Made by a program: the position numbers and the translations under genes
Shown: piece after piece, positions 1 through 64,000 of the stretch
Numbering within the stretch: the stretch's first letter is position 1
Layout of the letters: the number at the start of each line of letters is the position of its first letter
Assembly (NCBI GenBank): GCA_944381215.1
Contig: CALWKF010000003.1
Span: 1-64,000, forward strand
DNA: 64,000 bases
Direction: 5' to 3'
Source: an uncultured Clostridia bacterium
Lineage (GTDB): Bacteria; Bacillota; Clostridia; Christensenellales; UBA1242
The notes under the pieces: generated by a model
Database searches by the model: none
The model's input: only the letters and a program-made list of their open reading frames with translations
Told to the model about the DNA's origin: nothing

Positions 1-22
1 TTTTTAAGTACTATGCAAGATT

Positions 23-856
23 TTAGAAGCAAATTATTAGTCCTTTGTCTAGTGCGTAGTAGGAGCAAAGTCCGCGCATTTCGTGAATGTCGACCTCTTT
101 AAAGGGGCAAACTGCAAGCAACATATCGCGTATTTTTTCGGCGTCCTCGAGGTTGTCGCAGTGGGTGATTACGAGCTTGCGGTCCTTAAAGTCCTCACAG
201 CGCGCGCTGGCAAGTTCCACGAGTTTTTTATATGCACCGAGCGCACCAATCGACTTGCTCACCATATCAATTGTACCCTCGGGGCTAGCGGTACAAACGG
301 GGCGAATAATTAGGGTCTTTGCCATAAAGCCCGCAAATTTCGACATACGGCCGTTTGCGACGAGGTTATCGAAGCGGTGTAGTATAAAGAATAGGTGGCG
401 CGATTTTATAAATTCCTCAACTGTGGGGACAATCGTGCTAAACTCTGCACCCGATTCAATAAGTTCTACGATTTTGTCAACCACGAGTTGCATAGTGCCC
501 GAGGTCGCTAATGTATCAAAAACGTGGATATTTTCCTTGTTTTCCGCCATATCGCGCGCCACACTAGCGGAATTGTATGTGCCAGAGAGACGGTTAGTCA
601 TCGCTATGCAAAAGGTGTACTCGGCGTCTTTAAACTTTGCCGACCACGCCTCAGGACTAGGGCAGGCAGAACGGCTTTTTTCCTTACTTTCGTGCATTTC
701 GTGGAGCATTTCCAAAGGCTTTAAATTTTCGTTGTCCACAAACTCCTTTTCGCCTACATAAATTGACAAGGGTATGATACCAAAGCCAATTTCGGTATTT
801 TTTACATAGTCGGGCATAATGTCCGAACTACTATCTACTAAAATTTGATATTTCAT
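23..856 (-). CDS. DegV family fatty-acid-binding protein
   Basis: The 277-residue protein is full length for the DegV (FakB-like) family, which binds a fatty acid and presents it to the kinase FakA for phosphorylation in the cytoplasm. The N-terminus ILVDSSSDIMP (residues 5-15), the CPSP stretch near 65 and LSGTYNSA near 90-97 are typical family signatures around the ligand carboxylate. Its ATG overlaps the stop of the upstream TetR gene (ATGA), so the two form a translationally coupled operon and the regulator probably controls this gene. No FakA partner is visible in the window. The ligand is inferred from the family only. Confidence 0.93.
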   Translation of the reverse strand: MKYQILVDSSSDIMPDYVKNTEIGFGIIPLSIYVGEKEFVDNENLKPLEMLHEMHESKEKSRSACPSPEAWSAKFKDAEYTFCIAMTNRLSGTYNSASVARDMAENKENIHVFDTLATSGTMQLVVDKIVELIESGAEFSTIVPTVEEFIKSRHLFFILHRFDNLVANGRMSKFAGFMAKTLIIRPVCTASPEGTIDMVSKSIGALGAYKKLVELASARCEDFKDRKLVITHCDNLEDAEKIRDMLLAVCPFKEVDIHEMRGLCSYYALDKGLIICF

Positions 857-1467
857 TTTTTTATCTCCTTAAATATTTCCTCGATACCCGCAATGTGGTA
901 TCTATCGATTAGTTTGAGTAATTCAATTTTTTCTGGGTCGGGTTTGTCTTGTTCGAGTACTTGGACATACATTTGCACATTGCTGGCAATCAACATCGCG
1001 GAAATGTCCAAAAAGTGCGGAGGAATCTCTCGGTTTAGCCTAAACAAAGCGCGCTTTTTGTGCCCTAGTAGGTTGTCGACAAAGTAGCCGATTCGCTCGT
1101 CATACTCGCGCCCTAGGTAGTGGTTTTTAAGAATTATGCACCTATTGGCATTGCTAATGATAAACGGATAAAATTCCTCATTAAACCACCGAGTAATTTC
1201 CGTCGCTGGTTCGCCAACCTGTAATTCGGTAATGTACATAGTGCGCTGTGCTAGTTTATCGTATAACTGCTCTAAAAACTCGTCTGTAATCAAATTTTCG
1301 TAAATATCGGCCTTGTTTTCAAAGTATTTATATACATTTCCAGTCGAGATATTACAGCGTTCGGCGATGTCCTTTACCGTAGTCTCCTCAAAACCATTTC
1401 GGGCAAATAATTGTAGCGATTCAGTGAGAATTGCCTCGCGAATGTTTTCTTTTTTACACTGTGCCAT
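853..1467 (-). CDS. TetR/AcrR family regulator
   Basis: A 204-residue protein with a classic TetR N-terminal helix-turn-helix (residues about 8-55, including FEETTVKDIAERC and GNVYKYFENK) followed by a ligand-binding helical domain with no recognisable specificity. It is the first gene of a two-gene operon with the DegV protein. A 16-bp palindrome overlaps its own transcription start, so it probably represses itself and DegV. A lipid-type effector is plausible from the neighbour but is inference. Confidence 0.93.
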   Translation of the reverse strand: MAQCKKENIREAILTESLQLFARNGFEETTVKDIAERCNISTGNVYKYFENKADIYENLITDEFLEQLYDKLAQRTMYITELQVGEPATEITRWFNEEFYPFIISNANRCIILKNHYLGREYDERIGYFVDNLLGHKKRALFRLNREIPPHFLDISAMLIASNVQMYVQVLEQDKPDPEKIELLKLIDRYHIAGIEEIFKEIKK

Positions 1468-1490
1468 ATTTCATCCCTGTAATTCCAAAA

Positions 1491-1536
1491 GTGAATTTAC
1501 ATTCACTATTATATGATAATTTATGATTATAGTCAA
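1491..1536 (-). promoter_or_regulatory. Promoter and palindromic operator of the TetR-DegV operon
   Basis: On the minus strand a -35 TTGACT (1531-1536) and a -10 TATAAT (1508-1513) are separated by exactly 17 bp. The perfect palindrome GTGAATTTACATTCAC (1491-1506) covers the predicted start of transcription. This is the arrangement expected for an autoregulating TetR repressor. Confidence 0.8.
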
Positions 1537-1912
1537 ATAAAAAATACCACACATAGTAAAAATATATACTTTTTTTAATAAATTTTGCTATTTTTTATCG
1601 AATTTATATAAAAGTGGTGTTTTTGCTTATAAACTTTGGCTTTTTAAATTTTAAATAATTGCAATTTAATTTACTTAGATTTTTAAAAAATTTGATTTAA
1701 TTTTTAGTATATTTTTGAATAGGGAAGTTAAATTATTTTTCAGTATCAAGTTTTAACCAAAAAATATATATTTTTTATTTAATTAAACATTAATTTTTAT
1801 TAATCGGCTATTTATTATTTAAAATCGGCCTTGTGATTAATTTGGGGGTGGGTATTGAAATATGTGCAAATTTGTGATATAATACTATAAATGTAAATAA
1901 GGAGAATAAAAA
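1537..1912. other. A+T-rich intergenic region
   Basis: About 375 bp between divergent genes. I see no ORF with a ribosome-binding site. Near the right end TATAAT followed by AAGGAG supplies the promoter -10 and the Shine-Dalgarno of the gene starting at 1913. The rest is A/T runs without clear structure. Confidence 0.5.
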
Positions 1913-3037
1913 ATGGATGAAAAGAAGTTTGACGAGGACTTTGAAAAAACTGAAAACGAGAGCACCGCTGACTCAAAATCAAACGATAAACCCATAAGCT
2001 ATAAGATTATATCTAATTCCTTGGAGCATGAGGGAAATATAATAGATTTTGATACACTTTTAGACCCTGAAGATTTTCCCAAAAAGGACAACGGAACTGA
2101 TGAGGAATTCAAAATTATTAATGATGATAAAGCGAGGGGGGAGCGATTTGTAACTGTTTCTATCAATGTTATAACCGACCCCGAGAAGGTAAAGGAAATT
2201 AAAGAGCGTTGCGAGAGTAAAAAGAAAGCGGAAAAACCAAAATGTGCCGTTACCCAGCACGACGGTTTTTACATTGCTTCGAGAATCGAGGACATGAAAG
2301 AAGTAGAATGGGAGTCTATAATTGTTCACAATCGCAAGCTTTTTGATGAGCGTCGAGAGGAGTTTTACCGCACTATGCGCCGTTATGGTTACCCGATGAG
2401 TAGCGGTGTTACAAAAAGCCTCCGCGCTCTCGGCGAAATCACCTTGAATGAAGCTGTCGACCTCGAGTTTTATTTCTCGCTACCTGAGAGTATTCGTGCA
2501 ATGTATTATGCGCAACAAGTTGTCGACCACAGCAAAGCCATAGCAGAATATGTCGAACTCGCAAACGACCTCCGCAACGCTGCACTGGTTATGGGCGCGC
2601 GCACACTAAATGCCAAGTCGCACTTGGAGCGAAGCAAGCGTTATACACTTCCTAAGCATCTCAAAATTAGCGCAAACGGCGTATTTACAGATATCGTAGA
2701 GCCTATGCGAAATTGGGAGAGAGAAATGTCCGCCACAAAAAGTAGCATTACTACCATAAATCAAGTGGCCGATGAGATTGCTAACGACTACGGAAAACCT
2801 GTTGAGGCGGTTTGGGAAGATGTCAAGGAAAAGGCAAAACTGTCCATGAAAACCGCGCGCAATATTAGGAATTTCCTCATAGCTGAGGGCTTTGATGACG
2901 GGCTGATTTTGTACGAAACTATCCGCATTTTGCGCACCACAATGCCATCTGAGGCCACAAAGTACCTCCGCCACTACAAAAAAGAAAACAAAAAGCTCGA
3001 GCGCGACGTTGAATATGAAATCGAGCACTTTATATAG
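1913..3037 (+). CDS. Hypothetical cytoplasmic protein, 374 aa
   Basis: Not recognised. The first 110 residues are highly charged and probably disordered (many D, E, K). Residues about 120-374 are mostly helical, with no signal peptide or membrane segment. The C-terminal third contains a segment (VADEIANDYGKPVEAVWEDV) that could be a small helical domain. The start is supported by AAGGAG 7 bp upstream and a TATAAT box. A strong terminator follows, so it is a single-gene unit. Confidence 0.75.
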   Translation: MDEKKFDEDFEKTENESTADSKSNDKPISYKIISNSLEHEGNIIDFDTLLDPEDFPKKDNGTDEEFKIINDDKARGERFVTVSINVITDPEKVKEIKERCESKKKAEKPKCAVTQHDGFYIASRIEDMKEVEWESIIVHNRKLFDERREEFYRTMRRYGYPMSSGVTKSLRALGEITLNEAVDLEFYFSLPESIRAMYYAQQVVDHSKAIAEYVELANDLRNAALVMGARTLNAKSHLERSKRYTLPKHLKISANGVFTDIVEPMRNWEREMSATKSSITTINQVADEIANDYGKPVEAVWEDVKEKAKLSMKTARNIRNFLIAEGFDDGLILYETIRILRTTMPSEATKYLRHYKKENKKLERDVEYEIEHFI

Positions 3038-3064
3038 TTTTTTGTAAAATGAATTAGTTAATTT

Positions 3065-3102
3065 ATAAGCCACTCAAATTATTTGAGTGGCTTATATTAT
3101 TT
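3065..3102 (+). terminator. Intrinsic terminator
   Basis: A perfect 15-bp stem (ATAAGCCACTCAAAT, 3065-3079, with its complement at 3081-3095), followed by a T-rich tract. It ends the unknown gene at 3037 and may also serve the convergent dUTPase gene. Confidence 0.85.
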
Positions 3103-3114
3103 TTTCGCTAGCAA

Positions 3115-3546
3115 TTATTTTACCCCAGTCGAGCCAAAGCCCCCAACGCTACGGTCAGTGTCGAGAGAAATCGTGCCTTCCTCCACCTCGCATGTGTAAA
3201 AAGGGCAGATGACCAACTGCGCGATTTTTTGCCCGCGCTCGACATGGTAGGGGGTGTCACTCGTGTTAAAAACGATTACTTGAATCTCCCCGCGGTAGTT
3301 GGTGTCAATGGTCCCTGGGCTGTTTAGCACCATTAGCCCCGATTTGAGCGCAAGCCCACTTTTGCTACGAACTTGCCCCTCAGTATTTTCGGGCAAGCAC
3401 ACCCGCACACCCGTACTAACGAGCCTCCGCTCGCCCGCGGGAATCACGGTATCAATGTCGCTAAAAAGGTCCATGCCAGAGTCGGTCGGGTGCGCATATT
3501 CGGGTATTTTAGCAGTGGGTGTGAGTTTTTCAAAAATTACCTTCAT
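3115..3546 (-). CDS. dut: dUTP diphosphatase (trimeric dUTPase)
   Basis: Hydrolyses dUTP to dUMP and pyrophosphate, keeping uracil out of DNA and feeding dTMP synthesis. All five motifs of the trimeric family are visible: HPTDSGMDL (about 19-27), RSKSGLAL (60-67), GTIDTNYRGEI (78-88), RGQKIAQL (104-111) and the C-terminal RSVGGFGSTG (132-141). I chose the ATG at 3546, six codons inside the longest frame, because GGAGGAAAA lies just before it. The resulting 143 residues match the family length. Confidence 0.96.
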   Translation of the reverse strand: MKVIFEKLTPTAKIPEYAHPTDSGMDLFSDIDTVIPAGERRLVSTGVRVCLPENTEGQVRSKSGLALKSGLMVLNSPGTIDTNYRGEIQVIVFNTSDTPYHVERGQKIAQLVICPFYTCEVEEGTISLDTDRSVGGFGSTGVK

Positions 3547-3616
3547 TTTTCCTCCAAAACGCATTTTTTGTCACTAAATGGCTAAAATTTGATAGTTTAA
3601 GCGCAATTTTTGGCAG

Positions 3617-3662
3617 TTATCCACCAAAGTTTTCCACTTATCCACATTTTAGGTGTGGAACA
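3617..3662. promoter_or_regulatory. Cluster of DnaA-box-like sites
   Basis: TTATCCACC (3617-3625), TTTTCCACT (3630-3638), the consensus box TTATCCACA (3638-3646) and an inverted TGTGGAA (3654-3660) sit within 46 bp of the gap between dut and the Sel1-repeat gene. DnaA binds TTATCCACA-type 9-mers. The cluster may titrate DnaA or regulate dut. No dnaA, dnaN or long A+T-rich unwinding element lies beside it, so a chromosomal origin is not claimed. Confidence 0.5.
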
Positions 3663-4451
3663 TTACATCTTTTTCACGGCCTCTTTTACCGCGTCAACCG
3701 CTGGGCCAAACCCAAGTTGCAGACAGCGGTCGAGGTACCTTTGCGCGCGCTCAGTGTCCTGCTTAACTCTGTCGCCACGTGCCAAAGCTAGCGCGTAGTA
3801 GAACATCGCACGCGGTTCGTCCTGCTCCGCTGCCGCTTCAATAAGGCCGAATGCGCGAGCCACCGCTGGCTCAGTCTTGGCTTTTCTAAGGTCGACTACG
3901 CCTTGCTCAAACTGCGCGAACTTGCACCCGTTTTTAACCGACCAGTCGAGTAGTTTCTGCGCGCGCTCGGGGTCGTACTCCACAAGCATCTGCTCGCGGG
4001 TCATGTGCATGGCACCGATAAAGTACACAGCACAAGGCACGTGGTCGCTGGCGAGCTTCTTTAAAATCTTGTACGCGCGCCCGAGGTCCGCCTCGATTCC
4101 AATGCCTAAAATTAGGCAGTACGCATACCGCAGTTGCGCGAGAACAACTCCCATTTTGCTGGCTTCGGCGAGCAATTGAACTCCGCCACTTAGGTCGTTT
4201 TCTAAAAACCTGTCGACCGATAGAAATAACTTCGCCTCGCCGTCGTTACTTTTAGCCCAAAGTCGCTTGGCCTCCTCGCGGTCCTCGGGTCCACCAAGGC
4301 CTAAATAATAGACAAGGCCCAGTTTGTTGAGGTCGTCGCGGTTTTGACGCAACAATTCGGGGCTTGCGATTTCCACGTGCGGAAAGGCCCGCATTTCGCA
4401 TTTAAAGGCCTCAATGTTCGTGTCAATTAAGGTTTGATTGTCGTTTTCCAT
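3663..4451 (-). CDS. Sel1-like repeat protein
   Basis: A 262-residue protein made mainly of Sel1/TPR-like helical repeats of about 36 residues. The clearest are LGLVYYLGLGGPEDREEAKR, the segment around AYCLILGIGIEADLGRAY, and FYYALALARGDRVKQDTERA. Such repeats are protein-protein interaction scaffolds. There is no signal peptide, so it is likely cytoplasmic. The partner is unknown. Confidence 0.8.
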   Translation of the reverse strand: MENDNQTLIDTNIEAFKCEMRAFPHVEIASPELLRQNRDDLNKLGLVYYLGLGGPEDREEAKRLWAKSNDGEAKLFLSVDRFLENDLSGGVQLLAEASKMGVVLAQLRYAYCLILGIGIEADLGRAYKILKKLASDHVPCAVYFIGAMHMTREQMLVEYDPERAQKLLDWSVKNGCKFAQFEQGVVDLRKAKTEPAVARAFGLIEAAAEQDEPRAMFYYALALARGDRVKQDTERAQRYLDRCLQLGFGPAVDAVKEAVKKM

Positions 4452-4853
4452 ACTTCGCCTCGCTTTTTTTACTTTAAATTTAGCAAAATTTCAATTAAAA
4501 GTCAATTGAATGTCTAACAAAACCCCTCGAGTATTTTCAATCGGTTAATAATAGGTCATTCTGAGCCCGCCCCACGAAGCCTTTAGACGAAGGATCTATT
4601 CCTCTAAAAAACCACAAAAATAGTAAAATTTTAAAAAGATTTTTTTACACAAACGCGAAAAAGGTGCAAGTTGCGAAAAAATTTCTTTTAAATTATAAAA
4701 TGCTAATGTTTTTTGCTTTACTCTAAAATTTAAAAATGTTATACTATTTTATCAAAATGTAGGTTATTTTGCCGATTTTTACTAACAATAATTAAATAAT
4801 CTGCAAATATTGCTAAATAAAAAAGTTAGAGTTTTTTAAAATAGGAGGGAATT
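4452..4853. other. Intergenic region with one dispersed-repeat copy
   Basis: About 400 bp between divergent genes. Bases 4552-4605 hold one copy of a host dispersed repeat (TCATTCTGAGCCCGCCCC, then AGACGAAGGATCT) that recurs at 7036 and 7170. The right part is A+T-rich and ends in AGGAGGG, the ribosome-binding site of the secreted protein at 4854. Confidence 0.6.
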
Positions 4854-6974
4854 ATGACAAAAATCACGCGTGGGTCCGCCTTTTTACTATGCGCAATTTT
4901 AGGTGTTGCCCTGCTAATTGGGGCGGTATGTAATTTTGCTTACTCTCCTTATAGTAGCGAACCAGTAGAGGCAGCGGAGACATGGTCAAGTGATAGCGTT
5001 AGTGGAACCCCTACAACTACCTCATATCGTTATGTAACCTTTTATGTTTATGTTTATTATGATAATACTTATGTGTCATGCGCTGTGACAGCTCCAACGG
5101 TTAATTCTGAGGGCTCTTCTTATGTCTATTTTGATTGGGCTGGTTCATTTACGCTTACTTCTAGAACAGGTTACTCTTGGAGATCTGCACCTTCTTCATT
5201 AACAGCGCGTTTAGGGACCTCTACTTCATCTCGATCCGATGCTTACGATGATGCAACTAATGGATCAAGCTACACTTTTTCGCGTACTGGTGGTTCAGCA
5301 TACAATGGCTACACTTTTACTAAAAGTAATGGTTTTCCTAACATAAATATTAACGCATCTACAAGTGCTAGGAATAGATTATATTATGTATTTAGAATTA
5401 CTTCTACTGATTTAACATCCACAAGTAATTTTTATTATAATATAAGAAGTAATATTAATGGGTCTAGTGATACCAATACTAACGGTACTGCGACCTCTTC
5501 TGTTGATATGTCTACGACTTCCACAACAAGTACAGGATCATTAACATTTACTTCAAGGGCAAATGGTTACTTTAATGCAATAGCAATTGATGGTAAGAAT
5601 GTGCCAATTGCTGCTAGTCAGCCATCTAGTTATACAACACTAACTAATGTATGTGAATATCAGTGTTGGAGAAATTCAAACACGGAAATTCGAGTCGTAA
5701 TCCGAAATTGTAAAAAGACATTTATAATTAATGGTACACTTCATGTTATTTCCCCTAGTGTAACAGGGGGTTCGGATAGTACTGCCACAGTCGCCACTAC
5801 AACTGCAAATGGGTATCCTCAGTGGAGATATACATTCACTTCTTACACCAATTATTACATAAACACTCTAAATGTAGGTGGTACCACAATATCATTTATT
5901 CCCGAATCTGACCCGGGTGATTTCACCACAAATGCTAATTGTCAATTTAAGTGCTATCGTAATAATAATAAAGTAATTGTAATAGTAAACGCACTATATA
6001 ATAACACAAACATAGTCGGCACCTATGCTACTCTATGGACTGTAACTTCAAATAAGGCATCAGTCACTATTAGTGAGCAAGACACTACACAAACTCGCGA
6101 GCATTATTTTTCACCATTTTCCGCACAAATAGTAGCAAATTTTACAAATGATCAAAACTTTATAATGTATATTGATGGAATAAAGACTACTTTCAAAGGT
6201 AGTTATTGCACTGGTAGTGTGGCAGTTGCAAATGGAACAATAAATTATAGCTATGCAAAAGAGGGTAACAGCCTTACAATCTCACTTGAAAATATTACAA
6301 TTGGACCACATGCTGTGCAGTTGGACTATGAGTTAGGCCTTGAATACAACGTAAATGCCTCAATTCAGTCGCCAGGACGGGGCACGGTCGATGTCTATAT
6401 GGATGATGATGGGTTATATAATATACTTGTTACTCCAGCAACTGGCAGTTATGTTCACGCAATGATTTTCAACGATGTCAGTGTCGTGATTGACTACTAC
6501 AAGGCCGAGGTTTACGGCGTCGCAGCTGCTGAAACTGTAACCTATGTTGCAAAAGACAGCACAAACGTTTTCCTACTCAAATTCGACAAAATCTACGGCG
6601 ACACGACCGTTATCTTCTCGCTAATCAACTCCAAGCCCACTTACCGCATCCCGCCCAGCAGTAGCGGTGGCAGTGTCGGGGTGAGTGGCACCTTGGTTAC
6701 CGCGGGCCTCGGCGGTGAAGCGCGTATGGTCGGTTTTGACTACTCCGCTACCGATAACGAGTCTATTCACTTCGTGGCGGTTGCTTACAGCGGGTACAAG
6801 TTCGCGGGCTGGTCCGTGGACGGCCAAATTCTCGAGGACTACTCCAGCATTGCCGACATCCCTTATGACCTCGTAAAGGACAAGGTCGTTACTGCTGTCT
6901 TCGAGCCCAAGGACACCGACTCCGCTCACAACGGCTCCCTTCACGACCCCAACCACGGCGCAGACATTCTCTAG
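4854..6974 (+). CDS. Secreted surface protein with C-terminal InlB-B/Flg_new-type repeat
   Basis: A 706-residue exported protein. Residues 1-42 form a signal peptide (positive MTKITR, hydrophobic core, VEAAE-type cleavage). The middle is Ser/Thr/Tyr/Asn-rich and beta-strand-like. Near 640-690 is a Listeria-Bacteroides-type repeat (YSGYKFAGWSVDGQ, then VVTAVFEP). The C-terminus is DPNHGADIL with no LPxTG motif. The gene is a tandem paralog of 7322-9115: the signal peptides, the last 200 residues and the ADIL tail match, while the middles diverge. Codon use changes sharply near 6470: A+T-rich before, G+C-rich after. Function is unknown; cell-surface exposure is inferred. Confidence 0.8.
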   Translation: MTKITRGSAFLLCAILGVALLIGAVCNFAYSPYSSEPVEAAETWSSDSVSGTPTTTSYRYVTFYVYVYYDNTYVSCAVTAPTVNSEGSSYVYFDWAGSFTLTSRTGYSWRSAPSSLTARLGTSTSSRSDAYDDATNGSSYTFSRTGGSAYNGYTFTKSNGFPNININASTSARNRLYYVFRITSTDLTSTSNFYYNIRSNINGSSDTNTNGTATSSVDMSTTSTTSTGSLTFTSRANGYFNAIAIDGKNVPIAASQPSSYTTLTNVCEYQCWRNSNTEIRVVIRNCKKTFIINGTLHVISPSVTGGSDSTATVATTTANGYPQWRYTFTSYTNYYINTLNVGGTTISFIPESDPGDFTTNANCQFKCYRNNNKVIVIVNALYNNTNIVGTYATLWTVTSNKASVTISEQDTTQTREHYFSPFSAQIVANFTNDQNFIMYIDGIKTTFKGSYCTGSVAVANGTINYSYAKEGNSLTISLENITIGPHAVQLDYELGLEYNVNASIQSPGRGTVDVYMDDDGLYNILVTPATGSYVHAMIFNDVSVVIDYYKAEVYGVAAAETVTYVAKDSTNVFLLKFDKIYGDTTVIFSLINSKPTYRIPPSSSGGSVGVSGTLVTAGLGGEARMVGFDYSATDNESIHFVAVAYSGYKFAGWSVDGQILEDYSSIADIPYDLVKDKVVTAVFEPKDTDSAHNGSLHDPNHGADIL

Positions 6975-7321
6975 GAGGTGGTGGGTAGCCTCGCACGCGG
7001 TAGGGGGAGTTGAAAGATATTAGTAAAATTTACTTGGTCATTCTGAGCCCGCCCCTCGAAGCCTGAGACGAAGAATCTCATTCCTGCCACTTAAAGAGGC
7101 CTCGGGGCTGGCGCGAGAGCATTCTTTTCTAATTAAAGTAATCACTCACGCGCCAGACTTCCCGCAAGCGGGAAGGCATCCTGAGTGTCGACCCGCGTTA
7201 GCCCTCAGACGAAGGATCTCATTCCTGCCTCTTAATGCGCAGGGAAGAAAAATTAAATACTTATAAAGTTTCAATTAAATGCAAATAAATATAAAAAATA
7301 ATTAAAAAAGGAGGTAACATT
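6975..7321. repeat. Intergenic cluster of dispersed repeats and hairpins
   Basis: Two copies of the dispersed repeat flank a hairpin region. One (7036-7090) starts TCATTCTGAGCCCGCCCC. The other (about 7170-7231) contains CAGACGAAGGATCTCATTCC. Between them CTGGCGCG (7108-7115) pairs with CGCGCCAG (7149-7156), and CTTCCCGC (7158-7165) pairs with GCGGGAAG (7168-7175). The block lies between the two paralogous secreted-protein genes. No ORF is supported. Confidence 0.65.
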
Positions 7322-9115
7322 ATGACAAAAATCACGCGTGGGTCCGTGATCTTGTTTAGCTCCATTCTAGGTATTGCCCTCTTAATCGGCGCGGTAGCTG
7401 TTTTTTCTTCTTCTTTAATGTATCCGGTCAGCGCGGCTTCAGTGTATTTTTCTAGTAATGAGTTGACAGGTACAAATGGAACTTGGAATGGTAAAGGTAG
7501 AGTTTACATTTATACTGATAATACTTATATAAATTCTATATCGTTTTCAGGGTTTACTATTGATGATGGCCCAGGTAATGATTATTTCAGTTGGACAGGG
7601 CAGTTTACTATTAATTTAAAATCAGGTTGTGGTTGGAACCCTAGTTTTACTTCAATAACAGGGAAAGGAAGTACTGCGTGGAGTGATACAAACTCTAGCA
7701 GCAATGCACAGACTACTGCCTATAATAGTGCTATAAATGGTACCTCGTTAACATTTAGAAGAAGTGGTAATACTTTTACATTATCAAGTGGAACTATACC
7801 TAAAAGTGATGATGTGACATCGAGTGGGGGAAGTTATGCATATGGTGCATATGTCTTAATTTTAAATGACTTTAATAATCAAATTGGTTATAATATTTCC
7901 GCCAGTGTTTCAAATGATAATGCAGATAAGGCTACGATTGACAAATCAAGTGACTTCTATATGATTGCACAAAACACCCAACACACCTTTATTTACACGG
8001 CTAATGCTGGTTATTCAATCAGCATGGTAAAGATTAATAACGCAATTGTAGCAATTTCCGAAGTGCAGCCCGAGGAATTTGCCTATGCAGTTGGTTGTGA
8101 ATATAAATGTTTTAGAGATCAAAATCAAGTTTATGTAATAGTTACCGGTTTGTGGGAGGATGTAACAATTGAAGCCTCGTGTGATATATTATTTACAACA
8201 AACACCCTCACCACAGACCTACAGGTCGTTTCATCATCGGCGACCAGTAGCGGCAGCACCCTCGATGCCCGAATAATTTTGCAGTACAACTGGACACCGA
8301 ATGTGCGCTTCCGCCTGGACGGGGGTGAGTGGAATCAGTTGGTCGGCTCCAACGGCGGTGGAATTTTGGGCACCTCGACCTATTCGTTCAGTCGCCACGA
8401 AGCCAAATTTTACATAATTATCGAAATCTACGGCCTTAGCCAGACCACGCACTCGGTCGAGGTCGACTACTACGCGGGCGGGGGCGGAGGCATCACCCCG
8501 AGTGTGTACAACAATTCGGGTTACGCTACTTTCGAGCAGTATGTCGACGACAACATCACACGTGTCGTGGTTACTCCCGCCTCTAACACCTACGTGACCG
8601 CCCTCTACATCGACAACGTGCGCTTCCCCGTGCAGTACTACCGCGCTGAGGTCTTCGGTGCTGGTATGGCGACCGCGATTCAGTACATCGCACACGAAAC
8701 AAACAACACCTTTGTGGTCCTTGCGCAAGACGTTTATCGCGCCATGGCAATCGAGTTCGAGCTCTCCAATTCCTTGCCGACTTTGCAGGAGCCCCCGAGC
8801 TCGGGTGGAACCCTGCTGACTGGCACCGTGGCAACCGCGAGTGCGGGAGGGGAGGTGCGCATGACTGGCTTTAATGGCGACGAAACCGAGAACAGTACCC
8901 TGCACTTTGTCGCGCTCGCGTACAGCGGGTACGAGTTTGCGGGGTGGCAGGTCGACGGCGAGATTTTGGAAGGTTACAGCGCAATCGCGGACATCCCTTA
9001 CAGCCTCGTTGACGGCAAGATTGTAACGGCGGTTTTCGAGCCCGCAAATTCCAACAACTCCGGCAACTCCAACGGCACCCTCGATGACCCCATAAATAGC
9101 GCAGATATTCTATAA
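7322..9115 (+). CDS. Secreted surface protein, paralog of the preceding gene
   Basis: A 597-residue exported protein. Its first eight residues (MTKITRGS) are the same as those of the gene at 4854, followed by a very similar hydrophobic signal core and a VSAAS cleavage region. It shares the C-terminal Listeria-Bacteroides-type repeat (AYSGYEFAGWQVDGE, IVTAVFEP) and the terminal ADIL. The variable middle is shorter. The same composition switch occurs, here near 8220. The ribosome-binding site AGGAGG is strong. It probably arose by tandem duplication and then diverged in the exposed region. Function is unknown. Confidence 0.8.
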   Translation: MTKITRGSVILFSSILGIALLIGAVAVFSSSLMYPVSAASVYFSSNELTGTNGTWNGKGRVYIYTDNTYINSISFSGFTIDDGPGNDYFSWTGQFTINLKSGCGWNPSFTSITGKGSTAWSDTNSSSNAQTTAYNSAINGTSLTFRRSGNTFTLSSGTIPKSDDVTSSGGSYAYGAYVLILNDFNNQIGYNISASVSNDNADKATIDKSSDFYMIAQNTQHTFIYTANAGYSISMVKINNAIVAISEVQPEEFAYAVGCEYKCFRDQNQVYVIVTGLWEDVTIEASCDILFTTNTLTTDLQVVSSSATSSGSTLDARIILQYNWTPNVRFRLDGGEWNQLVGSNGGGILGTSTYSFSRHEAKFYIIIEIYGLSQTTHSVEVDYYAGGGGGITPSVYNNSGYATFEQYVDDNITRVVVTPASNTYVTALYIDNVRFPVQYYRAEVFGAGMATAIQYIAHETNNTFVVLAQDVYRAMAIEFELSNSLPTLQEPPSSGGTLLTGTVATASAGGEVRMTGFNGDETENSTLHFVALAYSGYEFAGWQVDGEILEGYSAIADIPYSLVDGKIVTAVFEPANSNNSGNSNGTLDDPINSADIL

Positions 9116-9117
9116 TT

Positions 9118-9157
9118 AAAAAATCGCAGAATTAACTTGCGATTTTTTATTTTTTTA
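9118..9157 (+). terminator. Intrinsic terminator
   Basis: AAAAAATCGCA (9118-9128) pairs with TGCGATTTTTT (9138-9148) and is followed by more T residues, directly after the stop codon of the second secreted protein. Confidence 0.85.
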
Positions 9158-9273
9158 AAAATTGCAGGTATATGCCTAAAAAATGCAACTATATGACAAA
9201 AACTTGCGGGAATACTACATAAATAAATAAAATATTTAATCTCAAATAATATTGCGAAGTTTAGGAAATAAAC

Positions 9274-9302
9274 TTGAATAATAAAGAAAAACATGCTATA
9301 AT
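9274..9302 (+). promoter_or_regulatory. Sigma-A promoter abutting sufC
   Basis: TTGAAT (9274-9279), a 17-bp spacer and TATAAT (9297-9302). Transcription should begin near 9308-9310, which coincides with the in-frame ATG at 9309. No Shine-Dalgarno precedes that codon, so the mRNA is predicted to be leaderless. Confidence 0.7.
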
Positions 9303-9308
9303 ATGCGT

Positions 9309-10034
9309 ATGCTTACATTAAAAAATATTAAATTTTCGGCGCAAGAAAACGGCGAAAAAGTGATTTTAGAGAATATTAGTTTTGAATTCCGCACGGGGAT
9401 GAATTACGTCATCACGGGCGCGAACGGCTGTGGCAAGTCTACCTTGGCAAAAATTATTATGGGAATTTTCCCAAATGCTGGCGGGCAGATTTTGTTTAAC
9501 GGGCAGGACATCTCAAACCTAAGTATCACCGAGCGCGCGAGACTGGGCATCGGCTTTGCCTTTCAACAGCCCGTACGCTTTAAAGGAATAACGGCTAGGA
9601 TGTTGCTCGAGCAGGCGAGTGGCAAGAAGTTAACCACCGCCGTTGCTTGCGACTATCTATCCACCGTGGGGCTGTGCGCTCGGGACTACCTTGACCGCGA
9701 ACTAAACAGCACCCTCTCTGGTGGCGAGTTAAAGCGCATCGAGCTTGCCTGCGTGCTGGCGCGTGATTGCCCCCTAAATATTTTCGACGAGCCCGAAGCG
9801 GGCATCGATATTTGGAGTTTTAACAGCCTCGTAGACATTTTCTCAAAGCTAAAAAGCAAAAACCGCACTAATATAATTATCAGCCACCAAGAAAAATTAT
9901 TTAGGAGTGCTGACGAGATTCTGTTGATTAAGGGCGGAAAAATCGCGCTTTCTGGTGCGCCCAGCGAGATTATGCCGAAACTTCAAAATTTTGGAAATTG
10001 CGATAGATTGAGGGGTGAAAATGGACAAAATTGA
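9309..10034 (+). CDS. sufC: Fe-S cluster assembly ATPase SufC
   Basis: An ABC ATPase of the SUF iron-sulfur assembly scaffold, working in the cytoplasm with a SufB/D protein. It shows Walker A GANGCGKST (about 37-45), a Q-loop FAFQQP, signature LSGGELKR, Walker B with the SufC-typical FDEPEAGID, and the H-loop ISHQE. I chose the ATG at 9309 because transcription is predicted to start there; an in-frame ATG at 9303 lies between the -10 box and that point. The last codons overlap the start of the SufB-like gene, indicating a tight operon. Confidence 0.9.
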   Translation: MLTLKNIKFSAQENGEKVILENISFEFRTGMNYVITGANGCGKSTLAKIIMGIFPNAGGQILFNGQDISNLSITERARLGIGFAFQQPVRFKGITARMLLEQASGKKLTTAVACDYLSTVGLCARDYLDRELNSTLSGGELKRIELACVLARDCPLNIFDEPEAGIDIWSFNSLVDIFSKLKSKNRTNIIISHQEKLFRSADEILLIKGGKIALSGAPSEIMPKLQNFGNCDRLRGENGQN

Positions 10035-10935
10035 TAGTAAATTGCTTTCTACCTTGGGGCTTCACGAGATTCCGCAAGGCGCGTACAACATCCGCAAAAA
10101 CGGCCAGTTGCTAGGTAGAAATAGCAGTGCGAACATCGTGATTGAATCTAAGACCGACAACCCAGGCATCAACATCCGCATTGCATCCAACACGCGTGGC
10201 GAGAGCGTGCACATCCCCGTAATCGTTACCGACGCGGGAATCACCGACCTCGTGTACAACGACTTTTTTATCGGCGAAAATTGCGACGTGCTGATTGTGG
10301 CGGGGTGCGGTATTCACAACACGGGTGCGACTGCTAGCGGGCACGACGGCATCCACACATTTTACGTGGGTAAAAATTCGCGCGTTAGGTATGTTGAGCG
10401 ACACGTGGGCGAGGGGAATATGAGCGTCGAAAAAGTTTTAAACCCTGTAACCGTCGTGCATTTGGGCGAAAACTCAACCATGATACTCGAAACCACGCAA
10501 CTAGGCGGGGTAACTTCGAGTATTAGAAAGACCGAGGCCGACCTTGATAAAAATGCAGTTTTGGACATCCGCGAAAGCATCCTCACCGACTTCGAGGACT
10601 GTGCCACGACCGAATTTCATGTCAGTCTCAATGGTGCTGGGGCTAGGGCGAATGTCGTCAGCCGTAGTGTGGCGAAGGGGAACAGTTTTCAGCGTTTTGA
10701 CTCCAATGTCGAGGGAAATTGCGATTGCACGGGGCATGTTGAGTGCGATGCAATCGTTATGGACAGGGCGCAAGTTGTGTCTATGCCCGCCCTAAAAAAT
10801 ACCGACAGTAACGCGAGTTTGACACATGAGGCGGCGATTGGGAAGATTGCTGGCGAGCAGATTGTAAAGCTCGAAACCTTGGGCCTTACACAAGAAGAGG
10901 CCGAGGCACTAATTATAAAAGGCTTTCTTTCATAA
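10021..10935 (+). CDS. SufB/SufD-family Fe-S scaffold protein
   Basis: A 304-residue member of the SufBD beta-helix family. The C-terminal core is typical: SRSVAKGNSFQRFDSNVEGN, a CDAIVMD stretch, and LTHEAAIGKIAGEQIVKLETLG followed by EEAEALIIKGFL. It is shorter than classical SufB and sits alone with SufC, resembling the minimal two-component SufBC system of anaerobes and archaea. No sufS or sufU is present here. The ATG at 10021 has AGGGG before it; a GTG at 10015 is an alternative. Coupled by overlap with sufC. Confidence 0.85.
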   Translation: MDKIDSKLLSTLGLHEIPQGAYNIRKNGQLLGRNSSANIVIESKTDNPGINIRIASNTRGESVHIPVIVTDAGITDLVYNDFFIGENCDVLIVAGCGIHNTGATASGHDGIHTFYVGKNSRVRYVERHVGEGNMSVEKVLNPVTVVHLGENSTMILETTQLGGVTSSIRKTEADLDKNAVLDIRESILTDFEDCATTEFHVSLNGAGARANVVSRSVAKGNSFQRFDSNVEGNCDCTGHVECDAIVMDRAQVVSMPALKNTDSNASLTHEAAIGKIAGEQIVKLETLGLTQEEAEALIIKGFLS

Positions 10936-10959
10936 TTTTTGAAAATTAGCCATATTTGA

Positions 10960-11078
10960 TTGAAAAAATTTTTTTAGTGTGCTATACTCAATACGTAAGC
11001 ACTTGATCGTGCTTATCCAAAAGTTTTTTTATTGTAATTGCAGAAAAGCACGTGCCCTCGATGCTTTTCTGTTTTTTA
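10960..11078 (+). ncRNA. Candidate small non-coding RNA with its own promoter and terminator
   Basis: Promoter TTGAAA (10960-10965), a 17-bp spacer, then TATACT (10983-10988). The predicted transcript of about 85 nt starts near 10995. It contains a TAAGCAC/GTGCTTA hairpin (10996-11015) and ends in CAGAAAAGCA (11041-11050) paired with TGCTTTTCTG (11062-11071) plus six T residues. CGTGCTT of the first hairpin could also pair with AAGCACG of the second, so two folds compete. No ORF is inside and the next gene is 340 bp away. The family is not recognised. Confidence 0.5.
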
Positions 11079-11421
11079 TTGCCTTTTTATCGTCATTTAA
11101 TTACTATATTATATAGTTTTAAATTATATTATATGGTTATATAGTTTTTGAATTGCGTTTCATGATTAAATATTTTTTATTTTGCATTTAATTAAATAAT
11201 GAATAGATGTTTTTCATGATTGATTTGCATTTAATGTTGTTAATAAGGTGCAAAATTGCAAAAAAATCGCAAAAATTGCCGAAAAATTATAAAAAATATC
11301 GAAAAATTAAAAATTTTATTCATTTGCAAAGTTTTTCGCATATAATGGTGGCGGGGGCGTATTTTGTTGCAATTTGTTTAAATTTGTGGTAAAATATTGA
11401 CCTACACATGAGGGGGTTTTT
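11079..11421. other. A+T-rich intergenic region
   Basis: About 340 bp of A/T-rich sequence. A 61-codon frame (11207-11392) has no ribosome-binding site and looks random. Near the right end TAAAAT and AGGGGG supply the signals for the gene at 11422. Confidence 0.4.
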
Positions 11422-12303
11422 GTGGGTACAGATAAAATAGAAAATCACTTAAATAAATTAAAGCAGTTCCAAACGGGGAAACAACGCGTAGAGGTGGAGC
11501 AACAAGTTAGCAAGGCCCAGCTCGATGCATCCCTACATAATCTCTATGCTGAGCAAATTGCGGGGAAGGTAACAAAAGACGAGTTCGGTAAACGGTTATA
11601 TTCGGTATTGAATAATTTCCAAAGCACCACTGACACTTTGAGCAGGAACGAGGCAAAAATCGAGGTCGAGCGCGCCAAACTCGAGGCACAACTTTTCGAG
11701 GCGTGCCAGTTTGACACACGCACCTTGACAAAGGAAATGGCCGTGCACCTAACCGACAAAACGGGGGACACGTGGCTACCGATTCGGTATTTAATCAAAA
11801 AGGGCTCGGACAAGGTTTGGCCACGCGAGGCATATGCTGTGGTGCAGGCCGAGGCGTTATTAAATATTCCAAACATTGCGGACACAATAACGCTCCTCAA
11901 GACCCCGTATTATGTGGCACCACCCCGTTACAATATTACACACACCGAGGCTGAATATCCTAAAATCACCGTGTACGAAAATGTGGACGAGCGCGCCATG
12001 AATTATATCTGGGACTTGGGTAGTTACAGCTTTATCAGCCTCGCTGATTCGAGCAAATTTAACGCACTCTTTAATCTCAATCGCACTAAAAACAAGCCCT
12101 TTTTGCACCTTCCTTTGTCTAAAGACGGCGAAAAAATTCTTGCAGATTTTGATACCGAGTACGACTTGTATCGTAATTATCGCGCCCCTCGAATTGAGTA
12201 TGAGCACCCGCGTGCAATTGCCACGAGATACATCGAGCGCAAGGTAAATCGCAGGCTCGAATACCAGTACCAGACCGAGCAAAATCTCGCAAATTATAGA
12301 TAG
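11422..12303 (+). CDS. Hypothetical protein, 293 aa, GTG start
   Basis: Not recognised. Residues about 10-100 are helical and probably coiled coil (many K, E, Q). Residues 110-293 are a globular part rich in Tyr and Arg (for example GDTWLPIRYLIKKGSDKVW). No membrane segment. The GTG at 11422 is chosen because AGGGGG lies 6 bp upstream. It stands alone, with A+T-rich DNA on both sides. Confidence 0.75.
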   Translation: MGTDKIENHLNKLKQFQTGKQRVEVEQQVSKAQLDASLHNLYAEQIAGKVTKDEFGKRLYSVLNNFQSTTDTLSRNEAKIEVERAKLEAQLFEACQFDTRTLTKEMAVHLTDKTGDTWLPIRYLIKKGSDKVWPREAYAVVQAEALLNIPNIADTITLLKTPYYVAPPRYNITHTEAEYPKITVYENVDERAMNYIWDLGSYSFISLADSSKFNALFNLNRTKNKPFLHLPLSKDGEKILADFDTEYDLYRNYRAPRIEYEHPRAIATRYIERKVNRRLEYQYQTEQNLANYR

Positions 12304-12490
12304 TAAAAATTATTTTAAATTTATTTAAAAACCGCTTTGCTTATTTAATAAAAATTAACTAAAAAGTTTGAGATAAATTAATAAAAATTAATATATTTAA
12401 TTAAAAAATAATTTTACTCTTATTTAGAGTAATTTATTTTATTAAAAATATAATTAGTTTCTATTAAATATAAAAAATTAATTAAAATAT

Positions 12491-12530
12491 AAAAAATCGC
12501 GAAAAATTCAAAAAATTCGCGATTTTTTAG
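12491..12530 (-). terminator. Intrinsic terminator of the SPFH gene
   Basis: AAAAAATCGCGAA (12491-12503) pairs with TTCGCGATTTTTT (12516-12528), immediately after the stop codon of the minus-strand gene. The A/T arms make it bidirectional, so it may also stop read-through from 11422. Confidence 0.8.
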
Positions 12531-13451
12531 TTATTTTTCAATTTTTTTATCATTTGTAGCGGTTGTCTTTGCCTTGTTCGGCTCTGGAATAGTGATTGCC
12601 TCTTTTAGACTTGCAAGTAGGCCAGTAACATTTGCGATGTCCGTGGGGACAATTAACTTGGTGCTCTCACCGTCAGCGACTTGGGCGAGTGCCTCGTAGC
12701 CTTTTAGCGTAAGGTAGGCTTCATCAGGGTGCGCATCCACAATCAACTTGATTGCGTCAGCCATACCCTCGGCCTCCTTGATTTGGGCAATTCGCTTTGC
12801 CTCAGCACGCAAAATCTCGGCCTCTTTTTCACCTTCGGCAACTAGGATGTTACTGCGCTTTTCACCCTCGGCACGAAGGATAGACTCACGACGTTCACGT
12901 TCAGCACGCATCTGCTTTTCCATGGCCTGCTGAATGTCCTTTGGTGGCAAAATGTTCTTTAACTCCACGCGATTGACCTTGATACCCCAAGGATTAGTGG
13001 CCTCGTCGAGAACAAGGCGCATTTTACTGTTAATCGTGTCGCGCGAGGTGAGGGTGCCGTCGAGCTCGAGTTCACCCACGATGTTACGCAAGGTCGTCGC
13101 TGTCAAGTTCTCAATTGCTGACAATGGGCGGTCGACACCATAAGTGTATGCCTTCGGGTCGGTGATTTGGAAGTAAACGACCGTGTCAATCTGCATCGTA
13201 ACATTATCTTTTGTGATAACAGGCTGGGGCTTGAAGTCCTGCACCTGCTCCTTTAAGTTTATTACATCGCCAGCCCTACGGTCGAAGAAGGGCACGATCA
13301 TGTGTATACCTGTGTCTAGTACGCGGTGAAATTTACCAAGTCGCTCAATGACCATAGCAGTAGATTGGCGCACAACCTTAATGCTAAACCCAAGTATAAT
13401 GAACGCAACTATCGCGATTACGACAATTACAATAATACCTGCTGTACTCAT
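12531..13451 (-). CDS. SPFH/stomatin-like membrane protein (QmcA type)
   Basis: A 306-residue protein with an N-terminal transmembrane helix (about 5-25), an SPFH/prohibitin domain (about 26-185, with VRQSTAMVIERLGKF and VDRPLSAIENL) and a long charged helical region (RAEGEKRSNILVAEGEKEAE). Such proteins form membrane microdomain scaffolds. The NfeD-type gene directly upstream in the same direction is the usual partner, which supports the call. Confidence 0.92.
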   Translation of the reverse strand: MSTAGIIVIVVIAIVAFIILGFSIKVVRQSTAMVIERLGKFHRVLDTGIHMIVPFFDRRAGDVINLKEQVQDFKPQPVITKDNVTMQIDTVVYFQITDPKAYTYGVDRPLSAIENLTATTLRNIVGELELDGTLTSRDTINSKMRLVLDEATNPWGIKVNRVELKNILPPKDIQQAMEKQMRAERERRESILRAEGEKRSNILVAEGEKEAEILRAEAKRIAQIKEAEGMADAIKLIVDAHPDEAYLTLKGYEALAQVADGESTKLIVPTDIANVTGLLASLKEAITIPEPNKAKTTATNDKKIEK

Positions 13452-13550
13452 ATTTAACTCCTTTTAATCTAATAAATATAATATTTCAAAATATTATCAA
13501 AAATTAATAAAAAATCGTAAAAAATTGATTAAAAACTGCAATTTTTCAAT

Positions 13551-13626
13551 GCATAGTATTTAAAATTTACTTGCATAGTATTTTAATTTAGTATGCATAG
13601 TACCTAAAATTTATATGCATAATACT
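13551..13626. repeat. Array of four TGCATAGTAC-type motifs at 21-22 bp spacing
   Basis: TGCATAGTAT (13551), TGCATAGTAT (13572), TGCATAGTAC (13594) and TGCATAATAC (13616) are direct repeats with starts 21, 22 and 22 bp apart, about two helical turns. They fill the gap between the NfeD-like stop and the SPFH start. The motif also occurs at 7-17, 32066, 40660/40681 and 42308/42331. Confidence 0.75.
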
Positions 13627-14302
13627 ATTTTTTGCTTGTTTTAGATTTTGTAGTGGTAGTTTGTTTTTTAGTTTTTGTGTTAGCACGTTTTGTTTCTTTC
13701 TGTTCGGTCATGTTTTCAGTTTCTGTAACTGGCACTTTGATTTCTGCTGTATCAGTAGCATTTTCGATGTCGGCGGTCGTGCGCTCGATTTCAACAGTTT
13801 CAGTGTCCTCCGCGGGCACGGTAACATCGCCGTCAATCTTGATGTCGCCACTTTTTTCAATTTCCTGCTCCACTCCCGAAAGCGCGCGAGCCACGAGTTT
13901 ATTTCCCTGTACTTCCTCGACGATTACGGTGGTGCCTTGTTTTAGTGCTTGCTCATCTTGAATTACGACAGACCACACAATATCACCAATGCGCGCGGTA
14001 CTCTCGCCATTTTTGACATCTTCAAGAAGTTTGACTTTACTGCCAACCAAAGCATCGACATTGGTCTTCGCATTGTCTTTTTTAAGTAAAAAGCGTAGAC
14101 ACAGCCTCCTAAGTGACAAGAGTAGCACGAGCGACACAATTATACAAGTAATTATCTGCCATTCGAGTGGTACATCGACTGCTGCCATGATAAGTGCAAC
14201 GAACCCGCCGACCACGAACCAAATGCCCGCCATTTGTAGTGTAAGAGCTTCGACTATCGCGCTAACACACACGACAGCGAGCCAAACATAAATCATTACC
14301 AT
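13625..14302 (-). CDS. NfeD-like membrane protein
   Basis: A 225-residue protein with two or three N-terminal membrane segments (about 3-70) and an NfeD-type OB fold (about 85-150, ALVGSKVKLLEDVKNG, ARIGDIVWSVV). A long Thr/Glu/Lys-rich tail, probably disordered, ends in basic repeats. I chose the ATG at 14302 because AAGGGGGG lies before it and a TATAAT box lies about 20 bp further up. NfeD proteins associate with SPFH proteins at membranes, matching the downstream gene. Confidence 0.85.
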   Translation of the reverse strand: MVMIYVWLAVVCVSAIVEALTLQMAGIWFVVGGFVALIMAAVDVPLEWQIITCIIVSLVLLLSLRRLCLRFLLKKDNAKTNVDALVGSKVKLLEDVKNGESTARIGDIVWSVVIQDEQALKQGTTVIVEEVQGNKLVARALSGVEQEIEKSGDIKIDGDVTVPAEDTETVEIERTTADIENATDTAEIKVPVTETENMTEQKETKRANTKTKKQTTTTKSKTSKK

Positions 14303-14800
14303 ATTTTCGATCCCCCCCTTGGGAGTATTATATAATATATATGATAAAATTACAATGATTTTTTCCATTATTTCTAAAATATTTTTACAGCGCGTATTAA
14401 AGATAAAATGAGGCCGAAAACAAGCCCTAATTATATAGTAATTTTGCCTTTATTAAAAAATTTTTAAATTTAGCAAAATTTTTAGAGGGAAAAGGAGGTT
14501 TGCCTGCGTATATAATTAATAACATTTTAAAATTGCTAGTTTAGTCTATAAAAAATGCTAGTTTTAGTAATCAAAAAGTCGCTAGTTTTTAATTAAAAAT
14601 ATAATTTTATTTAGATTAAATTGCTAGTTTAATAAAGAATGATAAAACCGCTAGTGTTGTAAGTCATTTAATTATAATAAAGGATGATTACCAATTAAGA
14701 CTATCTGCTTTTTACTAGATTGCAAAACTATTTAATTAGTCGCTAGTTCCGCAAGAAGCGCGCTTGGGGGACGGTTTATTTTTTCATAAAAGGAGAAAGT
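14303..14800. promoter_or_regulatory. Upstream region of the dnaG operon with six GCTAGT boxes
   Basis: This gap of nearly 500 bp holds GCTAGT at 14535, 14557, 14581, 14623, 14650 and 14742. The first three are 22 and 24 bp apart and read TGCTAGTTT or CGCTAGTTT. The NfeD promoter lies at the left edge, and AAGGAG before 14801 is the dnaG ribosome-binding site. No ORF is supported. Confidence 0.55.
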
Positions 14801-16705
14801 ATGGCTAGGTTATTTTCACCTGAATGGCTGGACGAGTTGAAGAGCCGTTGCGACATCGTAGACATCGTGTCAAGATATGTGCCTCTAAAACGCAATGGCC
14901 GTGAGTGGACAGGCAGTTGCCCCTTCCACCACGAGAAGACCCCGTCGTTTTTTGTCTATCCCGACAGCCAAAACTACCACTGCTTTGGATGCAAGGCGAG
15001 TGGCGACGTAATCCAGTTTATCAGCAAGTACGAAAATCTCGGCTTTACCGAGTCGGTCCAACGGCTTGCGGACATGGCGAACATGCCTTTGCCTGAGATG
15101 AAGGACACCGATGCCGAGGAAATTTCGAGAAAGAAGAACGAGCGCGCCCAGATTCTAGCCTGTCTAAAAGAGGCCGCTAGATATTATTATAAGAATCTTT
15201 ACACCGACCACAATCAAGCCAAAGTTGCGCGGGCGTACCTAGAAAAACGCCAAATCTCGCGCGAGTCGATTGTGCGGTTTGGAATAGGAGTCAGCCTCGA
15301 TTTCGAGAGCCTCATTCCATACCTAAAAGGCAAGGGCTACTCCGCGGAGATTTTAAAGAAGGCAGGGCTAGTTGGCGAAACGGATGGGCGGATGTTTGAC
15401 GCGTACGGCAAACGGCTCGTGTTTCCGCTAATTAACAAGGACAGCGACGTAATCGGCTTTTCGGCAAGGTTGCTCGAGAACCGCGACGACCGTGCAAAAT
15501 ATAAAAACACAACCGCGACCCCCGTGTTTAACAAGAGCGAAGTCGTGTTCGGCATAAACCTATTAAAAAAATTGCGCGACCAAAATCGTGGCTCGGGGGC
15601 GGAGTACGTAGGTCTCGAGAATATTATAATTGTTGAAGGGCAAATCGACGTAATCACCATGCACCAGTTTGGCTTTACCAACACCGTCGCAGGCCTCGGC
15701 ACCGCGCTGACGCCCATGCACGCGCGCAGGTTAAAGCAGTTTAGCGAAAATATAATTTTACTTCTCGACGGCGACGAGGCGGGACGAAAGGCCACTTTGC
15801 GTAGTATCGATGTCTTGCGGAGCCAGGCCCTAAACGTGCGAGTCGCAAGTCTGCCTGCTGGAAAGGACCCCGACGAGTTTTTACATACCTATGGCGCGGA
15901 GGAGTTGAAGAAAATCTTAAACAACGCGACCGAGGGCATCAAGTATAAAATCGACATCCTAGCGCAACAATATGACTTGACCGAGCCAAACGCACGCGCA
16001 AAGTTCGTACACGAGAGCCTCGTTGTCCTAAAAGGACTTAGTAGCGAAGCCGAGCGTGAGGCGTACCTGCCGATTGTGCATGGTTACAGCACGATTCCCG
16101 TCGACAAACTGCGAATCGACCTAAACGAAATCGACGAAAAGGCTAAGCCCTATTACGAGCGCGAGGACGACTTTAACACCCCGATTTCGCCACCCGAAAC
16201 GGTGAAAAAGGACGGGTATACCTTGGCAGACCTCTATATTTTGGCTAGCATTCTGTACTCAAAGCCGTATATTGCCGAGGTCGACACCACGGGACTACAT
16301 TTTATCGACAACGGCCTAAAACAAGCATACGACTATATAGTGCTTGCACGCGAGCACGGCAACACCCCAAACATCAGCGGGCTGTATAGTTATATGGAGG
16401 TGGACAAGTCTACGCCACTACTTCGTGAGGTCGTGAGTTACGAGTTTTTACCCGACCCGTTCCCAGCATTGACCCTAAAAAGTTGCGTTTTAAAAAACAA
16501 GGAGCGCACCGTGCGAATCGAGCGGGACCGCGCGCAAGCAGAGTGTTCCGTGTCGCACGACCGTGAGGTGCGGGATGATAAGATGAAGGAAGCACTAGTC
16601 TTAACCAAACAACTCGAAGAGATTAGAAAAGATATTGACAAAGTAAATCTAGATTATTCGGCAAAACGCACAGCCGTACACAAACGAAAATCTAAGGAGG
16701 ATTAA
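14801..16705 (+). CDS. dnaG: DNA primase
   Basis: Makes RNA primers at the replication fork with DnaB. The 634 residues contain a CHC2 zinc finger (C40, H43, C61, C64), the catalytic core and a TOPRIM fold ([10 protein letters not shown] near 275, then LLLDGDEAG near 330). The C-terminal helicase-binding region is diverged and helical. The length is normal for Firmicutes. It is followed one base later by rpoD, a conserved macromolecular-synthesis arrangement. Confidence 0.97.
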
Positions 16706-16706
16706 A

Positions 16707-17762
16707 TTGGAAAAATTTCAAAAAGAGATAAATAAAATAAAAGACCAGGCCAAAAAGGGTACCTTGTCCGAGGACGATGTGGCAATCATGCTAATGGATG
16801 CCGACGCCACACCCGAGGAAGTGGACGCGATACTTAAACAACTCGAGGCCGAAGGTTACGAGTTTAAGAAAGCGGGCGAGATGTCGACCGAGGACGAGAT
16901 TATGCTAGAAAACCTCATGAACCAGGCGAACATCAACGACCCGATTAAAATGTATTTTAAGGACATCGGCAGGGTAGAGCTACTTACCCAAGAGCAAGAG
17001 TTGGAACTTGGCAAGCGCATGATGGAGGGCGACGAGGAGGCCAAGCGTAAACTGATTGAGTCAAACCTCCGCCTTGTTGTAGCCTTTGCTAAAAGGTATC
17101 TAGGGAAAACCAGCATGAGTTTTAGCGACCTTATTCAAGAGGGGAACTTGGGCCTGATTCGCGCGGTAGAACGCTTTGACTACCACCGCGGGCTAAAATT
17201 TTCAACCTACGGTACATGGTGGATAAGGCAGGCAATCAGCCGTGCAATTGCCGACCAGGCGCGCACGATTCGAATTCCTGTGCATATGGTCGAAACTATC
17301 AATAAACTCGCCCGCGTAACTCGTCAACTTTGGCAAAAACTCGGGCGCGAACCTACGGAAAGTGAGATTGCGCAGGCAATGGGCATGAGCGAGGACAAAA
17401 TCGGTGAGATTCGCCGAATCGCCTTGGAGCCAACTAGCCTAGAGACTCCTACTGGTGAGGAGGGGGACAGCGAGTTTTACGACTTTGTCGTCGACGAGAA
17501 TGCAAAATCGCCCTCTGATAACGTGGTCCAAATGATGCTAAAAGAGCAACTCTTGGCAGTAATCGAGACACTTACCCCGCGTGAGCAAAAGGTAATTAGG
17601 CTCCGCTACGGCCTCGATGACGCACACCCGCGCACCTTGGAAGAGGTAGGTAAGGAGTTTAATGTAACCCGTGAGCGTATTAGACAGATTGAGGCGAAGG
17701 CACTCAAAAAACTTCGCAACCCCAGTCGCAGCAAGAAGTTAAAGGACTTTATCGATGATTAA
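16707..17762 (+). CDS. rpoD: RNA polymerase primary sigma factor
   Basis: The housekeeping sigma-70 factor, 351 residues. Region 1.2 starts at [16 protein letters not shown], region 2 contains [14 protein letters not shown] and [12 protein letters not shown], and region 4 contains the -35-reading helix-turn-helix ([20 protein letters not shown]). The start is TTG with AAGGAGGA 5 bp upstream. The consensus promoters in this window fit such a factor. Co-transcribed with dnaG; its end overlaps trmK by 8 bases. Confidence 0.97.
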
Positions 17763-18444
17763 ACTCTCGCCTAGGCTTACTGCGATTGCTGGATTAATCG
17801 AGCCTTGCTCTTTATTTGCCGATGTGGGCTGCGACCACGGCTATATGAGTCTATATGTGCTCGAAAACTGGAAGGCAAATCGCGTGCTATGTATCGACAT
17901 CAGCCTAAAATGCCTAGAAAAAACTATTAAACTTTTGAAGAAAAACCAGGCCGAAGACCAGGCAATATTTTATAACTGCGACGGCCTAAAAAGCATTAGA
18001 CAGGTCCCTGATGAAGTATTAATCGCAGGAATGGGCGGGACCGAAATCATAAATATTTTAGAGGACTACTCGCGCGTGCGCGACCTTAGTACAATTGAGA
18101 CGCTGATTATTCAGCCAATGCGCGATGAGTACGCGGTAAGGCGATTTTTGAATGCAAACGGCTTTAAAATCGTGGTCGACCACGTGATAAAGGACAAAAA
18201 AATTTACCATTTAATCAAGGCAAAGCGCGGTGCCCAAAACTTAGACGAGTTTCACCTAATGTTTGGGGCTGTGGAGGCTAGTTACTTTACAAAGGACTAT
18301 CTCTTGTGGCTTCGCGAGTACGAAAGTAAGTGCCAGCGCATACTCGAAAACGCGAATAAAATTTTAGCCGTAAATAAAAGTGTAAAAGGCACTCTAAACC
18401 TAATTCAAAATCAAATCAAGACAGTAGAGGAAAGAATATGTTAA
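17755..18444 (+). CDS. trmK: tRNA (adenine(22)-N1)-methyltransferase
   Basis: Methylates A22 in the D-loop of tRNA using S-adenosylmethionine. The 229 residues show the AdoMet motif [14 protein letters not shown] (about 21-34), an acidic loop CIDISL and the family motif IAGMGGTEI. It overlaps rpoD by 8 bases and the next gene by 7 bases, so it is translationally coupled. The position after rpoD is common in Firmicutes. Confidence 0.93.
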
Positions 18445-19142
18445 AAGAAATGTTACAATACCAAAAAATGGACGCCAGTCTAGTTAAAATCGAGCAGGAA
18501 CTCGAAAATAGTGAGTCAAAGCGCGTGGTAAACCAAATGGTCGAGCAGGTGCGCTCCGCCCAAAATAAACTGGTGTCAATCGAGCGTTCGGCCTCGCAAT
18601 TAATCGCCGATTACGAGAAATTAAAGCAGGAGTTTGAGGAGGCGAGCCGTAAACTCGACAACGCTAAAAACGTTGATTACAGCGCGATGTCAGAGTCAGC
18701 CTTACGCGATAGTTCGACGAAAATCAATCAGCAGATTGCATCAATGCTGAGTCTAAATAAGGAAATTACCCGCCTCTCAAAACGCATCGTGTCCACTCTA
18801 AACGAGTTTGAGACGACCAAACAAAGCGGGGTGCTTGCCAAGAAAAAGTATAACGAGAGCATGGCAAAGTACGATAAATTTGCGAGCGACAAAACCCACA
18901 AAATCGAGGAGATTAAGGCAGAACTAAAAAAGCTTGAACAGCAGATTGACCCAAAAATGTTAGAGCGATACAAAGTCATGCGTAAAGAGCACAAGTTCCC
19001 GATTTTTGTGCCGTTGGTAAACAACTGTTGCGGAGTTTGCGCGATGCAGTTACCGAACGCGCGCCTCGATTTATTGAAGAAAAATCGAGTGTTGGAGTGT
19101 GAAAATTGCCACCGCATGATTTATATACATGACGCTGATTAA
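18438..19142 (+). CDS. Coiled-coil zinc-ribbon protein (DUF164 type)
   Basis: A 234-residue protein with a long coiled coil (about 15-185) and a C-terminal C4 zinc ribbon (CCGVC near 195, CENC near 220). Proteins of this kind lie beside trmK in many Gram-positive bacteria. The role is not firmly established; nucleic-acid binding is inferred from the ribbon. The start overlaps trmK. Confidence 0.85.
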   Translation: MLKEMLQYQKMDASLVKIEQELENSESKRVVNQMVEQVRSAQNKLVSIERSASQLIADYEKLKQEFEEASRKLDNAKNVDYSAMSESALRDSSTKINQQIASMLSLNKEITRLSKRIVSTLNEFETTKQSGVLAKKKYNESMAKYDKFASDKTHKIEEIKAELKKLEQQIDPKMLERYKVMRKEHKFPIFVPLVNNCCGVCAMQLPNARLDLLKKNRVLECENCHRMIYIHDAD

Positions 19143-19227
19143 TGCGGTTTGGTGCTAAAAATAAATCACATAGTCGCAAAATTTAGTAATATACCTACAA
19201 TTTTTAAATGCAAAGGAATAATTAATT

Positions 19228-21468
19228 ATGGAAATTTCACAAGTTTTAGCAAATCAATTCAACATTCGCCCGCAGTACGCGGAGAATCTAATTAGCCTCA
19301 TCGACGAGGGGTGTACGATTCCCTTTATCGCGAGATATCGTAAAGAAATGCACGGCAGTCAAGATGACCAAACAATTCGCGAATTTGCCGACCGCCTCAA
19401 ATTTTTGCGCAACCTAAACGAACGCAAGGAAGAGGTGTCGAGATTACTAACCGAGCAAGGGAACATGACCCCCGAACTCCAAAAGCAGATTGACGACGCC
19501 ATAACCCTTACCGAAATTGAGGACATTTACAGGCCATTTAGACCCAAGCGCAAGACCCGTGCCAGTGTCGCAATCGCTGCGGGACTACAACCACTTGCCG
19601 ACGCAATTTTAAAACAGGATAATGACGACCTTATAACTCTCGCCACCCCGTACGTGAATGCCGAAAAAGGCATAAATAATGTCCAGGAGGCACTCGCGGG
19701 CGCAAGCGACATAATTGCCGAGATTGTGGCCGATGACCCCGAGTGTAGAAAGGCTTTGAGACCCCTATATTGGACCCGCGCGAGCATCAATGCCGAGTGG
19801 CGTGAGGATAAAGACGAGCGCAAGGTGTACGAAAACTACAAGGACTTTCACCAGATTATCAAGCACCTGCCCGCATATCGCGTGTTAGCCCTAAATCGTG
19901 GGGAAAAGGAGGACGCCTTGAAGGTTTATTTCTCCTTTGACCGCGCAAGTTTGGAGAAAATTTTTGCCACAATTTTTAAGCACTTCGTAAAGGGCGACAG
20001 CAAGGCCTACATGCCCGAATTTGACGAGCACAGCAAACTAAAACTACCAAAATCGGTTGACTTTACCACGATGAAGGCGAGCGAAGTTGTAGCTTATGCC
20101 TGTATTGACGGGTACACGAGGTTACTTGACCCCAGCCTCGAGCGCGAGTTTAGGGCGGAACTTACGGACAATGCAAACGAGCAGTCGATAAAGATGTTCG
20201 AACTAAACTTAAAACCGCTCCTTATGCAACCGCCCTTAAAAGGCAAGACCATTATGGCTGTCGACCCCGCGTACCGCACGGGCTGTAAAATCGCTGTTAT
20301 CGACCCGAGTGGAAAGGTGCTCGACACGGGCGTCGTTTACCCGACACCTCCACAAAACAAGGTGGACGAGGCAATTCAAACTTTGTCTGCAATGATTATC
20401 AAAAATGATGTAGACACAATCGCCATTGGTAATGGTACGGCGAGCAAGGAGTCGGAGATTTTTGTGGTAAAACTCATTAAATCAATGGCACCACGCAAAC
20501 TCCAATACGCCATGGTGAACGAGTCGGGCGCGAGTGTGTATAGTGCTAGTAAACTCGGCGCAAAGGAGTTCCCGCAGTACGATGTCAGCATCCGCAGTGC
20601 CGTGTCCATTGCGAGGAGATTACAGGATCCACTTGCCGAACTCATTAAAATCGACCCAAAATCGTTGGGCGTCGGCCAGTACCAGCACGACATGCCTCAA
20701 AAACGCCTTAGCGAAGTACTCGACGGTGTGGTCGAAAACTCGGTAAATACGGTAGGTGTCGACTTAAACACCGCCTCAGTTGCCTTGCTTACACACGTCA
20801 GCGGACTAAACGCGGGAATCGCTGCCGAGATTGAAAAGTACCGCGACCAGCATCACGGCTTCTATGACCGCAGGGAACTATTAGAGGTCAACAAACTCGG
20901 CGCAAAGGCGTACGAGCAGTGCGCGGGTTTCTTGCGCATTCCAAACGGTAAAAATATTCTCGACAACACGGCAGTACACCCCGAGAGTTACCCCGCAGTT
21001 GAGAAATTGCTAGCCCACTTTAACCTCACCAGTGAGGATATTAAAAATGGAAGTCTTACGACTCTACCTCAGCGAATTGAGCAGGAAGGGGTAAGTAAAG
21101 TTGCCGAAATCTGTGGAGTAGGCGAGCCGACACTCTTAGATATTGTAGCCGAACTCCAAAAGCCAGGGCGCGACATTCGCGACACCTTGCCACAACCCGT
21201 GCTTCGTAGCGAACTTTTGGGGCTTGCTGATTTAACTGTCGGCATGGACCTCGACGGAGTTGTCCGTAACGTAATAGACTTCGGCGCGTTTGTCGATGTC
21301 GGCGTGCACACTGACGGCATGGTCCACATCAGCGAAATTAGCGACGACTACATCAAGCACCCCAGCGAAGTACTCACTGTCGGGGACCGTGTCCGCGTCC
21401 GTGTTATCGGTGTAGATTTGCAAAAGAACCGTCTCTCATTAAGTATCAAAAAGGCTGACAAGGACTAG
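19228..21468 (+). CDS. tex: Tex-family RNA-binding transcription accessory protein
   Basis: A 746-residue Tex/YhgF protein of usual length. It has an N-terminal helical domain, a YqgF/RNase H-like domain (IMAVDPAYRTGCKIAVID near 340), helix-hairpin-helix repeats (near 510-560, VSGLNAGIAAEI) and a C-terminal S1 domain (about 655-740, VVRNVIDFGAFVDVGVHTDG). Tex binds nucleic acid and associates with transcription and translation. It is transcribed alone after an 85-bp gap. Confidence 0.96.
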   Translation: MEISQVLANQFNIRPQYAENLISLIDEGCTIPFIARYRKEMHGSQDDQTIREFADRLKFLRNLNERKEEVSRLLTEQGNMTPELQKQIDDAITLTEIEDIYRPFRPKRKTRASVAIAAGLQPLADAILKQDNDDLITLATPYVNAEKGINNVQEALAGASDIIAEIVADDPECRKALRPLYWTRASINAEWREDKDERKVYENYKDFHQIIKHLPAYRVLALNRGEKEDALKVYFSFDRASLEKIFATIFKHFVKGDSKAYMPEFDEHSKLKLPKSVDFTTMKASEVVAYACIDGYTRLLDPSLEREFRAELTDNANEQSIKMFELNLKPLLMQPPLKGKTIMAVDPAYRTGCKIAVIDPSGKVLDTGVVYPTPPQNKVDEAIQTLSAMIIKNDVDTIAIGNGTASKESEIFVVKLIKSMAPRKLQYAMVNESGASVYSASKLGAKEFPQYDVSIRSAVSIARRLQDPLAELIKIDPKSLGVGQYQHDMPQKRLSEVLDGVVENSVNTVGVDLNTASVALLTHVSGLNAGIAAEIEKYRDQHHGFYDRRELLEVNKLGAKAYEQCAGFLRIPNGKNILDNTAVHPESYPAVEKLLAHFNLTSEDIKNGSLTTLPQRIEQEGVSKVAEICGVGEPTLLDIVAELQKPGRDIRDTLPQPVLRSELLGLADLTVGMDLDGVVRNVIDFGAFVDVGVHTDGMVHISEISDDYIKHPSEVLTVGDRVRVRVIGVDLQKNRLSLSIKKADKD

Positions 21469-21516
21469 CGCGCCGACTGTGCGATTGCAGAGGTTGAGCA
21501 GTCGAAAATATAGAAT

Positions 21517-21554
21517 AAAAGGACTTTACATTTCTAAAGCCCTTTTATTTTTTG
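21517..21554 (+). terminator. Intrinsic terminator after tex
   Basis: AAAAGGACTTTA (21517-21528) pairs with TAAAGCCCTTTT (21535-21546) with one mismatch, then a T tract. Confidence 0.75.
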
Positions 21555-21570
21555 TGTTAAATAATTTTTA

Positions 21571-21774
21571 CTAATCTTCCAAACCTATTAAATAATCTGC
21601 GGAGCAGTTGAAAAATTTACAGAGAATTATAATACTATCGATATTAGGTAGTCGCAAATTCTTTTCCCAACGATTGATGCACGCAGTACTAATTCCTGTT
21701 TGCTTCGCCAGTTCGTATTGTGTAATATTCCTCTCTTCTCGTAAATCTTTCAATCTTTCCGCAAATTTGTTCAT
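21571..21774 (-). CDS. Small XRE-family DNA-binding protein
   Basis: A 67-residue single-domain Cro/C1-type helix-turn-helix protein (LREERNITQYELAKQTGIS, CINRWEKNLRLP) with the frequent C-terminal signature CSADYLIGLED. It stands alone between tex and a nucleotidyltransferase, and no target is evident. Confidence 0.88.
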   Translation of the reverse strand: MNKFAERLKDLREERNITQYELAKQTGISTACINRWEKNLRLPNIDSIIILCKFFNCSADYLIGLED

Positions 21775-21986
21775 AATAAAACTCCGATTAGTATGATTAT
21801 GCTACGCTATTAAAACACCCAATTTTACCAAATGGTAATCAAGTAAGTATATTTTAATTTTAGTTGTTATTGTATTAAAAATAAGTAGTTTAGTGCACGA
21901 TTTTTGCGGGTAAGTGTATGTTTTTAATATGGATAGGTGTGTTTTTGTAATAATTGTAAATATAAGTTGTATTTAAATTTTATATT

Positions 21987-22682
21987 TTAGTTGCCTTTTG
22001 AGTTTATATATTCGATAAAGGAGAAGTAGTCTTTGGGGATGCCGATGTCTACAAAATAGCCGTCGTAGATAAAGACGCCATGCGGGCGCGCGCGAACATA
22101 GGGAACAAGATAATCTGCCTCAAAGGTGAAGTTTTTGGGCAAGTCTAAATTATCAAAAATGCCCTTATTTACAATATAACAGCCGATGTTGATGTAGCCA
22201 AAATCTACGGGCTCTTTATCGCGAAAATCGAGCATTTTTGTGCCCTCAACCACCGCGTAACTAAAGCGGTCGAAATTGCGCAACGGCTTTACGGCCATAG
22301 TCATGACGAAGTTTGAGGCCTTGTGTTGCGCGTACATTTTATCAAGGTCAATCTCAAAGTAAACATCGCCGTTCATCACCATTGCCTCGGGAGCGTCGAT
22401 GTAATTTAACGCCTTTTTTATCGCCCCGCCCGTGCCAAGGTCGAGATTGTTTTTGGAATACTCGATTTTTATACCCTTAAAGGTACTGCCAAAATATTCC
22501 TCAATCAACTCCTCCTTGTACCCAGTGGCTAGTACGACTTTGTCAACATCATAGTTACTGAGTTGCTCGAGTTTTAACTCCAAAAAAGGTCGACTACCTA
22601 TCGGTGCCATAGGTTTCGGCACATCGCTAACGACCGTTTTTAATCTGGTCCCCAAGCCCCCGCAAAGTATAATAACCTGCAT
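21987..22682 (-). CDS. Sugar-phosphate nucleotidyltransferase (HddC-like)
   Basis: A 231-residue NTP_transferase protein similar to heptose-1-phosphate guanylyltransferases. It shows the nucleotide loop LCGGLGTRL (about 6-14), the lysine motif KPMAPIGSRPFLE, GTGGAIKKAL and the metal-binding NGDVYFEID. It would activate a sugar phosphate for surface polysaccharide or glycolipid synthesis. It is divergent from the glycan-related genes at 22837-26624, which supports that role. The exact sugar is unknown. Confidence 0.87.
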   Translation of the reverse strand: MQVIILCGGLGTRLKTVVSDVPKPMAPIGSRPFLELKLEQLSNYDVDKVVLATGYKEELIEEYFGSTFKGIKIEYSKNNLDLGTGGAIKKALNYIDAPEAMVMNGDVYFEIDLDKMYAQHKASNFVMTMAVKPLRNFDRFSYAVVEGTKMLDFRDKEPVDFGYINIGCYIVNKGIFDNLDLPKNFTFEADYLVPYVRARPHGVFIYDGYFVDIGIPKDYFSFIEYINSKGN

Positions 22683-22772
22683 TTTTTACCCCCGTTACCG
22701 AATTTATTTTACAATTTAGTATATAAAAATTGCATTTTATTGTCAAATTAATGTGCGAAAAATACAAAATAC

Positions 22773-22801
22773 TTGCATATAATGAGGTGTTGTGCTATAA
22801 T
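22773..22801 (+). promoter_or_regulatory. Sigma-A promoter of the glycolipid/glycan gene cluster
   Basis: TTGCAT (22773-22778), 17 bp, TATAAT (22796-22801), about 25 bp before the ribosome-binding site AAGGTGG. Confidence 0.7.
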
Positions 22802-22836
22802 ATAAGCGTCTTAGTAAATATTTAAGGTGGAAAGCG

Positions 22837-24552
22837 TTGAAAACTAAAACTACAAATAAATCTAAAAAAGTGAGCAATTCCAAAAAAGCAAAAAAATACG
22901 GATATAATATAAATGGTTGCGCCAGTGGGAAGCAGTTGGTAGTACTTATGTCCCGCTCGACCTTGGGCATTTCCCCGCTAGACTATACCCAACCGATGTG
23001 CTTGCTGTCGATCAAGCAGAAGCCTGCACTTTTTAATATAATTACAAAACTTGTAAAAAACGGCCTCGAGGACATCGTTTTTGTCGTAAACCCCGTAAAC
23101 AAGCCCGTTATTGAAATCTTTATGCGGAAAAATTACCCGAGGTTACATATTAAGTATGTCGTTCAAAAAGAATTTAAAAACACCGTCATGTCGTTAAGAC
23201 TTTGTGAAAAATACATTTCAAAGCCCTTTATTTTGCTAAATGGTAATGTCGTGTGCGATGTAAATATGGACTTTTCGACCTCGTGGGCGGCGGTTACGAA
23301 TCAAGACGGCGACTACTTTGAAAAACTCTACGTTAGGTCTAACAAGGCAGGCTACATCACCTACATCAGCAAGGAAAAAGATTATAGTTACAACGACTAC
23401 GAGTATGCGGTCGGCATGTATTACATAGACAAGGTAGCAGTGTTTAAAAATTGCCTGCTGAAAAGCGCTTTTGTAACAATAAATAACCTCGATTTCGGCG
23501 TGATACTAAAATTTTATTTATCTAAACTTTCGGTATCAATGAAAAAGTACGAAATTGAGTATTACTACAACACCAATACCGTGAGTGGCCTGGTCGACTC
23601 CATGCGTAACAACATGAGTGGGCGATCGTTTAACAACTTTAACATAAATGAGTACGGCGTGATTACCAAGACTAGTACCGAGAAAAAGTTACTGTCTGAA
23701 ATTAACTGGTATACCGAAATCGGCAAGACTCCGCTAGCTCTTCTTTGCCCGCACTTTTTGGGGCGAAAGGGCGGACCTGATACCTACTCATACCAGCTCG
23801 AGTACATGGACTACACATCCCTTGCCGAATATTTTGTGTATTATCCAATTTCCGACATCCAGTGGAAGTATATTTTTGAGACCTTGCTAATTTTTGCTAA
23901 CTCGCTGTGGAATTACGAGAAGGCCCCCGACACCTTCGATATAGAGAAGAACACAACCAAGATGTATGTGGACAAGACCAACGAGCGCGTGGCGAAGTGG
24001 GAGAGACAGGACCTACTAGACCTTGACATGGTGATTGTGAATAACAAACCCTTGCACGGTTTTAGATACTGCTGGAAGGCCTTGCAATCACGCATTCAAA
24101 ATATTATTTCTAGCAGTCGCGAGTTTGCAGGCGTCATCCACGGCGATTTGTGCTTTGGTAACATTCTGTACGCGCCTAAGAGTTCGATTTTTAAGTTTAT
24201 TGACCCGCGCGGGAACTTTGGCGAGGACAGTATCTACGGCGACATCCGCTACGATATAGCAAAACTAAGGCACAGTTACCACGGCCTGTTTGACTACATC
24301 ACCTCGGATTTGTTTAGTATCAAGCAGTTGGCAGTTAACAAGTTCGACTACAAATTTTTGACCACTCACATTCCAAATTACAATATTTTTGACGATGTTT
24401 TGCTAGATAAAAAAGTGGACATCGATGATATCGAGTTGTTAGAGGGAATTCTCTTTATTTCAATGATTCCGTTGCACAGCGACTCGAAAGAGCGTCAAAT
24501 GATGTACTTCTTTATGGCCTTGCAGTGCTTTAATAATCAGCTCGATAATTAG
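22837..24552 (+). CDS. Nucleotidyltransferase-phosphotransferase fusion protein
   Basis: 571 residues from a TTG start (AAGGTGG upstream). The first 25 residues are Lys-rich. Residues about 30-260 resemble a LicC/NTP_transferase fold (PMCLLSIKQKPALFNIITKL, ILLNGNVVCDV), though the Gly-rich nucleotide loop is degenerate (MSRSTLGISP). Residues about 290-570 resemble a choline/aminoglycoside kinase, with VIHGDLCFGNIL near 432-443 and IDPRGNFGEDSIYGD in place of the usual metal motif. The pairing suggests activation of a small alcohol or sugar for surface decoration; the substrate is inferred. It is followed 9 bp later by a glycosyltransferase. Confidence 0.75.
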   Translation: MKTKTTNKSKKVSNSKKAKKYGYNINGCASGKQLVVLMSRSTLGISPLDYTQPMCLLSIKQKPALFNIITKLVKNGLEDIVFVVNPVNKPVIEIFMRKNYPRLHIKYVVQKEFKNTVMSLRLCEKYISKPFILLNGNVVCDVNMDFSTSWAAVTNQDGDYFEKLYVRSNKAGYITYISKEKDYSYNDYEYAVGMYYIDKVAVFKNCLLKSAFVTINNLDFGVILKFYLSKLSVSMKKYEIEYYYNTNTVSGLVDSMRNNMSGRSFNNFNINEYGVITKTSTEKKLLSEINWYTEIGKTPLALLCPHFLGRKGGPDTYSYQLEYMDYTSLAEYFVYYPISDIQWKYIFETLLIFANSLWNYEKAPDTFDIEKNTTKMYVDKTNERVAKWERQDLLDLDMVIVNNKPLHGFRYCWKALQSRIQNIISSSREFAGVIHGDLCFGNILYAPKSSIFKFIDPRGNFGEDSIYGDIRYDIAKLRHSYHGLFDYITSDLFSIKQLAVNKFDYKFLTTHIPNYNIFDDVLLDKKVDIDDIELLEGILFISMIPLHSDSKERQMMYFFMALQCFNNQLDN

Positions 24553-24561
24553 GAGTTAAGT

Positions 24562-25962
24562 ATGAAATGTTTGATTTTAACCGTTACTATCGGTAACGGG
24601 CATAACGCGGTAGCAAACGCCATGGCGGAGGAGTTATCTAGCCGTGGCCACGAGGTAAAAGTTATCGACCTCTATAAAAACCACAAGTTTATAAGTTACG
24701 TGATTAGCGACTTGGGCTTTGCAATGGGATTTAGGTTCCCAAATCTTGCAAACAATATTTTTATGCAGGCAAAAAAACAGGGCAAGACCCCCTTTACCCG
24801 CTTTAATAAGTCCATAAAAAAGGAATTGCTAGCCCAAATCAACGAGTTTGAGCCCGATATAATTGTGTCTTCGCACGTGGCGGGCAGGCTCTTTGTTAGA
24901 GAGTACTGCCACCTCTTTAAAAAGCCCGTAAAGAGCGTGTTTTTTGTTACTGATTTCGACGTGCCTCCGAGCCTAAATAAGACATTCAAGGACGACTACG
25001 TTATCATTCCTTCGCCCGTTTTCCGCGAAGAATTGCTATCAAATGGCTTTAAAGATGACCACATCAAAACGTGCGGAATCCCGCTAAATAAGTCCTTTTA
25101 CGAGCCGATTTTACGCAAGGATGCGAGAAAGCGTCTCGAATTTTCGTTGGACTCAAAAAAACTCACTATACTAATGCTCGGCGGTATGAAAGGGGTGGGG
25201 AACTTATTTAACACCTTAAAGCGGATATCTTCCGAGCCAAATTTCCAAATTATATTTTTAAGCAGTAAAAATACAAAATTAAAGGCAAAAGTCGAGAAGT
25301 TTATAAAGAAGCGCAAGCCCGCCGCGACTATCATCAGCGAGGGCTTTGTCAAGTCGATTTCGGACGTAATGGCATGTAGCGACTTAATGATTGGTAAAGC
25401 TGGGTGCCTAACTTGTACCGAGGCAATTGAGCGCGGAGTGCCGATGTTTTTGTACAGCAACGTGTGCTACCCCGAACGCCAGAACACCGAATTTTTAGTA
25501 TCCAAAAAGTGCGCCATTGCCCTTCACCCGCGCGACAACTATATCGAGGTCATTAAGAATGCAAACCTCACCGAAATGGAGAAAAATCTAACAAAACTCA
25601 AAATGGCAAACCCAGCCGTTACCGCTGCCGACTTTATCGAAAGTATCGGTGGGGTGGCAAAGAAAGAGCCGAGTACCGACGCGCCAATTACATCGACAGA
25701 TATTAGTGATTCCAACGACCCAAGCGCGCCCGCCACATCGCCTAAAAGCGAGCCCAACGAACAAAGTGCGCCCGAGTCAAAAGCAAACAGTCTTGAACCA
25801 AGCGCGCCCGAAAAAAGCAATCTCAGTGAACCAAGCGCGACCGAGCAGACAAACAACCTTAACGAACAAAGTAAGCCTGCGACCGATGAAAATAATAATC
25901 AGCCCGAGACCGCAAAACAAGAGGCTGTTAACACTTCAATCAGTCAAAGCGAGGTAGCATGA
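24562..25962 (+). CDS. MGDG-synthase/UgtP-like glycosyltransferase with disordered tail
   Basis: A 466-residue GT28-type enzyme. The N-terminal MGDG_synth half has TVTIGNGHNAVANAMAEEL (8-26), and the C-terminal donor half (about 190-355) has LMLGGMKGVGN and GKAGCLTCTEAIERGVP. It probably transfers sugar to diacylglycerol or another membrane lipid. Residues about 366-466 are a low-complexity Pro/Ser/Glu/Asn tail built on a repeated PSAPE-like unit, which is unusual for the family. Its end overlaps the HAD gene (ATGA). Confidence 0.85.
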   Translation: MKCLILTVTIGNGHNAVANAMAEELSSRGHEVKVIDLYKNHKFISYVISDLGFAMGFRFPNLANNIFMQAKKQGKTPFTRFNKSIKKELLAQINEFEPDIIVSSHVAGRLFVREYCHLFKKPVKSVFFVTDFDVPPSLNKTFKDDYVIIPSPVFREELLSNGFKDDHIKTCGIPLNKSFYEPILRKDARKRLEFSLDSKKLTILMLGGMKGVGNLFNTLKRISSEPNFQIIFLSSKNTKLKAKVEKFIKKRKPAATIISEGFVKSISDVMACSDLMIGKAGCLTCTEAIERGVPMFLYSNVCYPERQNTEFLVSKKCAIALHPRDNYIEVIKNANLTEMEKNLTKLKMANPAVTAADFIESIGGVAKKEPSTDAPITSTDISDSNDPSAPATSPKSEPNEQSAPESKANSLEPSAPEKSNLSEPSATEQTNNLNEQSKPATDENNNQPETAKQEAVNTSISQSEVA

Positions 25963-26624
25963 TTACTGAATACAAAAACTGTGAGTTAAGCGACATCAAG
26001 GTCATTATTTTCGACTTCGACGAAACCCTATATTACGCGCCCGACATACTAAAATACTCGCTCGAATATAAAAAACAAGCACTTATGGACATGGGCGGAT
26101 ACACGGGGACGGAGGCCAGCGCGCTCCTAAATAAGTATGGCTACACTTTAACAAACAAGCACGCCGAGGCCTTTGGCAACAATATGAAAAATTTTGGCAT
26201 TGCAAACGAAACCTGGGATAAGTACAAAATAACCAACATTTTCTTGCCCCCAAAGGAAGTCGTGTCAACTCTAGATAACGGCCTTTTAGTCAAATTAGCA
26301 GAGAAATTCAGCCTCTACATCGCTTCGCGCGATATGTACGAAAACATAGTGAAAAAGAGCGCGGAATACGATATTGACTTAAACAACTTTACCGCGATTA
26401 AGTGCCCGCGCGCCGAGGATAATTACTTTACCCCCGACTCTAAAATATTCTATTACGAGCAAATTATCGCCGAAAATAAAATTGCCCCACAAGAGGCAAT
26501 AGTCTTTGGCGACAGGTTTAAAGTCGACATAGAACCAATGCTAAATCTCGGTGGTAGCGGTATCCTCATTCAAAACATTTCCGACCTAGATTCCGCTCTC
26601 AATAATCTACTAAACTTAAAATAG
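25959..26624 (+). CDS. HAD-superfamily hydrolase
   Basis: A 221-residue haloacid-dehalogenase-like phosphatase. Motif I is IIFDFDETLYY (nucleophile Asp near 18), motif II is the Ser in YIASRDM, and motif IV is FGDRFKVDIEP. It is coupled to the glycosyltransferase by a 4-base overlap, so it may dephosphorylate an intermediate of the same pathway. The substrate cannot be read from the sequence. Confidence 0.87.
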   Translation: MITEYKNCELSDIKVIIFDFDETLYYAPDILKYSLEYKKQALMDMGGYTGTEASALLNKYGYTLTNKHAEAFGNNMKNFGIANETWDKYKITNIFLPPKEVVSTLDNGLLVKLAEKFSLYIASRDMYENIVKKSAEYDIDLNNFTAIKCPRAEDNYFTPDSKIFYYEQIIAENKIAPQEAIVFGDRFKVDIEPMLNLGGSGILIQNISDLDSALNNLLNLK

Positions 26625-26625
26625 T

Positions 26626-26652
26626 CTGTGGAAATTCCACAGCTTTTTTTAT
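26626..26652 (+). terminator. Intrinsic terminator of the glycan cluster
   Basis: CTGTGGAA (26626-26633) pairs with TTCCACAG (26635-26642), followed by seven T residues. Confidence 0.85.
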
Positions 26653-26692
26653 TGCAAAAATAAAAAGGGGACAATTTTAGTCCCACAATTAA

Positions 26693-26908
26693 TTATTCAT
26701 CATCGCTCCTACCACATAGGTAGTCAATGCTCACGCCGAAATAGTCTGCAAGACGCCAACAGTCCATTATATTTGGTCGGTTAAGCCCTTTCTCCCATCT
26801 GCAAATGTTGGCCTGTTGGATTCCCGTAACAATGGAAAGTTGTCGTTGCGTAATGCCGACTATGTGGCGCAATTCCTTTATGCGATTGTATTTAAAATTT
26901 CTAGTCAT
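26693..26908 (-). CDS. Small XRE-family DNA-binding protein
   Basis: 71 residues with a Cro/C1-type helix-turn-helix (LRHIVGITQRQLSIVTGIQ, NICRWEKGLNRP) and the tail SIDYLCGRSDDE. It resembles the 67-residue protein at 21571 in size and layout but is clearly different in sequence. It stands alone. Confidence 0.87.
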   Translation of the reverse strand: MTRNFKYNRIKELRHIVGITQRQLSIVTGIQQANICRWEKGLNRPNIMDCWRLADYFGVSIDYLCGRSDDE

Positions 26909-27148
26909 ATATAAAATATAATATATTTTTACAAAAAAAGCAACAAAAATGCACGATTGTAATACAAAAACACCTTTTCTCTTTATTTTTATCGTATTTT
27001 TTGGTATTTTTTTGATTTTTATAGAATTTAATATTTTGTTGCTTTTGTGCTAAATAACTATTAGTATAATAAATAATAAAAATCAATATTATTAATATAA
27101 AAAGCATATATAAAAAAATAATATTAAAAACGTGAAAGAATTAAAAAT

Positions 27149-27170
27149 AAAAAGTGCTAAACAGCACTTT
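27149..27170 (-). terminator. Intrinsic terminator
   Basis: AAAGTGCT (27151-27158) pairs with AGCACTTT (27163-27170). Read on the minus strand it is followed by a T-rich tract just after the stop of the 476-residue gene. Confidence 0.7.
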
Positions 27171-27171
27171 A

Positions 27172-28602
27172 TTACATAAAATTATATAGTTCTTGGTCAT
27201 AGTTGCTAGTTTCAGACTTGTAATATTCCGTAGGCATGCCGTTATCATCCAGTGCTATACAGTCTATTCTTGCCAAGCGAAGTTTGTAAAGTAAGGAGGC
27301 TTTGTCGGCCTTTACGCGCGCGAAGTTTGAAGAGCTAGTTTGTTCGCTAGTTTTTGGCGCAATGTAGCACTGGGTTATGTTGCCAGATTGAATAGTAGCC
27401 AGACGATATCCGCGTTTCATGTTCGAATTTAAGATACTCAAGGCCTCGACATACGATTTGCTTTCCTGCTCCATTTCGCAAATGGGGAGGTAGCCAATGG
27501 GTATCGCATTTCCGTAGTTGTTTATTACATAAGTGGGCGAGACGTAAAAGCGTTTGTCATTGTTCTTTAAAAATTTTTCAAGCGAGGGCGAGTGTTGAAT
27601 TATGTAGTTGGCTACCTGCTTATTATCGGTGTACAGCACGCTGTAGTTCTTGCCATCGTGCTTGATTACGCTGTATGTAAAGTTAGGTTTTGCGTCCATG
27701 TCGGCACGTTTTAAGAGCTTTGTTATCGAGGCGTTATATATGTTGCTTTTAGGCACGGTTTCTAGTTCCGAAATAATTACAGGGTAAAACTTAGAGTCCA
27801 CTGGGTTTTCGCTTAAAATTTTCTTTAATTCGGGTAAAGTTTGAGGTTTTGATTCGTCATCGTAGTTTTTGATTAGTCGAGCCACTTCGTTTGTTATAAA
27901 GCTTTCGGGAGCGCGATTTTTGTTGTTCACTTCGTCGTAGTACTCCCACTTGCCCGAGGTCTCGTCTCCTAGAATACAACGCACGTTGTTAATCACCTGA
28001 TTGCGAATGCTGATAATACTCACAGCCTGTAAAAAGTCCTTTATATCGCGGTATTCAAGGTAGTATTTTAGGCCATCACCCTCTTCTTTCGCGATTAGGT
28101 TAAACATGCCCGTTTTATCCAAAATGCTGTTTATGCTCTCATTGATTTCGCTAATTTTCGAGGCGGTCGGGCGGTGCACTTTAAAAATCGGTACGATTCC
28201 CATAGGTAAGGGCTCGCCATCCACGTCGAACCACACCATGTTGACATAGTTGCATATCTCGTTAAAAACTCGCTTGTCTATATGGTCGTTATTATTAGTG
28301 CTGTGCCTAACCAGTAAATTTACCATAGTTTTCATGATCACGGGGTTCATGCGCGCCATGCAGTAGTACAACTTGTAGTCGTTTGCGTTGAATATGAGGT
28401 AGCGGTCCTTATCATGCTGAATAGTTGTAAAACTTTTTTCTTCCATTGCGTTTTTTTCGGCGTCAAGGGTCTTGTTCCTATTAATTAAATAGTTGACGCC
28501 AAAGTTGATTGCCCCACGAAAAAATTGCTCCTGCTTTTCTGTCGGGTTAATCAGCGCGATTGTAGGGAAGGTATTCCCTGTGCGAAAATCATCTAAACTC
28601 AT
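27172..28602 (-). CDS. Hypothetical protein, 476 aa
   Basis: Not recognised. It is a soluble protein with mixed helix and strand and no signal peptide, membrane segment or known motif. Two similar segments, IVPIFKVHRPTASKISEINE and LPICEMEQESKSYVEALSIL, each following a Pro-Met-Gly or Pro-Ile-Gly-Tyr turn, hint at an internal duplication of about 220 residues. The start is supported by a GGAAATG context. Single-gene unit. Confidence 0.72.
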   Translation of the reverse strand: MSLDDFRTGNTFPTIALINPTEKQEQFFRGAINFGVNYLINRNKTLDAEKNAMEEKSFTTIQHDKDRYLIFNANDYKLYYCMARMNPVIMKTMVNLLVRHSTNNNDHIDKRVFNEICNYVNMVWFDVDGEPLPMGIVPIFKVHRPTASKISEINESINSILDKTGMFNLIAKEEGDGLKYYLEYRDIKDFLQAVSIISIRNQVINNVRCILGDETSGKWEYYDEVNNKNRAPESFITNEVARLIKNYDDESKPQTLPELKKILSENPVDSKFYPVIISELETVPKSNIYNASITKLLKRADMDAKPNFTYSVIKHDGKNYSVLYTDNKQVANYIIQHSPSLEKFLKNNDKRFYVSPTYVINNYGNAIPIGYLPICEMEQESKSYVEALSILNSNMKRGYRLATIQSGNITQCYIAPKTSEQTSSSNFARVKADKASLLYKLRLARIDCIALDDNGMPTEYYKSETSNYDQELYNFM

Positions 28603-28895
28603 TTTTCATTTCCTCTTTTTGTTTTTTTAATGGGAAAGTATATCGGTGCTTGCGTAAGCATTCGAAAATAGCAGTAAATTTTATATAAATTTGTATTTCC
28701 CCGTCTATATAAAATTATTATATCACTTTTACGCCTTTTAGTCAATATGCAATTTTTAGTAGTTTTGCACATTTCCACAAATTTTTAGTTGCTTTCTCAA
28801 TATTTAGGGTGTCATTATTTTATAATTGCCTATCTTTCACTGGGACAGTAAATTCAACATCGACTTACTTTACTCTCTACATCCACTTTTTATAT
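28603..28895. other. Intergenic region
   Basis: About 290 bp between two minus-strand genes. It contains the promoter area of the 476-residue gene and a small TGCTT/AAGCA hairpin near 28648. I see no ORF or RNA gene. Confidence 0.4.
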
Positions 28896-29666
28896 TTAGA
28901 AGTCAATGGTGGCGAGTAAACACGTCGTGCGCCTGGTTAGACTCGTGTAGGTAAGTAAGTTTACCGAATAGTTGTTTTCATCCGCCAGCACATCAAGGAG
29001 CCCCGTAATCTGCATACTTAATGTGTACACGTCAATCAGCGGGTGCTTCGCGGAATCGGGGTGGGTTAGGTCAATTCTGGTGGCGAGCGTCTCGGTGCGT
29101 TGCTCCCAAAGTAGGGCTAGTTGGCTTACTCGCACTAGGGCACTGCTCTCGGTAATTGTGCTACTATCGAGGTCGATTGAAAGCGCGTACAGCGTCTCAA
29201 TCGTCTGCTTGTAGTGGCTGTAAATGTTGCAGGCAATTTCGTACTCCTCGGTAGAGAGTTTATTTGTACTTAGGGCGGTCGTGGTAATGCTCGAGTACTG
29301 CGCCTCGATGTCCTGCGCCTTTAATTGCGAAATGACCGACACCGCATCCCGCTCCGAGAGATACAGCGAAAGCACGACATACCACCCCTCGTCCCGCTCG
29401 AGCACCAGCCCCGCGCCCCCACGCACGCGGTACTCATTAGCCTTCGCCTCGGCATCAGTGGCATTTTGCGCATCCGTATTTACATATACATAGTAATATG
29501 TCCGCGGGCTAAGGTCCGTTGGGCTAAAACACTTCACCAAGGCATATACTACACTAATAAGTATCGCTATGACGCCTAGAACAATCAGCAAAACGAGAGT
29601 AACTTTTCGCGCTCGTCCGTGCCTACTTAGAATTGATACCTCAAAATAAGGTTTTTTAGGTTGCAT
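28896..29666 (-). CDS. Membrane-anchored protein with SPOR-like segment
   Basis: 256 residues. A transmembrane helix (about 22-47) follows a basic N-terminus. Residues about 55-128 look like a SPOR fold: YYYVYVNTDAQN, then VRGGAGLVLERDEGWYVVLS and ERDAVSVISQLKAQ. SPOR domains bind denuded peptidoglycan and occur in sporulation and division proteins. The remainder is helical. The SPOR assignment is by eye and would need a profile search. Confidence 0.6.
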   Translation of the reverse strand: MQPKKPYFEVSILSRHGRARKVTLVLLIVLGVIAILISVVYALVKCFSPTDLSPRTYYYVYVNTDAQNATDAEAKANEYRVRGGAGLVLERDEGWYVVLSLYLSERDAVSVISQLKAQDIEAQYSSITTTALSTNKLSTEEYEIACNIYSHYKQTIETLYALSIDLDSSTITESSALVRVSQLALLWEQRTETLATRIDLTHPDSAKHPLIDVYTLSMQITGLLDVLADENNYSVNLLTYTSLTRRTTCLLATIDF

Positions 29667-29721
29667 ATTCTAGATTATGATAAAAAATTTCAAAATATTT
29701 CAAAAAAGTTGGCGCAAGGTG

Positions 29722-29832
29722 GTTACATTTTGAAAAAGTTGTGATAAAATATATATGTTTGTTTGAGAAAGCAAACTTTTTTAATAATCGTGCGACTTAA
29801 AATCAAAAGTTTGCATTAAAAGAGGTGATAGA
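29722..29832 (+). promoter_or_regulatory. groESL promoter and structured leader without CIRCE
   Basis: A plausible -35 GTTACA (29722-29727) and -10 TAAAAT (29745-29750) place the start near 29757. The leader then opens with an 8-bp hairpin (29757-29764 with 29769-29776, loop GAGA) followed by six T residues, a terminator-like or 5'-stabilising structure. GCAAACTTTT (29771-29780) can pair instead with AAAAGTTTGC (29805-29814), so the two folds exclude each other. No TTAGCACTC-N9-GAGTGCTAA element is present. Confidence 0.55.
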
Positions 29833-30117
29833 ATGAAAATTGAACCATTATTTGACAAAATCGTAATTAAACCTATTGAACCCGAGACCGTAACCGCGGG
29901 CGGAATCATCCTACCTAACAGCCAGGAAAAGCCCCAGATTGCCGAGGTAATTGCGGTAGGCAAGGGCGACATGGTCGACGGCAAGCAGACCGTTATGCAG
30001 GTGGCAGTTGGCGACAAAGTGCTGTACCCAAAGTACGCTGGTAGCGAGTTTAAATTCGACGGCCAGGAATACGTCATTATGTCCCAGAGCGATGTTTTAG
30101 GCAAAATCAAAGATTAA
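29833..30117 (+). CDS. groES: Co-chaperonin GroES
   Basis: A 94-residue cap protein of the GroEL chamber. It shows the N-terminal EPLFDKIVIKPI, a mobile loop (ETVTAGGIILPNSQEKP), the roof region and the C-terminal YVIMSQSDVLGKI. AGAGGTG precedes the start. In operon with groEL, 17 bp downstream. Confidence 0.98.
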   Translation: MKIEPLFDKIVIKPIEPETVTAGGIILPNSQEKPQIAEVIAVGKGDMVDGKQTVMQVAVGDKVLYPKYAGSEFKFDGQEYVIMSQSDVLGKIKD

Positions 30118-30128
30118 AAAGGAAGTGA

Positions 30129-31757
<1,629 letters not shown>

Positions 31758-32123
31758 CCTAGCATTAACAAGATAAAACACAAGTAAAACTAGATTAACT
31801 CTAAAACTACAAAATTAAATGCTGGAAAATAAACATAATATTAAATTACAAGATTGAGCATAAGCAACATAATTAAAAACTATTCTACAAATCAAAAAGC
31901 CTAGTACGAAAACTAGGCTTTTTTGTGTATTGAATCAAAAATAGTAAAAATGTGGAAAAAAATTCTAAAAAATTATCGAAAAATAATTAAAAAAATTAAA
32001 GAAAATTTTTGTTTATTAGAAGTTTAAAAAAGCCGAAGCAAAATGCCTCGACTTTTGTTTTTTAATGCATAGTACCTTATTTTTGCGGGAAAATAGCAAA
32101 ATTTTACGGTATTATGCACTATT
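31758..32123. other. Intergenic region after groEL
   Basis: 366 bp. It holds the groEL terminator (31895-31924), an imperfect second hairpin (about 32031-32053, AGCCGAAGC with GCCTCGACT) followed by T residues, and one TGCATAGTACC motif (32066-32076). No ORF is supported. Confidence 0.5.
31895..31925 (+). terminator. Intrinsic terminator of groESL
   Basis: AAAAGCCTAGT (31895-31905) pairs perfectly with ACTAGGCTTTT (31912-31922), followed by T residues. Confidence 0.85.
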
Positions 32124-32558
32124 TTAATCGATTTTTATTTTGTTGCAGGTGTCGCTAAAGGTTTGCATAGTACCGCCATTTAGGTCGAGATAGTAGCACC
32201 TGCCCGTGTATTCATTTTCAACTTCGCGAATAACATTAAACCCTTGAAAACTTGGGTCGACCTGTATAAGTAGGGAATTAAACGGCATCTCGCTGTGCTC
32301 CATTTGCTCTGGAAAGTGGAACTTTACCCAAACGCCAGTCTGCATTGCCTCAACAGTTAATTTGTGCATACTCACGCCGAAAGCGGGCATCTCGTTCGAG
32401 TCGTGAATCATCTCAATAAAGCCGTCTAAGATTTCGGTATACTCCTTAGAGTCCTTTTCAAAGGTTCGGCTCTTTCCGTCTTTATATACGGTGATTCGAT
32501 TACTGTTTGTAAAAAAGTCGTAAAGTCGATAATCTTGTAAAAAGTTGATTGTACCCAT
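32124..32558 (-). CDS. Hypothetical protein, 144 aa
   Basis: Not recognised. A soluble alpha/beta protein beginning MGTINFLQDYRLYDFF. It contains no cysteine pair or catalytic signature I can name. AGGAG precedes the ATG. An exact TGCATAGTACC motif lies inside its 3' part (32164) and another just after its stop (32066). Confidence 0.68.
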   Translation of the reverse strand: MGTINFLQDYRLYDFFTNSNRITVYKDGKSRTFEKDSKEYTEILDGFIEMIHDSNEMPAFGVSMHKLTVEAMQTGVWVKFHFPEQMEHSEMPFNSLLIQVDPSFQGFNVIREVENEYTGRCYYLDLNGGTMQTFSDTCNKIKID

Positions 32559-32728
32559 TTTTTCTCCTAAAACATTAATTTTTTTAATAAAAATTGCTAT
32601 TTTTTATAATTTTCATTAGTTTTTTAAATTTTCGATAGGCTATGTAAATTTTATTATTGACACTATTAAAAATTATATAAGATTATACCACAAATTTGGA
32701 AAAAATAAAAACTAATACGGCTACCTTA

Positions 32729-32757
32729 TTGACTTTTTCTCGGTTTATGGCTATACT
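32729..32757 (+). promoter_or_regulatory. Sigma-A promoter
   Basis: TTGACT (32729-32734), 17 bp, TATACT (32752-32757), driving the gene at 32788. Confidence 0.75.
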
Positions 32758-32787
32758 TATTTACCTAAATCGGGTTTGGAGGGAAAT

Positions 32788-33423
32788 ATGACCGAGGAAT
32801 ACAAGACAAAATATAATACGGCGCTTGAGAGAGTTTATGAGGCTTTTTCAAAGGGCGAAGACTTGGAAATTTTCAAAACGATTGCCACTTTTAAACAGGT
32901 TTGGGATGAGAATGCTGGTGAAAATCAGTTCTACCACACTCAAGATTACCGCGAAATAGCCTTAAAGCTTGGCAATTTGTTGCTTACGGGAAAAATGAAC
33001 GAGCTTGCTGATTACACCGACATTTTATCAATGGTCGCGAGTGATGTCTTAGTCCGTTCGCTAAAGAAAAGTAGCAAGTATTTGAGTGATGAGCAGTTTA
33101 AAAAATTGCAAGACTACATTCTAAATCTTTGTAACGACAATGACAAAATCGAGCTAGCGGAACTTTACCGCGCAGATTTCAAGAAAATTCAAGACAGCCT
33201 CTTAAAAACCAACGACACCGGTATCTTGTTGAAATTTTACGAAGCCTATCCCAATCGCGCCGATTTGCCCGAAATCTACCATCGTATTTATATGATTAAT
33301 TATAAGAATAATGGTAGCAAAAAAGTACGATTAGAGAGAGCAAAAAACTTTGCCCGTATTGAAGAATATTACAAAAAATATCGTGCAAAAGAGCAAGAAA
33401 TTTTTAATGAAAATCACCGCTAA
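32788..33423 (+). CDS. Hypothetical helical protein, 211 aa
   Basis: Not recognised. Almost entirely helical and charged, resembling a TPR-like solenoid (LGNLLLTGKMNELADYTDIL, LKNALARI-like spacing). No export signal. I moved the start from a TTG to the ATG at 32788 because GGAGGG lies 5 bp before it. A strong terminator follows. Confidence 0.7.
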   Translation: MTEEYKTKYNTALERVYEAFSKGEDLEIFKTIATFKQVWDENAGENQFYHTQDYREIALKLGNLLLTGKMNELADYTDILSMVASDVLVRSLKKSSKYLSDEQFKKLQDYILNLCNDNDKIELAELYRADFKKIQDSLLKTNDTGILLKFYEAYPNRADLPEIYHRIYMINYKNNGSKKVRLERAKNFARIEEYYKKYRAKEQEIFNENHR

Positions 33424-33492
33424 ACTCACATAATTGCTCATAAGACTTTTTAAATAAAATATAAAAAATTAGTAAAAATTCGATAAAATACA

Positions 33493-33556
33493 AAAAAAAT
33501 CGCAAAAAAACGCATTTTTTCACACCTTTTTACGTTTTTTTTTGCGATTTTTTATT
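33493..33556 (+). terminator. Intrinsic terminator
   Basis: An A-rich arm containing AAATCGCAAAAAAACG (up to 33512) pairs with a CGTTTTTTTT...GCGATTTTTT arm (33533-33553). It separates 33423 from the FkbM gene. Confidence 0.65.
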
Positions 33557-33647
33557 TTTGTTATATGGTCCTGTGGTTCCGCTTGAGTTTTTATTAATAT
33601 AAATATTTTTTGTGTCATTTGTTTTCTTATAGGAATATATTACTTCC

Positions 33648-34595
33648 ATGAATGAAATCGATAAAAAATTTTTTAGCCTAGCAGACTTTTTATCTAGGTT
33701 GACAGAAGATGAATTAAAGGGGTATATTTTGCATAAGTACTGCACTGCACCCCTGTGGTATCAGCAAAATTTGCAGGCATATTTTGAACGATTTGATTAC
33801 TGGGGACAAATCAATCTTGAAAAAGGGAATTTAGAGTATTTCGAATTAAAGGCGCACGACATAAAAACAGGCCTTTGTGATATCGTGTGGCTTTATCATA
33901 GGCTTGCCGATTACACGTCAAAGGCCCTTCTTTACGCAATTTTAAACAATTGGGTCAATGGCGACATTGCTACCCTAAAACGCACCGTGGACACCCGATT
34001 TCGCCACTATTTTGACCTCGATTTATTGCCGAGTATAAAAAATAAAGTGCTAGTCGACCTAGGGGCGTATGTTGGGGACACGGCACTCGATTTTATCGCG
34101 ACATACGGCACAAATTATAAAAAAATTTACTGCTACGAGATTACCGAGTCAATTTTTTACAAACTCGAAGAAAATCTAGCGCAATACGACAAAATATCTT
34201 GCCGATTAAAAGCAGTGGGGGACTCAGCAGGCTTTGTCGAGGTCAATCGCAACCCTACAGATATGTCCTCAAACCGCACCCACGAGAGTGGCGAGGGCGG
34301 AATCGAGCGCGTAACTTTGGACGAGGACATTAGTGAGCCCGTCGACCTAATTAAAATGGACATTGAGGGCGATGAGTTCGTGGCTCTACAAGGCGCGAAA
34401 AGGCATATTGCAAACGACCAGCCGATTCTGCTAATTTCTGTTTACCACCGCAATGCCGACCTGTGGGCATTGCCAAAACTGATTGCGTCCTTTAATCCAA
34501 ACTACCGCTATTATTTACGCAATTATGGTGGCTGTGTTTACCCAACCGAAATTGTCCTAATAGCCATCCCAAAACGCAAAAACAACAAAAAATAG
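33648..34595 (+). CDS. FkbM-family methyltransferase
   Basis: A 315-residue AdoMet-dependent methyltransferase. Residues 1-130 are a helical N-terminal part. The catalytic domain shows LVDLGAYVGDTALDF (near 138-152), YCYEITES, LIKMDIEGDEFVALQGA and ILLISVYHRNADLW, which define the FkbM family. Members often O-methylate sugars of glycans or antibiotics. No partner gene is adjacent, so the substrate is unknown. Confidence 0.9.
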   Translation: MNEIDKKFFSLADFLSRLTEDELKGYILHKYCTAPLWYQQNLQAYFERFDYWGQINLEKGNLEYFELKAHDIKTGLCDIVWLYHRLADYTSKALLYAILNNWVNGDIATLKRTVDTRFRHYFDLDLLPSIKNKVLVDLGAYVGDTALDFIATYGTNYKKIYCYEITESIFYKLEENLAQYDKISCRLKAVGDSAGFVEVNRNPTDMSSNRTHESGEGGIERVTLDEDISEPVDLIKMDIEGDEFVALQGAKRHIANDQPILLISVYHRNADLWALPKLIASFNPNYRYYLRNYGGCVYPTEIVLIAIPKRKNNKK

Positions 34596-34706
34596 TAAAA
34601 AAATCGATAAAAAACACAATTTTTTATAAAAAAATTGAATTTTTTGAAACTTTTTCTAAATTTTGAGATTTTATAGAAGGGCGAAAAATTTGCCAGTAAA
34701 AAGCAT

Positions 34707-34755
34707 AAAAAAAGTATAGTATTTGCACCAAAATTGCAAATTACTATACTTTTTT
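34707..34755. terminator. Bidirectional terminator between convergent genes
   Basis: AAAAAAGTATAGTATTTGCA pairs with TGCAAATTACTATACTTTTTT-type sequence (34733-34755) with one bulge. A/T runs on both sides let it act on both strands. Confidence 0.8.
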
Positions 34756-37042
34756 ATTTAACTTTCTTTTCAGCACGGCTAGAATGACAGACAAGATAAA
34801 TGACTTGAAATTTGTTCGCAATTTTGTCTAGCATGTCAAGGGCGCGCTGGGTCTTAGTGTCGTCGAGATTATTAAATGGGTCATCCATAATAATCGGTGG
34901 CATTTCGCCATTAAAAAGGGTCTTGGCAAGTGCCAGCCTCATGCACAACTCAATCACGTCGCGCCCGCCACTGCTGTAAAACTTGCTGTCTTTTTTCGCG
35001 CCACCTTGCTCAACTAATACATTTAGTGAAGTGTCAATGCTGATTTTGTCAAAATAATCGCCCACCAATTGCCTCGAATACTCACGGAACGCGTCGGCAA
35101 GGGGGGTGAGGTACCTGCTGGTCAGGTTTTCCTTCGCGGAGTTAAGGTAAAAGCGCGTCAGTTTTATCGTATTCAGTCGCTCTTCAAGCCCTGCAATTTT
35201 TTCGCGCAAGTCCTCCGCAGTCGCCATAAGGCTACCGATATTGCTAGCCCGTGTGGAAGCGGTCAAGAGCTTGGAGTTTAAAGTGCTGTTTAAGTTTACA
35301 ATCTCGTCCTTTTTGCGCTCCAAATCGCTGATTTTTTGCTGAATGCTAGCCACATCGCCGTCGGTTTTTCCCTGCGCCTTAAAGTCAATTTCTGCACCGA
35401 ACTCACGCACCTCGCGCTCTTTTTGCTCGAAATAAGCATTGACATTTTTCAGTTGCCCAAGGCGCGCCTGCAACTCTTGGTAGCAGTTCGAGTAGTTCGT
35501 TACATCGGGGAAAAATTGCAGATAAAATTCATTTAATTTCGCCCGATATTCCTGGCTCCTGCGCTCCATTTCTTGCTTCCTACTACTAGAATTTTTTAAC
35601 TCCGCGCGGTATTCGAGGAGTCTGCGACGATTGGTCTCGATATTGAAAATTGATTCGCGGTAGTTTATTGGGTCTTCGTTGTATTTGCGGACAAAATTAT
35701 CGATAATTTTTTTATTTTGTTCAAACTCCACCCGTGACTTTTCGATATTTGTGGTTGCCGTGATTTTTGCAGGTAAGTTATCTTTTTTTGTAGGCTTAGT
35801 GATTAAAAAACCGCCTATTCCCGCAAAAATAACACCTAAAACGATAAAAGTAATCAATAGGGGAGTGTTGGATAAAAATGCCACAAGCCCTACAATTATC
35901 AGTACAAGTGCCACCCCAAATGCTCCAAAACCTAAGTATTTTAGTCGTTTGTTTGGCGCGGTTTGTTCGTAGATATTTTGGGTAAGTCGCAGGCTGTTTT
36001 GCAAGGTATCTAGCGAGCTCGATAGAGTGTGAATTTTCTCCATTTCCTCTTGCGTCGGCACGCCGTTTTCGAAGTAAGTTTCCAGACTGCGAATATTTTG
36101 AGAAAGCGAGTTCGAGTCGATTTCGTCGATTTTGCTTTGGAAGGAATTCAGGCTCGTCTGCATCTCGAGCACGCGCTCCATGGTGCTCTTATTTGGCGGA
36201 CTTTGCTTGAAAAACGCAAGCAACTCATCACGACTCGCGGTGAGTTTGTCAAGTTCAGCTTTGAGGCTGTTGTAGCGTTTAATTTTTTCGTTCTGCACTT
36301 GCAGGTCGTTAAAGGCCTGCAACTCCTTGCGCGCCTCTATAATAATTTGGTTCAAAGCCTCGATTTTAGCCATATTTTCGGCGCACTCGGTGTTTATGGC
36401 GTTTGATTGCGCGCTGGCGGTCTTGCACTCCTCGATGTCATTTAAGGTCGACTCGAGCTCGCTCTTCAACTCGTTGAGTTTTCCGCCTTTTCCGCGCAAA
36501 TGCTCGATTTCGGTTTGTCGCTCTTTTAGTTTTTCGTCGATACTTGCGATACTGTCAAAATCGTTATTTTCGATTAGTTTGCCAAGACGCTCGCGGATGC
36601 TTTCCCCATCCGCATTTTCCGAAGCCCCGCGCTGTATAAACGTACTGCGCATAAAAGTGTCGGCATTGATTCCCAGCTTTTTCTCGACAAAGGTAGGGTC
36701 GTCAATTTTCGTGTTTTTAGCAGTGTCGTAAATGGTTACGCGGTCTTTTGAGGACTTATCTCCAAAAAAACGCTCAATTCGGTAGGTTTTACCCCCGATT
36801 TCGAACTCCAACCACCCGCCAAAAGCCCCCGATTGCCAAGGCGTGTATTTTGCACGCTCGTTTTCGTCGAGGTTCGCGCGCTTGGTGCTAGGCAGGCCAA
36901 AGAGCATCGCCTTTATAAAACTAGCAAAGGTCGACTTTCCCCAGCCGTTTTCCTCCAAAATTATATTGAGGTGGCCATTAAATTCGTACTCAAAGTGCTG
37001 TAATTTTCCGTAGTTTTCGATGTAACAACGCAGTAATTTCAT
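34754..37042 (-). CDS. SbcC/YhaN-like ATPase
   Basis: A 762-residue SMC/Rad50-like ATPase. Walker A is EENGWGKSTFASF (near 32-44), followed by long coiled coils. Two hydrophobic segments lie near 365-420 (GFGAFGVALVLIIVGLVAFL and the segment after it), an architecture typical of YhaN rather than SbcC. The C-terminal half-site has SSGGRDVIELCMRLALA and the Walker B IIMDDPFNNLDD. It overlaps the phosphoesterase gene by 4 bases, so they form a complex-encoding operon. A role in DNA-end or membrane-associated nucleic-acid processing is inferred. Confidence 0.9.
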   Translation of the reverse strand: MKLLRCYIENYGKLQHFEYEFNGHLNIILEENGWGKSTFASFIKAMLFGLPSTKRANLDENERAKYTPWQSGAFGGWLEFEIGGKTYRIERFFGDKSSKDRVTIYDTAKNTKIDDPTFVEKKLGINADTFMRSTFIQRGASENADGESIRERLGKLIENNDFDSIASIDEKLKERQTEIEHLRGKGGKLNELKSELESTLNDIEECKTASAQSNAINTECAENMAKIEALNQIIIEARKELQAFNDLQVQNEKIKRYNSLKAELDKLTASRDELLAFFKQSPPNKSTMERVLEMQTSLNSFQSKIDEIDSNSLSQNIRSLETYFENGVPTQEEMEKIHTLSSSLDTLQNSLRLTQNIYEQTAPNKRLKYLGFGAFGVALVLIIVGLVAFLSNTPLLITFIVLGVIFAGIGGFLITKPTKKDNLPAKITATTNIEKSRVEFEQNKKIIDNFVRKYNEDPINYRESIFNIETNRRRLLEYRAELKNSSSRKQEMERRSQEYRAKLNEFYLQFFPDVTNYSNCYQELQARLGQLKNVNAYFEQKEREVREFGAEIDFKAQGKTDGDVASIQQKISDLERKKDEIVNLNSTLNSKLLTASTRASNIGSLMATAEDLREKIAGLEERLNTIKLTRFYLNSAKENLTSRYLTPLADAFREYSRQLVGDYFDKISIDTSLNVLVEQGGAKKDSKFYSSGGRDVIELCMRLALAKTLFNGEMPPIIMDDPFNNLDDTKTQRALDMLDKIANKFQVIYLVCHSSRAEKKVK

Positions 37043-38109
37043 ACATCCACCTCCCGTCCAGCGAGGGCGTTGAGGCCCATGTTAATAACGCGCTCTTTCT
37101 CAGCATCATCAAGGTCGCTTTCCTCCACCATACGCACAAACTCGCCCGCAATAGAAATGTCGTTTCGGTAGGCATTGAGGTCGATTTGAAGTCGGCTGGA
37201 GTCACGCACTTGGAAGTAAAAGTAGCGCGTGTCAAACCACGACTCGATGAGGGAGAGCGACTTTTCAGTGTCTACTGTATACTCGCCAGTCAGTACAACC
37301 CGCACAAGCGAATCGGGCGACACGTCGAGCGTGTCGGAAATTTTATTTATAATTTCGCGCGTCGTGCGTAGGCCTGTGATGTCAACTGGCACTTCGTAGA
37401 GTGTCCGCCTTGCAAAAGGCACAAACTTACGCGTAAACTGGCCCTTGTTTATGTTGAGCAACACAAAGCCCTTTTCGCCACACTCGTCGAACCCGCGCCC
37501 CTCTAAACACCCGCAAAAGCAGTAGGTCGCGCGGTAGTCGAGCTTGCCCTCGCGGTACGAGTGAATGTGTCCAAGGGCTAGGTAGTCGATATTTTTGTTT
37601 TTTAGCATGTCGAGGTTTACGGTGTCGGGCTCGTTTATGTTGCTCCCATACTTGTCGAGCCCATGTAGGACTACGATATTAAAGGCATTTGGCGAAAGGT
37701 TGAGACTACGGTATAACTCCTCATTATCAGTGCCCAAGGTTGCGCCAGTTATGGTAACTTCGCCCAGATTAAACTTGGTCCACTTTGTGCCAAAGATGTG
37801 CAGGTTTTTGGGTAATTCACTCGAGAGTAGCATGCTGTTCTCGTCGTGATTGCCACATAGATAGTAGACCTCAACTGGGGCCTCGCGAATAGTGTCGAGT
37901 AAAAAGTTGCGAGTCTTTATGTCGCACTCGGCAGTGTCTAGTAGGTCACCCGCAATAATAATACCAGCCACCCCTTCGGTAATTGCGTAATTTACCATGC
38001 GAGAAAAGGTGGCGAGCAACTCCTCTTGACGCTTGCGAGCTTTCTCAGGACTTAGGTGTGTGCGCATGCTCGCGCCCAAGTGGATATCGCTACAATGAAT
38101 TAATTTCAT
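37039..38109 (-). CDS. SbcD/YhaO-like metallophosphoesterase
   Basis: A 356-residue Mre11-like nuclease subunit. The metal motifs are all present: HCSDIHLGA (5-13), IIAGDLLD, LCGNHDEN, VVLHGLD and ALGHIHSYREG. It is the partner of the downstream SbcC/YhaN-like ATPase, with start and stop overlapping as ATGA. The TetR gene lies 8 bp upstream in the same direction. Confidence 0.92.
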   Translation of the reverse strand: MKLIHCSDIHLGASMRTHLSPEKARKRQEELLATFSRMVNYAITEGVAGIIIAGDLLDTAECDIKTRNFLLDTIREAPVEVYYLCGNHDENSMLLSSELPKNLHIFGTKWTKFNLGEVTITGATLGTDNEELYRSLNLSPNAFNIVVLHGLDKYGSNINEPDTVNLDMLKNKNIDYLALGHIHSYREGKLDYRATYCFCGCLEGRGFDECGEKGFVLLNINKGQFTRKFVPFARRTLYEVPVDITGLRTTREIINKISDTLDVSPDSLVRVVLTGEYTVDTEKSLSLIESWFDTRYFYFQVRDSSRLQIDLNAYRNDISIAGEFVRMVEESDLDDAEKERVINMGLNALAGREVDV

Positions 38110-38117
38110 TTTCCCTC

Positions 38118-38741
38118 CTAGTAACTTTTGGGTAGGTTGTTCATAATTCCATTCATCACAAGGTCGACTTTTTTAATTAGCGAATCGCGAACCTCGGTTA
38201 ACGAAATTCGGTTGAGGCTCATCTCAATTAACGCGCTAAGTAGCAGACTAAAAAGTATCTCTCGACGCAGGTTAATTTGCTCGCGCAGTTCGTTCGTAAT
38301 TTCAATGCCTTGCAACACCAAGCACTCTTCAAGGTGCGTGGTTAAATTTGTGCCAAACTTGTCAAAAGCATTTAGAATCAAGTCTTGTACTTCGCACGAC
38401 ATATTATTGCTGATTTTTTCAAAAAGCCCTCGCTCAAAGGAACTAAGGTGAGTAAAGTAGTCGAAGATGTCGAGCAGGACAGACTTTACGTCCTTGGCCT
38501 TTTTATATATGTTCATTAGGTCTTGCTCCAAGTGGTCTTTGTATGTATTAATTACCGTTAGGTAGCAGTCCTCTTTGTCGTTAAAATATAGATAAAATGA
38601 CCCCCTAGAAATGTCTGCACGGTCGGCAATATCACGTACTGAAACCTCGGAATAATCGCGTGTCGCAAACTCGCGTGTTGCGGCCTTGATAATCAAGTTT
38701 TTGCGGTCAGTTTTAAGTTTTTCGAAATGTATTGTAGGCAT
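38118..38741 (-). CDS. TetR-family regulator of the YhaO/YhaN-like operon
   Basis: A 207-residue TetR protein with the N-terminal helix-turn-helix YSEVSVRDIADRADISRGSF and YLYFNDKEDCY. The start at 38741 is chosen because TAGGAGGAAAT precedes it; a longer frame to 38780 would include its own operator. It heads an operon with the two nuclease genes, so DNA-processing genes are under repressor control. The effector is unknown. Confidence 0.9.
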   Translation of the reverse strand: MPTIHFEKLKTDRKNLIIKAATREFATRDYSEVSVRDIADRADISRGSFYLYFNDKEDCYLTVINTYKDHLEQDLMNIYKKAKDVKSVLLDIFDYFTHLSSFERGLFEKISNNMSCEVQDLILNAFDKFGTNLTTHLEECLVLQGIEITNELREQINLRREILFSLLLSALIEMSLNRISLTEVRDSLIKKVDLVMNGIMNNLPKSY

Positions 38742-38769
38742 ATTTCCTCCTATATGTGTAGTGCTTAAA

Positions 38770-38808
38770 AGATATAACAATTATATCTAAAAATTAGACA
38801 CTTGTCCA
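38770..38808 (-). promoter_or_regulatory. Promoter and operator of the TetR-YhaO-YhaN operon
   Basis: On the minus strand TGGACA (38803-38808), 17 bp, TATAAT (38780-38785). The palindrome AGATATAA-CAA-TTATATCT (38770-38788) covers the -10 box and start site, the usual position for a TetR operator. Confidence 0.8.
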
Positions 38809-38842
38809 GTAAAAGTGCACGACTATTTAGTACTTTTTTGTA

Positions 38843-38871
38843 TTGACTTTTTTATGCTTTCATGGTAAAAT
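38843..38871 (+). promoter_or_regulatory. Divergent sigma-A promoter
   Basis: TTGACT (38843-38848), 17 bp, TAAAAT (38866-38871), leading into the gene at 38903. It is about 55 bp from the palindromic operator, so co-regulation is possible but not shown. Confidence 0.7.
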
Positions 38872-38902
38872 AACCGCAATAAACTACAAATGGAGAAGTA
38901 TC

Positions 38903-39952
38903 ATGACAGAAACCAAACAAATCACACAAAAATCACTATATGATTCCGCTCGTGAGGAGTATAGACAAAATGACTACTCGGCACGTTTTGAGGAGCTTTT
39001 GGACGCACTCGCAAGGGAAGGGTGGATGGAGTACACATTCGCTTTTAGAGACACCGAGCGCGTGGCAAAAAGAATTGCCGAAGTCGGCACCCCCAGGGCC
39101 ATGGTGGGAATTTTGAGTCGAGTTTGTAGCGACGTTTTTTCGAATGAAAAAAGTCGCGAGCTCGCAAAAATGCTGAGCGACAAAATTCTAAAAAGTCGTG
39201 ATGTAGAGGCGAACCTATTGTGCTTTAATTTAAACAAGAATTTATTTGCTGAAAATCTTGAAGTTTTAAACAACCCTAGCGACCCAGAAACATATAAAAA
39301 ATATATAGATGCTAAAATCGGCGTCATCTCTACGAACAGCGAAACAGAGGAGCTCGACCTTATTATCGGGCGTGTCGGCGATGTGGCCCTTGCACGCAAA
39401 TTTTTGAGCAAACTCAACACTTTCCCGATGTCAAAAGAGCAAAAGGCGATTATTTGGGAGCGTCAGGCCACCACTTTTGTCGAGGCGAACGAGCCGAATG
39501 AAAGTATTTGGTTTTTGCTAAAACGCCCCGACTACGTGCCTATGGATGCGTACTTTGATAAACTCGAACAACAAGTTCTGCTTTCTGGCAACGGCGACTA
39601 CAACCTTATGTTTTTAGCGAAGTATCCAAACATGAATTTCCGCGAACACGAAAAGGCTATTTTAAACAGTAACAGTGGTATCGCGATTCGCCAGTTCGCA
39701 GGCCTTTTTGGTGGTAGAGAGGAAAGTGCTGTGAAGGCGAAGGAGCGTGCGAACTTGCAGGGCTGTGCCGACGCTATTGCCAAGGCCGACAGCGAACGCT
39801 CCATTTATGCTTTTGCAATTCACTACGATCAGTATTCAGATATTGATTTAAGCGATGTTTTTGCGCGTTTGGCTAAGTCTGAAACTAAAAAATACCAAGA
39901 ATATGGTGCTCAAATGGGGCGTGATAACGAAATTACTAGATTAATGCAATAA
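38903..39952 (+). CDS. Hypothetical helical protein, 349 aa
   Basis: Not recognised. A helical, charged, cytoplasmic protein, probably a repeat solenoid. The start at 38903 (GGAGAAG upstream) is preferred over the longer frame at 38843, which would run through the promoter. It is divergent from the TetR gene. Confidence 0.72.
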   Translation: MTETKQITQKSLYDSAREEYRQNDYSARFEELLDALAREGWMEYTFAFRDTERVAKRIAEVGTPRAMVGILSRVCSDVFSNEKSRELAKMLSDKILKSRDVEANLLCFNLNKNLFAENLEVLNNPSDPETYKKYIDAKIGVISTNSETEELDLIIGRVGDVALARKFLSKLNTFPMSKEQKAIIWERQATTFVEANEPNESIWFLLKRPDYVPMDAYFDKLEQQVLLSGNGDYNLMFLAKYPNMNFREHEKAILNSNSGIAIRQFAGLFGGREESAVKAKERANLQGCADAIAKADSERSIYAFAIHYDQYSDIDLSDVFARLAKSETKKYQEYGAQMGRDNEITRLMQ

Positions 39953-40012
39953 ATCGCTTTTAATTTCTTTAATTTTTTGATACAATATTAAAAAAATAGA
40001 AAAGGGGTATCT

Positions 40013-40453
40013 ATGAGTAGTAATGATTTAAAAGAGGACCCAAAGGCAAGCGATGATAAGGCAACAAAGTTGAGGAAGCGTTACACCCTGTGGGGTAAAA
40101 TATTGACAGGTATTAGTATTACACTTTTGATTGTCGGTTTTTTGGGTTTTATCATCTCATCAATGGAATTTATGGAGGATTTTTTTGACGATGATGATGC
40201 CTTTTCCCCCGTTTTCTTTATTATTCCTTTTGTGTTGGGAATGTTTGGTTTGGCAGGTGGAAGTGTATTATTAGGGCTTGGTAAAGGGAAACATTATAAT
40301 TCACAATCACATACTATTATTATAAATGAGTCTAGTACAACAGATGCCGAGTCCTCAAAACAAGAGGAGAAAAAGGGTGGTAAGTGCCCAAACTGTGGTG
40401 CACCATACAAGGCCGAGGATAAAACCTGCAAATATTGTGGCTCCGACTTGTAG
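40013..40453 (+). CDS. Small membrane protein with C-terminal zinc ribbon
   Basis: 146 residues: a charged N-terminus (1-28), two transmembrane helices (about 32-55 and 70-95) and a C-terminal zinc ribbon (CPNCGAPYKAEDKTCKYCGS). Zinc-ribbon membrane proteins of this layout are common in Firmicutes; the function is not known. AAAGGGG precedes the start. Confidence 0.8.
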   Translation: MSSNDLKEDPKASDDKATKLRKRYTLWGKILTGISITLLIVGFLGFIISSMEFMEDFFDDDDAFSPVFFIIPFVLGMFGLAGGSVLLGLGKGKHYNSQSHTIIINESSTTDAESSKQEEKKGGKCPNCGAPYKAEDKTCKYCGSDL

Positions 40454-40825
40454 TATTTAAAAAGAATTTATTTCCTAATAATTAAACAATTTTCTAAAAT
40501 TAAATTGAAAATAATATTTAAAATTATATTTAATTTCAATTTTAAAATACAAAAACCACGAAAATAAAATTCGTGGTTTTTTAATTAAAATTGATAAAAT
40601 TTGTGTAAAAAATGCGATTTTTTAGTAATTTTTCGTTATTTTTTATTATTTTTATTAATTGCATAGTACTTAATTGAAATTGCATAGTACTTATTTTTTT
40701 TATCATTTTTTTATAATTTTCCAATATTTTTTTCATAATTTTTACTATTTTTTATATTTTTTCGAATCTTTATTTTTTAGCATTTTCAAATTATTTTTTC
40801 TAATTTTTTAGTATTTTATGAGTTT
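40454..40825. other. Intergenic region between convergent genes
   Basis: 372 bp, extremely A+T-rich. It holds a terminator (40551-40582, AAAAACCACGAA with TTCGTGGTTTTTT) and two TGCATAGTACT motifs 21 bp apart (40660 and 40681). No ORF. Confidence 0.6.
40551..40584 (+). terminator. Intrinsic terminator
   Basis: AAAAACCACGAA (40551-40562) pairs with TTCGTGGTTTTT (40570-40581), followed by T residues. Confidence 0.8.
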
Positions 40826-42088
40826 TTAATTTTCGTCATCTTGTATTAGCCCTTCGCGACCGACAGTCGTATTGTCCTTTTTGCGATTATCGAGTTCGGG
40901 AATAGGGTGGGGCTTGTCTTGGTAACGGTAGTCTTTCCCAAGCTTTTTAATACTCCGTATAATTACGTCGTGGCTGGGTACGGTTTCAGTGTCCGAATTG
41001 AGGGTTCGTTGTTGCCTAAAAAATAGCGAGTCGCTCGGCAGTTCAGTGTTTTCGATATAGTCTTCACCGTCGCTTGTCAAGGTTACAGTACTTTCGATTA
41101 CTTTTCGAATATACTCTTTATTTTCGCCAAATTTTAGTAGTTTCGGAAATTCGGGGTTAGGAATAACATCGGTGTAAATTTTCTTCTCATACTTTTTGAG
41201 TAGGTCAGAGGCCTTTTTAAGGTGTGCAACCTCCATATAGAAGTGGTCCTCCCAAATCGCTTTGATGTGCTCGTCAGTCTCGTCGTTCATCATGGAATAG
41301 TACAGGTATGCCTCCGTGTACTCATGTAGCAACCAACACTCGAGCCAAGTCATGTTTGGGTCTTTTAGCGACTCGTATTGAGATACATGTTGCTCCTCAA
41401 TCAGTGCGATTTCGCTAAAAAGTTTGCGCCCGTAGTCGTTTTTATAAAAATTGGCCAAATTCATATAAAAATTCATCGTTTGTTGCTCTGCTGCTGTAAT
41501 AATATTCGAAATTAGCACAGATTGCGGGTGAGCGGTCTTGTTATTTAGGGCGCGCTTGATGTTGTCGCTAGGGTAGCGATGCTCCGAAATTGTGGGACGG
41601 CCAGGCATGATTTCGGTAAATTTCCCGACCAAAAAATCGCTGTCAATGCCGTAGTCCATTTTTAAGAGGTTTGCAAAGCGGTACAGGTGGTCGAAATCTT
41701 CGAGTAAGGCAAAATTCAGCGCGTTCAGGTTGTCCTTGTTGTGCTCGTTTTGCGCTAAAATAGCAGTCAGTTCGATTGCCAACTGCTCATAACCTATGGT
41801 AGTTTCCAGCATATTTTCGTTTTTGGGTTTTAGACTTGCAATGCGCTTTTGCTGTTGTTGCTCCTGTGAGCGAATTATCGCAATTTCACGTTTAATTTCA
41901 GGGATGTCGCAGTGTCTGGCAAATTGGTGTAAAAACCAGTTTGATTCAAACTCGGTGCCGTTCATTAGTATCACGCGTACTTTTGTGAATGGGTCGACGG
42001 TCTTCTTGTCGTATGGCTTTTCGTACATCTTGGACCAATTCATAAAGTACGTGTTTACATCTTTTGATTCAACTTCAAATGGATTCAT
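40826..42088 (-). CDS. Ferritin-like fold protein, 420 aa
   Basis: Residues about 195-320 resemble a four-helix ferritin/rubrerythrin bundle. AAEQQTMNFYMNLANFY and IEEQHVSQYESL supply an E and an ExxH-type pair, and HEYTEAYLYYSMMND with YMEVAHLKKASDLL supplies a second set. This spacing suggests a diiron site. The N-terminal 120 residues (helical, Gln-rich near 75) and the C-terminal 90 residues are not recognised. It may act in oxygen or peroxide defence, but that is inference. Single gene. Confidence 0.6.
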   Translation of the reverse strand: MNPFEVESKDVNTYFMNWSKMYEKPYDKKTVDPFTKVRVILMNGTEFESNWFLHQFARHCDIPEIKREIAIIRSQEQQQQKRIASLKPKNENMLETTIGYEQLAIELTAILAQNEHNKDNLNALNFALLEDFDHLYRFANLLKMDYGIDSDFLVGKFTEIMPGRPTISEHRYPSDNIKRALNNKTAHPQSVLISNIITAAEQQTMNFYMNLANFYKNDYGRKLFSEIALIEEQHVSQYESLKDPNMTWLECWLLHEYTEAYLYYSMMNDETDEHIKAIWEDHFYMEVAHLKKASDLLKKYEKKIYTDVIPNPEFPKLLKFGENKEYIRKVIESTVTLTSDGEDYIENTELPSDSLFFRQQRTLNSDTETVPSHDVIIRSIKKLGKDYRYQDKPHPIPELDNRKKDNTTVGREGLIQDDEN

Positions 42089-42394
42089 AATTTACCTCCT
42101 TATGCTAAAATATTTACCAAAACCATTGTTTTTTAAACCATAAAATTTGCACTAAAAACCAACTAACTTTTTGCCTCTCAATAAATGAATAACACTACCT
42201 TTAACTTCTAATCTTATATAGTTAAAAATAATTTCATAATATTTCTTCTAATTTATAAATAATATAATGAAATTTGATAAAAAAATCGATAAATTAACGC
42301 ATTTTTAGGTACTATGCATTTAGTTTTAATTGCATAGTATTGACTTTAAAGGGCTTTTTGGATATAATTTATAAAAACGAATAGGGGAAGGAAA
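42089..42394. promoter_or_regulatory. Divergent regulatory region with inverted TGCATAGTA pair
   Basis: GGTACTATGCA (42308-42318) and TGCATAGTAT (42331-42340) form an inverted pair. The second runs straight into the -35 TTGACT (42340-42345). The -10 TATAAT (42363-42368) follows after 17 bp, then GGGGAAGG before the GTG start at 42395. A DNA-binding protein at this pair would touch the promoter. Confidence 0.7.
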
Positions 42395-43546
42395 GTGGAC
42401 AAATTGGAGTTACGAGAAAAGATAAATAGTGTTTTGCAAAATAAAATAGAAAAAATTGTGATTAGTAATCCTATTAAAAAAGAGTTGGGAATTAGGGTAG
42501 ATATTTCGTATAAACAAGGCTATTTTATGGTTGTAAGGTATACCGAAAAGCAGTCCTTTACATCGAATATTAAAGAAGATGAGTTGCCTCAAATTTTGCT
42601 CGAATTTGTTGATAATTTTAAGCAATTCAACTTTTTTAACAATGAGAACGAATTTATAATAAAAATATCGAAAAATAACAAAATATTCTTAAATAAATTA
42701 AAAAATAAGAGCAAAATCAACACTTTTAAAGGTAATAACCGTACTAAAAACTATATTTTTACGGAAGGCGAGCGCATTGAACCTTTAATAGATATGGGCG
42801 TCTTTACAAAAGAGGGGAAAGTTGTCCACTCTATGTATGATAAATTCAAGCAAATCAACCGTTTTATTGAATTAATCGATGATTTTATTAAAAATTATGA
42901 TAAAAAATCGATAAATATAATAGATTTTGGGTGCGGTAAATCATATCTTACTTTTTTGGTTTACTATTACTTTAAATTTATAAAAAATATCGACATCACT
43001 ATTACAGGGTTAGACTTAAAGGCTGATGTTATTGAAAAATGCAACGAAACGGCTAAAAAATACAATTACTCAAGGCTAAAATTCGAGCTGGGTGATATCA
43101 GTGAATATAAACCCACCGAGCCAGTCGACATGATTATCACCTTGCACGCTTGCGATATTGCCACCGATTACGCCTTATTTAACGCGACAAAGTGGGGCGT
43201 AAAAATGATTTTTTCGGTGCCTTGTTGCCAGCACGAAGTAAATGCCCAAATAAAATCAAACAATTTACCAATAATAACGCGTTACGGCGTTATAAAAGAG
43301 CGAATTTCTGCCGATTTTACCGATATAATTCGTTGCAATCTTTTGCGTGCGATGTCCTATAATGTGGACTTAATTGAGTTTATCGGCTTTGAACACACCC
43401 CTAAAAATTTGCTAATTCGGGCAAATTTAACCGAAATTCCTAAAAATATTCGTGAAAATTATAAAAAAGAGGCCGAGGACCTAATGTCTGCCTTTAATTT
43501 CAATCAAACCCTGCACACTTTATTACTTCAAGAAAAACTCATTTAA
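42395..43546 (+). CDS. METTL25-like class I methyltransferase
   Basis: 383 residues with an AdoMet-binding core (NIIDFGCGKSYLTFL near 176, TGLDLKADVIEKC) and the signatures LHACDIATDYAL and SVPCCQHE, which define the Methyltransf_32/METTL25 group. The N-terminal 150 residues are a separate alpha/beta part rich in Lys and Asn. Some relatives methylate RNA; the substrate here is unknown. The start is GTG with a good ribosome-binding site. Codon use is more A+T-rich than in its neighbours, which may indicate transfer. Confidence 0.85.
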   Translation: MDKLELREKINSVLQNKIEKIVISNPIKKELGIRVDISYKQGYFMVVRYTEKQSFTSNIKEDELPQILLEFVDNFKQFNFFNNENEFIIKISKNNKIFLNKLKNKSKINTFKGNNRTKNYIFTEGERIEPLIDMGVFTKEGKVVHSMYDKFKQINRFIELIDDFIKNYDKKSINIIDFGCGKSYLTFLVYYYFKFIKNIDITITGLDLKADVIEKCNETAKKYNYSRLKFELGDISEYKPTEPVDMIITLHACDIATDYALFNATKWGVKMIFSVPCCQHEVNAQIKSNNLPIITRYGVIKERISADFTDIIRCNLLRAMSYNVDLIEFIGFEHTPKNLLIRANLTEIPKNIRENYKKEAEDLMSAFNFNQTLHTLLLQEKLI

Positions 43547-43693
43547 TAAAAATTGCAAAAAAATCATAAAAAATAGTAAAAAATGCAAAAAAATGTTATT
43601 TTTCTTAATTTTTTAATTAAATGGAAGAATTTTAATAAATAATGCTTGCGCTAAAATTTAGTAAGTGATAAGTTAAAATAGGAGGAAAAAATT

Positions 43694-43897
43694 ATGGCTG
43701 ATTTAAACAAACCAAAATATTTTGATGTAGACCGCTTGTACTGGTATTTGCAAAACAACGACACTCCCGAGTGCATTAAGGCTGGCATTTTAAAAGCAAG
43801 CGAATTAAAACCCGAACCCGAGAAACACGAAAGCCCCGAAGCCCTCAAAAAAGCCGAAGACCGAGCCCGCGAAGTCGAACAGTACCTGGTTAGATAA
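43694..43897 (+). CDS. Small hypothetical protein, 67 aa
   Basis: A 67-residue charged protein (MADLNKPKYFDVDRLYWYL at the start, a Pro/Glu-rich middle, a helical acidic end). AGGAGG lies upstream and a terminator follows, so it is probably real. Function is unknown. Confidence 0.7.
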   Translation: MADLNKPKYFDVDRLYWYLQNNDTPECIKAGILKASELKPEPEKHESPEALKKAEDRAREVEQYLVR

Positions 43898-43907
43898 TAA
43901 TTAAAAT

Positions 43908-43938
43908 AATTTCGTACATTTTGTATGAAATTTTTTAT
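43908..43938 (+). terminator. Intrinsic terminator
   Basis: AATTTCGTACA (43908-43918) pairs with TGTATGAAATT (43922-43932) with one mismatch, then a T tract. Confidence 0.75.
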
Positions 43939-43979
43939 TTTATATTAGCATATCCATTATTATAGAAAGGTTTAACGGA

Positions 43980-44200
43980 ATATAAAAGCCCAAAGTGCCT
44001 TCTCGCAAGGGAAGCCAGCATATGCTTTGTACGCGAAACGTACTTGTATTTTCTGCAAAATACAGGAAAGCTTGAGCAGAATAAAAAAGCCAGCGGTGCC
44101 TTCCCGCAGGGAAGCCAGCACAAGCGATGCACACAGAGTGTGCCTTTATTTTGCTCGCAAAATAAAGAAAATACAGACACTCGTGTCTGTATTTATCGCT
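43980..44200. repeat. Two tandem copies of a hairpin-bearing repeat
   Basis: Two imperfect copies of a unit of about 105 bp lie next to attL. Each contains a CCTTCTCGCAAGGGAAG or CCTTCCCGCAGGGAAG hairpin, then GCCAGCA, and later an inverted repeat (TGTATTTTCTGCAAAATACA in copy 1, CTTTATTTTGCTCGCAAAATAAAG-like in copy 2). A third hairpin (ACAGACACTCGTGTCTGT) precedes attL. The minus-strand frames here are shadows of the repeats. The left prophage boundary is exactly at its right end. Confidence 0.65.
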
Positions 44201-44202
44201 TG

Positions 44203-44252
44203 TGGTGACCCAACCGCGACTCGAACGCGGGACAACTTGATTAAAAGTCAAG
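44203..44252. repeat. attL: displaced 3' half of tRNA-Lys
   Basis: Fifty bases identical to 56511-56560, from the CCA end to the anticodon stem of tRNA-Lys. The rest of the gene is missing here, so this is the host's original 3' end displaced by insertion. It is not a functional tRNA. Confidence 0.93.
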
Positions 44253-44263
44253 AAATAAGCTCT

Positions 44264-44292
44264 TAAAAAGCCTTTAAATAAGGCATTTTTAC
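44264..44292. terminator. Hairpin at the left prophage end
   Basis: AAAAAGCCTT, loop TAAAT, AAGGCATTTTT. A T-flanked stem that can stop transcription in either direction between the phage and host DNA. Confidence 0.5.
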
Positions 44293-44296
44293 AAAA

Positions 44297-44321
44297 TTGA
44301 CACAGTTTTGACACAGTTTTT
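44297..44321. repeat. Left arm-type integrase sites
   Basis: Two direct copies of TTGACACAGTTTT, starting at 44297 and 44308 (11 bp apart), 45 bp inside attL. The same pair occurs near attR (56408 and 56420), as expected for arm-binding sites of a tyrosine integrase. Confidence 0.7.
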
Positions 44322-44456
44322 ACACCGAAAAACATAAGTTTCTGCACAACCTACTTACACTAGGTTGTTTTTAATTTAATCATACCGCTCACCCAGACCC
44401 TTTACATAAATAATGAACACCCGAACCTATTCATTTTATTTATTTATGTAATATGA

Positions 44457-44750
44457 TTAAATTTCTTTATCTTTAAAAAAGTCAGGATACAATAATTCTA
44501 TGATAAGACACTTACAATCATAATCTATATCTTTAAAATCACGTTCATCACAATCAAAATCAGCATAATCATTGCAATGTAATACATTTACATAATAATC
44601 TAAATTATGTACAAGTAAACCAATTATATCAATCAATTGTTCTTGATTTAATTTCCCCAAACCAGCCAAAAATATATCATTATTGATAATCTTAGCAACT
44701 TCTTTACGCTCACTAACTAACTTTTCGTAATCAAATTCTTTACCATTCAT
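44457..44750 (-). CDS. Phage hypothetical protein, 97 aa
   Basis: Not recognised. An acidic helical protein with five cysteines and histidine near 60-85 (LHCNDYADFDCDERDF, DYDCKCL), possibly a metal site. AAGGAGTGT precedes the ATG, the same leader style as other phage genes. Last gene of the minus-strand block. Confidence 0.65.
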   Translation of the reverse strand: MNGKEFDYEKLVSERKEVAKIINNDIFLAGLGKLNQEQLIDIIGLLVHNLDYYVNVLHCNDYADFDCDERDFKDIDYDCKCLIIELLYPDFFKDKEI

Positions 44751-44823
44751 AATATAACACTCCTTAATTTTATTTTACCAGGCATTGTATATACAAGCTC
44801 GATTTTTGTATATACACAAGAAT

Positions 44824-44985
44824 CTACTTCTTTTTATGCTTTTTCAAATACTCATTCAAAGCATCATCAAATATTGTACCAAAAGTATCACGGCACCAAC
44901 CTTGTTTACTAATAATCTCTTTTACCTTATTATATTTTTCACTATCAACTCTAATTGATATTAATTTATCTTTCATACCATACAT
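44824..44985 (-). CDS. Phage ribbon-helix-helix-like protein, 53 aa
   Basis: A small protein with a ribbon-helix-helix-type start (KDKLISIRVDSEKYNKVKEI) and basic tail. The start at 44985 follows AAAGGAG; a longer frame to 45084 would overlap Rep and lacks a ribosome-binding site. It may regulate Rep or copy number; this is inferred from fold and position. Confidence 0.65.
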   Translation of the reverse strand: MYGMKDKLISIRVDSEKYNKVKEIISKQGWCRDTFGTIFDDALNEYLKKHKKK

Positions 44986-45001
44986 TTTTACAATACTCCT
45001 T

Positions 45002-46165
45002 TTATTCAATAAATATTGGGTCAACCTCATCAGTCTCGAGGTCGAATATGTCGCACGCTTTTTTGTAAATGTCCTCGAGGTCAATGTTCATATAAGTAGG
45101 TTGCCATAGTTTTTCGGCGCGGTCAAATATACCCGCAAGGTCGAGGCGCTGGACGTAAGATGTAAATTTTTCATTTTGATTTTTAACCTCTAAATTGTAC
45201 TCTTTAATAAATTTTTCAAAATCGGCCTCAGTCATATAGACACATTCTTTTTCGGCTTTGTTTAAATTGTATGTACGGAAAAAGGACTTGCCATTGTAGG
45301 GAACCGCAGACTTGTCTTTTGCCATATATTTTGCGAGATAAAAAACGATTTTATCAAAAGCGCTCATATCGTTAGTTTTATCAGTGATTGGAATTACACT
45401 GCAAAAGCCTTCGTTATAAATTTTAGGCCGAAAATTATAGACTTTATCGCCGAGGTTAGTCTCAAGCGGTTGTAAGTAAAATTCATTAGGCACAGGCGCG
45501 CCGTTTTTGTCTAGCATAATATTACCTTTTCGGTCCTTACGGAATTGCTGTTGGTTCACCGCCCGCGCTAGCACATAGTTTAAATCAGCGTTACCGATAA
45601 CACCGTGAAAGTGCAACTTACTATCATCCGCATGATATTCAACGACCGCCATTATTTGAATATCGGGGAAGTGATATTGCAATTTTTGGCGAAATTTTTG
45701 CCATGCATATTTAATGTCACTTTGATTAGTACTATCAATTTTGTGCGGGTCAAAAGTCATTGTTATAAAATATCGCCACTCATTGTTTTGCCCGTAGTTT
45801 AAAAAAGTATTAAGTGCACGGCGCTTGCTTTTCTTTTTACTCAAGCGGAAGTTAGCTTCGGTTGCGTGCGGGTCATCCTTGTTTACCTTTACCAACACTC
45901 GCTCCTCGTTGTATTTCCATTTGCGTCCACGATTAGATGTGCTATGATTGCCCAAAAGATAAAACTCCTCGGAGTATCGCATAACCTCAACATTACGGCT
46001 ATTCTTTTGAATTGTGGTGTTCGCAGTGGCGGGCCTAAATTCTCTGCGTTGTTTCATTAATTTTAATATGTCTTTTTGCTTTGAAAAATCTATTTCACAA
46101 AAAGGGCAATTATGTACGCGCTTGCAATTTAATAGACAATCTTTGCATAACTCCTTGTATTCCAT
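45002..46165 (-). CDS. Rolling-circle replication initiator (HUH endonuclease)
   Basis: A 387-residue Rep. A Cys-rich N-terminus (CKDCLLNCKRVHNCPFCE) may bind zinc. Motif I-like FITMTFDPHK lies near 135, the HUH metal motif LHFHGVIG near 200, and the catalytic tyrosine motif FYLAKYMAKDKS near 305, with two Tyr four residues apart as in two-tyrosine Reps. It would nick the double-strand origin to start phage DNA replication. ATG 46165 follows GGAG; an ATG at 46177 is an alternative. The hairpin-rich region upstream is the likely origin. Confidence 0.88.
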   Translation of the reverse strand: MEYKELCKDCLLNCKRVHNCPFCEIDFSKQKDILKLMKQRREFRPATANTTIQKNSRNVEVMRYSEEFYLLGNHSTSNRGRKWKYNEERVLVKVNKDDPHATEANFRLSKKKSKRRALNTFLNYGQNNEWRYFITMTFDPHKIDSTNQSDIKYAWQKFRQKLQYHFPDIQIMAVVEYHADDSKLHFHGVIGNADLNYVLARAVNQQQFRKDRKGNIMLDKNGAPVPNEFYLQPLETNLGDKVYNFRPKIYNEGFCSVIPITDKTNDMSAFDKIVFYLAKYMAKDKSAVPYNGKSFFRTYNLNKAEKECVYMTEADFEKFIKEYNLEVKNQNEKFTSYVQRLDLAGIFDRAEKLWQPTYMNIDLEDIYKKACDIFDLETDEVDPIFIE

Positions 46166-46600
46166 TTTTATCTCCATTTTTTATTTATTTTTTGCAAAAT
46201 TCTTTACAAGTGATACCATTATCAAGTAAAGGGTATCACCCGAGTCAGTCAGCAACCAAAGCAAGCGGACACTCGCCGAACCGCAAGCTTAAGTTCGGCG
46301 AGTGAGTGATTTTAGTTTGTTTTTTGGCGGTGCAAGGTGTCGGACCGTTTGCCCACATTCCAACAGTCGCATAAAAGCACGGCGGGAAGAGGCGACCATT
46401 GAAATGTGGACAAACTTGGAAAAGTGGAAAAAGCGGACAAGAGGGCATGCGTGCTTTTACACACTTTACCACCTACACTGGAAATGTGGAAAGCACCCGT
46501 CAGGATAGCACATCAGTTTTCCCACATTACCACACCGCCTACTATTTTCTACTCCTCAAAAAAGAAAAATCGGGCAAGCAATCTAAAATAAACTAAAAAA
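46166..46600. other. Candidate phage origin and packaging region
   Basis: 435 non-coding bases before rep, with four hairpins. GTGATACC pairs with GGTATCAC (46210-46239). CACTCGCCGAAC pairs perfectly with GTTCGGCGAGTG (46270-46304). A long imperfect hairpin joins 46347-46370 to 46392-46415, sharing CCACATT/AATGTGG, CAA/TTG and GTCGC/GCGAC. A fourth pair, AATGTGG (46483) with CCACATT (46522), repeats the same heptamer. Filamentous phages keep origins and the packaging hairpin in such an intergenic region. The function is inferred. Confidence 0.6.
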
Positions 46601-46978
46601 TCAAACATCAGACACACGAGAGGGCTCGATAGGCCGTACGACCTCGGGGTACAACGACTCAGGCGCCGTAGGTTCAGGAACGGGCGAGAGTTTAGAAGAG
46701 TTGGCCTCGATGTGTTGCTGTACATGATACCACAATCGCTTATGAAAAAATCGCCACACACGGCCATGAGGCATTGTATCAAGGGCGCGCTGGAGCTTTA
46801 CGTTAAACTTTGCAGACTGCAAAAGAGGCTTGTAATAAAGCTTTGCGTATTTATGTAACTCATTTTCGGTACTTTTCAAAAAATTTTTTGAGGGCGAGGT
46901 AGTACCAAAATATTCGTTCCTTTTATCAACTTCAGAATAAATAAAATCGGTTAACTCTTTAAAATCTTTAATAATCAT
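46601..46978 (-). CDS. Phage hypothetical protein, 125 aa
   Basis: Not recognised. A basic helical body (LHKYAKLYYKPLLQSAKFNV, then WRFFHKRLWYHVQQHIEAN) with a Pro-rich tail. Its start overlaps the end of the Zot gene by 11 bases, so it is translationally coupled to it and may act in assembly. Confidence 0.65.
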   Translation of the reverse strand: MIIKDFKELTDFIYSEVDKRNEYFGTTSPSKNFLKSTENELHKYAKLYYKPLLQSAKFNVKLQRALDTMPHGRVWRFFHKRLWYHVQQHIEANSSKLSPVPEPTAPESLYPEVVRPIEPSRVSDV

Positions 46979-47837
46979 AATTGGTAACTCCTAAATCTTT
47001 TAATATTTTTTTATCGCGTTCAGTATTCTTCCAAAAGCCGAGAGGGGCAGTAAAATAATGATTGTTATTAAATTCTACAAAACTCTCGCGAGTGAACTGG
47101 TACCCCTCTTCGGTATAATAATCGACGGGCAAGTTAGAATTTATAATATTTTTATAGAAAACCGGGCGAGCAGATTTTGAATTATAGCAACGAAAAATAT
47201 TATAATCGATACTTTCTTTTACCGCGATGCCCATTTTCGCGTACTCTGGGTTATCACTTGCTAGTTGGTATTTTTCGGCGATATCACCGCTAGTAAATTC
47301 GTGATAATTCCAAGTAACGCGCGAAACTACACCAAACTCATTTGAACGCACATCAACCTTGTCCATTACTAAAAATCGTTCTGCAATGGCGCGCAAATTT
47401 ATATCGATATTTCCGAGACGTTGGCAAGCCATATAAACATTATAATCGCCGTGTCTATGTAACTGGTACCAGCGGTAAACCTCCTCGCGCAGATATTTAG
47501 ACATACGGCTATCATAATATCTTTGCGCTTCATCGAGAAAAATAGAACTATATGGCGGAATAAAGCGCGAAGTAGTAAAAAGCGGACTTGCAACACCGAT
47601 ACAAAAGCCGTCGATGTCATAACTTGAATATCGGCGCCCGTATGTAATACTTGTATCGCAGTAAACTAGGTGCTTTTGAGGGGGAAGGTCAAGTTTACAG
47701 CCCGTATCATTTAAAGTATTAAACTCGCGTTTGCAGGCTAAATAGTCGGCACGGCAGTTAAGTATGCAATCTACCGCCAACTTCGCCATATACGAAGTTT
47801 TACCTGCTCCGGGAATACCTGTAATAATTGTTATCAT
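46968..47837 (-). CDS. Zot-domain assembly ATPase (phage pI-like)
   Basis: A 289-residue Zonular-occludens-toxin-type ATPase. Walker A is GIPGAGKTSYMA (7-18), Walker B is SSIFLDEAQRYYDSR (near 98-112), and ACQRLGNIDINLR contains the usual sensor. It drives extrusion of filamentous virions through the membrane. No transmembrane helix is evident in the C-terminal half, unlike Gram-negative Zot proteins. GGAG precedes the ATG. Confidence 0.9.
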   Translation of the reverse strand: MITIITGIPGAGKTSYMAKLAVDCILNCRADYLACKREFNTLNDTGCKLDLPPQKHLVYCDTSITYGRRYSSYDIDGFCIGVASPLFTTSRFIPPYSSIFLDEAQRYYDSRMSKYLREEVYRWYQLHRHGDYNVYMACQRLGNIDINLRAIAERFLVMDKVDVRSNEFGVVSRVTWNYHEFTSGDIAEKYQLASDNPEYAKMGIAVKESIDYNIFRCYNSKSARPVFYKNIINSNLPVDYYTEEGYQFTRESFVEFNNNHYFTAPLGFWKNTERDKKILKDLGVTNYDY

Positions 47838-47853
47838 TTTTTACTCCAAATTG

Positions 47854-47981
47854 TTGACTTTTTTGTTTTTTTGCGTATAATAATAGTATCAAGCGTCTGG
47901 TAGTAATACACAGATTGCAGTCGCTCGAAAGGTTGTAAAACCCTAAAGGGCAGAGATAGGCAAAACCTATCTCTTTTTTTT
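47854..47981 (+). ncRNA. Candidate phage small RNA opposite to the virion genes
   Basis: TTGACT (47854-47859), 16 bp, TATAAT (47876-47881) predict a start near 47888. The transcript of about 95 nt contains GCGTCTG/CAGATTGC, AGGTT/AACCCT and CCCT/AGGG pairings. It ends in a perfect terminator, GAGATAGG (47953-47960) with CCTATCTC (47966-47973) plus eight T. It runs on the plus strand between two minus-strand genes, so it is antisense to the zot leader. An RNA-primed single-strand origin is an alternative role. Confidence 0.6.
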
Positions 47982-48333
47982 ATTTCATAAACTTACCTAT
48001 AAAAAAGAAATGACGCTTTTTAATTTTCTTTTTACCTATATTTGTAATTTTGCTTGTCTTTACGTTCTTTATAGGCGTTTTATTTACACCAGACCAAAGA
48101 GTAAAATTTGCATCATATTTTGGTATAGCGTAAGTATTGCCTTTCCTAACTTGCTTTAATTTATTGAAATTATATTGCTTGTTTTTATTTTCTAGCGATG
48201 TAATAACATTGACATCACAAGTACCGTTTTTATTTACTTCACGTATGTAAACATAATGACCTCCACTTGACTTTATACCCAAATCTTTATTATCACAATA
48301 GCCAATTTTACCTTTATATTTATTTTTACTCAT
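47980..48333 (-). CDS. Phage basic hypothetical protein, 117 aa
   Basis: Not recognised. A Lys/Asn-rich basic protein with probable beta-strand content (GKIGYCDNKDL, HYVYIREVNKNGTCDVNV, GNTYAIPKYDANFTLW), resembling an SH3-like barrel. The basic tail (KKKIKKRHFFF) suggests nucleic-acid binding. ATG 48333 follows GAGGTG. Its stop codon lies in the T tract of the opposing small-RNA terminator. Confidence 0.6.
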   Translation of the reverse strand: MSKNKYKGKIGYCDNKDLGIKSSGGHYVYIREVNKNGTCDVNVITSLENKNKQYNFNKLKQVRKGNTYAIPKYDANFTLWSGVNKTPIKNVKTSKITNIGKKKIKKRHFFFIGKFMK

Positions 48334-48396
48334 AGACACCTCGAAAATTTTTATTAATGGTACGGGGTTTTTAAAGATACCCCGATAAACTTTTAA

Positions 48397-50376
48397 TTAA
48401 TTAGTTAAAAGAACAAAAGAACCATAATAATAATCTTTAAAAGCTGTTCCAGGGAAATACCACCTAAAATCAAATTCATTTCCACTTTGTTCTATATTAA
48501 AAATAACAAGATCTAAAGAACCAGCTACAACATGAATAGTATAAACATCGCCAAAACTACTGCTTGAACTATATGTAGTATCAAACTCTATAAGCAAAAG
48601 TGGATCAGAAAAAAACTTATATTCACCATCTACAATAGAAAAATATAAATCAAAAGAATATCCCGATTCAGCCTCAAAAGTAACATCACTCTTATATAAA
48701 GTAATTTCTTTCCACACTGCTATAAAAGTTGTGTTGGCGGTGATTTGCGTGCTAGTTACAGACACAATGTCGATACCATTTAGACTCCACCCCAAGAAAT
48801 AACCACCAACCTTTGTAGGCGCACTAGGTTCGACAGGGTAGTTACCACTCTGCACAATTTGGCTTGTGTAGGTTGCATCGTCGCTTTTAAAAGTTACATC
48901 GTAACTATATGTATAAGTTGCAGTAAACACGGTGTCTGCACTAATTACGTAACTATCAACGTCGACAATACTACCGTCAACGGTCCAGCCTGCAAAAGTC
49001 TTATACTGCGTACTTTCTACGGATACACTCTCGCTGTCTGCATACTCACCGTTACGCACTGTTTGAGTAGACACAACTTGTGTGCCGTCATTAAACTGCA
49101 CAGTGTGAAGCTTGGTAAATACCGCGTAGAAAATAGTGTTTTTAGTGATTGCGTACTCTGTAGTATCGATAATTGTACTGCCGTCGAGACTCCAACCGTC
49201 GAACTCGTAACCAGTTTTAGTAGGTTCTGTAGGATCGGTAGCATAACCATTAGATACTATAATTTGCTCCGATACAGGCGCGTTATCTACATAATACGAG
49301 ACATCGTATTTATAGGTAACATTTGCAATAAGTTTAGTACTTTCGTTAAAAGTGTATGTACTTAAATCAACTTGTTCGCCCTCTACGGTCCAATAATTAA
49401 ATATCACATAGTCGGTGCTAGTAGGTTCCACGATGGACACCTTACCGCCCTTATTGATAACCTGCACATTGTATACACTGCCGTTAAATTCAGCGGTTAT
49501 AACAATTTGGTCGCCACTCTCAAGGCCTGCTATGTATTCTTCATAATAAGCAATTGAGTTTTCAAGTTGCGTAATTTTTGCTTGCAAACTCGAAACAAGC
49601 CCGCTATTATTATTTATTTGTAAAGTTAAATTTGAAATTTGAGTATTTAGCGAAACGATTTGCGCATTTAAGTTTGTAATAATTTGAGATTGTAACTCGT
49701 TTGTACTTTGCAACTTTGAAACGAGATTATTAAGACTTGTAACATTTCCATTCAAGGTGTTAATCTCGTTTGTTTTTGCGCTAATTTGCGCGTTTAAGTT
49801 AGTAATTTGATTTTCAAGGCCTGCCTTAATTTGTTTTAATTCTGCAATCTCTGCGGTATTGTCTTCAGCCTCGGCCTCTAAATCAGAAATTTCATTATTT
49901 AAGTTTGTAATTTGAGTATTTAGCGAGTCAATTGTAGTCTCGTTTTCAGCTATATCAGCTTGTAACTCGCTAATTTGACTTTCGTAACTAGATACTTTCG
50001 TATTTAGTGTTTGAATAGTTAATTCGTTTTCAGTTTTAGTTTGAGTAAGATTAGCAACCGAACTTTCGAGTTCGGCTTTTTGTGATGTAAGAGCCTCAAC
50101 TTGTTGAGAGTAAGACTCGTTACTTGCCTTTAAGGTCTCTACGCTAGATTGAGCGGTAGATAAATCGCTAGATAATTGGAGCTTCTCAGCTTGCAATTGC
50201 GCGATTGTTTTATCGTACTCGTCTTTTGCTTGCAACGCGGTATCGTAGCCCGATTGCCAAGCCTTGTCGTAATCGTCTTTCTGCTGGTAGTATAAAACAC
50301 TAGACCAAATAAGAAAGACTTCGAGACCTATAAATAAAAGGCAAGCGACTGCTATTGCTATGCCTTTTTTAGTCAT
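48397..50376 (-). CDS. Phage stalk/adhesin: coiled coil plus Listeria-Bacteroides repeats
   Basis: 659 residues: an N-terminal transmembrane anchor (about 5-28), a very long coiled coil (about 35-285, dense in LNTQI, ITNLN and SELQA heptads), then four Listeria-Bacteroides/InlB-B-type repeats (about 290-555, with W-containing turns FNYWTVEGE, FDGWSLDG, FAGWTVDG and FLGWSLNG) and a unique C-terminal domain. The layout is a membrane-tethered or virion-tip stalk. A receptor-binding role is inferred. The GGAGG start site is clear. Similar repeats occur in the host's secreted proteins at 4854-9115. Confidence 0.78.
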   Translation of the reverse strand: MTKKGIAIAVACLLFIGLEVFLIWSSVLYYQQKDDYDKAWQSGYDTALQAKDEYDKTIAQLQAEKLQLSSDLSTAQSSVETLKASNESYSQQVEALTSQKAELESSVANLTQTKTENELTIQTLNTKVSSYESQISELQADIAENETTIDSLNTQITNLNNEISDLEAEAEDNTAEIAELKQIKAGLENQITNLNAQISAKTNEINTLNGNVTSLNNLVSKLQSTNELQSQIITNLNAQIVSLNTQISNLTLQINNNSGLVSSLQAKITQLENSIAYYEEYIAGLESGDQIVITAEFNGSVYNVQVINKGGKVSIVEPTSTDYVIFNYWTVEGEQVDLSTYTFNESTKLIANVTYKYDVSYYVDNAPVSEQIIVSNGYATDPTEPTKTGYEFDGWSLDGSTIIDTTEYAITKNTIFYAVFTKLHTVQFNDGTQVVSTQTVRNGEYADSESVSVESTQYKTFAGWTVDGSIVDVDSYVISADTVFTATYTYSYDVTFKSDDATYTSQIVQSGNYPVEPSAPTKVGGYFLGWSLNGIDIVSVTSTQITANTTFIAVWKEITLYKSDVTFEAESGYSFDLYFSIVDGEYKFFSDPLLLIEFDTTYSSSSSFGDVYTIHVVAGSLDLVIFNIEQSGNEFDFRWYFPGTAFKDYYYGSFVLLTN

Positions 50377-50398
50377 AAAAAACCTCCATATTAATTAA

Positions 50399-50650
50399 TT
50401 ATTTTAAAAAACTTGCAACAGTTTCGACAGTTTCCTCTACTTCCTCAGAGGCATCAGGGTCAACGGGAACTTCGGGGTCAACAGGTGCGACAGCCTCGAT
50501 ACCCCAAATTGTGTTCCAAGAGTCCACAAATGAAGTGCCGTCAACACCTGCTTTTATTGCAACGGCTACCACAAAAATAACGCAAGCCACAATAATAAAG
50601 CCAATAATACCAGCAATAATAGCACCCGTGTTACTATTTCTATAAGCCAT
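50399..50650 (-). CDS. Candidate major coat protein, 83 aa
   Basis: A small protein with one transmembrane helix (about 10-33, IIAGIIGFIIVACVIFVVAV) and a Pro/Asp/Glu-rich tail. Size, single helix and position between two virion-type genes suit a filamentous coat protein. Against this, the tail is strongly acidic and lacks the basic end that contacts DNA in known coat proteins, so the topology would be reversed or another protein is the coat. A conserved hairpin leader precedes it. Confidence 0.55.
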   Translation of the reverse strand: MAYRNSNTGAIIAGIIGFIIVACVIFVVAVAIKAGVDGTSFVDSWNTIWGIEAVAPVDPEVPVDPDASEEVEETVETVASFLK

Positions 50651-50731
50651 AAGTGTACACTCCTTTTATTAAATTTGAGCCCGAGCGGGCAATGGTATAG
50701 CAACCACTAAGTAGGTTAGACTAATTACCAC
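50651..50731 (-). promoter_or_regulatory. Conserved hairpin leader of the coat gene
   Basis: In mRNA order: GGTAATTAGTCTAACCT, then GGTTGCTATACCATTGCC, a CCCG/CGGG hairpin (50679-50690), TTAATAAAAGGAG and the ATG. A similar block of about 37 bp recurs at 52452-52488. Confidence 0.6.
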
Positions 50732-52194
50732 TATAAACTTTGTATGTATTTGATTAAATAGTACGGTGAGGCGATTAAGTACCAAATACCCAAACCTAAA
50801 TATTTAAGTACATACCATAGGCCAATTCCTAAATATTTAAAGAAATACCAAAGACCAATACCTAAATATTTAAAGAAATACCACAGGCCAATACCTAAAT
50901 ATTTGAGTATCCAAATTATCGCCTTAAATAGCCAAACTAGTGCAGAAAGTATGTAAGGGAAAAGCGGAATTAAGATAGCAATTGCTAGTACTCCGATTAC
51001 AATTCCAACTAGTGTTTTAATCAATGTTTCGAGCCAGTCGGGCATGGTAGTTCCGTCAGGATTAATATCGCCAGATTGTTTATTATCTACGACACCAAGG
51101 TTATAGACTACCCCAGCAGTTTCGAACCTCAAACGCAAAAGCGTAACATCTGTTACTTCAGTTACATATTCCCAGATAGTAGAGCTATTAATTAATTGAT
51201 AATCACTTTCATAAAAGCGTAATACCCATTGTTTTTCTTTTAATGCAGTTTCAGCCTCACTAGTCAAAGTTATATCAGCCTCGGCTAAACCAGCCTTAAA
51301 ATCATTTACGCTTTCAATTCTTTGCCATTCATATTTATCAGCAAACCACCCGTGAGCCGAACTACCTGCAGTATCAATATCACTCAATGTTATTTCGTTT
51401 GTTATTAAATCGCCTTCGCTGTAACGATGAGAGCCTGTCAAATTAGTGCGATAAGTAACTTCTTGCGAAATAAAACAAACATCTGCATCCATTAACTTTT
51501 CAATAGGCATATTAGTACTAAAAGCGACATAATGACTATCACAAGCTTGATTATATAAAGTAAAACCATTATCATAACGAACAAACCCAACATATTTAGA
51601 CACAATATCAATTGACTTAGTATCTAAACAAGTATAAGATACTACACCATTTAAGGTAGTAGCAGTAATAAGTTTGCTAACTTCAAAACTTTGTTCACTT
51701 ATGGTATTATCGCCTTCGGCAGGATCATCCAAATTTTCATCCCAGGGGCGAAAAATTGATACGATTGAATAGTATCGAATAGTATCAGATAAAATAGTAA
51801 AATCGTTTACTACATATTTATAAAAAACGCCATTGGAATTTATATAACTTAAAGTATAATTTTTAGGGCTAAAACTATCATTAATCGCAGTAGATATATT
51901 AATACTACTTGCCCGTAAGTCTAGGGCTTGTCCACTAGGTTGGTACACGTATACTAATAACTCGCCCGAGGTGCTTTCTGCTATTTGGATGACCTGCAAA
52001 GAGTTATCTTCTGCATTCTCGGGGTATTTCGAGGCATCGAACTCGGGGTCCTTTTGCAAGTCGGTTAAGACATCGCTAGCCCCCTCGAAATCTGCGTAAA
52101 TAGGTGTTATAGACAAAGAACAAAGCAAGCACACTAAAATCAATACCGCAGATATTAAGTATCTATAAATCGGCTTTTTACTCTTAAATTCCAT
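50731..52194 (-). CDS. Phage membrane protein with four C-terminal KYLGIGLW repeats
   Basis: 487 residues: signal peptide (about 1-33), a large extracellular beta-rich domain (35-375), a transmembrane segment (about 390-415), then an extraordinary hydrophobic tail of 11-residue units (KYLGIGLWYFF and variants, four copies). The DNA repeats at exactly 33 bp (50795, 50828, 50861, 50894). By position and topology it may be the pIII-type adsorption/release protein. The ATG at 52194 follows AAGGAG. Confidence 0.75.
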   Translation of the reverse strand: MEFKSKKPIYRYLISAVLILVCLLCSLSITPIYADFEGASDVLTDLQKDPEFDASKYPENAEDNSLQVIQIAESTSGELLVYVYQPSGQALDLRASSINISTAINDSFSPKNYTLSYINSNGVFYKYVVNDFTILSDTIRYYSIVSIFRPWDENLDDPAEGDNTISEQSFEVSKLITATTLNGVVSYTCLDTKSIDIVSKYVGFVRYDNGFTLYNQACDSHYVAFSTNMPIEKLMDADVCFISQEVTYRTNLTGSHRYSEGDLITNEITLSDIDTAGSSAHGWFADKYEWQRIESVNDFKAGLAEADITLTSEAETALKEKQWVLRFYESDYQLINSSTIWEYVTEVTDVTLLRLRFETAGVVYNLGVVDNKQSGDINPDGTTMPDWLETLIKTLVGIVIGVLAIAILIPLFPYILSALVWLFKAIIWILKYLGIGLWYFFKYLGIGLWYFFKYLGIGLWYVLKYLGLGIWYLIASPYYLIKYIQSL

Positions 52195-52498
52195 AAACAC
52201 TCCTTAATAAATAATGGTAACCGTGCAATAAGGGTAGTCAAGAAAAAATTTAATAAATATAAATACCGGAATAAATATGTTAACTTAAAGTTTATTAAAT
52301 TTTATCGCACGGAATTGTAACCGCTATGCACAAGGAGGGGGTGCATGACGAAACCACCAAAAACATAGCGGAATGGTAACCGCGTGGAAAAAAGTAAGAA
52401 AGGAAGTTAGACAAAACCAAAAAGAACTAAAAGAGAAAAACCACGCGGAATGGTACAGCAACCACTATAGCAGGTTAGACTGATTACCGCCTTTATTA
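52195..52498 (-). promoter_or_regulatory. Multi-hairpin leader in the phage virion operon
   Basis: About 300 bp with three long-range stems in series: CCGTGC (52221) with GCACGG (52307), CCGCTATG (52321) with CATAGCGG (52364), and CCGCGTGG (52380) with CCACGCGG (52441). Each right arm is followed by AATGGTA or AATTGTA on the plus strand (ACCATT in the mRNA). A further block (52452-52488) matches that before the coat gene. A second candidate for the phage packaging or origin region. Confidence 0.6.
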
Positions 52499-52867
52499 TT
52501 AAAATGGCATTGGCTCGTTAGTTTCAACTACTTTCGAACATACAGCAGTTAAGTCCACACCATCGCGAATAAGTTTATAAAACTTGTAGTCTGTTTTGTC
52601 TCCGTATTCGTGGACATTGGCAGTGATTTGTAGTTTGTCGAACCTAGTTAACTTGCCTAACAGTTGTGCCACATCAAAAGAAGGCTCTTTGATTGAAGTT
52701 ATGTACTTAACTTTACCGCTGGAAAGGTCGTTATCTCGCACATCGATTAACAAAGTTAATACTAACTTTTTAGTCCCAATGGGAACCCATTTGTCCCCCT
52801 CTTTTTTAACTTCGTCCTGCAAATTTGCGTTTAATAAATAAACGTCTTCAAATAACATTTTGTTCAT
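52499..52867 (-). CDS. Phage hypothetical protein, 122 aa (ssDNA-binding candidate)
   Basis: Not recognised by motif. A beta-rich protein (KKLVLTLLIDVRDNDL, FDKLQITANVHEYG) of the size and map position of filamentous-phage single-strand DNA-binding proteins, upstream of the virion genes. That assignment is by position only. AAGAGG precedes the ATG, and a GCCGA/TCGGC hairpin with ACCATT lies in the leader. Confidence 0.5.
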   Translation of the reverse strand: MNKMLFEDVYLLNANLQDEVKKEGDKWVPIGTKKLVLTLLIDVRDNDLSSGKVKYITSIKEPSFDVAQLLGKLTRFDKLQITANVHEYGDKTDYKFYKLIRDGVDLTAVCSKVVETNEPMPF

Positions 52868-52895
52868 AATAAATACCTCTTTTTAATTTTATTAA

Positions 52896-52940
52896 GCCGA
52901 GCAATTCGGCAATGGTGCTAGATTTTTTCTAAAACCTAGC
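52896..52940 (-). promoter_or_regulatory. Hairpin leader element of the 122-aa gene
   Basis: GCCGA (52896) with TCGGC (52906-52910), followed on the plus strand by AATGGT and a second stem GCTAG (52917) with CTAGC (52936). Same layout as the leader before the coat gene. Confidence 0.55.
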
Positions 52941-52962
52941 AAAACGGGGGACAAAAATTAAA

Positions 52963-53169
52963 CTAAAATAATGGCTTTTTTTCTTTCTTTTTTCGTGCCA
53001 TTTTCCCACGTTCAAAACTTTCACGCACACGACTATTAGGGCCAGCACGTTCTACTTGTCCCATTTTATAAGCAAATTGTTCAATTGAAGTAAAGCCATT
53101 TCTACGGCTTGTATTTCTACGATTACGCGATGTCCTACGAGTATTACTTCTACGGTTATTGTACGGCAT
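52963..53169 (-). CDS. Phage Arg-rich basic protein, 68 aa
   Basis: 68 residues with about one third Arg/Lys (NRRSNTRRTSRNRRNTSRRN, then MARKKKEKK). Strongly suggests contact with DNA or RNA, for instance inside the virion or as a packaging factor. AAGGAG precedes the ATG. No family recognised. Confidence 0.65.
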   Translation of the reverse strand: MPYNNRRSNTRRTSRNRRNTSRRNGFTSIEQFAYKMGQVERAGPNSRVRESFERGKMARKKKEKKPLF

Positions 53170-53472
53170 TCAACATACTCCTTTTACTAATATTTTTCTG
53201 CGCCCGCTCAAGGGCAGTGGGGGAGTATCGAGGAATTGCACCCCGTTTGGAAATGAGAGAAAACCAAATACTATTTACTCCATAAATAAAGCGAGCACTT
53301 TTGGATGACTGCAGATTCCAAGTTTTTTAAACCTCGCTTTATTGTGTTTGATTATGCTATGTTCGTACGCACATAAACAACCGTGTTCACTCACGGGGCG
53401 CCCTAACCCTCTCTTCCTGCAAACGCCTTGGCACAGCCCCTTCGATTGCGCTCGCTGTACCTACCTAAAAAA
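53170..53472. other. Phage intergenic region with hairpins
   Basis: 303 bp. GCCC/GGGC hairpin (53202-53215) followed by AGTGGGG is a weaker copy of the leader element. AATAAAGCGAG (53285-53295) pairs perfectly with CTCGCTTTATT (53333-53343), an 11-bp stem that may end the upstream early transcript. No ORF is supported. Confidence 0.5.
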
Positions 53473-54138
53473 CTACATTTTCTCGCGTATCAACGAAATA
53501 ATATAACTTTCCAAATTCGTTTTATTTTTTAAAACCTCATTTTGCAAAAACGAATACACATCCGCGGGAAAAGTTATTGAACAATTAAATACGCTCCCTG
53601 CATCTACATCTTGTTCGGGCAAGTCCTCAACGACTTTATTATCATTAGTACCGCCCTTTAATGTTTTTACATAACTTCGAATATCTGCACGAGTGGACTT
53701 GATAGTTAAAAAACCAAGCCTAAAAGCAGTTTTAATTGAGTCCAACTCGAGAGGCAGTAACTCCTGCAATTTCGAAATGCTATATTCCTTTAACTCGGGT
53801 ATTTTGTATTTTTTGTCGCCGGCGACAAAATCGATAAATTTACTCGAAATTTTTAGCAGTGTATATATGTATCGCTCAGAAAGCCCAAAAAACTTTGCAA
53901 GCAACTCGGTAAAGCGATAATCTTTATTAATTCGGGCTGTATTAATTGTATCTTTATCAATCAACTTACTGCCTTTACAAGTTTGATAAAGTTCGTAAAT
54001 GTTACATAATAACCCGAAGTCATCCCGAAGATTACTGCGGAATATGTTTTCCAAGTTAGTAATTAATTCTTGTTGCTGTTTACTTAATGTTTGATTGATA
54101 CCACTAAAATAGTTATTTATAAAAAAGTCATCTAACAT
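53473..54138 (-). CDS. Phage ParB/KorB-like DNA-binding protein, 221 aa
   Basis: Residues about 65-105 (YRFTELLAKFFGLSERYIYTLLKI) look like the helix-turn-helix of ParB/KorB-type proteins. The rest is helical. It may act in partition or early regulation, inferred from the helix-turn-helix. Its ATG overlaps the stop of a 56-residue ORF (TAATG), so it is translationally coupled. Confidence 0.6.
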   Translation of the reverse strand: MLDDFFINNYFSGINQTLSKQQQELITNLENIFRSNLRDDFGLLCNIYELYQTCKGSKLIDKDTINTARINKDYRFTELLAKFFGLSERYIYTLLKISSKFIDFVAGDKKYKIPELKEYSISKLQELLPLELDSIKTAFRLGFLTIKSTRADIRSYVKTLKGGTNDNKVVEDLPEQDVDAGSVFNCSITFPADVYSFLQNEVLKNKTNLESYIISLIREKM

Positions 54139-54308
54139 TATTTAACCTCTTGGATTAATCGTTTACGCATGTTTTCAAGTTTCTTTTCATAATTTGGATT
54201 AATTTCAGGCAAAGGTTCAACAGGTTGTTTTGATTTCTTTTTTAAATCAATTACACGGCGGGTAGGGGAATAAACCAAAATATTATTACTATCAAAATAC
54301 CAACGCAT
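54138..54308 (-). CDS. Small phage protein, 56 aa
   Basis: Too short for most gene callers but well supported. AGGTG precedes the ATG at 54308, and the stop overlaps the next start as TAATG. The protein begins MRWYFDSNNILVYSPTRRVI and is basic and helical at the end. It starts one base beyond the stop codon of the 94-residue gene. Function is unknown. Confidence 0.65.
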   Translation of the reverse strand: MRWYFDSNNILVYSPTRRVIDLKKKSKQPVEPLPEINPNYEKKLENMRKRLIQEVK

Positions 54309-54309
54309 T

Positions 54310-54594
54310 TTAATCACCTAAATCATTATTTTTATTATCAAGAAATTTCATTACTTGATAATCAATATCAGTTTTTAAAATGGCCAAATCAAAAGAATTA
54401 GATATACTAATACAAGTGGTTTCATCAGAACTATCAAGACAATCAAGAAGAAAAGCAAAGCAAGAAATCAAATCTTTCAAATGACCATTATCAAAAATAG
54501 CAATTTGTATATTATCTTTTGTTTGTTTATGTTCGCCGTTTATTAACTCCATTAACTCGGCTTTTAAATCTTTTTCGTTTTTGTTTTCACTCAT
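54310..54594 (-). CDS. Phage early protein, 94 aa
   Basis: Not recognised. An acidic helical protein, first gene of the minus-strand block, divergent from the repressor. AAGGAGTGTTAG precedes the ATG. Position suggests an early, repressor-controlled gene. Confidence 0.65.
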   Translation of the reverse strand: MSENKNEKDLKAELMELINGEHKQTKDNIQIAIFDNGHLKDLISCFAFLLDCLDSSDETTCISISNSFDLAILKTDIDYQVMKFLDNKNNDLGD

Positions 54595-54780
54595 TGTCTA
54601 ACACTCCTTTCGTTTATTAAAATATTAAAATTTAATATTTTTCATTCCAATTATATTAATAATTAATATTAAAGTCAAACAAAAATAACTAAAATCGATA
54701 AATTTTTAAAAAATTTTTAAAACAAATTGCAAATTTAAAAAGAGTATACTATAATAAAACAAAAAAAGGAAAATCAAAAA
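54595..54780. promoter_or_regulatory. Divergent control region of the prophage
   Basis: 186 A+T-rich bases between the repressor and the first lytic-direction gene. Inverted A/T repeats (TTAATATT and relatives near 54630-54670) could be repressor operators. TATAAT-like boxes face both ways (for example ACTATAATAA near 54748). Confidence 0.5.
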
Positions 54781-55104
54781 ATGACAAAACTAAAACTAAA
54801 AGAAATACGAGAACAAGCAAATTTAACCCAAAAAGAACTTACGGAAAAATTAAATTTACATCCAATGACTTACAATAATTACGAAAAGAATAGATGTGAA
54901 CCAAACATTGATTTATTAGTCAAATTGGCCGACTTTTATGGAGTCTCACTTGACTACCTTTGTGACCACAAAACTCAAAACACAAATGACATCGGCTACT
55001 TAACCAAAAACCAAAAACAACTACTCGAACTTATACAAGAATTAAACGAAATAAATACAATCAAAGCAATTAGTTACATTAGTGGACTAATTGCTGGACA
55101 ATAA
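54781..55104 (+). CDS. Phage XRE-family repressor
   Basis: 107 residues with a Cro/C1 helix-turn-helix (IREQANLTQKELTEKLNLHP, YNNYEKNRCEPN) and a C-terminal helical tail (about 75-107) for oligomerisation. It is divergent from the lytic-direction genes and upstream of the integrase, the standard place of a lysogeny repressor. Confidence 0.87.
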   Translation: MTKLKLKEIREQANLTQKELTEKLNLHPMTYNNYEKNRCEPNIDLLVKLADFYGVSLDYLCDHKTQNTNDIGYLTKNQKQLLELIQELNEINTIKAISYISGLIAGQ

Positions 55105-55117
55105 AGGAAATTTAAAA

Positions 55118-55186
55118 ATGAGGTTAAACGAAAAACATTTAATAGAAGTATATGGTTATATAAAAGGCCTACTTGAAAACCAATAA
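55118..55186 (+). CDS. Tiny ORF resembling the repressor C-terminus, 22 aa
   Basis: Follows the repressor by 13 bp with AAAGGAAA upstream. MRLNEKHLIEVYGYIKGLLENQ-type sequence resembles the repressor tail (IKAISYISGLIAGQ). It may be a dominant interfering peptide, or a leftover of a duplication. Evidence is weak because of its length. Confidence 0.35.
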   Translation: MRLNEKHLIEVYGYIKGLLENQ

Positions 55187-55249
55187 CTATTACTTTATAA
55201 TCTCCCTAAAAATAGGAGTAAAAACTATTTTTACAAGGAGATTTTATTT

Positions 55250-55436
55250 ATGCAAAAAAATGTACTGGAAACTTTTTTAAAAGGTCGCAGAGGCGCAAGC
55301 AGAGCAACTAGACAAGGCTAAAAACGCCAACATTGCGCTAACCGAACTACTACGTGGAATGCTGGACGCCGAAAAGAACAGCCAAAACTGTGCCAATAAT
55401 ACTTATGTTTTTCAAAACAAACTAGAGGAGCAATAT
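55250..55436 (+). pseudogene. Possible frameshifted small gene before the integrase
   Basis: An ATG with AAGGAG upstream opens a 23-codon frame (MQKNVLETFLKGRRG). From about 55281 a different frame carries well-formed sequence (VAEAQAEQLDKAKNANIA, LTELLRGMLDAEKN) that runs without stop into the integrase. One extra base near 55283 would explain it. It could be a broken small gene or a broken integrase N-terminus. Confidence 0.4.
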
Positions 55437-56411
55437 ATGAAAAATGTAAGTAATAGAAAAGATGGCCGAAAAATTATTCGAATTCAAAAAGATAAAATTA
55501 TTTATACCAAATATGCGAAAACTGATAAAGAAGCCAAATCAAAAATTAAAGAAATTTTACAAGAAATAAAAAACGGCAAGACTATTAAAACGAAATATAC
55601 TTTATTTGAGTGGCTTAATTACTGGTACGAAAATTATAAAAAACCTTTTGTCAAATCGAACAGCAATATTCCTTTATACATAAAAAACATTAAAGAAAAC
55701 TTTCCAAACTTAAAACTTGAGACTTATACCACTGATAAAATACAACAAGTTTTAAACACTTATAAATTATCACGCACCAAAGAACTTGTATTTCTATATT
55801 TAAACGCAAGTTTTCAAAAAGCAAACGACTTAAAAATACTAAATCACAACCCATGCAAAGCGGTAGTAAAAGAAAGAAAAATTAATAATAAAAGAATTGC
55901 GTTTACTTTCGATGAACAGGTTAAAATCTTAAACGCGATTAAGGGCACAGACATTGAGCGAGATATTTATATATACTTATTCACTGGTATGCGAAAAAAC
56001 GAATATAAACCAAACGAAATAATAAATAATCTTGATACTAAAAACAACACTTTAAAAATCGAAAGCGAGAAAAAACGAAGTGAAAAACCTGTATATAGAA
56101 TAGTAGACTTAACGCCCACAATGGTAAAATTAATACAAACCCCTAGCAAGTTTAAGCAACTAACAACGCAATACATTTACCTGCACTTTAAAGAGGTACT
56201 TAAAAAATTAGGTATTAATGGGGGAATACATACATTAAGACATACATTTGCAACAAATTACTATTATATGGGTATACCCGATAAACTTCGTAGTGTTTGG
56301 TTAGGTCACGAAAAAGTCGATATGACACAAGATATTTACACAAACATTGACCGAAGTATAAGCAAAGAAAAACTAATAAATCTTTATAAAGATTTAATTT
56401 ATCAAATTTGA
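55437..56411 (+). CDS. Phage tyrosine integrase
   Basis: A 324-residue site-specific recombinase. The catalytic set is complete: Arg in LFTGMRKNE, HTLRHTFAT with His and Arg, GHEKVDMTQ with His, and Tyr in DIYTNID. The N-terminal domain includes an arm-binding part (DGRKIIRIQKDKIIYTKYAK) and a core-binding part. The start at 55437 follows GAGGAG. It adjoins attR and its paired arm sites; recombination occurs in the 3' half of tRNA-Lys. Confidence 0.93.
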   Translation: MKNVSNRKDGRKIIRIQKDKIIYTKYAKTDKEAKSKIKEILQEIKNGKTIKTKYTLFEWLNYWYENYKKPFVKSNSNIPLYIKNIKENFPNLKLETYTTDKIQQVLNTYKLSRTKELVFLYLNASFQKANDLKILNHNPCKAVVKERKINNKRIAFTFDEQVKILNAIKGTDIERDIYIYLFTGMRKNEYKPNEIINNLDTKNNTLKIESEKKRSEKPVYRIVDLTPTMVKLIQTPSKFKQLTTQYIYLHFKEVLKKLGINGGIHTLRHTFATNYYYMGIPDKLRSVWLGHEKVDMTQDIYTNIDRSISKEKLINLYKDLIYQI

Positions 56412-56433
56412 CACAGTTTTTGACACAGTTTTT
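56408..56433. repeat. Right arm-type integrase sites
   Basis: Two direct copies of TTGACACAGTTTTT (56408-56421 and 56420-56433), the first overlapping the integrase stop codon. They match the pair near attL. Confidence 0.7.
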
Positions 56434-56458
56434 AATCAAAAAAGTACCAAAAACAAGA

Positions 56459-56495
56459 AAAAGGCCTTTCGCACAAATTTGCCGAAAAGCCTTTA
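56459..56495 (+). terminator. Intrinsic terminator of the integrase
   Basis: AAAGGCCTTTCG pairs with CGAAAAGCCTTT around 56460-56493, followed by a short T stretch. Confidence 0.6.
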
Positions 56496-56510
56496 TTTAA
56501 GCCAAAAAAC

Positions 56511-56560
56511 TGGTGACCCAACCGCGACTCGAACGCGGGACAACTTGATTAAAAGTCAAG
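56511..56560. repeat. attR within the intact tRNA-Lys
   Basis: A perfect 50-bp match to attL. The phage-carried 3' half restores a complete tRNA-Lys at this junction. Confidence 0.93.
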
Positions 56561-56586
56561 TGCTCTACCAACTGAGCTATTGGGCC
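56511..56586 (-). tRNA. tRNA-Lys (TTT)
   Basis: The minus strand folds as a full cloverleaf with acceptor GGCCCAA/TTGGGTC, D-arm AGCTCAGTTGGTAGAGC, anticodon loop CTTTTAA, T-arm GCGTTCGAGTCGC and encoded CCA. It is the prophage attachment gene. Confidence 0.96.
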
Positions 56587-56608
56587 ATGTTACACCAAAA
56601 AGGTGTTG

Positions 56609-56683
56609 TGGCAGGGGTGGCAGGATTTGAACCTACGCATGCAAGAGTCAAAGTCTTGTGCCTTACCGCTTGGCTACACCCCT
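56609..56683 (-). tRNA. tRNA-Gln (TTG)
   Basis: Acceptor AGGGGTG/CACCCCT, anticodon loop CTTTGAC (TTG), T-loop GGTTCAAATCC, encoded CCA. Confidence 0.93.
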
Positions 56684-56717
56684 ATAAGGGACTTACACAA
56701 AAAATTGTTGCCCAAGG

Positions 56718-56793
56718 TGGCAGGGGTAGAAGGATTTGAACCCTCGGATGCTTGAGTCAGAGTCAAGTGCCTTAACCGCTTGGCGATACCCCT
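56718..56793 (-). tRNA. tRNA-Gln (CTG)
   Basis: Acceptor AGGGGTA/TACCCCT, anticodon loop CTCTGAC (CTG), T-loop GGTTCAAATCC, encoded CCA. A second Gln isoacceptor, close to its neighbour in acceptor and T-arm, suggesting tandem duplication. Confidence 0.93.
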
Positions 56794-56821
56794 ACGGAAA
56801 AAGTGGCGAGCCACTATTTAA

Positions 56822-56898
56822 TGGGGTGAATAGTGGGACTCGAACCCACGACCTCCAGGGCCACAACCTGGCGCTCTACCAACTAAGCTATATCCACC
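56822..56898 (-). tRNA. tRNA-His (GTG)
   Basis: Acceptor GTGGATA/TATTCAC with an extra G at -1 opposite C73, the tRNA-His hallmark; anticodon loop TTGTGGC; encoded CCA. Confidence 0.95.
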
Positions 56899-57126
56899 AT
56901 AAGAGTGCGAATTCAATCATTGTGTGGTGTGCGCGAGCCACGAATAAGCCCTCAGCCGATTCACCCTTTTTGGGCCATCCCCACTGGCGCGCTCCGTTCG
57001 GCGAGCCTCACTATCACGCCGAGGCACTAAAAACTCTCCACTGGGAACTTTTTCGAGACGTGCCCGTTCGAGTCCTCAACTATACACCGGCAATAACGGG
57101 GCAGAAATCATATCTTTCATCCCCAC
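56899..57126. other. Gap in the tRNA cluster
   Basis: 228 bp between tRNA-His and tRNA-Arg. It contains GTTCGAGTCC-like (near 57068) and other fragments that resemble tRNA T-arms, but no complete cloverleaf. Possibly a decayed tRNA gene. Confidence 0.35.
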
Positions 57127-57203
57127 TGGTGCACCCAGAGGGACTCGAACCCCCAACCTTCACCTTAGAAGGGTGTTGCTCTATCCTGTTGAGCTATGGG
57201 TGC
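57127..57203 (-). tRNA. tRNA-Arg (TCT)
   Basis: Acceptor GCACCCA/TGGGTGC, anticodon loop CTTCTAA (TCT), T-loop GGTTCGAGTCC, encoded CCA. Confidence 0.94.
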
Positions 57204-57367
57204 ATTATCGTTCGTTTTACCCTTATAAAACGTATAAGGCACCTTAAAATTACAAGATGCTTATTTATAATAACACAATTTTGAATATTAGTCAACATTA
57301 ATTTGGCAATTTTTTCAATTATTTTTAAATTTCCGCATAATAAAAAGCAAATTCGTGCGCACAAAAT

Positions 57368-57396
57368 TTGACAAAAGTTTGATAATTTAATACAAT
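57368..57396 (+). promoter_or_regulatory. Sigma-A promoter
   Basis: TTGACA (57368-57373), 17 bp, TACAAT (57391-57396), driving the hydrolase gene at 57437. Confidence 0.75.
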
Positions 57397-57436
57397 ATTA
57401 TAAAAAGTGAAATTATGCGGTCAAAAAGGTGAAATT

Positions 57437-58585
57437 ATGCGTAATTTGCATTATTATATTAAAAGGTTCGGCGCGCTCGGTTTGGAGGAGTTCGCATTTA
57501 ACGAGGTCGATGCCTTGATTTTGAGTCAAATGGCATATCTCGATTTTAGCGGGCTGGTAGGGGAGATTAGCGATAATCGGCCCGATGTTGTGCTGTCTAA
57601 CTTGAATTTAAATAAAAATATCAAAAAAATGGTGCAAGGCACGATGTCACCTCACATGAATGCACGGCTTTTACGCCTAATTATTGATAGCCCGCGATAC
57701 AAAAACATGCGCCTTAATTATTACCGAAGCCGTTTTGATGAAAATATTGAATTGCAGTTTTCCGCGATTGTTTTTAAGCTAAACGATATTAATTTCATCG
57801 CCTTTCGCGGTACTGACCTAACACTTATTGGCTGGAAAGAGGACTTCAATATGGTGTTTATGGACGTCATTCCCTCTCAACAACAGTGCCTCGAATATGT
57901 CCAAAAGGTCGCAAGTTTAATTAAGGGCGACTTTTATCTCGGCGGGCATAGCAAGGGTGGAAATCTCGCGTGCTTTGCGGGGCTGTTTTCGGAGCCCGAA
58001 TTGCAGGAAAGAATGGTAAAAATTTTTGATTTCGACGGCCCGGGCTTTAAATACGACGTGTTTAGCCTCGAAAAATACAAAAAAATTACCGAAAAAATCA
58101 AAAAATATATCACCAGAGACTCCATGGTCGGCGTAATCATGCACAACATCCCCAAGTTCGAAGTTGTTAGGTGCTACGGGGTGTTCATGATGCAACACGA
58201 CCCTTTTCGCTGGATAATAACAAGGGACGGCCACCTCGATGTAACCGAGAGCACGACCCTAAATTGCAAGGTCTTTGAGCGCGCAATAAAGGAGTGGCTA
58301 GACATCTATCCCGAGCCCGAACGCGTAAAGATTGTGGACCTGTTATTTGACCTTTTGAACGCTTATGAGAAGTCGACGATTCTCGATTTTCGCAACAAAG
58401 GAATCAAGTATCTGCATGCCATTCGCAAGCGGTACAAAAATTTGGATGATGACACGGTCGCGTACTTAAAGCGTACTTTTCGGGAATACTGGGAGCTGTA
58501 TCATAGCGTGCGCAAAAAGGTCAAAAAAGAGTTTCGCGACGCAAAAAAACGTAAAAAAACACAAAAAAATGATAAAAAAGCGTAA
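57437..58585 (+). CDS. Mbeg1-like (DUF2974) alpha/beta hydrolase
   Basis: A 382-residue protein with a lipase-type nucleophile elbow YLGGHSKGGNLA (near 168-179, Ser active site), preceded by IAFRGTDLTLIGWKEDFN, the usual oxyanion region. This matches the DUF2974/Mbeg1-like family of Gram-positive lipase-like proteins. No signal peptide. The basic C-terminus (KKRKKTQKND) is unusual. The ATG at 57437 follows AAGGTG. Confidence 0.87.
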   Translation: MRNLHYYIKRFGALGLEEFAFNEVDALILSQMAYLDFSGLVGEISDNRPDVVLSNLNLNKNIKKMVQGTMSPHMNARLLRLIIDSPRYKNMRLNYYRSRFDENIELQFSAIVFKLNDINFIAFRGTDLTLIGWKEDFNMVFMDVIPSQQQCLEYVQKVASLIKGDFYLGGHSKGGNLACFAGLFSEPELQERMVKIFDFDGPGFKYDVFSLEKYKKITEKIKKYITRDSMVGVIMHNIPKFEVVRCYGVFMMQHDPFRWIITRDGHLDVTESTTLNCKVFERAIKEWLDIYPEPERVKIVDLLFDLLNAYEKSTILDFRNKGIKYLHAIRKRYKNLDDDTVAYLKRTFREYWELYHSVRKKVKKEFRDAKKRKKTQKNDKKA

Positions 58586-58642
58586 TTTTTGTTGTTTTTT
58601 TGAGGTTCTTATCGTTATAATGTAAAAAAAGGAAGGTGTTTT

Positions 58643-59371
58643 ATGGAAGAACGAATAAAGCGTCCGCTGTACCTAGCGGGAGAGATTTTGGCAATTGTTA
58701 TCCATGTGGTGGTAATTATATATTCTGCATTCACTGCTCTTGCCTTGATTGTCGCGGGAGCGTTGGCGGAGGGCTTTTCGGGCGGAAATGCAGAGACAGC
58801 ACTGCTTGGCTTAATGGTAATTTTGTCGTTTATTTTGTGCGTGCTGTCCCTATTTGGTATAGTGTTTTCGAGTATCGCGTGTGCGCGCGCTGGGTGGGAT
58901 GTGAAAAAGTTTAATTCTCACAAGGTCATTATGATTATCTCCGTGGCATTGTGCTTTTTACCAGCCGTTGTGTCTGTGGTCGCTGTCGTGACACAGGGTA
59001 ATTACCTCTACGCCTTAATTGCAGCCGTGCTGGCGGGGGCGGGGCTCTTGATTCTTTTCGGTAGTAAAAAGGCTGTCATCGTGGACGAAAAGGGTAAGTA
59101 TATCAAGACCATCTCAAATACTCAACCCAGCGCACCACAAACCACAGCACCCGACACATCAAAAACTATAACTTCTAACACGCGAAAAACCACGACCGCT
59201 GATGTCCAAGAAACCGCAACCTCCGACACTTTAAAAGCCACAATTACTGACGCACAAAAATCTACAACACCCGACACACCACAAACCGAAGAGGCTGACG
59301 CATCCCCAAGCACACAAACAACAACGCAGGAAAACATGACTAAAACCAAAACAAAAAATAATAAAAATTAG
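58643..59371 (+). CDS. Four-helix membrane protein with Thr-rich tail
   Basis: 242 residues. Four transmembrane helices (about 10-35, 50-80, 95-120, 123-140), then a long low-complexity Thr/Asp/Ala/Ser tail with Lys-rich end (TKTKTKNNKN). Paralog of the next gene by layout and by the loop motif ILCVLSLFGIVFSSIACARA. Function is unknown. GGAAGG precedes the start. Confidence 0.78.
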   Translation: MEERIKRPLYLAGEILAIVIHVVVIIYSAFTALALIVAGALAEGFSGGNAETALLGLMVILSFILCVLSLFGIVFSSIACARAGWDVKKFNSHKVIMIISVALCFLPAVVSVVAVVTQGNYLYALIAAVLAGAGLLILFGSKKAVIVDEKGKYIKTISNTQPSAPQTTAPDTSKTITSNTRKTTTADVQETATSDTLKATITDAQKSTTPDTPQTEEADASPSTQTTTQENMTKTKTKNNKN

Positions 59372-59576
59372 AAAAAATTGAAAAAAATCACAAAAAACGC
59401 GATTTTTTAAAAAAAATAAGCATTTTTAATAATTTTTCGCAAATTTTTTATAAATTTGCGTTTTCTTTTAATATAAAAAATATTTAAATTGAATATGTAA
59501 ATTTATTTTTGCGTATATTAAATCATAAATTTATTAAGTAAAATTTTAGACAAATTTAATTATTTGTCTACTTTAT

Positions 59577-59605
59577 TTGACATAAAAAAATTTTTATTAT
59601 ATAAT
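59577..59605 (+). promoter_or_regulatory. Consensus sigma-A promoter
   Basis: TTGACA (59577-59582), 17 bp, TATAAT (59600-59605), a perfect consensus promoter for the gene at 59639. Confidence 0.85.
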
Positions 59606-59638
59606 ATAATTATAAATTTAATTAAGGAGTTAAGTTTT

Positions 59639-60187
59639 ATGGAAAACAACAGAGTTTCTAGACCCTTGTTGCTAACTGGTCTAATTGTTGCGCTGATTAT
59701 GTTTGTTTTGCTGACAATCGGCGGAATAATTACAATGATTGCTCTACCTGCTGCTATGGATGCTGCTGGACTGGGTGACACTGGTTCAATGGGCGAGGCC
59801 GTATTGCTAATTTCCATGTTTATTGTGGGAGTGATTGCAGTGTTTGCGATTTTGGGTATTATTTTCTCGGCAATTTCAATCTCGCGTTGGAATTTACCGC
59901 CCGAAGAGTTCGACAAAAAGAAGGGCATGATTACTACAACTTTTGTGTTCAGTGTCATCATCGTAGTCCTTCAAATCATTGGCCTGTTATCGGCATTTGA
60001 TGTGCTGACATTGATTGAGACCATCGTTTTATTAGTTGCCGCAATCTTTATTATGATTGACCGTAACAAGAACAAGGCCCTACTTGAAAAGGCTAAAACT
60101 GACGCGCAAAACGCTAGCCTTGAAAAGCAACTGGCTGAGGAAAATCAAGCATCTCAACCCGCAAACCCTAATGACCAGGCTGTATAA
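59639..60187 (+). CDS. Four-helix membrane protein, paralog of the preceding gene
   Basis: 182 residues with four hydrophobic segments and the shared loop ILGIIFSAISISRWNLPPEE, followed by a short Lys/Gln/Asn tail. The start at 59639 (AAGGAG) is chosen over an upstream frame that runs through the promoter. Function is unknown. A terminator follows. Confidence 0.8.
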   Translation: MENNRVSRPLLLTGLIVALIMFVLLTIGGIITMIALPAAMDAAGLGDTGSMGEAVLLISMFIVGVIAVFAILGIIFSAISISRWNLPPEEFDKKKGMITTTFVFSVIIVVLQIIGLLSAFDVLTLIETIVLLVAAIFIMIDRNKNKALLEKAKTDAQNASLEKQLAEENQASQPANPNDQAV

Positions 60188-60495
60188 GAACGCATTTATG
60201 CGTTTTTATTTTTTATTTATAAAAGTTCCTAGTAAAGAAGTAAAAAATACTAAAAAATCAAAACAAAAAGCACAGATAAATTGATTTAAAAAATTAATAA
60301 ATAATCGTCAATTTACCTGTGCTATTAATATTATCACCACATTTTTCTTTTTTATACACAAAATAAAATAAATAAGATTAAAATATTATTTGAATTTAAG
60401 GGGCTTTATTGCAAATTGTTTCGGTAACATCAAACTGTTTTGCTAGTGATTTTTAGAAAATAGTCTAAAAAATGCGCTATTTGGACATAATTTGT
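60188..60495. other. Intergenic region with terminator and long hairpin
   Basis: AACGCA/TGCGTT plus T residues at 60189-60208 ends the membrane-protein gene. Then AGCACAGATAAATTGA (60269-60284) pairs with TCAATTTACCTGTGCT (60308-60323) with one mismatch. No ORF. Confidence 0.55.
60189..60208 (+). terminator. Intrinsic terminator
   Basis: AACGCA, loop TTTA, TGCGTT, then T residues. Confidence 0.75.
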
Positions 60496-60524
60496 TTGAC
60501 AATTATATATAAAAAGTGTATCAT
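60496..60524 (+). promoter_or_regulatory. spoVG promoter
   Basis: TTGACA (60496-60501), 17 bp, TATCAT (60519-60524), giving a leader of about 60 nt. Confidence 0.75.
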
Positions 60525-60591
60525 AATTGTAAGCTAAATGTGGCAATTACTACTTTTGGCGAAAATTTTAAAAGGATGGTATACCGACTTG

Positions 60592-60867
60592 ATGAAAATT
60601 ACTGACATTCGCATTCGTATCGTTAAAAAGGATGACAACAAACTAAAGGCCGTTGCATCAATGACTATTGACGATTGTTTTGCAGTGCACGACATTAAGG
60701 TTATCGAAGGCAATCAAGGTTTATTCATTGCTATGCCTAGTCGCAAGACTCCAGAGGGAAACTTTAAGGACATTGTTCACCCTCTCAACACAGAGACCAG
60801 AGATGCAATCTCCAAGATGATTCTCGAGGAGTATGAAAAGGCTTTGGCAGAGGCACCGAAAGAGTAA
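60592..60867 (+). CDS. spoVG: SpoVG, RNA/DNA-binding regulator
   Basis: A 91-residue SpoVG protein: [20 protein letters not shown] at the start, [20 protein letters not shown] in the middle, and [14 protein letters not shown]. SpoVG is a small regulator in Firmicutes that binds nucleic acid and influences septation and sporulation. The ATG at 60592 is chosen because the family starts there; GGATGG lies about 13 bases upstream. A strong terminator follows. Confidence 0.96.
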
Positions 60868-60875
60868 TGCCTAAC

Positions 60876-60903
60876 AAAAATCCCCACTCGGGGATTTTTT
60901 TCT
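60876..60903 (+). terminator. Intrinsic terminator of spoVG
   Basis: AAAAATCCCC, loop ACTC, GGGGATTTTTTT. A perfect stem with a T tract. Confidence 0.9.
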
Positions 60904-61205
60904 TGAATTTTTAAAAATCAAAATATAATAGTTTTGTTTACAAAAAGTCATTTTTAAAAAGAATAATTTGCTTTCAAATTAAAAAGTGTCGATAATTAAA
61001 AAATCAAGGCGGTTTAAGTTAAAAACTAAAAAATCGCAAAAAATATGTAAAAAATCAAAAAATACGCAAAAGAGGGAAAATGAGCAACTTAGAAGTATTT
61101 TATGGATATTTTTTTACTTAAAATCAAAGGAAATTTTATTATTATAAATAATTTTTTGACTTTGGGGGCGGGCACTTTTTTGTTAGTTTTTTCATATAAA
61201 ATTTT
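60904..61205. other. A+T-rich intergenic region
   Basis: About 300 bp before murC. No ORF or RNA is evident. TATAAA (61195-61200) is a candidate -10 box just 5 bp before the murC ATG, without a clear -35 or a ribosome-binding site. Confidence 0.4.
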
Positions 61206-62546
61206 ATGCAAAAAAATAGTATTTATTTTTATGGAATAGGCGGGGTGAGTATGAGTGCCCTCGCCAAACTTTGTAAGAGTTTAGGCGCAAAGGTGTGTGG
61301 CAGTGACGACCAAGACAGCCCTGTGTTAAAGGAGCTTAGTAACCTCGGCATAAAAACTAGCGTCGGGCCTAACTACGACATGTTAAATAAGTGCGACACC
61401 TTTGTGTATACTATCGCTGTGGGTGAGCACAACGCGGTGGTTGAATATGCGAAAAAGCAGAATAAAAAGGTCTATGAGCGCGCGGAGTTTTTGGGTGAAA
61501 TCGCTAAAAACTACGAGCACGCAATAGCAATCTCAGGCACGCATGGCAAAACCACCACCACCGCAATGCTTGGTTATGTTTTTGAGGTCGCGGGAAAGGC
61601 TCCTACTATGCACCTGGGTGGTGATGCGCTGTGGTGTGGCGGGAATCTAAAAATTGGGGGAAAAAAGTACTTTATCACCGAGGCGTGCGAGTTTAATCGT
61701 AGTATGCTAAAACTTACTCCCGACTGCACGATAATTACTAATATCGAGCGCGACCATATGGATACTTACACCGATTTGGAAGATATAAAATCGGCCTTTT
61801 ATCAACTTGCCGAAAAAACGAAAAAAGTCGTGATTATAAACGGCGATAAAATACCTAAAAAACCACTAAAAAATGGCGCAAAAATCATCACTTTTGGACG
61901 CAAAAATACAAACGATTATTACTACAAAAATGTTACCCAAAGCGGTGGCAAGTTTAGTTTTGATTGCTATTATCGGGGGAAGAAACTCGGGCACGTAAAG
62001 CTAAACATTTTAGGCGAACATAACGTAGAAAACGCGCTCGCTTGCATAGCGGTAGCCCAATTTTATGGTATTGATTTTTGCGACATAGTGGCTGGAACCA
62101 AGGGGTATAGTGGCGTAAATAGGCGACTTACCCTTATAAACGATAAAAATGGCATTACACACTATCACGACTATGCGCATCACCCAACAGAGATAAAAGC
62201 GACCCTAAACACCCTAAAATTACTAAATAAAAACCGCCTTATTGCAATTTTCCAGCCACACACCTATTCGCGTACAAAGGCTTTATTTGATGCGTTCTCC
62301 ACGTGTTTTTTAGAGGCTGATATTTTGTATTTATTACCGACATACGCAGCGCGCGAAAATTATATTGTCGGCGGGGACTGTCTAGACCTATTTTATAGCA
62401 TAAACGGCAGGCAAAACTGCGCGTATTTTTCGAATTTTGAGAGCCTAAAATATGAGTTGGACAAAACCTTAAAGCAGGGCGACCTGGTAGTATGGCTGGG
62501 CGCTGGTGATATCGATAAAATTGCCAAAGCCTACCTAGACACGTGA
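61206..62546 (+). CDS. murC: UDP-N-acetylmuramate--L-alanine ligase
   Basis: A 446-residue peptidoglycan enzyme that adds the first L-alanine to UDP-MurNAc in the cytoplasm. Seen: the N-terminal FYGIGGVSMSALAKL (UDP site), the ATP loop SGTHGKTTTTAML (near 114-126), TNIERDHMDTY, and the C-terminal DYAHHPTEIKATL. Full length. The start may be leaderless (see the region upstream). Not in a dcw cluster here. Confidence 0.96.
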   Translation: MQKNSIYFYGIGGVSMSALAKLCKSLGAKVCGSDDQDSPVLKELSNLGIKTSVGPNYDMLNKCDTFVYTIAVGEHNAVVEYAKKQNKKVYERAEFLGEIAKNYEHAIAISGTHGKTTTTAMLGYVFEVAGKAPTMHLGGDALWCGGNLKIGGKKYFITEACEFNRSMLKLTPDCTIITNIERDHMDTYTDLEDIKSAFYQLAEKTKKVVIINGDKIPKKPLKNGAKIITFGRKNTNDYYYKNVTQSGGKFSFDCYYRGKKLGHVKLNILGEHNVENALACIAVAQFYGIDFCDIVAGTKGYSGVNRRLTLINDKNGITHYHDYAHHPTEIKATLNTLKLLNKNRLIAIFQPHTYSRTKALFDAFSTCFLEADILYLLPTYAARENYIVGGDCLDLFYSINGRQNCAYFSNFESLKYELDKTLKQGDLVVWLGAGDIDKIAKAYLDT

Positions 62547-62746
62547 AATAATTACTCGCTTTAAAATAATGGGGAGTGTTAAACCAAAAATTCAAAAAAA
62601 CATAAAACAACTATTAAAAGGCAAATCTAAAACAATTAATATTAAATATGAAAAATAAATAATTATTAAGTATAAGTAATTAATAAAAAACATTAAATAA
62701 AAAATCAAAAAATAATTAAATTTTACAGCCTATTTATTAAACAAAA

Positions 62747-62764
62747 AACACACCTAAGTGTGTT
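62747..62764 (-). terminator. Intrinsic terminator
   Basis: AACACAC (62747-62753) pairs with GTGTGTT (62758-62764). On the minus strand a T tract follows. It touches the stop codon of the gene at 62763. Confidence 0.7.
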
Positions 62765-63455
62765 AAAAACAGCGGTCTGCACTCGAGCTTTCGCGCTCAT
62801 CAAAATCAACCTCATTTTGGCTACTCGGCGGGGTGTATGTTAGGATGTCGCGGTAGTACGGGTTGATTTTGGACTTAAATTTATCGAGTTCGTGAATAAG
62901 GTGTAGGTCGCGGTAAAAGTTATCCACATACCTACCATTAGTTTCTCGATAATACTGCTTGCTCCCGTAAATCAAGTCCGCCGAAAGCAAGTGGCCGTAC
63001 TTGTTTTTGATTGCGTACTTAGTGGGCTCTTCAAGTAGCAGGGCAGGTGCAACATTATTACGGAAATATTCGCAAACAATAGCGCGACCATTTTGGCGGT
63101 CGATGTTGTAGAGAATGTACTTTCGGTCCTTATCAAACTCGGGGGAATATAGGAATATATTGAGCAAAATTTCGTGAATAAAGGGCTCTATATCCGAAAA
63201 GTATAGGTCGCGAGTGCTCTCTAAGTTTTTTCCTAAGATTTCCGCTGATTGTGGCAAAAAGCGGTCAGTTTTTGTGGTCGTGTCTATAGAATTTATAAAA
63301 TCTAAAATTTCGGGTGAAGCGGGCAGGTCGTACTTCTCGATATAGTACCGCAAATGGCGGTCGCGCAAAGTGGAGTAACTCCCGCGCTCCAACCCCTCGA
63401 GAAAATCAGCCTTCGCGCGCGCAAAACGCGCCTCTACACTATAAGTAAACGCCAT
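62763..63455 (-). CDS. Hypothetical protein, 230 aa
   Basis: Not recognised. A soluble, helical, charged protein rich in Tyr and Arg (DLYFSDIEPFIHEILLNIFL, KYGHLLSADLIYGSKQYYRE) with an acidic Ser-rich C-terminus. The start at 63455 follows GAGGAG; the longer frame from 63479 includes the Shine-Dalgarno as coding. Confidence 0.72.
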   Translation of the reverse strand: MAFTYSVEARFARAKADFLEGLERGSYSTLRDRHLRYYIEKYDLPASPEILDFINSIDTTTKTDRFLPQSAEILGKNLESTRDLYFSDIEPFIHEILLNIFLYSPEFDKDRKYILYNIDRQNGRAIVCEYFRNNVAPALLLEEPTKYAIKNKYGHLLSADLIYGSKQYYRETNGRYVDNFYRDLHLIHELDKFKSKINPYYRDILTYTPPSSQNEVDFDERESSSADRCF

Positions 63456-63667
63456 TGTCCACTCCTCGTGTTTATTCACTCAAATTATACCAAAAATCTC
63501 GATTTTGTCAATAATCAAGGCAAAAATTGATGTGATTTTGTATTCTTTTTATGAGCGTCTTAGGTAAAATCGCGATATTTTTATAAAATTGCAAAAAAAC
63601 TATTGATTTTTTTTAAAAAATGTACTATAATCAATCTACTAATTAATATAAATGAGGTGCTAAAATT

Positions 63668-63913
63668 ATGAAAAACATACATCCAAACTACCACGAAGTT
63701 AAGGTTGAATGTGCTTGCGGTAATACTTTTGTAACTCACTCAACATACAAGGATGACGTGATGAAGGTCGACATTTGCGACAGGTGCCACCCTTTCTACA
63801 CTGGCAACCAGAAGATTGTGGACGCTGCTGGTCGTGTTGAGAAGTTTAACAGAAAGTTCAACAGAGACAACATCAAAGACGCAAAGCAAACCAAGAACGC
63901 AACAACGGCTTAA
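63668..63913 (+). CDS. rpmE: 50S ribosomal protein L31 (zinc form)
   Basis: An 81-residue L31 of the cysteine-containing (C+) form: [18 protein letters not shown] and [19 protein letters not shown] supply the zinc-binding cysteines. A typical FNRKFNR follows. GAGGTG precedes the start. A terminator follows the gene. Confidence 0.97.
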
Positions 63914-63928
63914 TTTATTAGCCTTAGC

Positions 63929-63966
63929 AAAAATAGGTGTCGAAAAGTAGACTCCTATTTTTTTGA
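63929..63966 (+). terminator. Intrinsic terminator of rpmE
   Basis: AAATAGGTGTC pairs with GACTCCTATTT (one mismatch), then seven T. Confidence 0.75.
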
Positions 63967-63982
63967 TAAAAAAGGGTAGATT

Positions 63983-64000
63983 ATGACAATAAAAGATTTT
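63983..64000 (+). CDS. Start of a further gene, cut by the window end
   Basis: ATG with AAAGGG upstream opens a frame (MTIKDF) that runs off the window. prmC often follows rpmE in Firmicutes, but six residues cannot identify it. Confidence 0.4.

Follow-up and report, generated by a model that had tools for sequence, protein, structure and literature searches.

Rickettsia palindromic elements can sit in-frame inside coding genes, the core of Haemophilus uptake signals is flanked on one side by phased AT tracts, and the sites of LytTR regulators recur with periods of 21–22 bp. Every bacterium is expected to have DNA gyrase. In E. coli, the gyrase motif is 130 bp long and consists of a symmetric, degenerate core with AT/GC flanks of about 50–65 bp that are periodic at 10.75 bp, and gyrase sites are overrepresented both downstream of transcribed operons and in some of the BIME-2 elements (PMC6379681).

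The repeat described here, the asymmetric and near-invariant decamer TGCATARTAY, can be set beside each of these systems. The E. coli gyrase motif is its closest known physical analogue, with 10.75-bp periodic flanks and enrichment past gene ends in common; membership in gyrase sites is not claimed, because the gyrase core is symmetric and degenerate. Like the REP/BIME elements of enterobacteria, the decamers lie at transcription-unit ends (at 3′ ends, with 5′ regions avoided), are depleted upstream of genes, form clusters of mixed orientation, and possibly have a topological role. Unlike REP/BIME, the repeat has a decamer core in helical register within curved, AT-rich DNA, occurs as single or direct copies of an asymmetric word instead of a GC-rich palindromic hairpin with a GTAG-type head, and has no RAYT partner. 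As with Rickettsia palindromic elements, some copies are in-frame in protein genes (GlmS and others), but the decamers are mostly intergenic and form arrays instead of one long palindrome.

The window, i.e., the whole 64,000-nucleotide stretch analyzed (contig CALWKF010000003.1, positions 1–64,000), belongs to an uncultured gut Clostridia bacterium of the order Christensenellales, whose genome (G000) comprises 1.22 Mb in 22 contigs. The sequence-only reading of this DNA had described a word of 10–11 nucleotides present four times in one gap. The period of this array is exactly 22 bp, with starts at 13550, 13572, 13594, and 13616 (one base lower than first given); the fourth copy, TGCATAATAC, differs from TGCATAGTAC at a single position and overlaps an NfeD-like gene's stop codon by one base. 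The array runs from that stop codon toward a Band_7 (SPFH) gene, as follows.

12531–13451, minus strand: SPFH/Band_7 gene (PF01145), downstream of the array
13452–13549, no strand: AT-rich stretch separating the array from the Band_7 gene; A/T tracts recur about every 10–11 bp
13550–13559, plus strand: decamer copy 1 of the 22-bp array, TGCATAGTAT
13572–13581, plus strand: decamer copy 2, TGCATAGTAT
13594–13603, plus strand: decamer copy 3, TGCATAGTAC
13616–13625, plus strand: decamer copy 4, TGCATAATAC
13625–14368, minus strand: NfeD-like gene (PF01957), upstream of the array

Where G000 has four copies in the NfeD–SPFH gap, its relative G004 has two, 22 bp apart and starting at the same stop codon, and the gaps of G002, G006, and G008 contain no decamer copies. 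The other places first listed in the window were all recovered, together with one copy that had been overlooked (32109). Of all these copies, only the one at 32164 is situated well inside an ORF of >100 aa.

8–17, minus strand: single decamer, 5 bp beyond the stop of a DegV-family gene
32066–32075, plus strand: decamer, 308 bp beyond the end of a GroEL-like gene
32109–32118, minus strand: decamer TGCATAATAC, 43 bp from the 32066 site
32164–32173, plus strand: decamer within a 144-aa ORF
40660–40669, plus strand: decamer between convergent genes
40681–40690, plus strand: decamer, 21 bp from the 40660 site
42309–42318, minus strand: left arm of an inverted pair
42331–42340, plus strand: right arm of that pair (22 bp), adjoining a −35/−10-like sequence that belongs to a methyltransferase-like gene

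Another repeat dispersed in intergenic DNA, of the GATCCTTCGTC ... CATCCTGAG type, is present in the window at 4586–4596 and 7208–7218 (minus strand). It has many copies in loci L034–L050 and in G004 loci, and its 8-mers are strongly over-represented, with about 28–31 copies in 65 kb of G000 gaps and more in G004. A different dispersed repeat, around CTCACCCC, is found in G006.

The decamer far exceeds the frequency expected from base composition. The window contains 10 exact copies of TGCATAGTAY (12 with the R variant, TGCATARTAY), compared with 0.23 ± 0.49 in dinucleotide shuffles (maximum 2). Genome-wide, G000 contains 156 copies of TGCATARTAY vs. three of the reversed control word, and 107 copies of TGCATAGTAC vs. 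none of the reversed controls, so that a composition-level frequency is excluded; overall density is about 0.13 sites per kb. The word is also strict. Intergenic DNA of G000 has 51 copies of TGCATAGTAC, and among the 30 possible single substitutions only 7A (nine copies) and 10T (14 copies) are frequent, all others occurring zero to three times. These two transitions also dominate in G006, G004, and G023, the last of which has 1C in addition (four copies). An ordinary set of transcription-factor sites would be expected to be less strict than such a word.

In a survey of 247 genomes of one Christensenellales family, dense occurrence is limited to two genera, g1 (up to 107 exact copies) and g16 (121, 81, and 43 copies). 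The g1 congener G003 has three copies only; counts reach about 16 in genera such as g6, g9, g13, g14, and g18, with several g13 copies again forming inverted pairs at gene ends, and many genera have none (part of the G025 counts is an artefact stemming from a repetitive coding gene). The repeat is not explained by RAYT, LytTR, phage, or any published match. A viral contig collection yielded no inverted arrays, only one 16-mer palindrome and seven isolated direct pairs (one per contig), and the array region had no match in phage records; a phage origin is rejected on both grounds. In the literature the decamer or its complement was found only in papers of unrelated title, and Rfam gave no match at the sites examined. 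Sites of a LytTR regulator are rejected, as PF04397 has no match in G000. The RAYT family (Y1_Tnp, PF01797) has no member in G001, G002, G004, G006, or G023 and only broken pieces in G000 (see the following line); it does not track the motif, and a RAYT-driven REP system is therefore rejected.

L050, about 9008–9339 (= G000 C8:29007–29338), minus strand: broken Y1_Tnp gene (REP-associated transposase family)

Neighboring sites keep a helical register. Across five genomes of the genus, spacings cluster at 6, 10–13, 20–25, 42–46, and 50–55 bp in direct or inverted orientation, no neighbors are spaced by 14–19 or 26–29 bp, and periodicity at 10.5 bp is highly significant (Rayleigh p ~ 4e-24). In G023, from another genus, neighboring sites keep this register less well (p about 0.002; 21 pairs, 13–14 bp being common). 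The suggestion that a spacing of two helical turns places the copies on one face of the DNA is thus strongly supported, and reaches half, one, two, four, and five turns in both orientations; an absence of periodic spacing is excluded.

The decamers are in addition phase-locked to A-tracts, a regularity that the sequence-only reading did not foresee and that strengthens the idea of protein binding. Measured from the centre of the decamer, A-tract peaks lie near ±11, 21.5, 32, 42.5, and 53 bp, i.e., A-tracts recur every 10.75 bp across about 55 bp per side with a phase near zero to that centre. Periodic power at 10.75 bp is 8.4 for 136 clusters (one site each), which are not all independent because orthologous clusters of sister species are included. 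Controls give at most 1.8 for nearby random positions and at most 1.9 for GC-containing, tract-free decamers (300 draws each), and none of 300 reaches 8.4. At isolated sites the series is stronger on the GTAC side. The phase-lock is also detected, more weakly, in G023, where the flanks are unrelated. Intergenic gaps without sites are likewise A-tract phased (G000, G004), which indicates that curved intergenic DNA is the background in which the decamer replaces one A-tract, and that the register may in part be a feature common to such gaps.

Placement is biased to gene ends. In 367 kb of G000, where the reversed control word is absent, ORFs of ≥150 aa (271 kb, or 74% of the DNA examined) contain 13 sites, and the other 96 kb contain 87; the resulting densities of 0.048 and 0.90 per kb differ 19-fold, and although both are inflated in absolute terms because the stretches were chosen around sites, their ratio is still informative. 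When sites are placed relative to gene ends and promoters, as had been proposed at the outset, density falls from convergent (1.6 per kb) through codirectional (1.0 per kb) to divergent gaps (0.5 per kb) in G000, G004, G006, and G023, which speaks against promoter operators. Several arrays start ≤5 bp from a stop codon, the sites have no association with intrinsic terminators beyond gene orientation, and the flanking genes are mutually unrelated and mostly housekeeping. The original idea of a protein array on one DNA face is consistent with the helical spacing and the A-tract phase-lock; an ordinary operator array is unlikely because the sites avoid promoter regions.

The gap between rsmG and parA is decamer-rich in G023 and about average in G000, and a link to oriC is rejected on the latter value. 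This gap is without long ORFs over about 2.2–2.3 kb (L135 4813–7115 in G023; L039 8048–10237 in G000), contains DnaA-box-like sequences in G023, and is probably part of the replication origin. A long GATA/GTTA tandem repeat is located near a contig end (L135 12088–12205).

Arrays turn over at conserved places. In orthologous gaps of G000 and G004 (83% median protein identity), sites are present in both genomes in nine cases, in one only in four (three and one), and in neither in 59; for G000 and G001 (75% identity), the respective numbers are three, 11, and 48. Within shared gaps the arrays are rearranged, and sites persist with exact decamers while flanks diverge. At L044 8625, where the gap can otherwise be aligned, a small number of substitutions created or destroyed one site. 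Some copies within one genome have homologous flanks of 45–75 bp (e.g., 50 bp at 96% identity in G006), which indicates that copies also arise by duplication or insertion. A partner motif, AA.T.T.CGC[AT]AA, is found near a site 20 times (1.1 expected), on the TGCA flank of the site and for the most part separated from it by 5–7 or 18 bp. In the form TTTTGCGMAKASTT, at a near-fixed distance from the decamer, it is common to two genera.

L046 1736 and 17985; L032 11755; L036 6834; L141 12323: loci of partner motif TTTTGCGMAKASTT

Some arrays lie in-frame within genes, namely those for GlmS, a flippase-like protein, and a 275-aa membrane protein (with similar linkers). GlmS, an essential enzyme, has in G000 (L033 5853–7727) 36 residues where that of E. 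coli has 10, and the 26-residue excess coincides with the array, which encodes part of it. The same loop in G000 and G001 holds different arrays with differing copy numbers.

The reading preferred here, with a probability of roughly 0.5, is that of a lineage-specific interspersed repeat whose core is the predicted recognition site of a DNA-bending or DNA-wrapping protein. Its unit would be the decamer, single or in direct or inverted arrays on one helical face of intrinsically curved DNA. A putative sequence-specific protein may dock on the decamer, with the phased A-tracts wrapping on the protein. Arrays may grow by duplication of 11–12 or 22 bp units and may spread as insertions or duplications, at times entering genes in-frame. 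From register, phase, and placement, we infer an architectural or supercoil-related role, potentially supercoil constraint or boundary marking at transcription-unit ends rather than action on individual promoters. Against this reading, the motif is dispensable to G003 and to most of the family, gaps without sites are A-tract phased as well in G000 and G004, and the homologous flanks of some copies would also fit a functionless repeat.

A candidate binder belongs to the HU family. A second HU-family gene adjoins the canonical one in motif-rich genomes and is missing in G003; in G000 the two genes occupy C6:52036–52305 and 52431–52700.

L048 3431–3700, minus strand: second HU paralogue, fast-evolving, next to the canonical HU gene

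Among 35 genomes (G000–G034), in which related species are not independent, this tandem pair goes with higher site counts (Mann–Whitney p = 7e-5), and counts are higher where the second copy is more divergent (rho = −0.77); outside g1, the association of the pair is marginal (p = 0.05). The pair is present in 11 of the 12 genomes examined that have at least 15 sites (not G153) and in one of the 28 zero-site genomes examined (G009), a contrast confounded by relatedness, as only two clades are involved. In a second sample, chosen by site count, genera g16, g9, g2, and g3 agree, and several genomes with 6–16 sites are without the pair. It speaks against the paralogue that the second HU proteins of G000 and G001 are only 39% identical, the first being 98% identical, while the decamer is invariant. 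IHF/HU sites resemble the repeat as bent DNA with A-tracts, and the divergent paralogue tracks motif abundance; the decamer differs from the IHF consensus, and the paralogue lacks the NPxTG arm tip, which also counts against it. That the paralogue binds the decamer is no more than a lead. One tentative and, on the whole, rather improbable proposal is a dedicated sequence-specific chromatin system in which a fast-diverging HU/IHF paralogue or another wrapping protein docks on a strict decamer phased in curved gene-end DNA, with arrays at whole helical turns.

As the foremost alternative, the repeat would be a selfish short interspersed element of the REP/BIME or Rickettsia palindromic type, without host function and mobilized by some enzyme whose binding mode, or slippage copying of 11–12 bp units, accounts for the helical spacing. 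The homologous flanks, in-frame insertions, patchy distribution, and intergenic and 3′ bias are consistent with such an element, against which stand the RAYT survey, the exact decamers beside diverging flanks, and the A-tract phase-lock in the unrelated flanks of G023. It is possible, if doubtful.

Preferred (strong) wrapping sites of DNA gyrase, relaxing positive supercoils at gene ends, would share the period and gene-end placement of the decamer sites. This is an unlikely explanation, as the decamer core is strict and asymmetric, A-tract phasing at 10–11 bp is common in bacterial DNA, and the enzyme, unlike the motif, is expected in all bacteria. Less likely still is a DNA uptake sequence for natural transformation, although a strict dispersed word common to two genera, inverted pairs at gene ends, phased AT tracts, and a ComEC gene recall the Haemophilus and Neisseria systems. 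Unlike those sequences, which are dispersed in coding and non-coding DNA, the decamer is rare in long ORFs and low in density; uptake sequences are not known to form helically phased, one-face arrays, and ComEC, being near-universal and equally present in motif-free genomes, was discarded as an uninformative marker. That the sites are operators of a classical transcription regulon is most improbable and is rejected, since the flanking genes share no theme, divergent gaps are the poorest, and many sites lie between convergent genes or at stop codons; in its favor, one site, at 42331, abuts a promoter-like sequence. RNA hairpins or terminators are the least probable reading, and terminators are rejected: inverted pairs at gene ends can fold, but direct arrays and singles are equally common, and the link to terminators does not go beyond gene orientation.

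Sequence reading by most bacterial nucleoid proteins is loose. By contrast, a strict word that is dispersed through a genome and locked to the helical phase of curved DNA at transcription-unit ends would make sequence-directed architecture of a bacterial chromosome directly testable, with the decamer as a well-defined bait for its protein. The repeat is also a short element that changes in copy number yet stays in helical register, within coding sequences such as glmS too.
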